Under the pieces are notes generated by a model that made no database searches, had not been told where the DNA came from, and saw nothing but the letters and a program-made list of their open reading frames with translations. Positions 1 to 43,238 of a DNA stretch of 43,238 nucleotides are shown here, in pieces (position 1 is the stretch's first letter; every line of letters starts with the position of its first letter). The DNA lies in NCBI GenBank assembly GCA_021779135.1, contig JAJYBH010000011.1, positions 1 to 43,238 of the forward strand, given 5' to 3'. The stretch comes from Deltaproteobacteria bacterium. Lineage in GTDB: Bacteria; Desulfobacterota; Desulfuromonadia; Geobacterales; Pseudopelobacteraceae. The position numbers and the translations under genes were made by a program.

Positions 1-1013
1 GGTTTAACTCTTCCCCATAGGCGATGAACTGGAGCATCCCCCCACCCGCATCCTTGAAGATTGGCGGTACCGTGCAACTGGTCCTGGAGGGCGGCATGAC
101 AATTTTCTCCTTGATAAACCTGCTGACATCTCCAGGTGTCAGGTAGTCCAGCAACGAAAAACCGGTCTCCGGGACTTCGCTGGCGGACCAGATAATCATC
201 TCGCCGCTGTTCTGATTATGCCCCATGGCCGTGGCGAAATAGCCAATGGCGGTCGGCACCTCTTTCCAGTCGATCTTCGTCGCCCCGGAGGGTGTCGAGG
301 TTATTGAGGTGAATTCGATCGGCGCCATAAAATCCCGTTTGGCATCCAAGGAGAATGGAATATCAACCGTATAGTTGCCTTTGACGCGATGGGCACCGAC
401 GAGCGAACTGTCAGCAGGGATGTCGGCCTTGTCGTCGTGGTTCGGCCATTCGCCATAGGTCCATCCCTTCCGGGGAGATGGCGGCGTCTGATGGGTAGGG
501 GCGTGCCCGGCAAAGGCCTTGCTGAAATCGGCCATGCCCATCTTGGATGTATCGATAACCTTGGGCTGCCCCTTGCCGATGGCATCTCCGCATCCCCAGT
601 AGATCAGCATGCGTGCCTTCGGCTTTTCATACTGTTCGGGAGACCGTCTCTCGCCTGGCTCACGGGTTGTCTTTTCAACTTTAGGGGTCACGAGGGGAAG
701 TGCATCGCCCATTTTTTGGCCCGCTGGGATTTCATCCGCTGCCGAAGGCTTCTCCTGTGCAACCTGCGGCGAATCCAATTGCAGGAGCATCTCGCGTTTA
801 GGGCCTAAGGCGCCTTTGCCGCCAAACAGACCTGCCATTCCGGACATTTCGGCCGGCATGCCGGGCATGGACTGGTTGGTGGTGGCGATGCCCAGCCAAT
901 AGTGTGGATACGGTTTCGTTTTCTTCTTTTCCGCGGCACCGGCAGTTACGGTAAGCACCAGAGAAGATGCGAGAATCGGTGCCATCATCCATCTTACAGA
1001 AGAGCTCGACATG
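1..1013 (-). CDS. Secreted protein of unknown function, C-terminus outside window
   Basis: The frame stays open from ATG at 1013 to the window edge, giving at least 337 residues with no stop, so the gene is cut by the window. The N-terminus is a typical Sec signal peptide (MSSSSVRWMMAPILASSLVL, cleavage probably after AGA-AA near residue 27), followed by a short lysine patch, a Met/Gly/Pro-rich stretch (residues about 50-65) and a motif LIYWGCGDAIGKGQPKVID near residue 136. I recognise this as a conserved hypothetical type with a tyrosine-tryptophan-glycine-cysteine signature, but know no function. It is likely periplasmic or surface-exposed. Its first 71 codons and upstream region recur at 3064-3403. 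A Shine-Dalgarno (AGGAGT) lies just upstream of the ATG. Confidence 0.75.
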
Positions 1014-1137
1014 GGATACTCCTTTCGTGGATATCGCTACATAAGCACAAGAATATTTTCCCCTGTTTTTCGACAACGGCGCGGGGGCGTAGCGGCGGCG
1101 CGGTCTTTTGCGCCAACCGTCTGCCGCCACCTGGTTG
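793..1137. repeat. Direct repeat copy A (gene start plus upstream region)
   Basis: About 340 bases match 3064-3403 almost perfectly. The match covers the first 71 codons of the secreted-protein gene and about 120 bases upstream. Differences are a few substitutions in the signal peptide region (ASS versus ATA) and a more variable upstream part where the copies differ by a 5-base length change. Both copies have the same orientation. Confidence 0.9.
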
Positions 1138-1155
1138 GAAACTTGGTAGACTCGT

Positions 1156-1431
1156 TTACTGCTGGATTTGATGTTGACTTACAAGAGGATAGTTTTCTGG
1201 ATAGAGAATGCTGTTTACATCCAGGTCAATATCCAGTTCAGGCCAGTAAAGGTGGTTTTCTGAGGGCATTTCGACGTGCAGGATTTTCTTTATTGATGCT
1301 TCCTGAAACCACGGAAAATGTTCAAACGCCAAAAACATTTCTTTGGTATCGATTAGCATCCAAATTCCATTGCATGTAATATTGGTAACTTCAGCCGGGA
1401 AAATGCTGGTGCCATGCTGTACGGATTTCAT
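1156..1431 (-). CDS. DUF2442-type small protein
   Basis: This 91-residue protein has the DUF2442 pattern: a short beta-rich N-terminus, then GIWMLID and a FPWF...ASIKKILHVE core followed by LYWPELDIDLDVNSI near the C-terminus. It overlaps the DUF4160 gene upstream by 41 bases, which implies one transcript and coupled translation. DUF4160 and DUF2442 genes are often found side by side and have been proposed to act as a toxin-antitoxin-like pair, but no biochemical role is firmly assigned. It sits in a low-GC, rearranged accessory stretch, consistent with horizontal gain. The family call is from pattern recognition only. Confidence 0.7.
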   Translation of the reverse strand: MKSVQHGTSIFPAEVTNITCNGIWMLIDTKEMFLAFEHFPWFQEASIKKILHVEMPSENHLYWPELDIDLDVNSILYPENYPLVSQHQIQQ

Positions 1432-1630
1432 TTTTATGCTCCTTAATGAGGCTATCTGCCTCGTTTAATTCCTTCATTGAAAGTCCATGATTCTGGGCAA
1501 TCTGTATTTCCGGTTCCAGCCAGAATTTGGCTTCTCCGTTGCTTGACTGCACATGAATATGCATTCTTGGTTCTTCTCTGGAAAAGAAATAGAAACGAAA
1601 CCCGGCTTCACGAAAAACTGTTGGACTCAT
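1391..1630 (-). CDS. DUF4160-type small protein
   Basis: The 79-residue protein starts MSPTVFREAGFRFYFFSREE and continues with RMHIHVQSSNGEAKFWL, the standard DUF4160 layout (RFYFYS-x-E, then HVHV, then AKFWL). The first ATG has a GAGGAT Shine-Dalgarno 9 bases upstream. It is the first gene of a two-gene unit with the DUF2442 protein, which begins before this one ends. The pair is a candidate toxin-antitoxin module, with the role inferred from frequent association rather than demonstrated here. Confidence 0.75.
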   Translation of the reverse strand: MSPTVFREAGFRFYFFSREEPRMHIHVQSSNGEAKFWLEPEIQIAQNHGLSMKELNEADSLIKEHKNEIRTAWHQHFPG

Positions 1631-1691
1631 AATGCTATATCCTCGTTAACATTCTAAAAAGTCAATCGGTCTGCCTGCTTGTCGGCCCTAA

Positions 1692-2010
1692 TCAGCCTGA
1701 TTGTTCGATTCCTAGCATTTCTGCAATGTACTTTTCCGGATCTTTAGGGATTTCGTCATATTCGGCCTTATGAATCCGCTTTGATTCGAAATCAATTTTG
1801 ACATCTTCAACGAATTTTGCAAGGTCTCCATTTTGTTTACAAAGCTTGTTGATTGTCTCCCAGTCCAGAAAATCCTTTCCACGTGCGGGTAAAGTACCAC
1901 AGAACTATTGATATCACTCAAGTCTAAGTTGATGATACCAATGCCGAAAGATGAAGCAAGTCTTTCCAGCTCTCCGAGGAAATCGTCATCCTGTAAGGTG
2001 ATAATGGTGT
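1692..2010 (-). pseudogene. Frameshifted 3' remnant of a larger gene (HrgA/COG2958-like)
   Basis: Two minus-strand frames join into one sensible C-terminal domain. The first frame gives DDDFLGELERLASSFGIGII and then DLSDINSSVVLYP. After a shift near 1885-1893 the other frame gives ARGKDFLDWETINKLCKQNG and ends KYIAEMLGIEQSG before the stop at 1692. This resembles the C-terminal part of HrgA-type proteins associated with restriction or accessory loci, where a LPAxxRxxLDWxxxNxLAxxN motif occurs. The 5' part is missing: the reading frame runs into the short tandem repeats at 1997 that border the REP transposase unit. A sequencing error could explain the shift, but the loss of the N-terminal part could not be so explained. 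Confidence 0.55.
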
Positions 2011-2043
2011 CGGTGATAATGGTGTCACGGTGATAATGGTGTC
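1997..2043. repeat. Three copies of a 15-bp unit
   Basis: The unit GGTGATAATGGTGTC occurs at 1997-2011, 2012-2026 and 2029-2043, the last separated by two bases and merging into the inverted repeat that borders the transposase. Tandem copies of an end sequence suggest slippage or repeated end processing at the element border. Confidence 0.85.
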
Positions 2044-3050
2044 AGGTCTCCACCTATGACAAATTTAGCTTTTCTTCCAGAGAATCAACCATCTTTTTCA
2101 AGTTTACATCTACGACCATCTCACTCTTTAGTCTTCTGGTCGTCTGAGCAATTGCCGAGTCATTCTTGCCGAAATACGCGCCTAATTCCTTGAGCCGCGC
2201 TCCGCTGTACCGGTGCGCCAGATAGATGCCGACTTTTTGTTCAAGCCTGGTATCTTCAATAACTCCCCGCACATTTTCCAATATCATTTCAATCTTTCGG
2301 GACTTCGACAATTCACGTATCGCCGGTACATCCCGCTCTATCTGCTTTCCATCAAGGTGAGTCTCCATTATTTCCTGAACAAATGGCTCACTTCCCAACA
2401 GTGTTGATGCAACTGCCGCTTGCAATGGGCTTTCATATTCCCTGCCAAGCATCTCTTCTACAAACTGGCGATACCTTTTACTGTCCCCGAAACGTTGCAT
2501 CACCATATTTGTACGCAGCCAAACGGGCGCGGGCCTCAACTCGATATAATCCTGGTAGCTCGACCAGGGATGCGCCTCCGGTTTTTCTGACAATCCGCAA
2601 CGGACAGGATTGAGATGGATATAACGGGACAGTTCCAGCAGATATTCATCAGCCTCAACCAGTATCGCTTTGTAGCGCCCCTGGAACAGGTGCCCGGCGC
2701 GCTTGCGCTTGGTGTTGTAATAGTTGGTATAGGCTCCGTTTATGTGTCGCATAATCTCCGGCAGGTTTCCCTCCGGCGTCTCCAGCAGCAGATGATAATG
2801 GTTGGTCATGAGGCAATAAGCGTGGATTGTTGCGCCATAGCGGGTCACGGATGATTCCATGTATGAGAGAAATTGCTCCCGATCACGACGGCTTTTGAAA
2901 ATGTCTTTTTGCTCATTGCCCCGCGTGGTTACATGGTAATGCGCTCCCGGATAGATTATTCTCAACGGCCGACCCATTATTTCCTCCTAAGCTCACACTC
3001 TACCCTTCAAACACTCACGTCGCACTTGTCATAGGTGGAGACCTGACACC
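2038..3050. mobile_element. REP-type transposase unit bounded by 25-bp inverted repeats
   Basis: A 25-base sequence at 2038-2062 (core GTCAGGTCTCCACCTATGAC) is repeated as its exact reverse complement at 3026-3050, flanking a single Y1 (HUH) transposase gene. This arrangement, a REP-associated tyrosine transposase between inverted end sequences, matches the 'REPtron' organisation. Canonical IS200/IS605 elements instead have subterminal hairpins. The left copy is preceded by two further 15-bp end-like repeats. Confidence 0.75.
2054..2977 (-). CDS. REP-associated tyrosine transposase (Y1_Tnp) with DnaA-like C-terminus
   Basis: This 307-residue protein begins MGRPLRIIYPGAHYHVTTRG, typical of TnpA-REP (RayT) proteins. 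The HUH metal motif is NHYHLLLE (H60, H62), and the catalytic tyrosine is probably one of those in GAYTNYYN (residues 81-88). The family nicks and rejoins single-stranded DNA at REP-type hairpins. The C-terminal third is longer than the minimal enzyme and ends in a helix-turn-helix resembling DnaA domain IV (YSGARLKELGAYFGKNDSAI, about residues 256-275), likely for DNA binding. The stop codon overlaps the left inverted repeat. Shine-Dalgarno AGGAGG precedes the ATG. The gene appears intact. Confidence 0.88.
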   Translation of the reverse strand: MGRPLRIIYPGAHYHVTTRGNEQKDIFKSRRDREQFLSYMESSVTRYGATIHAYCLMTNHYHLLLETPEGNLPEIMRHINGAYTNYYNTKRKRAGHLFQGRYKAILVEADEYLLELSRYIHLNPVRCGLSEKPEAHPWSSYQDYIELRPAPVWLRTNMVMQRFGDSKRYRQFVEEMLGREYESPLQAAVASTLLGSEPFVQEIMETHLDGKQIERDVPAIRELSKSRKIEMILENVRGVIEDTRLEQKVGIYLAHRYSGARLKELGAYFGKNDSAIAQTTRRLKSEMVVDVNLKKMVDSLEEKLNLS

Positions 3051-3283
3051 TTATGTATCTTCCCGCGTTTAGGGCCTAAGGCGCCTTTGCCGCCAAACAG
3101 ACCTGCCATTCCGGACATTTCGGCCGGCATGCCGGGCATGGACTGGTTGGTGGTGGCGATGCCCAGCCAATAGTGTGGATACGGTTTCGTTTTCTTCTTT
3201 TCCGCGGCACCGGCAGTTACGGTAAGCACCAGAGCAGTTGCGAGAATCGGTGCCATCATCCATCTTACAGAAGAGCTCGACAT
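3029..3283 (-). pseudogene. Truncated copy of the secreted-protein gene
   Basis: The ATG at 3283, signal peptide and first 71 codons match the gene at 1-1013, ending at the same LGPKR, after which the frame runs through 14 unrelated bases into the transposase unit's inverted repeat and stops at 3029. It keeps a Shine-Dalgarno and upstream region, so an 84-residue exported fragment could still be made. The remaining two thirds of the gene are missing downstream. Confidence 0.85.
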
Positions 3284-3403
3284 GGGATACTCCTTTCGTG
3301 GATATCGCTACATAAGCACAAGAATATATTCCCCTGTTTTTCAACAACGTCGGGGCGGCGCAGCGGCGGAGCGAAGCGGAGACCGTCTGCCGCCAGCTGG
3401 TTG
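3064..3403. repeat. Direct repeat copy B
   Basis: This is the partner of 793-1137, in the same orientation. It starts 14 bases from the outer edge of the transposase unit and ends just before the Sel1 lipoprotein gene. Divergence is concentrated upstream of the start codon. Confidence 0.9.
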
Positions 3404-3412
3404 AACCCTGAT

Positions 3413-4081
3413 TCATTTTTTGCGATGACTCCGGTCCCACTCATTACCACGCTTCTTGCCTTCTTCAATCTGTGCCTTTGTCATCACTCCAGAGAGCTTG
3501 TCTAATTCGCCCCTGGCACGCCACTTCAGTGTCATATCCCCGGAAGTTTGTGTATAGAATCTGGCTAGGTCCAACCATTTATAGGCTTCAAGGTAATCCT
3601 TCTCCACATCCGGCTTCCCTTGGGTAAGCAAGATTCCAAGGTTTAACATGGCTCTGATCTCTCCTAATTCTGCGGCCTCCTGATAAAGACGAACTGCGAG
3701 TTTAGGAGAAGCTGGCACACCAAGACCCAAATCGTAGAAATACGCCAAGCTGTTCTTTGCTGATGCATTTCCCTGATCTGCGGCTTTCTGGTACCACATT
3801 CTTGCCAGTTCGTAATCTTTGGGAACGCCTTCTCCAGCTTGGTATAGGCTGCCCAGGCTATTTTGTGCTTCTGCATACCCTTCTTCGGCAGCGGCGCGAT
3901 ACCATCTTGCAGCTTCCTGTAAATCTTGGCTTGTTCCAATGCCTCTGTCATATGCGACACCTAGCTGGAACTGAGATGCGGCATCTCCTTGCGTAGCTGC
4001 CGTTTTTATGTTCTGAAGGTTCGTTGAGCAACCAGCCAGCAATAGCACAACAATACAACCTTTCAGCAAACCTCGAAGCAT
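3413..4081 (-). CDS. Sel1-repeat (TPR-like) lipoprotein
   Basis: The 222-residue protein has a lipoprotein signal (MLRGLLKGCIVVLLLAGC, lipobox LLAGC with Cys18), so it is probably anchored in the membrane facing the periplasm. Four Sel1 repeats follow: AASQFQLGVAYDRGIGTSQD, AEAQNSLGSLYQAGEGVPKD, ASAKNSLAYFYDLGLGVPAS and a looser IRAMLNLGILLTQG. Each pairs two helices and usually serves protein-protein contacts. The C-terminus is basic. The start has AAGGA 6 bases upstream. The gene is monocistronic, next to the truncated repeat copy; partners cannot be told from context. Confidence 0.85.
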   Translation of the reverse strand: MLRGLLKGCIVVLLLAGCSTNLQNIKTAATQGDAASQFQLGVAYDRGIGTSQDLQEAARWYRAAAEEGYAEAQNSLGSLYQAGEGVPKDYELARMWYQKAADQGNASAKNSLAYFYDLGLGVPASPKLAVRLYQEAAELGEIRAMLNLGILLTQGKPDVEKDYLEAYKWLDLARFYTQTSGDMTLKWRARGELDKLSGVMTKAQIEEGKKRGNEWDRSHRKK

Positions 4082-4339
4082 GACGAGTCCTTATCTTTCT
4101 TCATAACAAGTTATTGACCGGTTAGACACCGGCATCTACATCAATATGCAAGCATCTACAAATAGATACTTATGAAGTGATGCTTTTGGGGTTTCCCGCT
4201 GTTATCCTTTTCATCTACCTGTATATGCTCTTCTAATGTTGATCCGACTATATTTCGATGCTTCACAATTGAAGGCATCAACCTCATTAACCATCCGGGT
4301 CACACTTCCAGCTTGCTAAGATGAATTTCAATCATACAC

Positions 4340-4472
4340 AAAAAAAGCCGCCCCACCGGCAAAATCCCGGTAAAGCGGCCACTAAAATCCTCCCTGTTCC
4401 CTCTCACACCCCATCATGTACTCCATACCATAAGAATGCTTTCACCTTACTCCTGCGACACTGCCCTGTCAA
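4340..4472 (-). ncRNA. Candidate small RNA: minus-strand promoter and terminator with no gene between
   Basis: On the minus strand, a perfect TTGACA (4472-4467) is followed after 17 bases by TAAGGT (4449-4444, a weak -10). About 60 bases further on, a GC-rich hairpin (4379-4347, outer GCCGC/GCGGC with an inner CCGG pair) runs directly into a T7 tract. No minus-strand protein gene feeds this terminator: the next gene upstream on that strand is ndk, which has its own terminator and is separated by plus-strand miaA. A transcript of about 95 bases would result. The terminator is solid; the promoter and the RNA itself are inference. Confidence 0.35.
4341..4380 (-). terminator. Rho-independent terminator (minus strand)
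   Basis: The hairpin with arms at 4347-4351 and 4375-4379 plus an inner CCGG/CCGG pair is followed on the minus strand by seven T residues (A-tract at 4340-4346). No T-tract exists on the plus strand side, so the orientation is clear. Confidence 0.7.
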
Positions 4473-4582
4473 CGGTATGAGGAGGGAGAAGCCATACACT
4501 CGAAGGAAAGAATCAGGGTAACGGATAAAGCATGATTCGCCGTGCTTTGCCAGACGAGCAAAGTCTGCTACTATCCCCCACC

Positions 4583-5497
4583 ATGACACTCCTGCCCCCC
4601 TACAATCTCCTGACCATCCTCGGCCCGACCGCCTCGGGCAAGACCCGTCTGGCCGTGGCCCTGGCCCGTGAACTGGACGGCGAGATCATCTCGGCCGATT
4701 CGCGCCAGATCTTCCGCGGCATGGATATCGGCAGCGGCAAGGACCTGCATGAGTACGGCACAATACCCTACCACCTGATCGACATCCTGGAATCGGGAGC
4801 GGAATTCAGCGTATTTGCTTTCCAGCGGCTATTCCGGAATGCATTCGAAGATATTTCAGCACGGGGACGGCTGCCGCTCCTGTGCGGCGGAACCGGCCTG
4901 TACCTGGACGCCGTCCTGCGCGGCTACCGGATGCTGGAGGTACCCGAGGATACGGCCTTGCGGTCCGATCTTGAACGGCGCGGCATGGACGAACTGGCCG
5001 CCATGCTGCGGGAGCTGAGGCCCGAGCAGCACAACACCAGCGACCTGCTGGACCGCAGCCGCACGGTCCGGGCCATCGAGATCGCCCGCTTTGAAAAGGA
5101 ACATGCCGGAGAGCAGGGACAGCTTCCGGAGGTCCGCTCCCTGACCATCGGCATCCGCTGGGAGCGGGGTGAACTGCGCCAACGGATTACGGAGCGCCTG
5201 CGACTGAGGCTGGAGAGCGGGATGATCGAAGAGGTGCGGCGACTGCACGAGAGCGGGGTGGCCTGGGAGCGGCTGGACTATTACGGCCTGGAGTACCGCT
5301 ACATCGGCGCATTTCTGCAGGGGAAGCTGAACCGTAACGACATGTTCCAGAAGCTCAACAGCGCCATCCACGATTTTGCCAAGCGCCAGGAGAACTGGTT
5401 CCGGAAGATGGAGCGAAACGGCGTGACCATCAAATGGGTGGATGGGGCGGGAGACCCGCTGGCCGAAGCGCGGGGGATCATTCTGGGCATCCAATAA
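4583..5497 (+). CDS. miaA: tRNA dimethylallyltransferase
   Basis: MiaA transfers a dimethylallyl group from DMAPP to N6 of A37 in tRNAs reading UNN codons. The P-loop GPTASGKT (residues 13-20 from this start) is followed by the DSRQIFRGMDIG motif, and a C-terminal KRQENWFRK motif binds tRNA. The variant GSGKDLHEYGTIPYHLID replaces the usual GTAKPT-type loop and resembles the form seen in some Bacteroidetes MiaA proteins, so transfer or an alternate subfamily is possible. A start at 4532 would add 17 residues before the conserved domain. Neither start has a good Shine-Dalgarno, and 4583 fits the family length better (304 residues). Confidence 0.9.
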   Translation: MTLLPPYNLLTILGPTASGKTRLAVALARELDGEIISADSRQIFRGMDIGSGKDLHEYGTIPYHLIDILESGAEFSVFAFQRLFRNAFEDISARGRLPLLCGGTGLYLDAVLRGYRMLEVPEDTALRSDLERRGMDELAAMLRELRPEQHNTSDLLDRSRTVRAIEIARFEKEHAGEQGQLPEVRSLTIGIRWERGELRQRITERLRLRLESGMIEEVRRLHESGVAWERLDYYGLEYRYIGAFLQGKLNRNDMFQKLNSAIHDFAKRQENWFRKMERNGVTIKWVDGAGDPLAEARGIILGIQ

Positions 5498-5515
5498 ACC
5501 AAGAACGTCAGTCTG

Positions 5516-5583
5516 CCACAGAGGTCACAGAGAACACAGAGTAACATACTGGATTTTCTCTGAGAGCTCTGTGTCCTCTGTGG
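5516..5583. repeat. Long imperfect palindrome
   Basis: CCACAGAGG at 5516 is mirrored by CCTCTGTGG ending at 5583, with further CACAGAG/CTCTGTG pairing inside. Sequences of this kind occur as dispersed intergenic repeats in several deltaproteobacteria. It sits between the miaA stop and the shared terminator and would fold into a long hairpin in the miaA transcript. Confidence 0.7.
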
Positions 5584-5607
5584 TAAAAAGTTATTTCAGT
5601 GATAAAA

Positions 5608-5640
5608 CAAAAAAAACCCTTCGCGAGAAGGGCTTTTTGT
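5608..5640. terminator. Bidirectional terminator between miaA and ndk
   Basis: CCCTTC-GCGA-GAAGGG (5617-5632) has an A8 tract on the left and T5 on the right, so it can end both the plus-strand miaA and the minus-strand ndk transcripts. Confidence 0.85.
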
Positions 5641-5669
5641 TGCGACAGAATTCAGTGGAGAAGCTGGTG

Positions 5670-6083
5670 TTACACCAGTTCCAGGGCGCTGAAGAAGTAG
5701 GGGATCTCGAAGGCGGCGGTTTCAGGGGCATCGGAACCGTGCGAGGAATTCTCCTCGATGTTGACGGCGAAATCCTTGCGGATGGTGCCCGGCTCGGCGT
5801 TGGCCGGATTGGTGGCGCCCATCAGGGTGCGCCAGTCGGCGATGGCGTTTTCCTTCTCCAGCACCAGTACGATCACCGGGCTGCGGGACATGAAGGTGCA
5901 CAGGTCGTTGAAGAAGGGGCGCTCTTTGTGCACGTAGTAGAAGCCTTCGGCCTGGCATTTGCTCAGCTTGATCTTTTTCATGCCGACGATGGTGAATCCC
6001 TTGGATTCGATGCGGTCCAGGATCTTGCCGGCCAGCTTGCGCTCGACAGCATCCGGCTTGATGATTGCGAATGTGCGTTCCAT
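5670..6083 (-). CDS. ndk: Nucleoside diphosphate kinase
   Basis: Ndk moves the gamma-phosphate of ATP to nucleoside diphosphates through a phosphohistidine. The 137-residue protein has the family start [17 protein letters not shown], the [15 protein letters not shown] segment and the active-site NSSHGSD (His115). Length is normal for bacterial Ndk. Shine-Dalgarno GGAGG lies 5 bases before the ATG. It is a single gene with its own terminator, divergent from the M16 peptidase operon. Confidence 0.97.
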
Positions 6084-6305
6084 GTGTTCCTCCGTTTTAG
6101 TAAGTTAGAAGTTTGTTCCTGGTAGAAAAACTTCGTTAACGCACTTATCCTGTTTACCAGGGCAAGGTGTGAAAATGAGAACGTTTTTGATAACATCCCC
6201 GCCCGGCCGATGTCAAGTTTTTTGGCCGGAAGCCCATTCATGGATTGCGTCACAATCCCTTACCTGTGTATGATAAAGATTAAAATCTGAAGCAGAGGTG
6301 TACGT

Positions 6306-7817
6306 ATGAAAAAACTCTGGCTGATTGCCCTTACCCTGTGCCTGTTCACCACCCCGCTCCATGCCGCTCCCGCTGCATCGGAACCCCGGGCGGGCCTGGA
6401 GGGGAAGGTCATTGAACACACATTCAAGAACGGCATGAAGCTCCTGATGGTGGAACGCCACACCTCGCCGACGGTCGCGGCCTGGATCCGCTTCCGGGTG
6501 GGGAGCGTGGATGAGCGCAGCGACGAACGCGGCCTGGCCCACATGCTGGAGCACATGCTCTTCAAGGGCACAAAGACCCTGGGGACCAGGGATTACGCCG
6601 CCGAAAAGCCGATCCTGGACCGGATCGAGACCACCGAGCAGGCCCTGATCGCGGAGAAGGCCCGCCGCGAAAAAGGCGACAAGGCCAGGATCGCCGAGCT
6701 GGAGAAGCAGGCGGCCAAACTGCAGGCCGAGGCTGAAAAATACGTCATCAAGGATGAGTTTTTCGAGTTGTACGCCAAGAACGGCGGCGTCGGCTACAAC
6801 GCCTTCACCAGCCGCGACGGGACCACCTACCTGATCAACCTTCCCTCCAACAAACTGGAGCTGTGGGCGGCCATCGAATCGGACCGCATGCAGAACCCGG
6901 TGCTGCGCGAGTTCTATTCTGAACGGGCGGTGGTGATGGAGGAGCGCCGGCGGTCGACCGATGCCGACCCGGAGAGCAAGCTCTGGGAGACCTTCGTGGC
7001 CTCCTCATTCCTGGCCCACCCCTACGGCCAGCCGACCATCGGCTGGATGCCGGAGATAGAAAACCTGACCCGCACCAAGGCCGAGCGCTTCTTCCACGCC
7101 TACTACGGTCCGCAGACCGCAATTGTCGCCATCGTGGGGGACATCAATCCCAAAGCGACCATTGCACTGGTGGAGCGCTATTTCGGCGGCATCCCGGCCG
7201 GCGGTGAACCGCCGCCGGTCACGGCCGTCGAGCCGAAACAGGCCGGCGAGCGGCGCATCGAGCTGATCGCCGAAGCGGAACCGACCCTGATCATGGGCTT
7301 TCACAAACCGGCCATCACTGCCCCGGACGACTATGTGCTGGATGTGATCAGCATGATCCTCGGCAATGGCCGCACCTCACGCTTCCACAAGGACCTGGTG
7401 GTCGAGAAACAACTGGCAACCGATGTGGGCGTATTTGACGCCCCCGGCAGCCGCTACCCTGGGCTGTTTGTGATCGATGCCAACCCCCGCGCCCCGCATA
7501 CGTCCCAGGAGGTGGAGGAGGCCATTCTGGCCGAACTGGAGCGTTTGAAGAGCGAGCCGGTGGCGGAGCGCGACCTGCAGCGCATCCTCAACAAGATCGA
7601 GTACGAAGAGGCCCGCCGCATGGGGACCAACGGCGGCCTGGCCCGCAACCTGACCGAATATGAGGCCACTACCGGCAGCTGGCGCTACATGATCGAATAC
7701 CGCCGCAAGGTGGCCGCGGTCACTCCGGCCGATATCCAGCGGGTTGCGCGGCAGTACTTTACCCGCGAGAACCGCATGGTCGGCTTTATCACCAAAAAGG
7801 GGGCTGACCTGAAATGA
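6306..7817 (+). CDS. M16 zinc metallopeptidase, catalytic subunit, exported
   Basis: The 503-residue protein has a signal peptide (MKKLWLIALTLCLFTTPLHA, cleavage near residue 20) and the inverted zinc motif HMLEH (H79, E82, H83); the distal glutamate is likely in ERAVVMEERR. The family (pitrilysin/insulinase) degrades peptides within a two-domain clam shell. An extra charged helical insert, rich in Glu, Lys and Ala (about residues 98-142), separates the zinc motif from GGVGYNAFTSRDGTTYL; it looks like a coiled coil and is absent from the smallest homologues. The gene overlaps the next by four bases (ATGA). The catalytic/non-catalytic pairing suggests a heterodimer in the periplasm. Confidence 0.93.
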   Translation: MKKLWLIALTLCLFTTPLHAAPAASEPRAGLEGKVIEHTFKNGMKLLMVERHTSPTVAAWIRFRVGSVDERSDERGLAHMLEHMLFKGTKTLGTRDYAAEKPILDRIETTEQALIAEKARREKGDKARIAELEKQAAKLQAEAEKYVIKDEFFELYAKNGGVGYNAFTSRDGTTYLINLPSNKLELWAAIESDRMQNPVLREFYSERAVVMEERRRSTDADPESKLWETFVASSFLAHPYGQPTIGWMPEIENLTRTKAERFFHAYYGPQTAIVAIVGDINPKATIALVERYFGGIPAGGEPPPVTAVEPKQAGERRIELIAEAEPTLIMGFHKPAITAPDDYVLDVISMILGNGRTSRFHKDLVVEKQLATDVGVFDAPGSRYPGLFVIDANPRAPHTSQEVEEAILAELERLKSEPVAERDLQRILNKIEYEEARRMGTNGGLARNLTEYEATTGSWRYMIEYRRKVAAVTPADIQRVARQYFTRENRMVGFITKKGADLK

Positions 7818-9247
7818 AACGACTGATCCTCTCCATATTCGTACTGATCGCGCTCGCCGCCACCTCCTTTGCCGCCGGCAACGGCCGCGCCAACCCCCGC
7901 ACCATGAGCTTCCCCCCCTTGCGCTTCGACATTCCCAAGGCCGAGCGGGTCGTGCTGGAATGCGGCCTGCCGGTCTACCTGCTGCGCGACCCGGAGCTGC
8001 CGATTGTCAACATCACCGCCATGGTGCGCACCGGGTCGGTATATGAACCGGCCTCTTTGTCCGGCCTGGCCGCCCTGACCGGCAGCGTCATGCGCAGCGG
8101 CGGCGCCGGGGGCCTGGCCCCGGAGCAGATGGATGACGAGCTGGAGTTCATGGCGTCATCGGTGGAAAGCGGCATCGGGGCCGACATGGGCACCGTTTCC
8201 CTGACCAGTCTGACCAAGAATTTCAGCCGCACCCTGCGGATATTCGCGGATGTGCTGCTGCGGCCAGATTTCAGCGCGAAACGGGTCGATATCGCCCGCA
8301 AGCATCTGATCGAGGGGCTGCGACGCCAGAATGACGACCCCAAGGAGATCGCCGATCGCGAGATCAACCGGGCCATCTATGCCGGCCACCCCCTGGGAAA
8401 TGTGCCCACCCTGGCATCGGCCAACGCCATCACCCGCCAGGGCATGCTTGATTTTCACCGACGTTTCTTCAGGGTTGACAACATGATCCTGGCGGTCTCG
8501 GGCGACTTCGATCAGGCCGCCATGCTGCGCGAACTGAATGCCGTCTTCGGCAAGACCGCCGCGCATCCGGCCACGGTGCTGCCCGAGATCCCGCAGCCGG
8601 CGGCGGTCTTCGCCCCGGAGGTCATCTACGGCTACAAGGATGTCAACCAGTCGGTCATCCGCATGGGGCACCTGGGGGTCACCAAGGACAGCCCCGATAT
8701 CTATGCCCTGCGAATCCTGGACTATATCCTGGGAGGCAGCTTCACCTCGCGCCTGACGCTGGAGATCCGCACCAATCAGGGGCTGGCCTACAACGTGGAC
8801 AGCCGCTTCGACATCGGCCGCCGTTTTACCGGCAGCTTCATCGCCGAGACGGAGACCAAGGCCGGAACCACGGTCAAGGCCATCTCCCTGATGAAGGATA
8901 TCATCGCCGGCATGACCAAAGAGCCGGTGACCGACCAGGAACTGAATGCGGCCAAGGAGTATATCATCAATTCCTTCATGTTCGGCTTCACCAGCCCGGC
9001 CTCAATCGTGACCCAGCGAGCGCGGCTCGAATTTTACGGTTATGCGCCGGGGTATCTGGAAAACTACCGCGACAACATCTCGCGGGTGACCAAGGCTGAT
9101 GTGCTGGCCGCCGCCAGAAGGCATCTGAAACCGGAGGCCTTCAAGCTGGTGGTGGTGGGGGATGCCGCCAAATTCGACAAGCCGCTGACCGTGTTTGGCA
9201 GCGTGCGGGAACTGGACCTGAAGCCGGAGCTGGAGCAGGGGAAATAA
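7814..9247 (+). CDS. M16 peptidase-like partner lacking the zinc motif, exported
   Basis: A 477-residue M16-fold protein with a signal peptide (MKRLILSIFVLIALAATSFA). At the position of HxxEH it has LAALTGSVM, so it cannot bind catalytic zinc. The C-terminal R/Y-containing half, which completes substrate binding in M16 heterodimers, is conserved (GGSFTSRLTLEIRTNQGLAY). It starts within the stop codon of the catalytic subunit, so translation is coupled and a 1:1 complex is likely. A strong terminator follows 20 bases after the stop. Confidence 0.92.
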   Translation: MKRLILSIFVLIALAATSFAAGNGRANPRTMSFPPLRFDIPKAERVVLECGLPVYLLRDPELPIVNITAMVRTGSVYEPASLSGLAALTGSVMRSGGAGGLAPEQMDDELEFMASSVESGIGADMGTVSLTSLTKNFSRTLRIFADVLLRPDFSAKRVDIARKHLIEGLRRQNDDPKEIADREINRAIYAGHPLGNVPTLASANAITRQGMLDFHRRFFRVDNMILAVSGDFDQAAMLRELNAVFGKTAAHPATVLPEIPQPAAVFAPEVIYGYKDVNQSVIRMGHLGVTKDSPDIYALRILDYILGGSFTSRLTLEIRTNQGLAYNVDSRFDIGRRFTGSFIAETETKAGTTVKAISLMKDIIAGMTKEPVTDQELNAAKEYIINSFMFGFTSPASIVTQRARLEFYGYAPGYLENYRDNISRVTKADVLAAARRHLKPEAFKLVVVGDAAKFDKPLTVFGSVRELDLKPELEQGK

Positions 9248-9268
9248 CCGGCTAGAAACGAGCTAAGA

Positions 9269-9306
9269 CGAGAAAAGGCGGCCATTTGGCCGCCTTTTCT
9301 CGTTTC
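9269..9306. terminator. Bidirectional terminator after the M16 pair
   Basis: A 15-bp perfect stem (CGAGAAAAGGCGGCC/GGCCGCCTTTTCTCG) with an ATTT loop at 9269-9302, followed by TTTC. The A4/T4 runs inside the stem let it also serve the convergent ppiC-like gene. Confidence 0.85.
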
Positions 9307-9337
9307 TTTCGCTCTCATTTGGCAGTTTGCCGAAATT

Positions 9338-9619
9338 CTACTCGCTGCGTTTGGTTACCTCGATCAGGTGGAAGCCGAACTGGGTCTGCACCGGACCGAG
9401 CACCTTGCCGACCTCACCGGTAAAGACGACCTGATCAAACTCCTTGACCATCTGTCCCGGGCCGAATTCTCCCAGACTGCCGCCCTGATTCTTTGAGGGA
9501 CAGAGGGAATGCTGCCGGGCAACGTCCGCAAAATCGGCCCCTGCCTCGATCTGTGTCTTGAGATTTTCGCATGCTTCCTTGCTGGCCACCAGAATGTGAC
9601 GGGCGCTCGCTCGTGCCAT
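9338..9619 (-). CDS. Small cytoplasmic parvulin-type peptidyl-prolyl isomerase
   Basis: A 93-residue stand-alone rotamase domain begins MARASARHILVASKEACENL and contains the parvulin signatures HSLCPSKNQGGSLGEFGPGQ and FGFHLIEV. It catalyses cis-trans isomerisation of prolyl bonds. There is no signal peptide, so it is cytoplasmic. The start at 9619 has AAGGAG 6 bases upstream; a longer open frame upstream has no coding character. It resembles E. coli PpiC in size. Confidence 0.93.
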   Translation of the reverse strand: MARASARHILVASKEACENLKTQIEAGADFADVARQHSLCPSKNQGGSLGEFGPGQMVKEFDQVVFTGEVGKVLGPVQTQFGFHLIEVTKRSE

Positions 9620-10086
9620 GGTGTTCTCCTTGCGTGGGTTTATTTCACTAACCGATCGGGTGAGAATAGCGCCTCTTTGCCCTGTTTCAAAGAAAATTAT
9701 GACTCCTGCGGGAACGATGGCAAAATAATACTGCCGTGTGGCCAGGCCGGTTTTTCCGGGGGCGGCACGACCGTCCGCATAAGCCGGCACGCCCTGCACC
9801 GGATATGTTCCGATTAATATAACTATCAATTATCCTGATAATGGCGTACGGTTAAACAACTGACCTGCCATTCGAAATCGCTATTCCAGGTTATGCAACC
9901 TTCTTTTTTATCGATCATCTTCCACCACCTCTTTTTGTCAGCACCACGGGAAGTGACCGTACGGTCCCTTTCCGGGCCTTTTCATTTTCGCGGCAGATAG
10001 CACACGTCATGAATAACGCTGCAGGCGCCGCGGCCTACCGCGGGCATCACGTTGTTGTAGTCAATCCAGACAGACAAGGAGCTAAC
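9620..10086. other. Gene-free interval with divergent promoters
   Basis: This stretch separates the minus-strand isomerase from the plus-strand small protein. AT-rich parts at 9820-9850 and 9900-9950 are likely promoter regions. No hairpin with a T-tract, tRNA or coding frame with a Shine-Dalgarno was recognised. Confidence 0.4.
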
Positions 10087-10344
10087 ATGCTTGTTAAACG
10101 AGGTATCGTAATCAGTCATACCGGAGCAGTTCAATGGGGGGTCGGCAAGGTGATGGAGGTATCTGACTTCAACGCGACTATCCAGTTCAGCGATGGCATC
10201 ATCAGGAAGATCGCCTCTTCCCACTATACAATCCTTCAGCCCGCCGATGCGGCGTTATTCGTCTCCCCCGTTGACAGCGTGCCGGTGGCAAAGGTTCGCG
10301 TAACCGCCAAAAGAGTGAAAAAGGTTAAAGTCGCAACCGCTTGA
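10087..10344 (+). CDS. DUF3553-like small protein
   Basis: The 85-residue protein starts at ATG 10087, preceded by AAGGAG. It has an N-terminal small beta domain (GIVISHTGAVQWGVGKVMEV, then ATIQFSDGIIRKI) resembling DUF3553/SH3-like modules in which a strand-turn-strand contacts nucleic acid or protein. The C-terminus is strongly basic (KRVKKVKVA), favouring nucleic-acid contact. A longer open frame from 10009 lacks a ribosome site. Function unknown; the gene stands alone. Confidence 0.65.
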   Translation: MLVKRGIVISHTGAVQWGVGKVMEVSDFNATIQFSDGIIRKIASSHYTILQPADAALFVSPVDSVPVAKVRVTAKRVKKVKVATA

Positions 10345-10403
10345 GCTAACTCCGCTGAAAACAGATTCCGGGCCTGAGTCGTCTTTGCCGGATCCGGGTA
10401 AAG

Positions 10404-11402
10404 TTACGACTTCGTCATCTCTACCGCCATCCTGATGGCAGCCAGCATGCTTTTTTCCGAAGCCCGTCCCGTTCCCGCCAGATCGTAGGCCGTGCCGTGA
10501 TCAACCGATGTGCGGATAATCGGCAGCCCCAGCGTGATATTGACCCCGTCGTCGAAGTGCAGCATCTTGAGCGGTATCAGCCCCTGATCGTGGTACATGG
10601 CCACCACGCCGTCGTAGGCGCCCTGCCCGGCGAAGTGAAAGAGCGTATCGGCCGAAAGCGGCCCGACGGCGTTGATACCCTCGGCTTGAGCGGCCTGTAT
10701 GGCCGGCCCGATAATCTCGCGTTCCTCGTTCCCGAACAGGCCCCCCTCACCACAGTGCGGATTCAGGGCCAGCACAGCCAGGCGCGGACGGGGTTTGCCG
10801 GTCAGACGGGCAACGCCGGCGGCAGTGATCCGGATCGTCTTCAGCACCTTCTCCAACGTAACCAGGCGCGGAATATCCGCCAGCGCTTCGTGGATCGTCA
10901 CCAGACTGACCCTCAGCACCTCACCGGCCAGCATCATCACAAAATCACCCGTCCCGCACAACTCGGCCAGCAATTCGGTGTGTCCGGGATAATCATGTCC
11001 GGCCCGGTTCATGGACTCCTTGCTGATGGGAGCCGTCGCCATGGCCGCCACGCGGCCGGACAGACAGAACCGGGCAGCGCCGCAGATGTAGCGGAAGACG
11101 GCATCGCCGGTTGCAGCCGTAGGACGGCCAAGGCACAGGTCCGTCTCTGCCAGGCGGGAAAGCGCCAGCAACGGGATGGTACCATGTGGTGCCATGCCTG
11201 CATCTTCCGGCTCGGCTATCTCGATCAGCCCCAGAGGCGAGCCGCAGACCGAAAGGGCGCGCCTCATCGCCGGAGCGTCGCCGATAACGAACGGCGTGCA
11301 GATAGCGGCAATTTCAGGCGACTGCAGCGCCTTGACAATAATCTCCGGCCCCACTCCGCAGGGATCACCCATGGTTATGGCAATCAAGGGTTTTTCAGGC
11401 AT
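10404..11402 (-). CDS. pdxA: 4-hydroxythreonine-4-phosphate dehydrogenase
   Basis: PdxA oxidises 4-phosphohydroxy-L-threonine, a step in DXP-dependent pyridoxal phosphate synthesis. The 332-residue protein begins MPEKPLIAITMGDPCGVGPE and has the metal-binding histidines in GHTELLAEL and YHDQGLIPLKML, and the HPH-equivalent segment ALNPHCGEGG. The ATG at 11402 fits the family N-terminus; an upstream in-frame extension of 35 residues is Pro/Ser/Arg-rich and unlikely to be translated. It lies 110 bases downstream of cbiG on the same strand, possibly in one operon. Confidence 0.95.
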   Translation of the reverse strand: MPEKPLIAITMGDPCGVGPEIIVKALQSPEIAAICTPFVIGDAPAMRRALSVCGSPLGLIEIAEPEDAGMAPHGTIPLLALSRLAETDLCLGRPTAATGDAVFRYICGAARFCLSGRVAAMATAPISKESMNRAGHDYPGHTELLAELCGTGDFVMMLAGEVLRVSLVTIHEALADIPRLVTLEKVLKTIRITAAGVARLTGKPRPRLAVLALNPHCGEGGLFGNEEREIIGPAIQAAQAEGINAVGPLSADTLFHFAGQGAYDGVVAMYHDQGLIPLKMLHFDDGVNITLGLPIIRTSVDHGTAYDLAGTGRASEKSMLAAIRMAVEMTKS

Positions 11403-11512
11403 AGGTTTCTCGCTTTGAGACGTTGTTTTCTGTCGTGAAAGCAGTCGGCGAGGAGGAAACAACGGAGGCGTACCTTCTGTACGTTGAGGAGGTTCCGACG
11501 AAGCCAACGAAC

Positions 11513-12592
11513 TTACGCGGCAGAAAGCGACGTCTCACACATCTCCGCCACCGCCAGGGTGACATTCTCCGACTTTACCTTCTTCAGCAGCAGGCGTCCG
11601 CCCCCCGAGGCCAGCAAGGCGGCCGGCTCCGCCACGCCGTTTGCACCGATGGCCGCTTTGGCATGCTCCGACGGCGGTGACGGGCAGGCCACGCGGTTCA
11701 GCTCCGCGCTTTCAAAAAATTCCAGCGGGAGATCGTAACGCTGAGCAAACGCGATCAGACCGGTTTCGTCACGCTTGGCGGTAGCCGTGGCGATGCAGCG
11801 GACACTCTTCAGGGAGACAAACATCCTTCTGAGATTGACCGTCACGAACGTATCGATCTCATCGACCGCTGTGCCGCGGTTGCAGCCGATACCGAGCACC
11901 AGATTGCGCGGGCGCAGGATCAGCAGGTTATCCGGCTGGGTCTGGGGGGGCAGATGACGGTTGGTGACGAACAGGAGTCCCCGGGCCTGACTGTCGAAAG
12001 CCTCGGCAAAGGTATCGTAAAAAGAGAGCCTTCCGCGGCCATGAAACCAGCAGCGCGTCCGGCCGGACGGATCGACCACGGCGATCTCCTCGTCATCCAG
12101 CAGCAGGCTGTTGAGGGTCTTGACGCGGCTGATGTCGTCGATCACCCACCCCTGCTCCCTGGCCAGCATGTCGAATGAAGGGAGGTTGTTGGCATCCGTG
12201 GCCGTGGTGACTACCGCCCGGGCCCCGCTGATGAAGGCGCAACGCTCGGCCAGCTCATTGGCCCCGCCCAGATGCCCGGAAGTGAGCGCGATGGCAAACC
12301 GGCCGGCATCATCCATGGTTACCACGGCCGGATCGGTCTGTTTGGATACCAGCAGCGGCGCGATCAGGCGCACAACGATGCCGGTGGCCATGATCAGCAC
12401 AAAACCATCCACCTTGTCCCACAGCGAGGCCAGCAGGTTTTTGAGGTCGCCCGGCTCGAACAGCAGCCGCTCCCGGCCGGCCTGGCCGGCATATCGGCCG
12501 GATACATACAGCTCCGCTCCCGCCAGCCCCTCCCGCAACCGTTTCCCCAGCAGGGCACCATTTCTGGTTATGGCGATCACGGCAATCGGCAT
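11513..12592 (-). CDS. cbiG: Cobalt-precorrin-5A hydrolase
   Basis: CbiG opens the ring-A lactone of cobalt-precorrin-5A, releasing acetaldehyde, in anaerobic cobalamin synthesis. The 359-residue protein contains the N-terminal segment VDGFVLIMATGIVVRLIAPL, then AIALTSGHLGGANELA, and the C-terminal domain start LVLGIGCNRGTAVDEI with SVRCIATATAKRDETGL. Length is typical. It starts one base after the cbiF stop, so the two are coupled. Confidence 0.95.
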   Translation of the reverse strand: MPIAVIAITRNGALLGKRLREGLAGAELYVSGRYAGQAGRERLLFEPGDLKNLLASLWDKVDGFVLIMATGIVVRLIAPLLVSKQTDPAVVTMDDAGRFAIALTSGHLGGANELAERCAFISGARAVVTTATDANNLPSFDMLAREQGWVIDDISRVKTLNSLLLDDEEIAVVDPSGRTRCWFHGRGRLSFYDTFAEAFDSQARGLLFVTNRHLPPQTQPDNLLILRPRNLVLGIGCNRGTAVDEIDTFVTVNLRRMFVSLKSVRCIATATAKRDETGLIAFAQRYDLPLEFFESAELNRVACPSPPSEHAKAAIGANGVAEPAALLASGGGRLLLKKVKSENVTLAVAEMCETSLSAA

Positions 12593-12593
12593 G

Positions 12594-13370
12594 TCAGGTC
12601 ACGATCCCCCGGAAACCGTGGGCGAATGCGCCGTCATACAATAGCGACCTGGACTTGAGCCCCTCGCGGCGCGCGGCCAGCACATCCCCCACGATGATCA
12701 GCGCCTGACGGTCGATGCCGGCCTCGCGCACCTTGCCGGCGATATCGGCCAGGCTGCCGCGGATGATCTGCTCGTCATCCCAGGAGGCCCGGCTGACCAC
12801 CGCCGCGGCGGTTTCAGGCTGGTAGGCGCCCAGCAGAAGCTGTGCAACCACCTGGTCGATCATGCCGATCGAAAGGTAGATCACCAGCGTGGCGCCGATC
12901 GCGGCGATCCTGTGGAGCTGTTCGTTCTCCGGCACCGGGGTGCGCCCTTCCATGCGCGTGAATATGACTGTCTGGGAGACCTCCGGCAGGGTCAGCTCCT
13001 GCTGCAATGCGGCCGCCGCGGCAAAGGCGCTGGTGACACCCGGCACCACGCTGTACTCGATCCCCAGGCTGTCGAGCGCCTCCATCTGTTCCTGGATGGC
13101 GCCATAGATCGAGGGATCGCCCGTATGCAGGCGGACCACGTTCTTGCCCGCGACAGCCGCATTGGCCATGACCTCAATGACCTCGGACAGGGTCATTCCG
13201 GCGGAGTCGTACACGTCGGCCGAGGTGGCGTAGCGCGCAACCAGCTGGCGATCCACCAGGCTGCCCGCAAAAACGACCACATCGGCATGCCGCAGCAGGC
13301 GGGCGCCCCGGATCGTGATCAGATCGGCCGCCCCCGGACCGGCGCCGACAAATGATACTTGTGATGACAT
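12594..13370 (-). CDS. cbiF: Cobalt-precorrin-4 C11-methyltransferase
   Basis: CbiF (CobM in aerobic pathways) methylates C11 of the corrin precursor using S-adenosylmethionine. The 258-residue protein starts MSSQVSFVGAGPGAADLITI, with the glycine-rich SAM site, and has the tetrapyrrole methylase signatures VVRLHTGDPSIYGAIQEQ and VVPGVTSAFAAAAAL. ATG 13370 has GGAGA 8 bases upstream; the longer open frame to 13580 crosses a promoter region and is not coding. It is the first gene of the cbiF-cbiG(-pdxA) unit. Together with CbiG it marks an anaerobic (early cobalt) route. Confidence 0.95.
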   Translation of the reverse strand: MSSQVSFVGAGPGAADLITIRGARLLRHADVVVFAGSLVDRQLVARYATSADVYDSAGMTLSEVIEVMANAAVAGKNVVRLHTGDPSIYGAIQEQMEALDSLGIEYSVVPGVTSAFAAAAALQQELTLPEVSQTVIFTRMEGRTPVPENEQLHRIAAIGATLVIYLSIGMIDQVVAQLLLGAYQPETAAAVVSRASWDDEQIIRGSLADIAGKVREAGIDRQALIIVGDVLAARREGLKSRSLLYDGAFAHGFRGIVT

Positions 13371-13489
13371 GTGGTTCTCCAGCAGAGCGTATTCCCAGCT
13401 TATTTCGTCTTGATTTGTAGTCTGAAACCAGTAGCATGTCAAGTTGCAGCAGGATGATGCCGGGAGTGGCAACGCTACGAATAATTTGT

Positions 13490-13517
13490 TTGACAAATAG
13501 CCAGATTGCTTTAAGAT
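13490..13517 (+). promoter_or_regulatory. Promoter for leader RNA upstream of macA
   Basis: TTGACA (13490-13495), 16-base spacer, TAAGAT (13512-13517, four of six -10 bases). Transcription would begin near 13524 and read through a Shine-Dalgarno, a short ORF and a terminator before macA. Confidence 0.5.
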
Positions 13518-13567
13518 TAAATCAGTCCTGTTGAGAACAAAATACGCAACGAAAGGAGACCCATAGT

Positions 13568-13642
13568 ATGTGGACTTCAAGATTCAGAATTCGTCCGGTA
13601 TCCCACTGCAAAGAGGGTTGCCCTAGTTGGCCCGTCGCCTAG
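13568..13642 (+). CDS. Putative 24-residue leader or small peptide
   Basis: ATG 13568 follows AAAGGAG (13552-13558) by 9 bases and opens a 24-codon frame ending at TAG 13640. The peptide begins MWTSRFRIRPVSHC and ends KEGCPSWPVA, so it holds two cysteines, one histidine and two tryptophans. It is too short for a domain call. The stop codon lies in the loop of a 10-bp hairpin and a terminator follows 25 bases later, which is the geometry of a translated attenuator. A cysteine-bearing secreted or modified peptide is the alternative. Expression is not proven. Confidence 0.4.
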   Translation: MWTSRFRIRPVSHCKEGCPSWPVA

Positions 13643-13653
13643 TGGTGGCGGGC
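13630..13653 (+). promoter_or_regulatory. Hairpin enclosing the leader stop codon
   Basis: GCCCGTCGCC (13630-13639) pairs with GGTGGCGGGC (13644-13653), ten pairs including two G-U, around the loop TAGT that holds the leader ORF stop. A ribosome reaching the stop would melt it. Confidence 0.6.
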
Positions 13654-13666
13654 TCTGCTGATGAAA

Positions 13667-13699
13667 GGCCCCGGTCTCAGGACTTGGGGCTTTTTTTTT
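13667..13699 (+). terminator. Terminator or attenuator ahead of macA
   Basis: GCCCC (13668-13672) pairs with GGGGC (13686-13690), with GTC/GAC stacking inside, followed by nine T residues. It lies between the leader promoter and macA, so it either ends a small RNA or attenuates the export operon. Confidence 0.85.
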
Positions 13700-13771
13700 G
13701 TTGTCTGGATTGTTATCTGCTATGATGCCTCAATATTTACAAATGCCATTACGAAACCATGAGTGAGCGGT

Positions 13772-15004
13772 ATGAAAAAATATCTGATTATCCTGGTTGC
13801 TGTCCTCCTGATATCCGGCATTGCCGGATTTTTCTATCTCAGACGCACACCCGAAGTCAGCTACAGGACCGTCCGGGTCGAACGCGGCACGATCATCTCC
13901 ACGGTTGCCGCCACCGGCAACCTCTCGGCCGTGACCACCGTCCAGGTCGGCACCCAGGTCTCCGGCACCATCCAGAAGCTCTATGTCGACTACAACTCCC
14001 GCGTAAAAAAGGGCCAGCCCATCGCCGAGATCGATCCGTCCCTGTTCAACGCCTCCATTGAGCAGTCCCAGGGAAATTTCCTCTCCGCCGAGGCCAACCT
14101 GCAGAAAGCCAGGGTGACTCTGACCGACGCCGAACGGACCCTCAAGCGCAATAAACAGCTCCTCAAGGACGGCATCATCGCCCAGAGCGACTACGACGCG
14201 GCCGAGACCGCCTGGCAGTCGGCCCTGACCTCCGTCAAGGCCGCCGAGGGGAACGTTGCCCAGACCCGCGGCTCCCTGATGCAATCCCGGACCAACCTGC
14301 GTTACTCCGTCATCCGTTCGCCGGTGGACGGCGTGGTCATCTCACGTGCCATAGACGTCGGCCAGACCGTGGCTGCCTCTTTCCAGACCCCGACGCTCTT
14401 TACCATAGCCCAGGATCTGACCAAGATGCAGATTGAGGTCAGCGTGGACGAGGCCGATATCAGCCGCATCAGGCTGGACCAGAATGCCACTTTTACCGTT
14501 GACTCCTATCCCGAGCAGTCTTTCAAGGGCAAGGTGGTCCAGATCCGCAATGCGCCGGTCATCAACCAGAACGTGGTCACCTATATCACCGTGGTAAATG
14601 TGGACAACAGCGACCTGAAGCTGAAACCGGGCATGACTGCCAATGTGTCCATCGAGGTAGCCAGGAAGGATGATGCGCTCAAGCTGCCGCCGGCGGCCCT
14701 GCGCTTCAAGCCGAAGGCAAGCGCCGAGGAACCCAAGGTAAAGAGCCAGACCGCCACCCCCGGCGCGGGACGCGAGGCGGGCGGCAAACCGGGCGGGCAC
14801 AAAGGGAGCGGTGGCCAGCAGGTGTACGTCCTCAGGGAAAACAAGCCGGTTGCCGTCCCGGTCAGGACCGGCATCGCCAACAACAGCTCCATCGAACTGG
14901 TCGAAAGCAGTCTCAAGGAAGGTGATGAGGTCATCGTCGAGCAGACCGGCGGCGACAGCAAGAAAAAGGCATCCGCCGGATCGCACATGGGGCGCCCCTT
15001 CTAG
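13772..15004 (+). CDS. macA: MacA-type periplasmic adaptor of an ABC exporter
   Basis: This membrane-fusion protein links an inner-membrane ABC transporter to an outer-membrane channel. Its N-terminal membrane anchor is MKKYLIILVAVLLISGIAGF; then come the biotinyl-lipoyl motif halves around GTIISTVAATGNLSAVTTVQ and RSPVDGVVISRAIDVGQTV, a helical hairpin (about residues 95-165) and beta-barrel and proximal domains. A Lys/Gly/Pro-rich insert (about residues 315-355) lies in the C-terminal part. Start ATG 13772 was chosen; an in-frame GTG at 13763 adds three residues. The ABC ATPase and permease follow without gap. Substrates of this class include macrolides, peptides and lipids. Confidence 0.9.
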   Translation: MKKYLIILVAVLLISGIAGFFYLRRTPEVSYRTVRVERGTIISTVAATGNLSAVTTVQVGTQVSGTIQKLYVDYNSRVKKGQPIAEIDPSLFNASIEQSQGNFLSAEANLQKARVTLTDAERTLKRNKQLLKDGIIAQSDYDAAETAWQSALTSVKAAEGNVAQTRGSLMQSRTNLRYSVIRSPVDGVVISRAIDVGQTVAASFQTPTLFTIAQDLTKMQIEVSVDEADISRIRLDQNATFTVDSYPEQSFKGKVVQIRNAPVINQNVVTYITVVNVDNSDLKLKPGMTANVSIEVARKDDALKLPPAALRFKPKASAEEPKVKSQTATPGAGREAGGKPGGHKGSGGQQVYVLRENKPVAVPVRTGIANNSSIELVESSLKEGDEVIVEQTGGDSKKKASAGSHMGRPF

Positions 15005-15006
15005 TC

Positions 15007-15690
15007 ATGGGCGACGTCATATCTCTCAGTGGCATACGCCGCGTATTCATCATGGGTGACCAGCAGTTCGAGGCGCTCAGGGGGATTTCTTTCGGCGTGA
15101 CCACCGGTGAATTCGTCGCCATCATGGGGGCCTCGGGGAGCGGCAAATCAACCTGCATGAATATCCTGGGGTGCCTGGACCGACCCACTGCCGGCCAGTA
15201 TCTGCTGGACGGGATCGACGTGGGGGGGATGGATGCGGATCAGTTGGCCGCCATCCGCAACCGCAAGCTCGGTTTTGTCTTTCAGGGCTTCAACCTGCTG
15301 GCCCGCACCCCGGCCGTGGAGAATGTCGAGCTGCCACTGGTGTATGCGGGCCTCTCTTCCCGGAAACGGCGTGAGATGGCCCTGGCAGCCTTGGAGCAGG
15401 TCGGCCTCTCCGGCAAGGAGTTCAACCACTCCAGCCAGCTCTCCGGCGGGCAGCAGCAACGGGTGGCCATTGCCCGGGCACTGGTCAACAGCCCCGCCGT
15501 GATCCTGGCCGACGAGCCGACCGGGAATCTGGACAGCGCCACCACCGCGGAGATCATGAGCCTGTTCACCAGCCTCAACAAACAGGGCATCACGGTTATC
15601 ATGGTTACCCACGAGCAGGATGTGGCCGCCTATGCCGGCAGGCGGATAACCTTCAAGGATGGGCAGATCATCGCCGACAGCCGGGATTAG
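15007..15690 (+). CDS. MacB-type ABC transporter ATP-binding protein
   Basis: A 227-residue ATPase of the LolD/MacB class. It shows Walker [10 protein letters not shown] (about residues 38-46), Q-loop VFQGFNLL, signature LSGGQQQR, Walker [13 protein letters not shown] and switch histidine in VTHEQD. It drives the transmembrane partner encoded next. MacB is usually one fused polypeptide; here the ATPase and permease are separate genes 3 bases apart. It begins 2 bases after the macA stop. Confidence 0.96.
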
Positions 15691-15693
15691 CGG

Positions 15694-16920
15694 ATGGACT
15701 TTCTACAGACCCTCAAAATAGCCCTGCGGGCCCTGCGCACCAACAAGATGCGCTCGTTTCTGACCATGCTCGGTATTATCATCGGCATTGCCGCCGTCAT
15801 CGCCATGATGGCGGTCGGATCCGGTGCCAGCTACGTCATTTCCCAGCAGATCGCCAGCATCGGCAGCAACATCATCCTGGTCCTGCCCGGCTCCACGACC
15901 AGCGGCGGGCTGCGGATGGGGAGCGGCGGCAGCCAGACCCTGACATCGGATGATGCCCGCGCCATCATGGCCGAATGCCCCTCCGTACTGCGCGCATCCG
16001 GGACAACCCGCACCACGTCCCAGGTGGTCTACGGCAACATGAACTGGTCTACCGTCATCATGGGGGCCACGCCGGAACTCTTCGATATCCGCGAATGGCC
16101 GGTTGTCAGCGGCCGCTCTATCGGCCAGCAGGATGTGGATGGGGCCGCGAAAGTCTGTCTGCTGGGTCAGACCGTGGTCGACAATCTGTTCAATGGCGAA
16201 GATCCGATCGGGAAGATAGTGCGCATCAAGAAGATACCCTTTACGGTGGTCGGTGTGCTGGAGAGCAAAGGTCAATCACCCCAGGGCACGGATCAGGACG
16301 ACTCTGTCTTTGTGCCGTTGCGTACGGCCCAGGTCAAGCTGTCGCGCTCCCCGTTTCCCAACTCTGTCGGTGCCATAATGGTGCAGGCCGGCAGCGAGGC
16401 ACTTCTTACCAAGGCGGAAGAAGAGGTCAACAGCCTGCTCAAACAGCGCCACCGTATCACAGGCGGCAAGGAGCCGGATTTTACCACCCGCAACCTGTCG
16501 GAAATCCTGGCCGTGGCGGAACAGTCCTCCAAGGCCATGTCGCTGCTTCTGGGCGCGGTGGCCTCTATTTCGCTGATCGTCGGCGGGATCGGCATCATGA
16601 ATATCATGCTGGTTTCGGTGACCGAACGGACCCGTGAAATCGGTATCCGCATGGCCATCGGCGCCCGCACGAAAGACATCCTCTGGCAGTTCCTGACCGA
16701 GGCGGTGCTGCTGACCATGCTGGGCGGGATTATCGGCATCATCCTCGGTACGGCCGGCGCCACGGTAGTTTCCCGGATCCTGGAATGGCCGACTCTCATC
16801 TCGGTCCAATCCATCACGGTGGCCTTCCTCTTCTCGGGGGCGGTCGGGATCTTCTTCGGCTTTTACCCGGCCAGGAAGGCGGCCGGTCTCAACCCGATTG
16901 ACGCACTGCGGTACGAGTAG
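15694..16920 (+). CDS. MacB-type ABC transporter permease
   Basis: A 408-residue type VII ABC permease. One membrane helix follows the N-terminus (SFLTMLGIIIGIAAVIAMMA), then a large periplasmic domain (about residues 45-285), then three C-terminal helices; the FtsX-like motif ERTREIGIRMAIGARTKDIL precedes the second to last pair. It ends PIDALRYE as MacB proteins do. Mechanotransmission between ATPase and periplasm drives substrates into the outer-membrane channel. No outer-membrane channel gene is in this cluster. Confidence 0.95.
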   Translation: MDFLQTLKIALRALRTNKMRSFLTMLGIIIGIAAVIAMMAVGSGASYVISQQIASIGSNIILVLPGSTTSGGLRMGSGGSQTLTSDDARAIMAECPSVLRASGTTRTTSQVVYGNMNWSTVIMGATPELFDIREWPVVSGRSIGQQDVDGAAKVCLLGQTVVDNLFNGEDPIGKIVRIKKIPFTVVGVLESKGQSPQGTDQDDSVFVPLRTAQVKLSRSPFPNSVGAIMVQAGSEALLTKAEEEVNSLLKQRHRITGGKEPDFTTRNLSEILAVAEQSSKAMSLLLGAVASISLIVGGIGIMNIMLVSVTERTREIGIRMAIGARTKDILWQFLTEAVLLTMLGGIIGIILGTAGATVVSRILEWPTLISVQSITVAFLFSGAVGIFFGFYPARKAAGLNPIDALRYE

Positions 16921-16969
16921 GATTAACACAACCAACAAGCAGGACTATCTACCTAAAGGCGGTGAAACC

Positions 16970-17131
16970 ATGGCAAAACCAAATTTCAATTTTATAAAGC
17001 GACAGAAGGAACTGGAAAAGAAGAAGAAAAAAGAGGAAAAGGCCCAACGCAAACTGGAAAAAGGAACCGAAGAAACCGAGGAAACCGGGGAGAACGGTGA
17101 CCAGGAGCTGGACGGGGAAGAGACCCCCTAG
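16970..17131 (+). CDS. Small Lys/Glu-rich protein
   Basis: A 53-residue protein, beginning MAKPNFNFIKRQKELEKKKK and continuing as alternating basic and acidic helix to an acidic tail (ELDGEETP). ATG 16970 is preceded by AGGCGGTGA. The sequence should form a single charged helix. Similar short proteins are common in proteobacteria but without known function. It sits 49 bases after the permease and 9 bases before the thioesterase, bridging two units. Confidence 0.6.
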   Translation: MAKPNFNFIKRQKELEKKKKKEEKAQRKLEKGTEETEETGENGDQELDGEETP

Positions 17132-17140
17132 ACGCCGGCC

Positions 17141-17935
17141 ATGATGAACACCCTGCCCCAGACAAACAGCATGAGTGCCCTGTTTGAGAAGGAGTTGCCG
17201 GTCCGTTACCATGAGCTCGATTCTCACGGCAACGTCAGCCCGGTGACTCTGCTCAATTACCTCCAGGATATAGCCGGACTTCACGCCACCAGGCTGGGCA
17301 TCTCGGTTGCGGACCTGCGCAGGCAGGGCCTGACCTGGGTCCTGTCCCGGATCCACCTGATCGTCACACGCTATCCGCGGGCGGAAGAAACGGTCATGGT
17401 TCGAACCTGGCCTGCCACCCGCCAGGGCCTGTTCAGCTGCCGGGAATTCGTGCTGGCCGGCGCCGGGGAGCTGCTCTTCGGCAGGGCCACCACCTCCTGG
17501 GCGGCCCTCGATATAGTCAGCCGCCGGCCGGTCAAGCTTGAGGATCATCTCCCCGATTATCCGCTGTATCCACAGCGGGCAATCGTCGATGAATTCGCAA
17601 CCCTGCCCCCCTTTCCCGGCACCTCGACGCAGGAATACTCCTTCCGTGTCCTGCGGAGCGATCTGGACACCAATCATCACGTCAACAATGCCATCTATGC
17701 GGGATGGGCATTGGAAACCGTGCCGGACGAGATCGCGGCCGGCACCTTGATCGAGCTGGAGATATCCTTCAAGGCCGAGGTGCTCTATGGGGAAAACGTT
17801 CAGTCCCGCTGCTTCGTAGCGGGACCGGAGCTCTGCCTGCACCAGATCGTCAGCCAGACAAATGGCCGGGAACTGGCGCGCTTGCGTACCCGCTGGACCG
17901 CAAAAACCACTCCGTCGGGAGGAGAATCCGCATGA
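17141..17935 (+). CDS. Acyl-ACP thioesterase-like protein (FatA/B fold)
   Basis: A 264-residue double hot-dog protein. The N-terminal domain has the substrate signature FEKELPVRYHELDSHGNVSP and VRTWPATRQGLFSCREF; the second hot-dog contains the catalytic-type segment RSDLDTNHHVNNAIYAGWAL, matching the NxHxxN motif of acyl-ACP thioesterases. It would release fatty acids from acyl carrier protein. The frame overlaps the HIT gene by four bases (ATGA). Start at the first of two tandem ATGs (17141); the second is equally possible. Confidence 0.87.
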   Translation: MMNTLPQTNSMSALFEKELPVRYHELDSHGNVSPVTLLNYLQDIAGLHATRLGISVADLRRQGLTWVLSRIHLIVTRYPRAEETVMVRTWPATRQGLFSCREFVLAGAGELLFGRATTSWAALDIVSRRPVKLEDHLPDYPLYPQRAIVDEFATLPPFPGTSTQEYSFRVLRSDLDTNHHVNNAIYAGWALETVPDEIAAGTLIELEISFKAEVLYGENVQSRCFVAGPELCLHQIVSQTNGRELARLRTRWTAKTTPSGGESA

Positions 17936-18354
17936 GTTATGCCGAAGGATGCCCCATGTGCCGCCGCTGGGAAGACGACAGCGAACTGCGCATCGCCGAA
18001 CGGGAACACTCGTTCGTGGTACTGAACCGGGACCAGTTTTTCCCCGGCTATACCCTGCTGTTCACCAGACGGCATGTCAGCGAACTGTTCCATCTGGACC
18101 GCACCGTACGGGCGGAGTTGATGGAAGAGGTCAGTTGCGTGGCCGAGGCGTTATCCGGCGTATTCCATCCCGACAAGATCAATTATGAGCTGCTGGGCAA
18201 TATGGTGCCGCATATGCACTGGCACCTCGTGCCGCGCACCTCTGATGACCCGCTCTGGCCACGCCCGATCTGGTCCGAACCGCACGAGGAACTTCTGCTT
18301 TCCCCCGAAGAGTACCGGCAACGCTGCGAACTGATCAGGCAGGCGCTACGGTGA
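17932..18354 (+). CDS. HIT-family nucleotide hydrolase
   Basis: A 140-residue HIT protein. It has a zinc-type start (CPMCRRW), the substrate segment RDQFFPGYTLLFTRRHV and the histidine triad HMHWHLVPR. The family cleaves dinucleoside polyphosphates or AMP-linked compounds. It starts at ATG 17932 with GGAGGAG upstream, within the thioesterase stop, and its stop overlaps the GTG start of the M16 gene, so three genes are translationally chained. Confidence 0.92.
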   Translation: MSYAEGCPMCRRWEDDSELRIAEREHSFVVLNRDQFFPGYTLLFTRRHVSELFHLDRTVRAELMEEVSCVAEALSGVFHPDKINYELLGNMVPHMHWHLVPRTSDDPLWPRPIWSEPHEELLLSPEEYRQRCELIRQALR

Positions 18355-19640
18355 TCCGCTCCTTTACCCATACCATGCTCAACAATCTGCGGGTCGTCTG
18401 CGTGGAAATGCCGCATCTGCATGCCGCGGAACTGGCCGTCTACCTGAAGGTCGGGGGACGCAACGACCCACCCGCCAAGGCGGGACTCTCGCATTTCCTT
18501 GAGCATATGCTGTTTCGCGGGACAGAGGATTTCGGCTCGTCACTGAAGATCGAAAATGCCTTCGAAGCCATCGGCGGTGCTCCCAATGCAGCCACAGACG
18601 CCGAATCGACCTGCTATTATTCCCGCATCCACCCGGACCACGTCCGGCGGGGGATGGAGATCTTCGCCTCCATGCTGCTCCGGCCGACCCTGGCCGGTAT
18701 CGAGATCGAGAAACGCATCATCACCGAAGAGGCCCGCGAGGACCTGAACGAGCAGGGTGAGGAGATCGACCCCGACACCATCGCCAGCCGCCTGCTCTGG
18801 CCGCGTCATCCCCTGGGACGGCCCACCATCGGGACCCTTGACAGCATTGCCGGGATTACCCGTGAAGACCTGGCGAGCCATCTGCGCGGGTTCTATCTGC
18901 CCGGCAACTCTGTCGTCGTTGTGTCCGGGCCGGTCCGCAGCCACGAGGTCTTTTCCGCCGCGGAGGAGGTCTTCGGAGGATGGCTTGGCGGCGCCGTCCC
19001 GCTGGCCAGGCCGGTTATCAAACGGTACACCTCGGCGCGGACCTGTTTTGTGCATGACTCCGACAGCCAGATGAATCTGCAGCTGGCCTTCCTGGGAATG
19101 CCGCGCGCTGACGTCAGGTTTACCCCACTGCGTATGCTGCGACGGCTGCTGGCCGGAGGCGCCAGCTCGCGGCTGTACCTGAAGTTGCGGGAAGAACTGG
19201 GGATCGTCTATTCGGTGGAGGCCGCCATCGGGGCCTATGACGAGACCGGCTGCCTGGCCGTGGATCTCTCTACCGCCCCGCAGACACTGGCCCAGGCCGT
19301 CGAGGTGACCCTGCAGGAACTTGAGATAATCGCCATGCAGGCAGTCCCTGAAGCAGAATTGGAGCGGGTCAGGCAGTCATATATCTTCGATCTTGAGTTC
19401 AGCAGGGATTCGGCCTATGAGATGGGCGGCCGCTACGGCTGGGGCGAACTGATGCGGGTGGTGCGCAGTATCGAAGAGGAACAGCAGGCCGTGCGCAACA
19501 CCACGGGGTCGGATATACGCGAAACGGCCCGGGCCGTCTTTGCGGCCGAGAACCTGCGCCTGGTGGCGGTCGGTCCCTGGAAGAAGGGCATGAAAAAGCG
19601 GGTGCGGGAGCTGGTGGCAGGGTATGCCGCCGGCTGTTAG
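18351..19640 (+). CDS. Cytoplasmic-type M16 zinc peptidase
   Basis: A 429-residue M16B peptidase with HFLEH (H48, E51, H52) and IEIEKRIITEEAREDLNEQG supplying the third zinc ligand region. It has no signal peptide, unlike the two M16 proteins at 6306-9247, and is alone rather than paired, resembling processing-peptidase-like (PqqL/mitochondrial-processing-like) homodimers. The GTG start overlaps the HIT stop (GTGA). Its stop overlaps the end of the convergent transglutaminase gene by four bases, leaving no room for an ordinary intergenic terminator. Confidence 0.93.
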   Translation: MIRSFTHTMLNNLRVVCVEMPHLHAAELAVYLKVGGRNDPPAKAGLSHFLEHMLFRGTEDFGSSLKIENAFEAIGGAPNAATDAESTCYYSRIHPDHVRRGMEIFASMLLRPTLAGIEIEKRIITEEAREDLNEQGEEIDPDTIASRLLWPRHPLGRPTIGTLDSIAGITREDLASHLRGFYLPGNSVVVVSGPVRSHEVFSAAEEVFGGWLGGAVPLARPVIKRYTSARTCFVHDSDSQMNLQLAFLGMPRADVRFTPLRMLRRLLAGGASSRLYLKLREELGIVYSVEAAIGAYDETGCLAVDLSTAPQTLAQAVEVTLQELEIIAMQAVPEAELERVRQSYIFDLEFSRDSAYEMGGRYGWGELMRVVRSIEEEQQAVRNTTGSDIRETARAVFAAENLRLVAVGPWKKGMKKRVRELVAGYAAGC

Positions 19641-21079
19641 TACTTCGCCTGCTGCACCAAGATCCTGATCCTGCCGATGATGGTGATGATCGGGGTCATA
19701 TCTTCCGAGTCGCTTCCCTCAAAGAATTTTATATGGGTCGGATCAGCCGGCAGCTGATTGTAGGTAGGATCGACGGCCACCCATGCATCTCCCAGCAGGC
19801 TCTCGGTCCAGCTGTGATACAGAAAACCCTTTCCCTCCCGGTAGACCAGCCCGGAAACAAATCGGGTCGGGATGCCGGCGGCCCTTGCCAGGGCGGTGTA
19901 GAGGCGGGCATGGGTCTGGCAGTTGCCGCTGCGCTCCTTGAAACTGGCCAGGGCGCTCCCGCCATCCTCGACCGTGTCCTTCAGCCAGTCAGCCGTCCAA
20001 GCCGCCAACACCCGGGCAATCTCCCTGGCATCATGTTTCCCCGCCGCCAGTTCCTTTGCCTTGGCCACTATCAGCGGGTCGTCCGATTCGATCCTGTCAG
20101 CCGGCTTCAGATAGGATTCCTTTGTCGTGGCAGGCGAAGGAGCGGTCGGTGCGGCCAGCGAACCGGTTTTCACAACGATGCGTCCCACCCCGCTTTTTTC
20201 AACGAACTGGCCACCTCCCTGCAACAGCGGCAAGTCATCGTTCCAGCCATTGATTTCAAGGACCAGACCCGTAAGTTTTGCGAGGTCATGGAGAGGCGGA
20301 TCGACCCGCACCAGGCTGAAATCATAGATAAGGTCTTTTTTGGAAACAACCAGGCCCGCAATAAACGGTCCCAGCAGTTTCGGGTCTTCCGCCTTTGTCG
20401 TAACGAGCCCGTCGCGAACCGACTCATAAAGGGTGTTGCCCTGGGCATCCACCCAGATGTCATTGCTCACAAAGGGGTACAGGTTGTTGCGCATCTTGAG
20501 GGCCGGATGCCCGTCAGGCGCCGCCTCTTCTCCCTGAATGCTGATCCTGACATCCTTGACCTTGACATCTTCCGCATCGAAGGTCGCGATCTTATAGGAT
20601 CTGCCCGGCGTCATATCACGCATGAGCGGCAGGATATTGAGGGCCGGCCCGGGATACAACTCTCCCCGGGACTTGATGTGTTTTTCCGATACCTTCCCAT
20701 TGCTCTCGCATTTCACGCGCAGGATACCTTCGCCAGCCTTGCCGGAAACGTGCGACAAGGTGCCGTTATGGGCCTGTTCCACGTCAAAGGAGCGCAAGGC
20801 CAGGTTTTTGCCCACCTGATAGGTTTCATGCGTGGAGGACTCCTTAGAGAAGCCCATCACCTTCATGCGCACACTGCCATCACCCTCCATCCGGTAGCCA
20901 TCGGCAACTTCCGATATCATTTGATGATAGAAGCCGACCCGTTCGTTATCAACATAGATGCCGAACCACTGCTCACCAAGGGGGGGCTTGTCCAGTTTCT
21001 TGAACGGGACCGCCAGGGCCGGGCTGACGGCCGTTGACAGGCTGATTGACAGCCACAAAAGACATAGTATTCGTTTCAC
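19637..21079 (-). CDS. Exported transglutaminase-like cysteine protein
   Basis: A 480-residue secreted protein (signal peptide MKRILCLLWLSISLSTAVSP, cleavage near AVSPALA) with a C-terminal transglutaminase/protease-like domain (about 330-455). The Cys-His-Asp triad is visible as GNCQTHARLY (C387), FLYHSWTE (H422) and AVDPTYNQ (D437). The N-terminal half is beta-rich and of unknown fold. Family members cleave or crosslink peptides at the cell surface. The start is GTG (21079) after GAGAGGGG. It converges on the M16 gene with a 4-base overlap. Confidence 0.9.
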   Translation of the reverse strand: MKRILCLLWLSISLSTAVSPALAVPFKKLDKPPLGEQWFGIYVDNERVGFYHQMISEVADGYRMEGDGSVRMKVMGFSKESSTHETYQVGKNLALRSFDVEQAHNGTLSHVSGKAGEGILRVKCESNGKVSEKHIKSRGELYPGPALNILPLMRDMTPGRSYKIATFDAEDVKVKDVRISIQGEEAAPDGHPALKMRNNLYPFVSNDIWVDAQGNTLYESVRDGLVTTKAEDPKLLGPFIAGLVVSKKDLIYDFSLVRVDPPLHDLAKLTGLVLEINGWNDDLPLLQGGGQFVEKSGVGRIVVKTGSLAAPTAPSPATTKESYLKPADRIESDDPLIVAKAKELAAGKHDAREIARVLAAWTADWLKDTVEDGGSALASFKERSGNCQTHARLYTALARAAGIPTRFVSGLVYREGKGFLYHSWTESLLGDAWVAVDPTYNQLPADPTHIKFFEGSDSEDMTPIITIIGRIRILVQQAKY

Positions 21080-21255
21080 GGGTACCCCTCTCCCTGATAG
21101 ACAGGATGGTGCATCAACAGGATTTTATTGCCACTGCGTTACAGAGGAAGATGCCATCTCAAACAGCAACGCCATGCTGCCGGCCCGAAAAACACCTCAG
21201 GAGGACACGCATGGCGAGGCAAGACCCTGCCCAAGGCAGGTAAAACTGCACGGTT

Positions 21256-22185
21256 CTATTCAGCGGACTCGACCCTGTTTCTGCCATTGGCCTTGGCCCG
21301 ATAGAGCGCATCATCGGCCAGCTTGATGAAACTGTCCACTGTCCTGACGCCGGAGGCGGTCAGATTGGCCACGCCCAGGCTAGCCGTCAGGGAGAGTTCG
21401 GACAAGTCTCCGCTGAACTTGGCGCCCTGCACAGCCGTGCGGACCCGGTTGGCCACGAATATCGCCTCATCGAGCGTGGCTGCCGGAAGGATGGCAATGA
21501 ACTCCTCGCCCCCGTAACGGGCCGCGGTGTCATAGGTGCGCAGCTCTTTCTGCAACAGTTGCGAAACCCGCTGAAGGACAATATCGCCCTGCAGGTGACC
21601 ATAGGTATCGTTTACCTTTTTGAAGTGGTCGATATCCAGAACCAGCAGCGACAGGTTGCTCTTTTTGCGCACGCTGCGCTGAACTTCCTTGCCCAGCGCC
21701 TCCATAAGATAGCGGCGGTTGAAAAGCCCGGTCAGGTGGTCCGTGTTGGACAACTCCAGCAGCAGTTCGTTGGTCCGTTTGAGGTCATCCTGGAGATTCT
21801 TTATCTTGAGATGTACCTTTACCCGCGCCACCAGCTCTTCAACGTCGAAAGGCTTGGTAATGTAGTCACTGGCGCCCAGTTCCAGACCCTTGACCTTGAG
21901 CTCACGGTCCCCCCTGCCGGTCAGCAGGATAACCGGTGTATCCTTCAGTTCAGGACGGGACTTCATCATGCCCAGGAACTTGAATCCGTCGATGCGCGGC
22001 ATTTCCAGGTCGCAGAGGATAATGTCTACCGGTGAGGCAAGCAGCTTCTTGAAACCATCAAGACCGTCTTCGGCTTCATAAAAACGCGAGAACAGATTAA
22101 ATGCCTCAAGGGTCTTGACGACCTTCTCGCGAACGGCCTCGGAGTCATCTATGATAAGAACGCTATTGTTCATGGACACGGACAT
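21256..22185 (-). CDS. Response regulator with diguanylate cyclase domain
   Basis: A 309-residue protein with receiver domain (acidic pair IIDDSE, phosphoacceptor D59 in CDLEMPRIDGF, T/K positions ILLTGRGD and YITKPFDVEE) followed by a GGDEF domain. The active site is YGGEEF, and the inhibitory RxxD motif RTYD lies five residues ahead, so product feedback is likely. It makes c-di-GMP from two GTP upon phosphorylation, as in PleD/WspR. No sensor kinase lies adjacent. It follows rpe by 81 bases on the same strand. Confidence 0.95.
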   Translation of the reverse strand: MSVSMNNSVLIIDDSEAVREKVVKTLEAFNLFSRFYEAEDGLDGFKKLLASPVDIILCDLEMPRIDGFKFLGMMKSRPELKDTPVILLTGRGDRELKVKGLELGASDYITKPFDVEELVARVKVHLKIKNLQDDLKRTNELLLELSNTDHLTGLFNRRYLMEALGKEVQRSVRKKSNLSLLVLDIDHFKKVNDTYGHLQGDIVLQRVSQLLQKELRTYDTAARYGGEEFIAILPAATLDEAIFVANRVRTAVQGAKFSGDLSELSLTASLGVANLTASGVRTVDSFIKLADDALYRAKANGRNRVESAE

Positions 22186-22266
22186 TACCCCATCTGTTGC
22201 GCAAATACAATAAGTAACCTTGGAACAATACCTTACAGCACAGGTCGGGAAACCGCTGGTAACGTA

Positions 22267-22932
22267 CTAGAGTAACGGCTCCTGCGTCAGGCGCTTCATC
22301 TCCGAGATGGTGACGGCATAGTCGCTGCTGCCGAACACGGCACTTCCGGCCACGAAGACGTCTGCCCCGGCATGGGCTATGGCGGCTATATTCGACAGTT
22401 TGACGCCACCATCGACCTCCAGCTCGGCTTCGCAGCCACGACGGTCCAGCATGGCCCGCAGGGCATGCACCTTGGGCAGACAGGCATCGATAAAACTCTG
22501 CCCGCCAAAACCGGGATTGACCGTCATCAGCAACACAAGATCCAGATCAGCGAGCACATACTCCAGGCAATCGAGCGGTGTGGCCGGATTGAGCGAAACG
22601 CCGGCCCTTTTGCCCAGCGATTTGATCAGTTGTACTGTCCGGTGCAGGTGATGGCCAGCCTCGGCATGCACCACAATGATATCGGCGCCCGCCGCGGCAA
22701 AGTCCGGGATATACAGGTCCGGATTTTCGATCATCAGATGCACATCCAGCGGCAACGATGTCACCCGGCGGACAGCTTCCACAACCAGCGGGCCGATGGT
22801 GATGTTGGGGACAAAGTGTCCGTCCATGACATCGATGTGGACATAATCGGCGCCCGCCAGCTCAATAGCGCGGATCTCTTCCCCCAGGCGGGAAAAATCA
22901 GCCGAGAGAATTGATGGTGCTATTTTTTTCAT
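22267..22932 (-). CDS. rpe: Ribulose-phosphate 3-epimerase
   Basis: Rpe interconverts ribulose 5-phosphate and xylulose 5-phosphate. The 221-residue TIM-barrel protein has [33 protein letters not shown] (metal His and Asp), [15 protein letters not shown] and EVDGGV (second metal Asp). Length is standard. It starts 21 bases after the rsmB stop and probably belongs to the htpX-rsmB-rpe operon. Confidence 0.97.
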
Positions 22933-22953
22933 AACAACTCCCCGAACAATCGA

Positions 22954-24312
22954 TTATTTCTTCCGTATCCGCGCACTAAAAAAACCGTCCATGCCGTAAC
23001 GATGCGGCCATGCGCGGTACATACCCTCTTCCGTGAACAGCTCCCGGTAATCCGGGAAGATTTCGTTCAGGTTTTCTAACACACAATGCGGATGGCGTAA
23101 AAGAAAATCTCGTACCACATCCTCGTTTTCTTCCCGCGTGGTGGAGCAGGTGGAGTAGAGCAGCACCCCTCCCGGCTTCAGCATCCGCACGGCATTTTTC
23201 AGCATAACCTTCTGGGTGGCCGCCAGACGGGTTATATCCTCTGGCGACAGCCGCCATTTGGCCTCCGGGTTGCGTCGGATGACACCCAGCCCCGAACAGG
23301 GCGCGTCCAGCAGGACGCGGTCGAAGGCATCGGCGGGAAACGCTCCGGACTGCAGCAGGTCGGCGGCACGGGTGCGGATGTTGGTGATGCCGAGCCGCAG
23401 GGCCGCTTCCTGGATCAGCGGCAATTTCGATCCGGCGACATCCATGGCCAGCAGTTCCCCGCGGTTGTCCATCAACTGGGCCAGGTGCGTAGCTTTACCG
23501 CCCGGCGCGGCGCAGCAGTCGAGAACCCGTTCACCCGGCTGCGGGTCCAGCAGGATCCCGGCCAGTTGCGACGCCTCATCCTGAACAACAAACAACCCTT
23601 CCCGAAAACCGGGCAGGCCGGGGATATGGTGGCGGCCCTCGACCACCACCCCGAAGGGGGAAAACCGGCAGGCAGCGGCTGTGATGCCATTGGCCGCAAA
23701 CCGTTCCAGCAGGTCGGAGCGCGTGGTCGCCAGGCTGTTAACGCGCAGGGTCAAGGGTGGCTGACAGGAAGACGCCTCCGCCAGCAGCTCTGTCTCCTCT
23801 TCACCGATCTGGCTGAACCACAGCTTTACCAGCCAGGCCGGGTGTGAATGCCGGGCCGCGATCGAGGCGGCCGGGGCAGCCACCGGATCCGGAAAGGAGA
23901 CCGTATCCTTGTGACGCAGGTAATTGCGCAGGACTGCGTTGACCAGGCCGCTGGCGCGGGGCAGGATCTGTTTCGCCAGGTTGACCGACTCATTGACGGC
24001 GGCTGACTCGGGGATGCGATCGAGATACATGAGCTGGTACAATCCCAGGCGCAGAAAGATCAGTACCTGCGGCTCCTGGCGCGCCAGTGGCTGGGCCAGG
24101 AGACCGCTCAGGACATGATCCAGGGTGCCCTGACGACGGAGTACCCCGAAGACCAGCTCGGCAAAGAGCCCCCGGTCGGGGCCGCTCAGTTTTCCGGATG
24201 ATAGTTCGCGGTCCATGAGCTGATCGGCGTAACAGCCCTCTTTCTGGATGCGGAGAAGGACGGCGCAGGCCGCCTGCCGAGGATTGGACGAGACCGAAGC
24301 GGAGGCGCTCAA
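22954..24312 (-). CDS. rsmB: 16S rRNA m5C967 methyltransferase
   Basis: RsmB methylates C967 of 16S rRNA. The 452-residue protein has an N-terminal NusB-like RNA-binding domain (about 10-140, [19 protein letters not shown]), then the SAM fold with [20 protein letters not shown] and [14 protein letters not shown]. Catalytic cysteines are in [14 protein letters not shown] and [11 protein letters not shown]. The start overlaps the htpX stop by four bases, so translation is coupled. Confidence 0.96.
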
Positions 24313-25163
24313 TAGCTGTGCGTCCGGGCAATTTCCTGCAGACGGGCAATCCGCTCGGCCATGGGGGGGTGGGTGGAAAAGAGCGACATCAGTCCGCCGC
24401 CGGTCAGCGGGTTGACGATGAACATATGAGCCGTGGCGGTAGTGGCCTCCATGGGAATCTGCTGGTTGCCCATCTCAAGCTTCTGCAGGGCGTTGGCCAG
24501 TGCGAGCGGGGTGCCGGAGATGCTGGCGCCGCCGGCGTCGGCCCCGAATTCGCGGGAGCGCGAGATGGCCATCTGCACCAGCATGGCTGCGATAGGGGCC
24601 AGGATGGCCATCAGGATCATGCCGAAGATGCCGCCCCCTTCATCATCGTCGTTGCGGCCGCCACCGAAGATCGCGGCAAACTGGGCCATGTGGGCCAGAT
24701 AGGTGATCGCCCCGGCAAAGGTTGCGGCAATGGATGATATGAGGATATCACGGTTCTTGACGTGGGCCAGTTCATGGGCCATGACACCGGCCAGCTCATC
24801 CTCGCTGAGGATGCGCAGGATGCCGCTCGTGGCGGCCACGGCGGCATGCTGCGGATTGCGGCCGGTGGCAAAGGCGTTGGGGGTCTCGGTGTTGATCAGG
24901 TACACCTTGGGCATCGGCAAGCCGGCCCGCTGGGCCAAGCGGCGTACGACACCGTAATAGCGGGGATCATCCGACTCGCTGATCTCCTGCGCCCCATACA
25001 TGGACAACACCATCTTGTCCGAGAACCAGTAGGAAAAGAAGTTCATCCCGGCCGCCATCACAAGCGCTATGCCCATCCCGCCCCGGCCGCCCAGGGCGCC
25101 GCCCAGCGAAACGAGCAAGACCGTCAGCAGCGCCATCAATAAGGTTGTCTTCAAGGTATTCAT
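24309..25163 (-). CDS. htpX: HtpX-type membrane zinc metalloprotease
   Basis: HtpX (M48B) cleaves damaged inner-membrane proteins. The 284-residue protein has two N-terminal membrane helices, the zinc motif AHELAHVKN (about residues 131-139) and a third ligand region [14 protein letters not shown], plus further hydrophobic helices between (around [16 protein letters not shown] and [15 protein letters not shown]). Shine-Dalgarno GAGAGG precedes the ATG. First gene of the htpX-rsmB-rpe unit. Confidence 0.96.
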
Positions 25164-25276
25164 TCTGTGCCTCTCAAAAATCGGTTCGGTGGTAACTCCA
25201 ACTGTTTAATAATAATGATTGCCGGCCAAAAGTGCAAGGCCATGTGCCAAAAAACCGCTTCACAGCCATCGGTACA

Positions 25277-25316
25277 TAAAAAAGGCCGCTCATACTGGTA
25301 TCCAGTGTGAGCGGCC
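25277..25316 (-). terminator. Terminator of the histidine kinase gene
   Basis: A 15-bp stem with one G-U pair (GGCCGCTCATACTGG/CCAGTGTGAGCGGCC, loop TAT) is followed on the minus strand by seven T residues (A-run at 25277-25283). Confidence 0.9.
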
Positions 25317-25343
25317 TCGCGCATCTGCCATTGCTGTCGAATT

Positions 25344-26090
25344 TCAGTCCGATTCTCCCGCCGGTAGCACCACCGTAAAGCTGGTTCCCTCTCCCGCGGC
25401 GCTGCGGACCTCGATCCTTCCTCCCAGGTTTTCCACCAGCGTCCTGGTGACAAACAGACCCAGTCCGGTCCCCTCGCCCGGGCTCTTGGTCGTGAAATAC
25501 GGTTCAAAGATGCGCGACAGTGACCCGGCCGCTATTCCGGGGCCGGTATCCGCAATAACGATGCAGACTTCCGAGCTGTTCGGGGAACTGGTTTCCACGA
25601 GCAGGCGCCCCCCCTCGTGCTCCATGGCCTGCAGCGCGTTCATGGTGATGTTTATGACGATCTGCTTGAGCACATTGCCGTCCACCGGGACAACCGGGAG
25701 CCGGTGATCGAGGTTTCTCATCAGGGAAACACCACGCCGGGAGGCTTCGTAACAAAGAAAATCGAGCACAAAATCTATCGTCAGATTTACATCCGCATCG
25801 CCGCCGGTTTCTTCGTGGCTGCTGAAATTCAGGATCCCGCGGGTCATCTGTGAAAGACGTTGCGCCTCGGCGTTGATCCGTTCGATCATTTCGCGAACGA
25901 ACTCCGGCACGCCTTCTTCGCGCATGATCATCTGGGACGCGGATACAATCACGGAGAGTGGCGCATTCAGTTCATGAACGACACCAGCGGATATTCTCCC
26001 CAGTTCGGCCATCTTTTCATTGTAGGCCAGCTGCTTGAGCAATTCGTGACTGATCTCGCCATCGATATGTCTGTCTTCCGGTGTGGTCAT
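25344..26090 (-). CDS. Soluble sensor histidine kinase
   Basis: A 248-residue kinase with no membrane segment or recognisable input domain: 20-odd residues precede the HisKA helix. The phosphorylation site is GVVHELNAPLSVI (H39). ATPase boxes follow: N-box INITMNALQAME, G1 VIADTGPGIA, and GTGLGLFVTRTLVENLGG. Its small size and position downstream of P-II and Amt genes recall NtrB-like nitrogen sensing, with direct partner contact as the input, but no response regulator is adjacent. It is separated from the Amt gene by a terminator, so it may have its own promoter. Confidence 0.9.
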   Translation of the reverse strand: MTTPEDRHIDGEISHELLKQLAYNEKMAELGRISAGVVHELNAPLSVIVSASQMIMREEGVPEFVREMIERINAEAQRLSQMTRGILNFSSHEETGGDADVNLTIDFVLDFLCYEASRRGVSLMRNLDHRLPVVPVDGNVLKQIVINITMNALQAMEHEGGRLLVETSSPNSSEVCIVIADTGPGIAAGSLSRIFEPYFTTKSPGEGTGLGLFVTRTLVENLGGRIEVRSAAGEGTSFTVVLPAGESD

Positions 26091-26131
26091 TCTGGCGGGC
26101 TCCGGGACGACGTTATCTTGAATGAAGGGAA

Positions 26132-26165
26132 GAAGCCGCCCACATGGGCGGCTTCTTTCTTATGT
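26132..26165. terminator. Bidirectional terminator between Amt and kinase genes
   Basis: GAAGCCGCCCA/TGGGCGGCTTC with a two-base loop (26132-26155) with pyrimidine-rich tracts on both strands. It would end the minus-strand ammonium transporter transcript. Confidence 0.8.
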
Positions 26166-26194
26166 GGCACTGCCGAGGGTACTGCAGATTCTGC

Positions 26195-27757
26195 TTACAT
26201 GTTGTAACCGGACTCGGAATGCTGGGTCTGGTCGAGACCCACGATCTCGTCTTCCTTCTCGACGCGCAGACCCATGGTCTTGTCGAGGACAAAGGCGATA
26301 ACCAGGGTGACGGTAAAGGCATAGGCCCCGGCCGCCAGGACCGCGATCAACTGGATCATCAACTGCTTGGCGTTGCCGGCCAGAAGACCGGTTGCGCCGA
26401 CCGTCGCGAACACACCGGTCAACAGAGCGCCGAATGTACCGCCAAGTCCATGGACACCAAAGGCATCCAGAGAGTCGTCATATTTCAGTTTGGCCTTCAT
26501 CAGTACGCCACCGTAGCAGACGAGGCCGGCGGCGACACCCATCAACAGGGCGGCACCGGGCTGTACAAAACCGGCGGCCGGGGTAATGACAACCAGACCG
26601 GCCACGACGCCTGAGCCAAAGCCGAGGGCACTGGGCTTGCCGGAGTGGATCCACTCGGCGATCATCCAGGAGAGCCCGGCTGCCGCCGGTGCAATGGTGG
26701 TGGTGGCAAAAGCCAGTCCGGCCAGGCCGCCGGCGGCATCGGAGGTATTGACACCCACGATGGCGGAACCGGCGTTGAACCCGAACCAGCCGAACCAGAG
26801 CAGCCCGACACCCAGCAGGGTAAAGGGCAGGTTGTGGGGCGCCATGCGCTCATGGGGAAATCCATGGCGCTTGCCGAGGAATACCAGGAAGGCCAAAGCC
26901 GAAATACCGGACGAGAGGTGAACAACGGTGCCGCCGGCAAAGTCCAGGGCGCCCTTTTTGAAGAGCCAGCCATCGGTCATCCAGACCCAGTGGGCCAGGG
27001 GATCATAGACCAGGGTGGTCCAGAGCAGGACAAACACGCAGTAGGCCGAGAACTTGACGCGCTCGGCCATGGCGCCCGAGATCAGTGCCACGGTGATCAT
27101 GGCGAACATGGCCTGGTACATGCAGAAAACCAGTTCGGGGATGGCGCCCGGTTCCTTGGCGTAGTTCTGGAAGAGCGCAAAGTCGACGGTGCCGCTGGCG
27201 GCATCCTTCATGATGATCAGGCCATTGAGCATGAACTTGCTGAAGTTACCGACCAGCCCCATCCCCCCAAAATCAGGGGCAAAAGAGAGCGAGTAGCCGA
27301 TCACGGCCCACTGCACACCGACGATGCCCATGGCCACCAGCGAGTGCATCATGGTGGAGAGGACGTTCTTCTGACGAACCATGCCGCCATAGAACAGGGC
27401 CAGACCGGGGATCATCAAAAGCACCAAGGCCGAGGAAACCAGCATCCAGGCGGTGTCTCCGGTATTGAGCACCGGTTTTACGTCAGGTGGGGCGGCTGGT
27501 GCGGCAGCCGGGGCGGCGGCCGGCGATGCAACAGCCGCGGTAGATGCAGCCGGAGCAGCGCCTGTTGAAGATACGGGAGCAGAGATTGAAGAGGCAGGGT
27601 TTTTAACCTCTTCGGCCTGGCACATAACCGGCAAAATGAATGTCAGAAGGGCAACACACAGAGTTAGTACCAGGTTACGGGTCAAATTCCTTGAAAAGGG
27701 GCCTGCACCATGCTGTGCAGACTTTAAGTTTGTTGCTGCGATACATCTTTGTACCAT
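26195..27757 (-). CDS. Ammonium transporter (Amt family), second of two
   Basis: A 520-residue ammonium channel. After an N-terminal signal-like helix (LVLTLCVALLTFILPVMCQA) comes an Ala/Pro linker of about 50 residues, then the eleven-helix Amt core starting TAWMLVSSALVLLMIPGLAL. The twin pore histidines are visible in DFAGGTVVHLSSG and DAFGVHGLGGTFG. The start is ATG 27757, with GGAGG in the preceding bases; an upstream in-frame GTG would overlap that site. It is fed from P-II and the other Amt upstream. The tail EDEIVGLDQTQHSESGYNM is typical for P-II docking Amts. Confidence 0.95.
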   Translation of the reverse strand: MVQRCIAATNLKSAQHGAGPFSRNLTRNLVLTLCVALLTFILPVMCQAEEVKNPASSISAPVSSTGAAPAASTAAVASPAAAPAAAPAAPPDVKPVLNTGDTAWMLVSSALVLLMIPGLALFYGGMVRQKNVLSTMMHSLVAMGIVGVQWAVIGYSLSFAPDFGGMGLVGNFSKFMLNGLIIMKDAASGTVDFALFQNYAKEPGAIPELVFCMYQAMFAMITVALISGAMAERVKFSAYCVFVLLWTTLVYDPLAHWVWMTDGWLFKKGALDFAGGTVVHLSSGISALAFLVFLGKRHGFPHERMAPHNLPFTLLGVGLLWFGWFGFNAGSAIVGVNTSDAAGGLAGLAFATTTIAPAAAGLSWMIAEWIHSGKPSALGFGSGVVAGLVVITPAAGFVQPGAALLMGVAAGLVCYGGVLMKAKLKYDDSLDAFGVHGLGGTFGALLTGVFATVGATGLLAGNAKQLMIQLIAVLAAGAYAFTVTLVIAFVLDKTMGLRVEKEDEIVGLDQTQHSESGYNM

Positions 27758-27794
27758 GGGATAATCCTCCACGAGATAGTTGCGATGATGTTAG

Positions 27795-27828
27795 CCATCC
27801 ATCACCACAATTCCGTGGTGACGGATGG
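27795..27828. other. Hairpin between the two ammonium transporter genes
   Basis: CCATCCATCACCAC and GTGGTGACGGATGG pair over 14 positions with one mismatch around a 6-base loop. There is no T-tract on the minus strand, so it looks like an mRNA processing or stability element rather than a terminator. Confidence 0.65.
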
Positions 27829-27839
27829 ACAGTGAAAAT

Positions 27840-29540
27840 CTATTTTTCTTCTTGTTTGTAATGCCCACCGAGCGGCAGATTACGAAGATTGAAGTCAGGG
27901 TATGCGTTAACTGCAACCTCGTAATGGTCCAGACCTTCCAGCTCCTGATCCTTGGGAACGCGCAGTCCAACAACCATATCGAGCACCTTGAAGAAAACAT
28001 AGGAAATAACGAAGACATAGACAATATTCGTCAGTGTGCCGATGCATTGGGCGAAGAACTGGCCGGAGTCACCGTAGAAGAGCCCGGTTACCGTACCCTT
28101 GACGCCGTTCCAGCCATCACCGTAGGTTCCATCGGCAAAGAGCCCCAGGGCGAGCACACCCCAGGCACCGTTGGTGCCGTGTACCGAGACCGCGCCGACC
28201 GGATCGTCGATCTTCAGAACATTCTCGACAAAGAAGATGCTGAGACAGCAGAGGATGCCTGCGACACCGCCAATCAGGACAGCCACTGGCGCGGTGACGA
28301 AGGCGCATGGTGCGGTAATGCCGACCAGACCTGCCAGCAGGCCGTTGGCGCTCATGGAGATATCCGGTTTACCATAGCGCATCCACATGTAGACCCAGGA
28401 TGTAAATGCACCGGCGGCGCCGGCCAGCATGGTATTTGTGGCGACCACGGCGATGCGGAGATCGGTGCCGGCCAGGGTGGAACCGGCGTTGAAGCCGAAC
28501 CAGCCGAAGGCCAGGATAAAGCAGCCGACGATTGCCATCGGGATGTGATGGCCGGGGATCGGGTTGGCCGAGCCGTCCTTGTTGAACTTGCCGATGCGTG
28601 GACCGAGCACCATGGCGCCCGCCAGGGCGCAGACACCACCGGTCAAATGAACAACCGAGGAACCGGCAAAGTCCACATGGCCGTGGCCGAGTCCAAAGTT
28701 GCTCCCCAATGTGGCCAGCCAGCCGCCGCCCCAGACCCAGTTGGCATACAGCGGATAGATGATACCCGAGACGAAGAAACCGTAGACGAAGAACGACTTC
28801 ATGTTCCAGCGTTCAGCCATGGAACCGGTCGGGATGGTGGCGGTGGTGTCCATGAAGACCATCTGGAACAGGAACAGGGCGAATATCGATGTATCATACA
28901 CCTTACTGCCGAGGAAGAAGCCGGTCGTTCCGAACAGGCCGAAGTCCTTATCGAAGAGGTGGATGGTGAATTCACTGCTCAGTGCTTTTGCACCGCCCAG
29001 GGCCGGAATGCCGCCGACTCCGCCCATCTGGAGGGCAAAACCACAGATCCAGTATCCGAGAAGACCCAGGGCGTAGACCATGAAGTTCATGGCCATGGTA
29101 TGGCCGGCGTTTTTGGCGCGGGTGAAACCGGTCTCAGCCATGGCAAAGCCGGCCTGCATGAACATGACCAGGAATCCGCAGACAAGTGTCCAGACCATGT
29201 TGATGGAGATCTTGTTGTGGCCGACCACGTCAGCCACCTTGGCAGCCAGAGGCTCGGTCTTGCCGAGTTTGTCCAGCTCATCCTGGGTGGGGGCGTTGGC
29301 GGAACCGCCGACGATATCACTGGCCACACCGGTATTGGCACCGGAAGGGTCATTCTTGACCGCCGCGGCAGGCGCTGCAACAGGAGCAGGTGTTGCTGCC
29401 GGGGCTTCAGTTGCAGCAGGTGCTGCAGAGGTTACTGGCGCCGAAGCCGGCTTGTCTTCTGCAAGAAGTGGCGCGGCGACAATCAGCAGCATTGCCATTG
29501 CAATCATCAGGCTGATTATTTTTAGAAAGTTGAATTTCAC
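27840..29540 (-). CDS. Ammonium transporter (Amt family), first of two, long form
   Basis: A 566-residue Amt, about 130-160 longer than a minimal one. It has a cleavable signal (MKFNFLKIISLMIAMAMLLI), an Ala/Pro/Thr linker (about 28-65), an extra segment with TQDELDKLGKTEPLAAKVAD before the core, and a C-terminal extension ending HYKQEEK. Pore histidines lie in DFAGSSVVHLTGG and GAVSVHGTNGAWG. It differs enough from its neighbour to be a distinct paralogue, not a recent duplicate. It starts 95 bases after the P-II gene. Confidence 0.95.
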   Translation of the reverse strand: MKFNFLKIISLMIAMAMLLIVAAPLLAEDKPASAPVTSAAPAATEAPAATPAPVAAPAAAVKNDPSGANTGVASDIVGGSANAPTQDELDKLGKTEPLAAKVADVVGHNKISINMVWTLVCGFLVMFMQAGFAMAETGFTRAKNAGHTMAMNFMVYALGLLGYWICGFALQMGGVGGIPALGGAKALSSEFTIHLFDKDFGLFGTTGFFLGSKVYDTSIFALFLFQMVFMDTTATIPTGSMAERWNMKSFFVYGFFVSGIIYPLYANWVWGGGWLATLGSNFGLGHGHVDFAGSSVVHLTGGVCALAGAMVLGPRIGKFNKDGSANPIPGHHIPMAIVGCFILAFGWFGFNAGSTLAGTDLRIAVVATNTMLAGAAGAFTSWVYMWMRYGKPDISMSANGLLAGLVGITAPCAFVTAPVAVLIGGVAGILCCLSIFFVENVLKIDDPVGAVSVHGTNGAWGVLALGLFADGTYGDGWNGVKGTVTGLFYGDSGQFFAQCIGTLTNIVYVFVISYVFFKVLDMVVGLRVPKDQELEGLDHYEVAVNAYPDFNLRNLPLGGHYKQEEK

Positions 29541-29635
29541 GGGTAACTCCTTTCAAGAGGAATCTATTTTTGTAAGGGCGCCGTTGCCACTTTTAACAGA
29601 ACTATCTGTTGCTTACTGAATAATACGGAGAAAAA

Positions 29636-30076
<441 letters not shown>

Positions 30077-30886
30077 CTAGAATGCGATATCGAGCTGCGT
30101 GGTGAGAGCAGGTTTGCCGCCGGGTTTCATACCGTTATCGGCTGCGGAGAGGTCGTAAAACGGATTGAAGATAACCACACCCAGGATCAGTGAAACCTGT
30201 TTGGAGAAGGCCCAGGAGCCGCCGACACTGATCTCGCCATTGGCATTGTTTCCGCTCATGTAGTCCACCGCCAGCCAGAGTTTATCGGAGATTTCCGGCA
30301 TACTGCGGTCCCAGGAAGCCATTATTCCGCTGTTGTTCTTTGTGTCGCTCGGATTGCCGGATGTGGCCAGGGCCCGTGATGATCCGTAATAGCCGCCGGC
30401 AGACAGACGTCCAATCACCGGCAGGGTCTTGCCCACCAAACCGTAGACGATGTTCTGGCGGGTCGAAACGCCACCAATTTCGGGTTTGTCGTATGTTCCA
30501 AGGTTATAGGCACCGACTGCGAAGGCCGGCAGCCCCTTGATTCCAAAGGCGTCCTCGGGTGTTCCCAGCTTGGCGTTAAAGTAGAAAGGATGATTGTCGA
30601 ATTGGTTGTCGTTTTGGAAACCCGTCATAAGCATGTCCATACCGACTTCGAGCTTTACATTTTCAAAGGGAAGTACACCGGCGCTCAGACCAAGGTTGTA
30701 ATAGCTTGGGCCTGCATCGGATTTGGGTGAAAGACGCATGTAGTTATCGACATCGATATGAATGTCCTTGAGGCTTTTTACGTCAGTGGACGGGATCCAG
30801 ATCTGCGTTGAGGGGGTCGCCATTGCAATGCTGCTAGTCAAAGCCACTACTGCACATACTGCTGCCAGAATTCTTCCGAGTTTCAT
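30077..30886 (-). CDS. Exported beta-barrel-like protein of the ammonium cluster
   Basis: A 269-residue protein with a signal peptide (KLGRILAAVCAVVALTSSIA) and a long run of alternating polar/apolar strands, ending in a C-terminal phenylalanine (TTQLDIAF), the usual mark of an outer-membrane beta-barrel. It may form a pore for ammonium or a related solute across the outer membrane, but this is inferred only from position. ATG 30886 has GAGAGG upstream. It is the first gene behind the sigma-54-type promoter. Confidence 0.7.
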   Translation of the reverse strand: MKLGRILAAVCAVVALTSSIAMATPSTQIWIPSTDVKSLKDIHIDVDNYMRLSPKSDAGPSYYNLGLSAGVLPFENVKLEVGMDMLMTGFQNDNQFDNHPFYFNAKLGTPEDAFGIKGLPAFAVGAYNLGTYDKPEIGGVSTRQNIVYGLVGKTLPVIGRLSAGGYYGSSRALATSGNPSDTKNNSGIMASWDRSMPEISDKLWLAVDYMSGNNANGEISVGGSWAFSKQVSLILGVVIFNPFYDLSAADNGMKPGGKPALTTQLDIAF

Positions 30887-31026
30887 CTTTCCTCTCCTTT
30901 TCATCGTTGATTTTGAACAGTGTTGGGATGAAAGTGTCTGGTCTCATCACTGCACGTTCTGTAGAGAATACAATGTATGTTGGCTATGACGTGTTATCGC
31001 TTTCGCCGTATTTTGAGATGATGCCT

Positions 31027-31043
31027 AGCATAGTGCATGCCAA
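31027..31043 (-). promoter_or_regulatory. Sigma-54 promoter candidate for the nitrogen cluster
   Basis: Reading the minus strand: TTGGCATGCACTATGCT. GG and GC are separated by exactly 10 bases, as sigma-54 requires, and 13 of the constrained positions agree with YTGGCACGRNNNTTGCW apart from three. Transcription would start near 31015, leaving about 130 bases of leader to the barrel gene. Nitrogen genes are classic sigma-54 targets. Confidence 0.6.
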
Positions 31044-31282
31044 CGCGAAATAAACTAATGATACCGGTTTGTTGAGCGTTTTATTCCGGTAAGTGCAGCA
31101 GTTCCCGGCCACAAGAAACATGACCGCTGCATTTTTTTTAAGCACATAAGGTGCATCCGCAGGCCGGCCGGCGGCGTGAAGATGCCTTATATCAGGCTTC
31201 AGGCCGTGCCTTCCGCACCTGCATTAAAATTATGCACAGGAGGAAACCCTTTGACGCGGAAGGCTTTTTTCGGGTAGGTTAG

Positions 31283-31299
31283 GTGGTCTCAGAGACCAC
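31283..31299. promoter_or_regulatory. Perfect palindrome before the Rieske gene
   Basis: GTGGTCTC-A-GAGACCAC, eight-base arms around one base, ending 7 bases before GGAGGTGA of the Rieske gene. It could be an operator or an mRNA hairpin masking ribosome entry. Confidence 0.55.
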
Positions 31300-31315
31300 T
31301 CATGGAGGTGATTCA

Positions 31316-31615
31316 ATGATCCCGGCAGCAAAAGTCAGCGAGATCCCGAATTTCGGGAAAAAGGTTATCCAGATTTCCGGCCAGGACATCCTCTTCATCA
31401 ATATCAAGGGGAGCATCTTCGCGGCTGAAAACGAATGTCCCCACCAGGGAAGTCCGTTGACCGCCGCGATCGTCAAGGACGACTACATCGCCTGCCCCCG
31501 CCACGGCTACCGCTTCAGCCTGGTCGACGGCAGTTGCGGCGAACACCCTGAGTTCACGCTGAAGACGTATCCGCTCCAGATCAGCGGCGACGATATCCTG
31601 ATCGATCTGGGGTAA
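31316..31615 (+). CDS. Rieske [2Fe-2S] ferredoxin-like protein
   Basis: A 99-residue Rieske protein with both cluster motifs: CPHQGSPL and CPRHGYRF (Cys and His ligands each). No signal peptide, so cytoplasmic. Small stand-alone members act as electron donors, e.g. to dioxygenases or nitrite reductase small subunits (NirD). ATG 31316 has GGAGGTGA 5 bases ahead. No oxygenase is encoded here, and the next gene is phospholipase-type, 4 bases on. Confidence 0.92.
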   Translation: MIPAAKVSEIPNFGKKVIQISGQDILFINIKGSIFAAENECPHQGSPLTAAIVKDDYIACPRHGYRFSLVDGSCGEHPEFTLKTYPLQISGDDILIDLG

Positions 31616-31619
31616 TCCA

Positions 31620-33053
31620 TTGGACCATGTCCTCTTAGCACTGCTTGCGTCCGGCAGTGTCCTGTTGTCGCTGGTTGCCGCGGGGCATTCGCTGATCAAT
31701 AAAAGCGACTCACGTTCGGCGCTGGTCTGGACCGGCCTGAACCTGGCCTTGCCGCTGGTCGGTCCATTCCTCTACTGGTGCATGGGCATCAACCGCATCT
31801 CCCGCCGGGCCCGCAGCTGGAGGGTGAGCGGCCGTCGCTTGAGCGGCACGAGGATCTATCCGATCGAGAACCACAGGTGGGAGTCGGCGCAATTGCCCGT
31901 CGAAGCAGCTCATCTGCAAGATCTGCGCACACTGGCCGACCGGGTGGTGAAAACCCGGCTGCAGGGGGGCAATCGTATCGTGCCGCTGGAGGATGGCGAA
32001 GCTGTCTACCCGGCCATGCTGGCGGCCATCGCACGGGCTGAAATCAGCATCAACCTGAGCAGTTATATTTTTGATGCCGACGGCATCGGGGCGGAGTTTG
32101 TCCTCCAGTTGCAGGATGCTGCGGCGCGGGGGGTCGCGGTCCGCGTCATCATCGATGCCATGGGGGAGAAGTACAGTCGCGTCTCACCCTGCCAGCTGCT
32201 GGATGTTACTGCGGTTCAGATTGTGCGTTACCTGCCGCTCAGCGACGGCGCCCACATCAACCTGCGCAGCCACCGCAAACTTCTGATCATCGACGGCCGC
32301 GAGGCCTTCACCGGCGGCATGAACATCCGCAGCCGCCATATGACGAGCACCGCCTCACCCGAATCAGCCATACACGATATGCACTTCAGCGTCACGGGGC
32401 CGGTGGTCAACGATCTGCAGCGGGCCTTTCTCAAAGATTGGCATTTCGTCACCGGTGAGATCCTGGACACCTCCCATTTCTTCCCGGTCATTGAGCCTCA
32501 GGGGAATGTCGTTGTGCGCTGCATCAGCGACGGGCCGGACAGTGAATACAGAAAGCTCGAAATGATCATCATGGGTGCGCTCTCCTGTGCCGGACGCTCG
32601 GTCCTGATCATGACCCCCTACTTCATCCCCGACCGTCCCATGGTTGCGGCCCTGATCACCACGGCCCTGCGCGGGGTGGATGTGCGCATCGTTCTCCCGG
32701 CGAGGAACAATCTGCCGTTTGTCCACTGGGCCAACCGCGCCATGCAGGAAGAGCTGCTGGCCAACGGCGTGCGGATATTCTACCAGCCGCCCCCCTTCGT
32801 ACACACCAAGCTCCTGCTGGTAGATGACGTCTGGTGCCTGATCGGCTCGGCCAACTGGGATGCGCGCAGTCTGCGCCTCAATTTCGAGCTGGATCTGAGC
32901 GTCTATGACGCCCCGTTTGCAGCCCGGGTCCGGCAGCATTTTGACCGCGCCTTTCTCCATACCCATGAGGTTACCCTGGAGGAGATCGAAGGGCGCGAGC
33001 TGCCGGAAAAACTGCGCGACGGTTTTTTTCGTCTTTTTTCGCCGTACCTGTAA
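31620..33053 (+). CDS. Cardiolipin synthase-like phospholipase D protein
   Basis: A 477-residue PLD-superfamily enzyme: two N-terminal membrane helices (LLALLASGSVLLSLVAAG; LVWTGLNLALPLVGPFLYW) and two HKD motifs, HRKLLIIDG (H218) and HTKLLLVDD (H395). Domain order matches cardiolipin synthase, which joins two phosphatidylglycerols into cardiolipin plus glycerol. The only plausible start is TTG 31620 because the membrane segment begins there. It starts 4 bases after the Rieske stop. Confidence 0.9.
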   Translation: MDHVLLALLASGSVLLSLVAAGHSLINKSDSRSALVWTGLNLALPLVGPFLYWCMGINRISRRARSWRVSGRRLSGTRIYPIENHRWESAQLPVEAAHLQDLRTLADRVVKTRLQGGNRIVPLEDGEAVYPAMLAAIARAEISINLSSYIFDADGIGAEFVLQLQDAAARGVAVRVIIDAMGEKYSRVSPCQLLDVTAVQIVRYLPLSDGAHINLRSHRKLLIIDGREAFTGGMNIRSRHMTSTASPESAIHDMHFSVTGPVVNDLQRAFLKDWHFVTGEILDTSHFFPVIEPQGNVVVRCISDGPDSEYRKLEMIIMGALSCAGRSVLIMTPYFIPDRPMVAALITTALRGVDVRIVLPARNNLPFVHWANRAMQEELLANGVRIFYQPPPFVHTKLLLVDDVWCLIGSANWDARSLRLNFELDLSVYDAPFAARVRQHFDRAFLHTHEVTLEEIEGRELPEKLRDGFFRLFSPYL

Positions 33054-33093
33054 CGACACAGCGTATTACATCAATCAATGGAGGAACGTTGCC

Positions 33094-34548
33094 ATGCTTA
33101 CCCTCAAAGACCCCAGCCTGTTGAAACAACTCTGTTACCTGAACGGCCAGTGGCAGGCCGCCGACAGCGGCGCCGCGATCGATGTCACCAATCCGGCCAA
33201 CGGTGAAAAGCTCGGTTCGATCCCCCGCATGGGCACCGATGAAACCCGCCGGGCGATCGAGGGTGCCAACAAGGCCCTGCCCGCCTGGCGCGCCAGAACC
33301 GCCAAGGAGCGCTCCGCGATACTGCGACGCTGGTTTGAACTGATCATGGCCAACCAGGCGGACCTGGCGGTCATCATGACGGCCGAACAGGGCAAGCCCC
33401 TGGCCGAGTCAAGGGGCGAGATCGCCTATGCCGCCTCGTTCATTGAATGGTTCGCCGAAGAGGGCAAGCGGATCTACGGCGACACCATACCCGGATACGC
33501 AGCCGACAAGCGTATCGTGGTCATCAAGGAGCCGATCGGCGTCTGTGCCGCCATCACCCCCTGGAACTTCCCGGCCGCCATGATCACCCGCAAGGCCGGC
33601 CCGGCCCTGGCCGCCGGCTGCACCATGGTGGTAAAACCGGCCACGGCCACCCCCTTCTCGGCCCTGGCCCTGGCCGAACTGGGCGAGCGGGCCGGCATTC
33701 CGGCCGGGGTCTTCAGTGTCATCACCGGCTCGGCAGCCGCCATCGGCAACGAGATGACCTCCAATCCGATCGTGCGCAAGCTGACCTTCACCGGCTCGAC
33801 CGAGATCGGCAAGCAACTGATGGTGCAGTGCGCCGCAACCGTCAAGAAGGTCTCCCTGGAACTGGGCGGCAACGCCCCCTTTATCGTCTTTGAGGATGCC
33901 GACCGGGATGCCGCCGTAGAGGGAGCCATCGCCTCCAAGTACCGCAATACCGGCCAGACCTGTGTCTGCACCAATCGCCTGATCGTTCAGGACAGTGTCT
34001 ATGACGCCTTTGTGACCAAGCTGATTGCGGAGGTGGCAAAGATGGGGGTAGGGGACGGTCTCACGGGAGAGGTTCAGCAGGGGCCGCTGATCGATATGGC
34101 CGCCGTGGAAAAGGTCGAGGAGCACATCGCCGATGCCGTGGCCAAGGGGGCCACGATCGCCCTGGGGGGCAAACGCCACCCCCTGGGCGGCAGCTTCTTC
34201 GAACCGACGGTCATCACCAATGTGACCTCGGACATGCTGGTGGCCCGGGAAGAGACCTTCGGTCCGCTGGCGCCGATCTTCAGGTTCAGCAGCGATGAAG
34301 AAGCGGTCCGGATGGCCAATGACACCGAATTCGGTCTGGCATCCTATTTCTACAGCCGCGACATCGGCCGGGTCTGGCGGGTGGCCGAAGCGCTGGAATA
34401 CGGCATGGTCGGCATCAATACCGGCCTGATCTCGACCGAGGTTGCCCCCTTCGGCGGCATGAAGGAATCCGGCATCGGCCGGGAAGGATCAAAATACGGC
34501 ATTGAGGAGTTCATCGAGGTAAAATACCTCTGCATGGGTGGTGTATGA
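33094..34548 (+). CDS. gabD: Succinate-semialdehyde dehydrogenase-type aldehyde dehydrogenase
   Basis: A 484-residue ALDH closest in pattern to GabD (NAD(P)+-dependent, succinate semialdehyde to succinate). Features: TPWNFPAAMITRKAGPALAA, Rossmann motif FTGSTEIGKQL, catalytic E256 in LELGGNAPF and C290 in NTGQTCVCTNR. The CVC motif contains the redox-pair cysteine typical of GabD. Start ATG 33094 with GGAGG upstream. Substrate is inferred from family likeness. Confidence 0.9.
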   Translation: MLTLKDPSLLKQLCYLNGQWQAADSGAAIDVTNPANGEKLGSIPRMGTDETRRAIEGANKALPAWRARTAKERSAILRRWFELIMANQADLAVIMTAEQGKPLAESRGEIAYAASFIEWFAEEGKRIYGDTIPGYAADKRIVVIKEPIGVCAAITPWNFPAAMITRKAGPALAAGCTMVVKPATATPFSALALAELGERAGIPAGVFSVITGSAAAIGNEMTSNPIVRKLTFTGSTEIGKQLMVQCAATVKKVSLELGGNAPFIVFEDADRDAAVEGAIASKYRNTGQTCVCTNRLIVQDSVYDAFVTKLIAEVAKMGVGDGLTGEVQQGPLIDMAAVEKVEEHIADAVAKGATIALGGKRHPLGGSFFEPTVITNVTSDMLVAREETFGPLAPIFRFSSDEEAVRMANDTEFGLASYFYSRDIGRVWRVAEALEYGMVGINTGLISTEVAPFGGMKESGIGREGSKYGIEEFIEVKYLCMGGV

Positions 34549-34600
34549 CCATACCAGGAGGCCTATCAAAGTTGGGAAGTACGAGAAGGGGGTGGTGCGG

Positions 34601-35038
34601 ATGAACCAGATCCTGTTGCTTGTCCTGATGTTCTGTGGCGGTATCGCCATCGCTGTGCAGCCCTCCATCAACGGGCGTTTGGCCCAGAAGGTCGGCACGC
34701 TGGAGAGCTCGTGCATCTCCTTTGCCGTCGGCACCCTGCTCCTCCTGGTCATGGTGCTGATCGCCGGCAAAGGCTCCCTCAAGGGTGTCGTGAACTGTTC
34801 CTGGTGGGAGCTCACCGGCGGCGGCCTCGGCGCCTTTTTTGTCACCATGACCATCGTTGCCATCCCCCGCATCGGCACGACAGCGGCTCTGGCCGCAGTT
34901 ATCGGCGCCCAGTTGACCACCAGCGTCCTCCTGGACCATTTCGGACTGTTCGGTTTCCGCGCTATTCCCCTGGACGGCAAACGGGCCATCGGAGTTGCGT
35001 TGCTGATGGCGGGCACGAGCCTGATAATCAGGAAATGA
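34601..35038 (+). CDS. YdcZ-type (DMT-like) small membrane protein
   Basis: A 145-residue protein with four to five membrane helices: MNQILLLVLMFCGGIAIAVQ, CISFAVGTLLLLVMVLIAG, GAFFVTMTIVAIPRIGTTAA, and a C-terminal GVALLMAGTSLIIRK. The pattern PSINGRLAQKVGTLESSCIS marks the DUF606/YdcZ family, half-size relatives of drug/metabolite transporters. The substrate is unknown. ATG 34601 was chosen; an upstream ATG at 34538 overlaps gabD and adds charged residues only. Confidence 0.87.
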   Translation: MNQILLLVLMFCGGIAIAVQPSINGRLAQKVGTLESSCISFAVGTLLLLVMVLIAGKGSLKGVVNCSWWELTGGGLGAFFVTMTIVAIPRIGTTAALAAVIGAQLTTSVLLDHFGLFGFRAIPLDGKRAIGVALLMAGTSLIIRK

Positions 35039-35065
35039 AGATTAGCTAAAGGGTTTGAAGCTGCA

Positions 35066-35563
35066 CTATCTGCTGCTGTTCAGATAATATTCCAGAGTCT
35101 CCGGCGAAAAACCCGACATCTTGTTTGTACCGACGATGATCAGCGGCACGCCGCGCCCCCCCAGTTCCTTGTGCCGCTGCCGGGCGGCGCTGTCCTTTTC
35201 GATGTCGTACGCCACGTAGGGAATCCCCCTGCTGTTCATGTAACTCTTGGCCTGTTTGCAGTAGCCGCACCATTCGGTGACGTACATCTCCACCGTGCCG
35301 CTGAAGCGCCCTTTCCTGGGGGGTACGGATTGTGGCGCGGCATTGGAAGGCTTTTTATCGCTGCGTGCTGTCGCAGGTTGCTGCGGTGGCGCGGGAGCGA
35401 AGTCACTGTCGTTATAGACCTTCACCTTCTTGCGCTTCCGGGATGCCGGAGGAGGAGTGTCCTTGAAGGTCACCGACCCGTCTTCCGCGACCCACTGGTA
35501 CATCTCGGCGCCAGCAAGTGAAAAGGACAACAACAGGGTAATAATAGCGAGTAAAGCCCTCAT
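35066..35563 (-). CDS. Exported glutaredoxin-like protein with DUF4124
   Basis: A 165-residue protein with a signal peptide (MRALLAIITLLLSFSLAGAE), a short DUF4124 domain (YQWVAEDGSVTFKDTPP), a Lys/Pro/Ala linker and a C-terminal glutaredoxin fold with CxxC in EWCGYCKQAKSY, cis-Pro GRGVPLII and a C-terminal GFSPETLEYYL. It is likely a periplasmic thiol-disulfide protein. ATG 35563 follows GGAGGGGAAGTC; the longer frame is rejected. It converges on the YdcZ gene with a 27-base gap. Confidence 0.9.
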   Translation of the reverse strand: MRALLAIITLLLSFSLAGAEMYQWVAEDGSVTFKDTPPPASRKRKKVKVYNDSDFAPAPPQQPATARSDKKPSNAAPQSVPPRKGRFSGTVEMYVTEWCGYCKQAKSYMNSRGIPYVAYDIEKDSAARQRHKELGGRGVPLIIVGTNKMSGFSPETLEYYLNSSR

Positions 35564-35718
35564 GACTTCCCCTCCTGACAATGATGTCCTGTCCAACAGT
35601 TGATTTGGAAAGACCGCGACAATTACTCTCTCGAATTGACTCACCTGACTCTTGTGTGCGGTTATGGCATAAGCATTAGTTCTAAAAAAATCATTACAGC
35701 GAAAAAAACTGTAAAGAC

Positions 35719-35748
35719 AAAAAAGCCGTAAACATTGAGTCTACGGCT
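35719..35748 (-). terminator. Terminator of ssb
   Basis: AGCCGTA/TACGGCT hairpin with an 11-base loop (35724-35748) followed on the minus strand by six T residues. Confidence 0.75.
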
Positions 35749-35778
35749 AATTCTTTACAAACCCTATTTTTACCTACC

Positions 35779-36207
35779 CTAGAACGGAATGTCATCATCC
35801 TGGAAGGGAGGTTCTTCATAGTTGCCCGCGCCACCCGCCGGTTCGGAGGAGGTATCACTGCCGCGGCGGCTTTCCCCCTTGGGGGACAGCATCTGCATCT
35901 TGTCGCCGACAATATCGGTCGTGTAACGGTCATTGCCGCTTTTGTCCTGCCATTTTCTGGTCTGCAGGCGGCCTTCGATATAGACTGTCTTGCCTTTGGA
36001 AAGGTATTCGCCGGCGATCTCGGCCAATTTGCCCCACAGCGTAATATTGTGCCACTCCGTGCGCTCCTCCCACTCGCCCGATTTACCCTTGAATTTTTCA
36101 CTGGTAGCCAGGGAAAAACTTGCCACGGCCTGCCCGGAGGCCGTGTAGCGCACCTCCGGATCCTTGCCCAGATTTCCGATCAGCATAACTTTGTTAAGGC
36201 TTGCCAT
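35779..36207 (-). CDS. ssb: Single-stranded DNA-binding protein
   Basis: A 142-residue SSB. The OB fold begins [20 protein letters not shown] and contains [29 protein letters not shown] and [15 protein letters not shown]. The flexible linker is Ser/Gly/Pro-rich and the acidic tip DDDIPF binds partners (RecG, PriA and others). It lies next to a mobile element but has host-like character. Confidence 0.97.
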
Positions 36208-36341
36208 TAGTCGATATCCCCCTCGTATATAATCTCTTTGCCATTGAAATTGTCATGCTTTCGATAGTGCGGCGCAGGATACAACATCTTGAACGTGAGG
36301 GCAAGAGCCGACTCTACTTTTGCTGGCTGCTAATATTTATC

Positions 36342-36370
36342 TTGCACAATGCATTGATTTTTGTTATTTA
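36342..36370 (+). promoter_or_regulatory. Promoter of tRNA-Arg
   Basis: TTGCAC (36342-36347), 17-base spacer and TATTTA (36365-36370). The tRNA starts 26 bases after the -10 box. Confidence 0.5.
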
Positions 36371-36396
36371 GTCTTTTCTTCAATTTAGTTTCACAT

Positions 36397-36473
36397 GCGC
36401 TTGTAGCTCAGCTGGATAGAGCAACGGACTACGAATCCGTAGGTCGGGCGTTCGAATCGCTCCAGGCGCGCCA
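36397..36473 (+). tRNA. tRNA-Arg (anticodon ACG)
   Basis: The 77-base cloverleaf folds with acceptor arms GCGCTTG/CAGGCGC (one G-U), D-arm GCTC/GAGC, anticodon stem ACGGA/TCCGT with loop CTACGAA, T-arm GGGCG/CGCTC around TTCGAAT, discriminator G and encoded CCA. The anticodon ACG reads CGN codons (A34 is normally edited to inosine). Its 3' part overlaps the end of the serine recombinase frame. Confidence 0.95.
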
Positions 36474-38048
36474 AACATCATTGAATCCGATAACTTTTTT
36501 TGAGGTTATCGGATTTTTTGTTTCTGCCGCAAACCTTATGGCCCCGACCAGTGCGCGAGAGTCTCCTGAAACCCGTACTTCCTTGCCAGTCAGTACGATT
36601 TCTTTGATCAATAGCTGAAGGTACTCCTTCGGAAACCCGCTTGTGGTGTCCAGCAACTTTTCCCTTAGCAATTCACTCCAACGCTTCACCTCTTCGGGAT
36701 CTATGGTATCCACCAGCATCTTTGGCGATAGTTGATAGTTTGCCACCTTGGCGGCAAGCTCCGCCCTTTTTGACTTATGGTCATCCATCCTCGCCTTGGT
36801 GTCTTCATCCAGGGATACGCAACCAGTCTCGATGGCATCGTACAGCTGATGGATTTTATGCTGTACGACCTTCAACTGTTTGTTCAGGTCATTGATATCC
36901 ATTCCACTGTCCTTGCTCATGCGTTGTTTCAATTCCTTTAAAATCACCGACACCCTCTCTGGAGTGAATACCTTGTCGGCCAAGGCATTCAGGATCGCCT
37001 TGTCAAAGCGTGCCATAGCTACCGGCTTGGATGAACACAGTCCGAGGTGTTTCTTGGTCTTGGTAGTACAACGGTAGTAAGCATAGGTTCCACCTTCGCC
37101 GGTACCCGTGGCCATGGTCATGGCCGCACCACACTCCCCGCATTTAAGCAAACCTGTCAACAGGCGCGGTGAAGCCAGACGTTTGGGATGTGAACGTTTG
37201 GGACTTCTCTGTTGGCGTTTGTATCGTGCCAGTTCAAACACATCTTCCGAGACGATCGGCTCCACCGGAATAATGACGACTTCACTTTCCTCTTTGGCTT
37301 GCCCCGTACGCCAATCACGCTGATTAAAGCGTTTTTCACCTTTATAAACAGTGTTGGTGAGTATCAGGTTGATAGTACAGGTACTCCAGTATTCGCCACG
37401 CCGGAGAATCTTCTTTTCATTGAGATAGGAAGCCACCCCTTTCAGACCAATATTGCGCTCAATGTACAGATCGAAGATCTGTTTCACCACCGGCGATTCC
37501 TCGGGGTTCACAATCAGTAGTTTTTTGAATCCGGACCGGGCCGGTTCGGTTGTTTCATGAATGCGATAGCCAAACGGAACCGATGAGCCGTTGAAAAAAC
37601 CGCGCTCTGCATTCTTGAGCATGCAACGCAGGGTATTGGCGCCGTTTTGCTTGCTCTGGTACTCGTCAAACAGGGCGAATTGGCTGCGCATAAGTTCGCC
37701 GGCAGCATCCTCCTGCGTTAATTGAGTTATGGATATCAGGCGGACTCGATGTTTTTTCAGTTCCACCATCAGAGCTCCCAGCTTGAGGTGATTTCTGAAA
37801 ATCCGCGAAAGATTATAAACAACAATTGCATCCACCGGTGATGGCGTGACACATGCCTCCGCCAGCATTCTCTGGAACTCTGGGCGGTTTTCATCGGTCC
37901 CAGACAGTCCCTCGTCCTTGAACTCCCCGACTATCTGGTAATTGTTCTGATTGCACCAGACTTTCATCCTGTCTATCTGGTCAGGGACTGACAGGTCGTT
38001 GTCGGCCTGTCGCCCGGTACTGACTCTTCCGTACAAAAAGTTTTTCAT
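36429..38048 (-). CDS. Large serine recombinase, 3' end inside tRNA-Arg
   Basis: A 539-residue integrase: resolvase domain with catalytic S10 (YGRVSTGRQ), a Recombinase domain, a zinc ribbon (CGECGAAM ... [17 protein letters not shown]), then a coiled-coil segment. Large serine recombinases join attP to attB. The last residues, [16 protein letters not shown], are simply the tRNA read backwards, and the stop at 36429 is within the tRNA. Before insertion the gene must have had another 3' end. ATG 38048 with AAAGGA upstream; it overlaps the preceding small ORF by four bases. Confidence 0.93.
36484..36519 (+). terminator. Terminator of tRNA-Arg
   Basis: AATCCGATAAC (36484-36494) pairs perfectly with GTTATCGGATT (36505-36515), followed by a T-tract. 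The same bases encode the penultimate residues of the recombinase frame on the other strand. Confidence 0.85.
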
Positions 38049-38230
38049 TGTGCAGGTCCTTTCGTCAGAAGGTCTTTCAACAAATCCCCGAAGTAGAGTT
38101 CAAGGAGGCCGATTTCAGCCTGGGTTACCGCACTATCGAGAAAATCAAGTCCCTCAAGGATTATCTGTTGATGCTGTTCAGTGCGGTTTTTATTGGTCCG
38201 GGCGGCCTTGTCTTGCCTGTGTTGGGGCAT
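38045..38230 (-). CDS. Small protein coupled to the serine recombinase
   Basis: A 61-residue protein, start MPQHRQDKAARTNKNRTEQH, basic N-terminus and acidic helical C-terminus (AEIGLLELYFGDLLKDLL). Its ATG is one base after the stop of a preceding small ORF; its stop overlaps the recombinase ATG. GGGGTG lies upstream. The position suggests a recombination partner (directionality factor or regulator), unproven. Confidence 0.55.
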   Translation of the reverse strand: MPQHRQDKAARTNKNRTEQHQQIILEGLDFLDSAVTQAEIGLLELYFGDLLKDLLTKGPAQ

Positions 38231-38231
38231 G

Positions 38232-38336
38232 TTACACCCCAGCCGGACAAAAACTATTGGTCTTCTCGAAAGTATACGCGGCAGCAACATTTTCGACAAT
38301 GTCCATTTTCAAATCAAGCGTATTTACAGTGGGCAT
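38232..38336 (-). CDS. 34-residue small protein heading the recombinase operon
   Basis: ATG 38336 is preceded by AGGAGG at optimal spacing (7 bases). The peptide begins MPTVNTLDLKMDIVENVAAA and ends TNSFCPAGV before TAA at 38234-38232. A TATACT -10-like box lies just ahead of the ribosome site, so the transcript leader would be very short. The next ORF starts one base after the stop. No family recognised. Confidence 0.55.
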   Translation of the reverse strand: MPTVNTLDLKMDIVENVAAAYTFEKTNSFCPAGV

Positions 38337-38383
38337 GGGTGATCCTCCTAGTATAAAGATCAGCCCCCTGTCCGGTAGAACGC

Positions 38384-38422
38384 AAAAACCCCCCAGCGGC
38401 AGTGAAAATGCCGTGGGGGGTT
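38384..38422 (-). terminator. Terminator of the tyrosine recombinase gene
   Basis: CCCCCCAGCGGCA (38389-38401) pairs with TGCCGTGGGGGG (38409-38420), with one bulged base; T5 follows on the minus strand. It insulates the downstream recombinase operon. Confidence 0.9.
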
Positions 38423-38426
38423 CGAT

Positions 38427-39272
38427 CTACTCATTGGGAACATAGCAACCGAGCGACCTGTGGTCGCCATGTCCCAGTTCACGGTTTACTTCTGCCTTTG
38501 TTGCTCCTTCAGCGAGACGTTCTTGTGCATACGCGTGCCTTTGGGCGTGCATATTGGCTTTCGCGGCACGAGTACCGCCCATTTTGTTCCACTCTTTGCT
38601 CTCTTTGTTCATTGCAGTATTCAAAGAGAGTTCCGGTGGAATCGCTCTTCCTTGGGCGTTTCCCAGAGCCTTCGCCGTGGCAGCAAGTTTGTCGAGGGCA
38701 GTAACCTGCTTGTCGTTGCGGACAGGAACCTCACGTGGTTTGCCTCCCTTGGCTCCCTGGACGTCAAGGTGCGGTTTGCCGTCCCTCATTACGACCCTGC
38801 ACGACAGCATAGCCTCCTCTTGCCGAAGACCAAAGGCGTCCCGCATTCCTGCGGTCGCGGACATCATCAAGGCGACACGGTCGCCGGCTGCAGCTTTGGC
38901 ATCCAACTGCAACCTAATCTCGGCGATCTTGTCGCAGTTGACGTTCATCGGATTCTGGCGTGATGCTCCACCAAACCCGTAAGCGGCATTATCTGTTGCG
39001 ACAATGCCGCCTTTGCCGATGGCCTGACACAGGTCACGAACATGCGACATGTAGTTTGCGCCGGTACGAGAATCCAATTTCTGATCATGCAGGCTTTGGG
39101 CGTAAGCCTGGACATGGCCAGGCTTCAGGTTCTCGATGCGCTGCAACCCAAATTGTTTCTGCGCAAATTGGCAGAACCTCTTGATTGTTTGCAGCTTGGC
39201 TTCCCGCGTTCCTTTCCCAACTGACCAGTTTTTGCCAACACGCTCCAATGCCTGTACAGACAATGGTTTCAT
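38427..39272 (-). CDS. Tyrosine recombinase (phage-integrase type)
   Basis: A 281-residue protein with an N-terminal SAM-like core-binding domain (about 5-95) and catalytic domain. Visible catalytic set: R150 (FGLRQEEAM), H242 and R245 (MHAQRHAYA), H268 or H271 (GHGDHRS) and Y277 (GCYVPNE). It resembles the Integrase_1/PF12834-type of small integrative elements. ATG 39272 has AAAGGAGG upstream; the longer frame upstream (to 39476) is not coding. It stands alone between two terminator/palindrome regions, so it may act on another site. Confidence 0.85.
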   Translation of the reverse strand: MKPLSVQALERVGKNWSVGKGTREAKLQTIKRFCQFAQKQFGLQRIENLKPGHVQAYAQSLHDQKLDSRTGANYMSHVRDLCQAIGKGGIVATDNAAYGFGGASRQNPMNVNCDKIAEIRLQLDAKAAAGDRVALMMSATAGMRDAFGLRQEEAMLSCRVVMRDGKPHLDVQGAKGGKPREVPVRNDKQVTALDKLAATAKALGNAQGRAIPPELSLNTAMNKESKEWNKMGGTRAAKANMHAQRHAYAQERLAEGATKAEVNRELGHGDHRSLGCYVPNE

Positions 39273-39573
39273 AATTTCTACCTCCTTTTGGTAATGGGCA
39301 GTTCGAGGCTGCCAAATCGATGGTTGAGTGCAGGCGACCAGACAGCTGGCGCTGTCCCCGGAACTAATCTGAGACACGAAGTACTCAGGTAGCGACGGAT
39401 CTTCACGGCTATGCGTACTGCGCCGTAGGCTACGTACGCATCTGCCAGTAGGCAGGGTGAGGCGGTCATTCAGCAATTTCTGATTGCTGCTCGAATAGGA
39501 GGGAAATTTTTGATCATCGGCTGATCATTTTAGAAACGGGTGGTAAACGCAGATGGTTGGCGGGGTTGCGGGC

Positions 39574-39601
39574 GGCGTCACTTTTCTCGAAAAGTGACGC
39601 C
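39574..39601. repeat. Perfect 28-bp palindrome
   Basis: GGCGTCACTTTTC and GAAAAGTGACGCC, 13-base arms with a two-base centre. No T-tract follows; it suits an operator or processing site. Confidence 0.85.
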
Positions 39602-39636
39602 TAAGCTTTTATATGTAAAATGTTCCTGGGTAGTAT

Positions 39637-39671
39637 GGCACGACCGGTGGTCGTGCCAGGGCCGATGGCCC
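39637..39671. repeat. Two adjacent hairpins
   Basis: GGCACGACC-GGT-GGTCGTGCC (39637-39657) is followed one base later by GGGCC-GAT-GGCCC (39659-39671), with TAT/ATA closing an outer stem (39634-39636, 39672-39674). The double hairpin folds like a structured RNA arm or cruciform. Confidence 0.8.
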
Positions 39672-39675
39672 ATAC

Positions 39676-39709
39676 AAAAAGGGAGCGTGCCGTTGCACGT
39701 CTCCCTTTT
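39676..39709. terminator. Bidirectional terminator-like hairpin
   Basis: GGGAG-CGTGC-CGTT-GCACG-T-CTCCC (39681-39705) flanked by A5 and T4. No protein gene ends here, so it may close a small RNA that includes the preceding hairpins. Confidence 0.7.
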
Positions 39710-39768
39710 CAGAACATTAATATTTTCATCAACGGATGATATCGGATCTCAAGACATTAGCCTGTGAA

Positions 39769-39806
39769 CAGAACCAATTTAACAATTGTCTTGTTAAATT
39801 GTTCTG
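39769..39806. repeat. AT-rich imperfect palindrome
   Basis: CAGAACCAATTTAACAA pairs with TTGTTAAATTGTTCTG with one bulge, loop TTGTC. Confidence 0.75.
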
Positions 39807-39899
39807 CAACCACACCCACAGACACTTCGTCACGTTATGTGTGCAAATGATAATTGAAATATCCGCCAACAAGGCGCTCTTCATAGAGTTTTAAACGCA

Positions 39900-39916
39900 C
39901 AGTCAATCATTGACTG
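39900..39916. repeat. Short perfect palindrome
   Basis: CAGTCAAT-C-ATTGACTG, eight-base arms around one base. Confidence 0.65.
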
Positions 39917-40455
39917 GAAAGTGCATGTAAAGACTGAAGAACCAATAAAGCTTCGACAGCACGAATACCAGGCCGGGCCGCAGTGTCGGGTGTTCCCGGT
40001 TTGCTGTACCTGTAAGCTCTGTCGTCGCTTTATGTTGGGGGGAGGAATTCGAATTATCAATTGCATCAAAGCGAGTGCAATGCGTTGAGATGAGATAAGA
40101 TGATCTTTGGGAGGGAGCCTGTGGAGGACAATAAAAAACCCGCAAGGCAAAGCCTGACAGGTTGGTAATTCATGACATTTTTAGCTAAACAGAACTCCGG
40201 ACAAACTTATCCCTTGGATAGTAACTGGTGCATCTGGGTAAGATTCCTAGAACCGATAAATGTTCCGGAAACGACTCTCCCGTAAGAGATAACTCACAAA
40301 AGGCTGCTGCTAAGCAGTACTTTCAAGTGAGTGGAAGTTATCATTACAATACACGCTCCAGCGGCAAAGTCAACATAAATTATCAGCTCGTATATTTTTA
40401 TCTCATTATTGGGTCTGGCCGCACAGGCTTGACAGGAGAAGTTTGTAATGCCAGT

Positions 40456-40683
40456 ATGCGTACCATGACATCAACTGCGATAGAAGAACGGCGAAAAGCC
40501 GTTAAACACAAATTGATTGATCTTGGCATGTCCTTCCGGAAATGGTGCGAACAAGCCGAAGTCAATCACAGTGTTGCAAGGGACTTGCTCACAGGCCGGA
40601 TGGACGCTTCACGGTCCAGAAACATCAAGGCCGTGAAGGATAAAATGATCGAAACCTTCGGAGAAGAGATCTTCAGAGATTAA
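40456..40683 (+). CDS. Small HTH regulator (BcepMu gp16/Ner-like)
   Basis: A 75-residue DNA-binding protein: after MRTMTSTAIEERRKAVKHKL, the helix-turn-helix is GMSFRKWCEQAEVNHSVARD followed by LLTGRMDASR, a pattern like BcepMu gp16 or Ner. It probably controls the next gene: an inverted repeat lies in that promoter 20-odd bases after its stop. The start is uncertain (no close Shine-Dalgarno; AGGAGA is 14 bases upstream); the long upstream frame from 40228 looks non-coding. Confidence 0.65.
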   Translation: MRTMTSTAIEERRKAVKHKLIDLGMSFRKWCEQAEVNHSVARDLLTGRMDASRSRNIKAVKDKMIETFGEEIFRD

Positions 40684-40697
40684 ACCAGTTTTTTTTG

Positions 40698-40727
40698 TTG
40701 ACAAACTACATACAATGTATGTACTAT
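40698..40727 (+). promoter_or_regulatory. Promoter with internal operator
   Basis: TTGACA (40698-40703), 18-base spacer and TACTAT (40722-40727). The spacer contains TACATACA-A-TGTATGTA (40707-40723), a perfect 17-base palindrome where a bound repressor would block RNA polymerase. The HTH protein just upstream is the natural candidate. Confidence 0.7.
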
Positions 40728-40760
40728 GCAATCATGGTAATACGTATCAGGAGGTGTTTC

Positions 40761-41663
40761 ATGATTGCAAACCTGGAAATGGTTCACAATAACGGGGTAC
40801 AAGTGACCGGGCGCGTCACCACTATCGAGAACATTGATACTCAGAGTGGGAGCAGTTATGCAAAGCTTACACTCGAAGATCGCTCAGGAAAACTGCTTGC
40901 TTTTGCATGGTCCGACAGTTGTCATCCATCCGATTTCTGCATCAATGACGTTGTGAAAGCCACGGGGCTATTCCAGCAACTTTCGTACAAATGTGTCCTG
41001 AAACTTCAATCCTGCGAGCAAGAGATCTATTATTCCGCAATAGACCTCTTGCCAGCTAGTCTCTGTAGCGACCCATCGCTGCTGGTCAGGCTGGAACACC
41101 TGATATCACAAATCACCATCCCCCCACTCAAGAAACTGGTAGAGGATACATTCAAAGACAATGTCCTGGTAAAGGAGTTTTTGTCTGTGCCGGCAAGCTT
41201 CCGGCATCATCACTCATACGAAGGTGGCTTGTTCAGACATAGTATCGAAGCCGCTGAAACTGTAGCAACAAGTACGGTTGGGATTTATCCACGGAACGAA
41301 CATCAGGTAGCAGTTGTTGCGGCACTTTTTCACGACCTGGGTAAAATCTGGACGCATGGCAAGAGCTTCCGCTCATTGCTTGATCACTCATACCTTAACC
41401 TGGAAATTCTCGCGCCAAGGCTGGCAGAACTTGATATGGTTTGGAGACCTGGTGCAGATATGTTGCGGCACATGCTCGTCTGTCCGCATGATAACCGCCA
41501 TGATTCACTTGTAATTGAGGAGGCCATTAGATACGCGGACCGTGCCAGTGCAGGTCTTGATGCGCGTCAGATGGCATTTGCCAACGAACCCGCCTTCAAA
41601 ACCTGCGTAAAGTTCGGAGATCGGCGGTACTGTCGCAGTCAGGAGTATAAAAGAGCTGCATAA
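40761..41663 (+). CDS. OB-fold plus HD-domain phosphohydrolase (YhaM/TraI_2-like)
   Basis: A 300-residue protein. Residues about 15-95 look like an OB-fold (VTGRVTTIENIDTQSGSSYA). An HD domain follows: FRHHHSYEGGLFRHSIEA with H160, and AALFHDLGKIWTHG with H191-D192, then later HMLVCPHD. This order is that of YhaM, a 3'-5' exoribonuclease. The HD signature also resembles TraI_2 (MOB-H) relaxases, which in integrative elements process the transfer origin, so either RNA decay or DNA processing is possible. ATG 40761 follows AGGAGGTG. Confidence 0.75.
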   Translation: MIANLEMVHNNGVQVTGRVTTIENIDTQSGSSYAKLTLEDRSGKLLAFAWSDSCHPSDFCINDVVKATGLFQQLSYKCVLKLQSCEQEIYYSAIDLLPASLCSDPSLLVRLEHLISQITIPPLKKLVEDTFKDNVLVKEFLSVPASFRHHHSYEGGLFRHSIEAAETVATSTVGIYPRNEHQVAVVAALFHDLGKIWTHGKSFRSLLDHSYLNLEILAPRLAELDMVWRPGADMLRHMLVCPHDNRHDSLVIEEAIRYADRASAGLDARQMAFANEPAFKTCVKFGDRRYCRSQEYKRAA

Positions 41664-41778
41664 AAGGTTCACAGTCGCTGACATTAACGGACGGTGCCTT
41701 CATCGTGCAGACAGATTCCTTGACGAAACACGGTAAGGAGACAGTCTGCAGCAAATTTACCGGTAATAATAATTTGCG

Positions 41779-43153
41779 AACATTTTTCTTTGTCATATGT
41801 CAATTTTCCTCAGCGTTGTCTGGTTAAGAAGTTGCAGAGGGCGGTGGCCCTTGGTCAGAGTCACCCGTTATTGAGTCCTCGTCATCGTAAAGGTCAAATT
41901 CGTCCATAATTTGGGCGTGTTCGTTCCTGATTTTGATTCTCAGCTCTCTAACACGATTGATACTGACTTTCTCTTGATGCTCTTCCTGGCAGTAGATGGC
42001 AAGGAGCAGGTAAGTAATGAGTCCCCCAAGAATCTGTGCCATCAGGCCATGGGCAGTGCGGGCTATCAGGTGGTACACCTTGAGGTGCTGTTTCCACCAG
42101 CCGAAAAAGATTTCAACGTCCCAGCGGAGTTTGTAGACAAGGGCCACTTCTTCCGCAGTCAGGTCCAAACGATCAGTGGCGACATAGAACTCTTTGTTAT
42201 CAACCTTGTAGCCGACTACTCGTACCGGCTTCTCGGTCTGGTTCTGATTCGGCGTGCCAAGCAGCGTCAGGACATCAAGAAAGACATGACTTCCTTCGGG
42301 GACCTCATACTGCTCGATAACGGTCTTTCTGGTGCCCTTTCTGATACGGCAGACAAAGTGCTTTTCATCAGTTTGCCACTCATCGAAGTTTTTGTGGCAC
42401 TGGTAGTAGCGATCCATCACCCCGGTCTGGCCAGGCGCGAGAATCTTGCTCACAAATGGGCGCTCATCCGCTTTACCGGCAGAGAGAAAGAGTTTCTCCG
42501 GAATGGTCCGGTTCAGGTCAAAGCCGAGATGGACCTTGGCTTTCTTGGAACCATCGCGGTAATCAGCCCAGTACATGGAGGCTACGGCATCAATCAGCGT
42601 ACCGTCGATGGCGATCAATTCGCCAAGTTCCGGATGCCGGTTTGGCAGCTGTCCTTTCGCTTGACGCTGCAAAATGTGGTACATCTGCAGTAGCTGCTCA
42701 ACACCACGGGAGTTCATCGCCTCGAAGAAGGCGCTCTTACTGACTCCATCCGGTGGAGCAATGTGATCTTTGGCGAAAGAATCCTGCTCCAGTACCTGTA
42801 ACAACTCGCGGCCTGATGCATGCTCATGCAGATGGAACCAGATCAGGGAATTCAGCTGGTGCTCAAAGGTAAAGGTCAATGGTCTGTTGCTCCTTGATTT
42901 CAGTGGGGTAATCAAGGATAGCGCATCATTAAGCGGTTTGACCAGCCGTGAGTATGAGAGTTTTGTTTTTCGCCTGACAAAGGGCCGTACATGTGATGGC
43001 ATTCGCAACTCCTTAAATATCGGATAGTTACGAACGCCGCCCTCGACACTTTTTACAGGATGTCAAGCAGAAAATGAGTCAACATGCTGAATATTTTCAC
43101 TTTTTAAAGATCAACTGGACTTTAGACTTCTGTAGCGATCTTTGAAAAATGTT
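41779..43153. mobile_element. IS4-family insertion sequence, tentative limits
   Basis: The transposase gene is flanked by an inverted match AACATTTTTC (41779-41788) and GAAAAATGTT (43144-43153). Size (about 1.37 kb) suits an IS4 element, but a 10-base match is weak and no target duplication was identified. Confidence 0.3.
41824..43002 (-). CDS. IS4-family DDE transposase
   Basis: A 392-residue transposase. An N-terminal DUF4372-like part (HVRPFVRRKTKLSYSRLV) precedes the DDE core: D1 in LIAIDGTLID, D2 in GVMDRYYQC, and E in the YREK motif YKLRWDVEIFFGWWKQHLKV. It carries out cut-and-paste movement of the surrounding IS. ATG 43002 has AAGGAG upstream. The frame is intact, so the IS may be active; it ends with an unusual acidic tail. 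Confidence 0.92.
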   Translation of the reverse strand: MPSHVRPFVRRKTKLSYSRLVKPLNDALSLITPLKSRSNRPLTFTFEHQLNSLIWFHLHEHASGRELLQVLEQDSFAKDHIAPPDGVSKSAFFEAMNSRGVEQLLQMYHILQRQAKGQLPNRHPELGELIAIDGTLIDAVASMYWADYRDGSKKAKVHLGFDLNRTIPEKLFLSAGKADERPFVSKILAPGQTGVMDRYYQCHKNFDEWQTDEKHFVCRIRKGTRKTVIEQYEVPEGSHVFLDVLTLLGTPNQNQTEKPVRVVGYKVDNKEFYVATDRLDLTAEEVALVYKLRWDVEIFFGWWKQHLKVYHLIARTAHGLMAQILGGLITYLLLAIYCQEEHQEKVSINRVRELRIKIRNEHAQIMDEFDLYDDEDSITGDSDQGPPPSATS

Positions 43154-43204
43154 GTTTTGCCCGAAAAAATAGCTTGACAGCGGGGTCAAGAGTGTGGGTC
43201 GCGC

Positions 43205-43238
43205 CCTACTCACGTAATTGATTTTAGAAGTGAGTAGG
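43205..43238. repeat. Inverted repeat at the window end
   Basis: CCTACTCAC (43205-43213) and GTGAGTAGG (43230-43238), separated by 16 AT-rich bases. It may be cut by the window. Possible operator, element end or hairpin. Confidence 0.6.

Follow-up and report, generated by a model that had tools for sequence, protein, structure and literature searches.

A conserved palindrome and structured-RNA unit upstream of a tyrosine recombinase gene: a putative mobilization module in a Geobacterales element

Introduction

In SGI1, an oriT lies upstream of the gene for MpsA, a protein of the tyrosine recombinase family (PMC6414798), and sgm-sRNA is encoded between mpsA and this oriT (PMC9299015). The Klebsiella plasmid pIGRK encodes MobK, and its oriT lies within 456 bp upstream of that gene (PMC8152469). 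Transfer of the ICE SGI-4 has been demonstrated by experiment, and its oriT was not identified by the authors (PMC6543542).

The DNA described here is contig JAJYBH010000011.1 (assembly GCA_021779135.1) of a Deltaproteobacteria bacterium of the Geobacterales; the whole stretch of 43,238 nucleotides that was analysed is referred to below as the window. An original prediction had drawn attention to a field of palindromes in gene-free DNA (39574-39916). The reading favoured here, to which a probability of roughly 0.6 is given, is that this field belongs to a module for mobilization of an integrative mobilizable element, in which the palindromes would be the oriT, the product of the neighbouring tyrosine recombinase gene (INT) an atypical relaxase, and an RNA a counterpart of sgm-sRNA.

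Gene content of the element

Rightward from a tRNA-Arg gene (36397-36473), the window encodes a large serine recombinase (36429-38048, minus strand) and INT, followed by gene-free DNA, an HTH-like ORF, a protein with OB and HD domains (40695-41663, plus strand) and a DDE transposase; the contig stops at 43238, before the other end of the element. The serine recombinase, which is distinct from INT, is probably the integrase of the element. Its gene overlaps the tRNA-Arg gene at the 3' end and, as it ends inside the tRNA gene, the C-terminal codons of the recombinase are probably supplied by the attachment site. A similar overlap, with another tRNA-Arg (CCT), was seen in the related locus L041. 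An ORF of 84 aa (38045-38299, minus strand) has a 4-base overlap with the start of the serine recombinase gene and is a possible partner of it; L041 has an ORF in a similar place.

INT (38427-39272, minus strand) contains PF12835 (Integrase_1) together with PF12834, and the Shine-Dalgarno sequence AAAGGAGG precedes its ATG. A terminator-like hairpin, CCCCCC..GGGGGG (38389-38420, minus strand), lies 3' of the gene and is kept in genome G006. Homologs of INT were found in 32 of 277 genomes of the class, with the catalytic residues RKHRHY intact in every one of the 26 that were extracted. Its N-terminal domain (PF12834/PF02899) is a core-binding domain which, with the catalytic domain, makes up the domain set of a canonical recombinase. 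Elements bearing INT were found to have a second integrase gene, many of these beside a tRNA gene. The other integrase is a serine recombinase in the window, L041, L089, L091 and L092, and a different tyrosine integrase in L042, L076, L079, L083, L084 and L085; integration would appear to be the work of this other enzyme and not of INT. No INT homologs were found in phage records, and the open-licence literature searched held no instance of PF12834/PF12835 proteins being called relaxases.

The OB/HD protein, encoded on the opposite side of the INT leader from INT itself, has a weak match to TraI_2/MobH and had been put forward as a candidate nickase, which is probably wrong. INT appears to be the better candidate, because it travels with the palindrome across clades and its RKHRHY residues are intact. 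No homologs of the OB/HD protein were found among the plasmids searched, and a scan of genome contigs confirmed no relative. It is also encoded close to INT in a second element; the two genes adjoin each other in some elements and not in others. This second element (G000:C42; L085:4401-19001), from the same genome as the window, adjoins a tRNA-Met gene and contains its own integrase, a KfrA-like gene, INT, a leader with a GTCTC repeat, the OB/HD protein and a type I restriction system.

The palindrome field

All five palindromic structures of the original prediction are present. The main palindrome, GGCGTCACTTTTC-TC-GAAAAGTGACGCC (39574-39601), is proposed here as the oriT core; it had been described as a perfect 28-mer, a description which has to be amended to 13+2+13 as the two central bases are unpaired. 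Beyond it lie a double hairpin (39636-39671, or 39632-39675 including the outer stem GTAT/ATAC), whose stems are mostly retained in L041 with altered loops, and a bidirectional terminator-like hairpin (39677-39709), whose minus-strand T-run is retained in L041 and which marks the end of the conserved unit described below. The AT-rich hairpin (39775-39801) and the 17-bp palindrome (39900-39916), the latter not conserved, are outside this unit. At a distance from INT like that of the AT-rich hairpin, L041 has a hairpin of unrelated sequence (upstream 500-524; arms of 10, loop of 5), and each of the two may serve a different HTH protein as its operator.

Five perfect inverted repeats (arms of at least 8, gaps of up to 15) were counted in 343 bp against a shuffle mean of 0.075, and five were reached in none of 1000 dinucleotide shuffles. 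The best-scoring palindrome tiles of the entire 43-kb window fall in this field, with no other part coming close, and the segment 39560-39715, taken as single-stranded DNA, gave a fold z of -10.3. The main palindrome matched two contigs in a scan of genome contigs and none in a scan of viral contigs. That no gene explains the field was borne out, a gene with a database match being absent there: for about 950 bp beyond INT there is no database-recognised gene, and the small HTH-like ORF comes next.

Conservation upstream of INT

The palindromes were found to be part of a conserved non-coding unit of about 435 bp (39273-39709) directly upstream of INT. In Geobacter sp. palsa_1151 (G263), the nearest named relative found, DNA that aligns at 76% runs from within INT through the leader to 39706, ending at the terminator hairpin. 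Within the clades compared, the 400-450 bp upstream of INT are conserved as non-coding DNA, with indels that do not keep a reading frame. An inverted repeat with a GTCTC/GTCAC core is located 300-420 bp upstream of INT in nearly all Geobacterales homologs inspected (640 bp in L042); its arms are retained and its gap, often an inner hairpin, varies from 2 to 68 bases.

In the homologs that have it, this repeat lies 300-670 bp upstream of INT. GTCAC or a close variant was identified upstream of INT in 10 of 12 alpha- and gammaproteobacterial plasmid or ICE homologs (24-32% identity), examples being GTGCGTCACTTGC..GCAAGTGACGCAC in Thiothrix pTunz2 and CTGTCACTACCG..CGGTAGTGACAG in Agrobacterium. 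In L109 the GTCAC core falls in an imperfect extension of the repeat, and a clear GTCAC repeat was missing from two plasmid homologs (L108 and L113). Between the palindrome and INT is site A (39511-39527), composed of two TGATCA half-sites 11 bp apart, within a block that is conserved in L041 and partly in L042 (GGGAAATTTTTGATCATCGG). The half-sites, one helical turn apart, tend to resemble the palindrome arms of their own clade in alignments inspected by eye, a resemblance which would fit both being read by one protein.

A covarying RNA structure upstream of INT

A structured RNA had been proposed at 39574-39709. A covarying RNA structure does exist, but the proposed position is probably wrong: it lies between the palindrome and INT, on the minus strand at about 39286-39510, with its core at 39297-39357. 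The covariation check over homologous elements found both conservation and covarying pairs at the core; the stretch 39574-39709 is the oriT-like DNA. The larger structured leader (39286-39510; RNA fold z = -3.3) has the place of sgm-sRNA in SGI1. Its core consists of hairpin P2, the unpaired GCCUGCACUCAAC (39323-39335) and hairpin P1. Among near relatives GCCUACACUCAAC is common and is flanked by two hairpins which differ in sequence and retain their pairing.

The MAFFT alignment misregistered these hairpins; the arms were aligned by hand and the loops padded with N. Once the arms were aligned in this way, 95.8% of cells are paired, compared with 54.2% when shuffled and 32-41% when slid, and all seven pairs of P2 show changes on both sides, figures which are to be read as coming from an alignment fitted to the structure. 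The alignment was therefore tested as a model (R1) on other loci. Matches (E <= 0.05) were obtained in 16 of 277 genomes of the class, 15 of them just upstream of INT when coordinates were compared, with most matched loci being training rows. Those outside the training set were G033 (E = 5e-7), G037 (0.02) and G178 (1e-7), the last being almost a copy of a training row, and the match in G006 is 356 bp from INT. Over 395 genomes spread across the phylum, R1 matched the genome of the window only, and at useful E-values it missed the plasmid and most distant INT homologs. The RNA structure is shown for clades of Geobacterales; for SGI-4 and pTunz2 it is no more than suggested.

The 41 bases before GCCUACACUCAAC have a fold energy that is on average below that of shuffles (Stouffer z -6.3 over 21 related, non-independent sequences). 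A sequence-only fold of the whole-leader alignment recovered the main palindrome and little besides. Searching Rfam with the window and loci returned tRNA only, apart from weak chance matches; the RNA beside the palindromes is newly recognised and has no match to a described Rfam family. For a transcript started from a promoter beyond the oriT, as with sgm-sRNA, no minus-strand sigma-70 match was found, and the hosts may use other promoters.

In G006 (locus L042) the distance from INT to the RNA motif and the palindrome is greater by about 330 bp. The intervening DNA contains an inserted 20-bp stem flanked by A8/T8, a strong bidirectional terminator (~70-118 bp upstream of INT), along with a second copy of the INT terminator.

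INT on plasmids and ICEs

On the Acinetobacter and Psychrobacter plasmids pAhaem11616b, pAs1069_b and pA15BP2, INT precedes a small gene, a gene for a T4SS coupling protein, or both. These plasmids are typed as non-mobilizable and have no annotated relaxase, an absence which is provisional as their gene tables are incomplete. MobA/MobL is encoded close to INT on three alphaproteobacterial plasmids, INT is near transfer genes in SGI-4-type ICEs, and small circular plasmids also carry it. Plasmids with the unit encode their own rep elsewhere. Some INT elements also have a conventional relaxase (MobA/MobL, or a TraI-domain protein in SGI-4), and in these INT may not be the sole relaxase.

A stretch of about 180 bp without annotation is located 700-900 bp upstream of INT in pSGI4 (L097:2047-2287). 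Part of the SGI-4 INT region is matched by 724 E. coli records, most of which, among the matches listed, match only this stretch.

Discussion

The unit shares with SGI1 a tyrosine-recombinase-family protein, an upstream (here proposed) oriT with inverted repeats, a separate integrase, an RNA between gene and oriT that is read toward the gene, a small hairpin just before the gene and a terminator-like hairpin beyond the oriT. By its predicted structure and its place between INT and the proposed oriT, the RNA would be comparable to sgm-sRNA. However, a core-binding domain is part of INT itself, at the N-terminus, whereas MpsA relies on a separate protein, MpsB, and mpsB was not seen beside INT; the GTCAC repeat and the GCCUACACUCAAC motif are not described for SGI1. 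Similarly, pIGRK has a tyrosine-recombinase-like relaxase and an oriT a few hundred bp upstream with three inverted-repeat pairs, but MobK is without a core-binding domain and no RNA is reported for this plasmid. INT is likened to MpsA, MobK and TcpM by anatomy and gene layout; by analogy it may work like MpsA, and it is not classed as one since the core-binding domain absent from MpsA is present. SGI1 was also sought via insertions at E. coli mnmE, and the five regions examined contained an unrelated inserted gene. The INT homolog that ICE SGI-4 carries near its transfer genes is preceded, at a distance of 459 bp, by an inverted repeat, GTCACTTG, and it also has a P2-like hairpin with ACTCAAC; this ICE differs in also encoding a TraI-domain protein, which is proposed as its relaxase.

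On the mobilization reading, INT would act as an atypical relaxase: it would bind the half-sites of site A (39511-39527) as well as the GTCAC inverted repeat (39574-39601), and its catalytic tyrosine would nick one strand. The nicked strand would be exported by the conjugation pore of a helper, leading to transfer of the element. The structured RNA, presumably transcribed from the leader toward INT, could be required as a mobilization cofactor like sgm-sRNA. Mobilization is preferred because of the conserved anatomy, the plasmid and ICE gene neighbourhood and the SGI1 and pIGRK precedents, so that of the two origins first suggested, transfer or replication, the transfer origin is the better supported and the replication origin, lacking Rep or iterons, is disfavoured.

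The main rival is that the palindrome and half-sites are a recombination site of INT, used for resolution or attachment and resolving multimers or cointegrates of the excised element. TnpI of such a resolution system acts on the adjacent IRS, a site of inverted and direct half-sites, and the crossover core of a res or att site requires a fixed short spacer. The locus resembles this system in that INT, a canonical tyrosine recombinase, has its catalytic residues complete, that an inverted repeat and direct half-sites one helical turn apart beside the gene are the typical layout, and that INT is present on small circular plasmids. Nevertheless this explanation is considered unlikely: the gap between the arms varies from 2 to 68 bases among homologs, the neighbours of INT on plasmids and ICEs include genes for coupling proteins, mob genes and transfer genes, and a covarying RNA is not something that a recombination site predicts.

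Less probable still is a reading of the leader chiefly as a 5' untranslated region that regulates INT in cis, together with operators for the HTH protein encoded nearby. In its favour, the RNA lies on the same strand as INT, and P1 ends just before the INT Shine-Dalgarno sequence in most near relatives. Against this, the RNA motif and palindrome of G006 are displaced by about 330 bp with the strong terminator (20-bp stem, A8/T8) in between, so that the RNA is unlikely to be solely an INT mRNA leader, and this reading gives no reason why plasmids of other classes should keep a GTCAC inverted repeat at a distance of 300-670 bp. A replication origin of the excised element is very improbable, for although the AT-rich hairpin and dense repeats would suit one and SGI1-type elements are capable of replication, the window encodes no replication initiator beside the unit, whose conserved companion is a tyrosine recombinase and not Rep, no iterons were found, and unit-bearing plasmids have their own rep elsewhere.

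Taken as a mobilization module, the unit may represent a widespread and largely unrecognised class of relaxosome in Proteobacteria, combining a PF12834/PF12835 tyrosine-recombinase relaxase with an oriT that is a GTCAC hairpin and with a structured RNA that is obligatory, and RNA-assisted conjugation might be common instead of a peculiarity of SGI1; this generalisation is put forward tentatively, with the balance of judgement against it. If the unit is a mobilization module, a mobilization RNA, so far known from one element family, would be general, and the GTCAC site and the RNA would be simple markers for finding such elements, including a candidate oriT for ICE SGI-4. Many plasmids and islands are typed as non-mobilizable for want of a known relaxase, and several of these carry the unit; should it serve in mobilization, such elements would have more potential for transfer than they are credited with.
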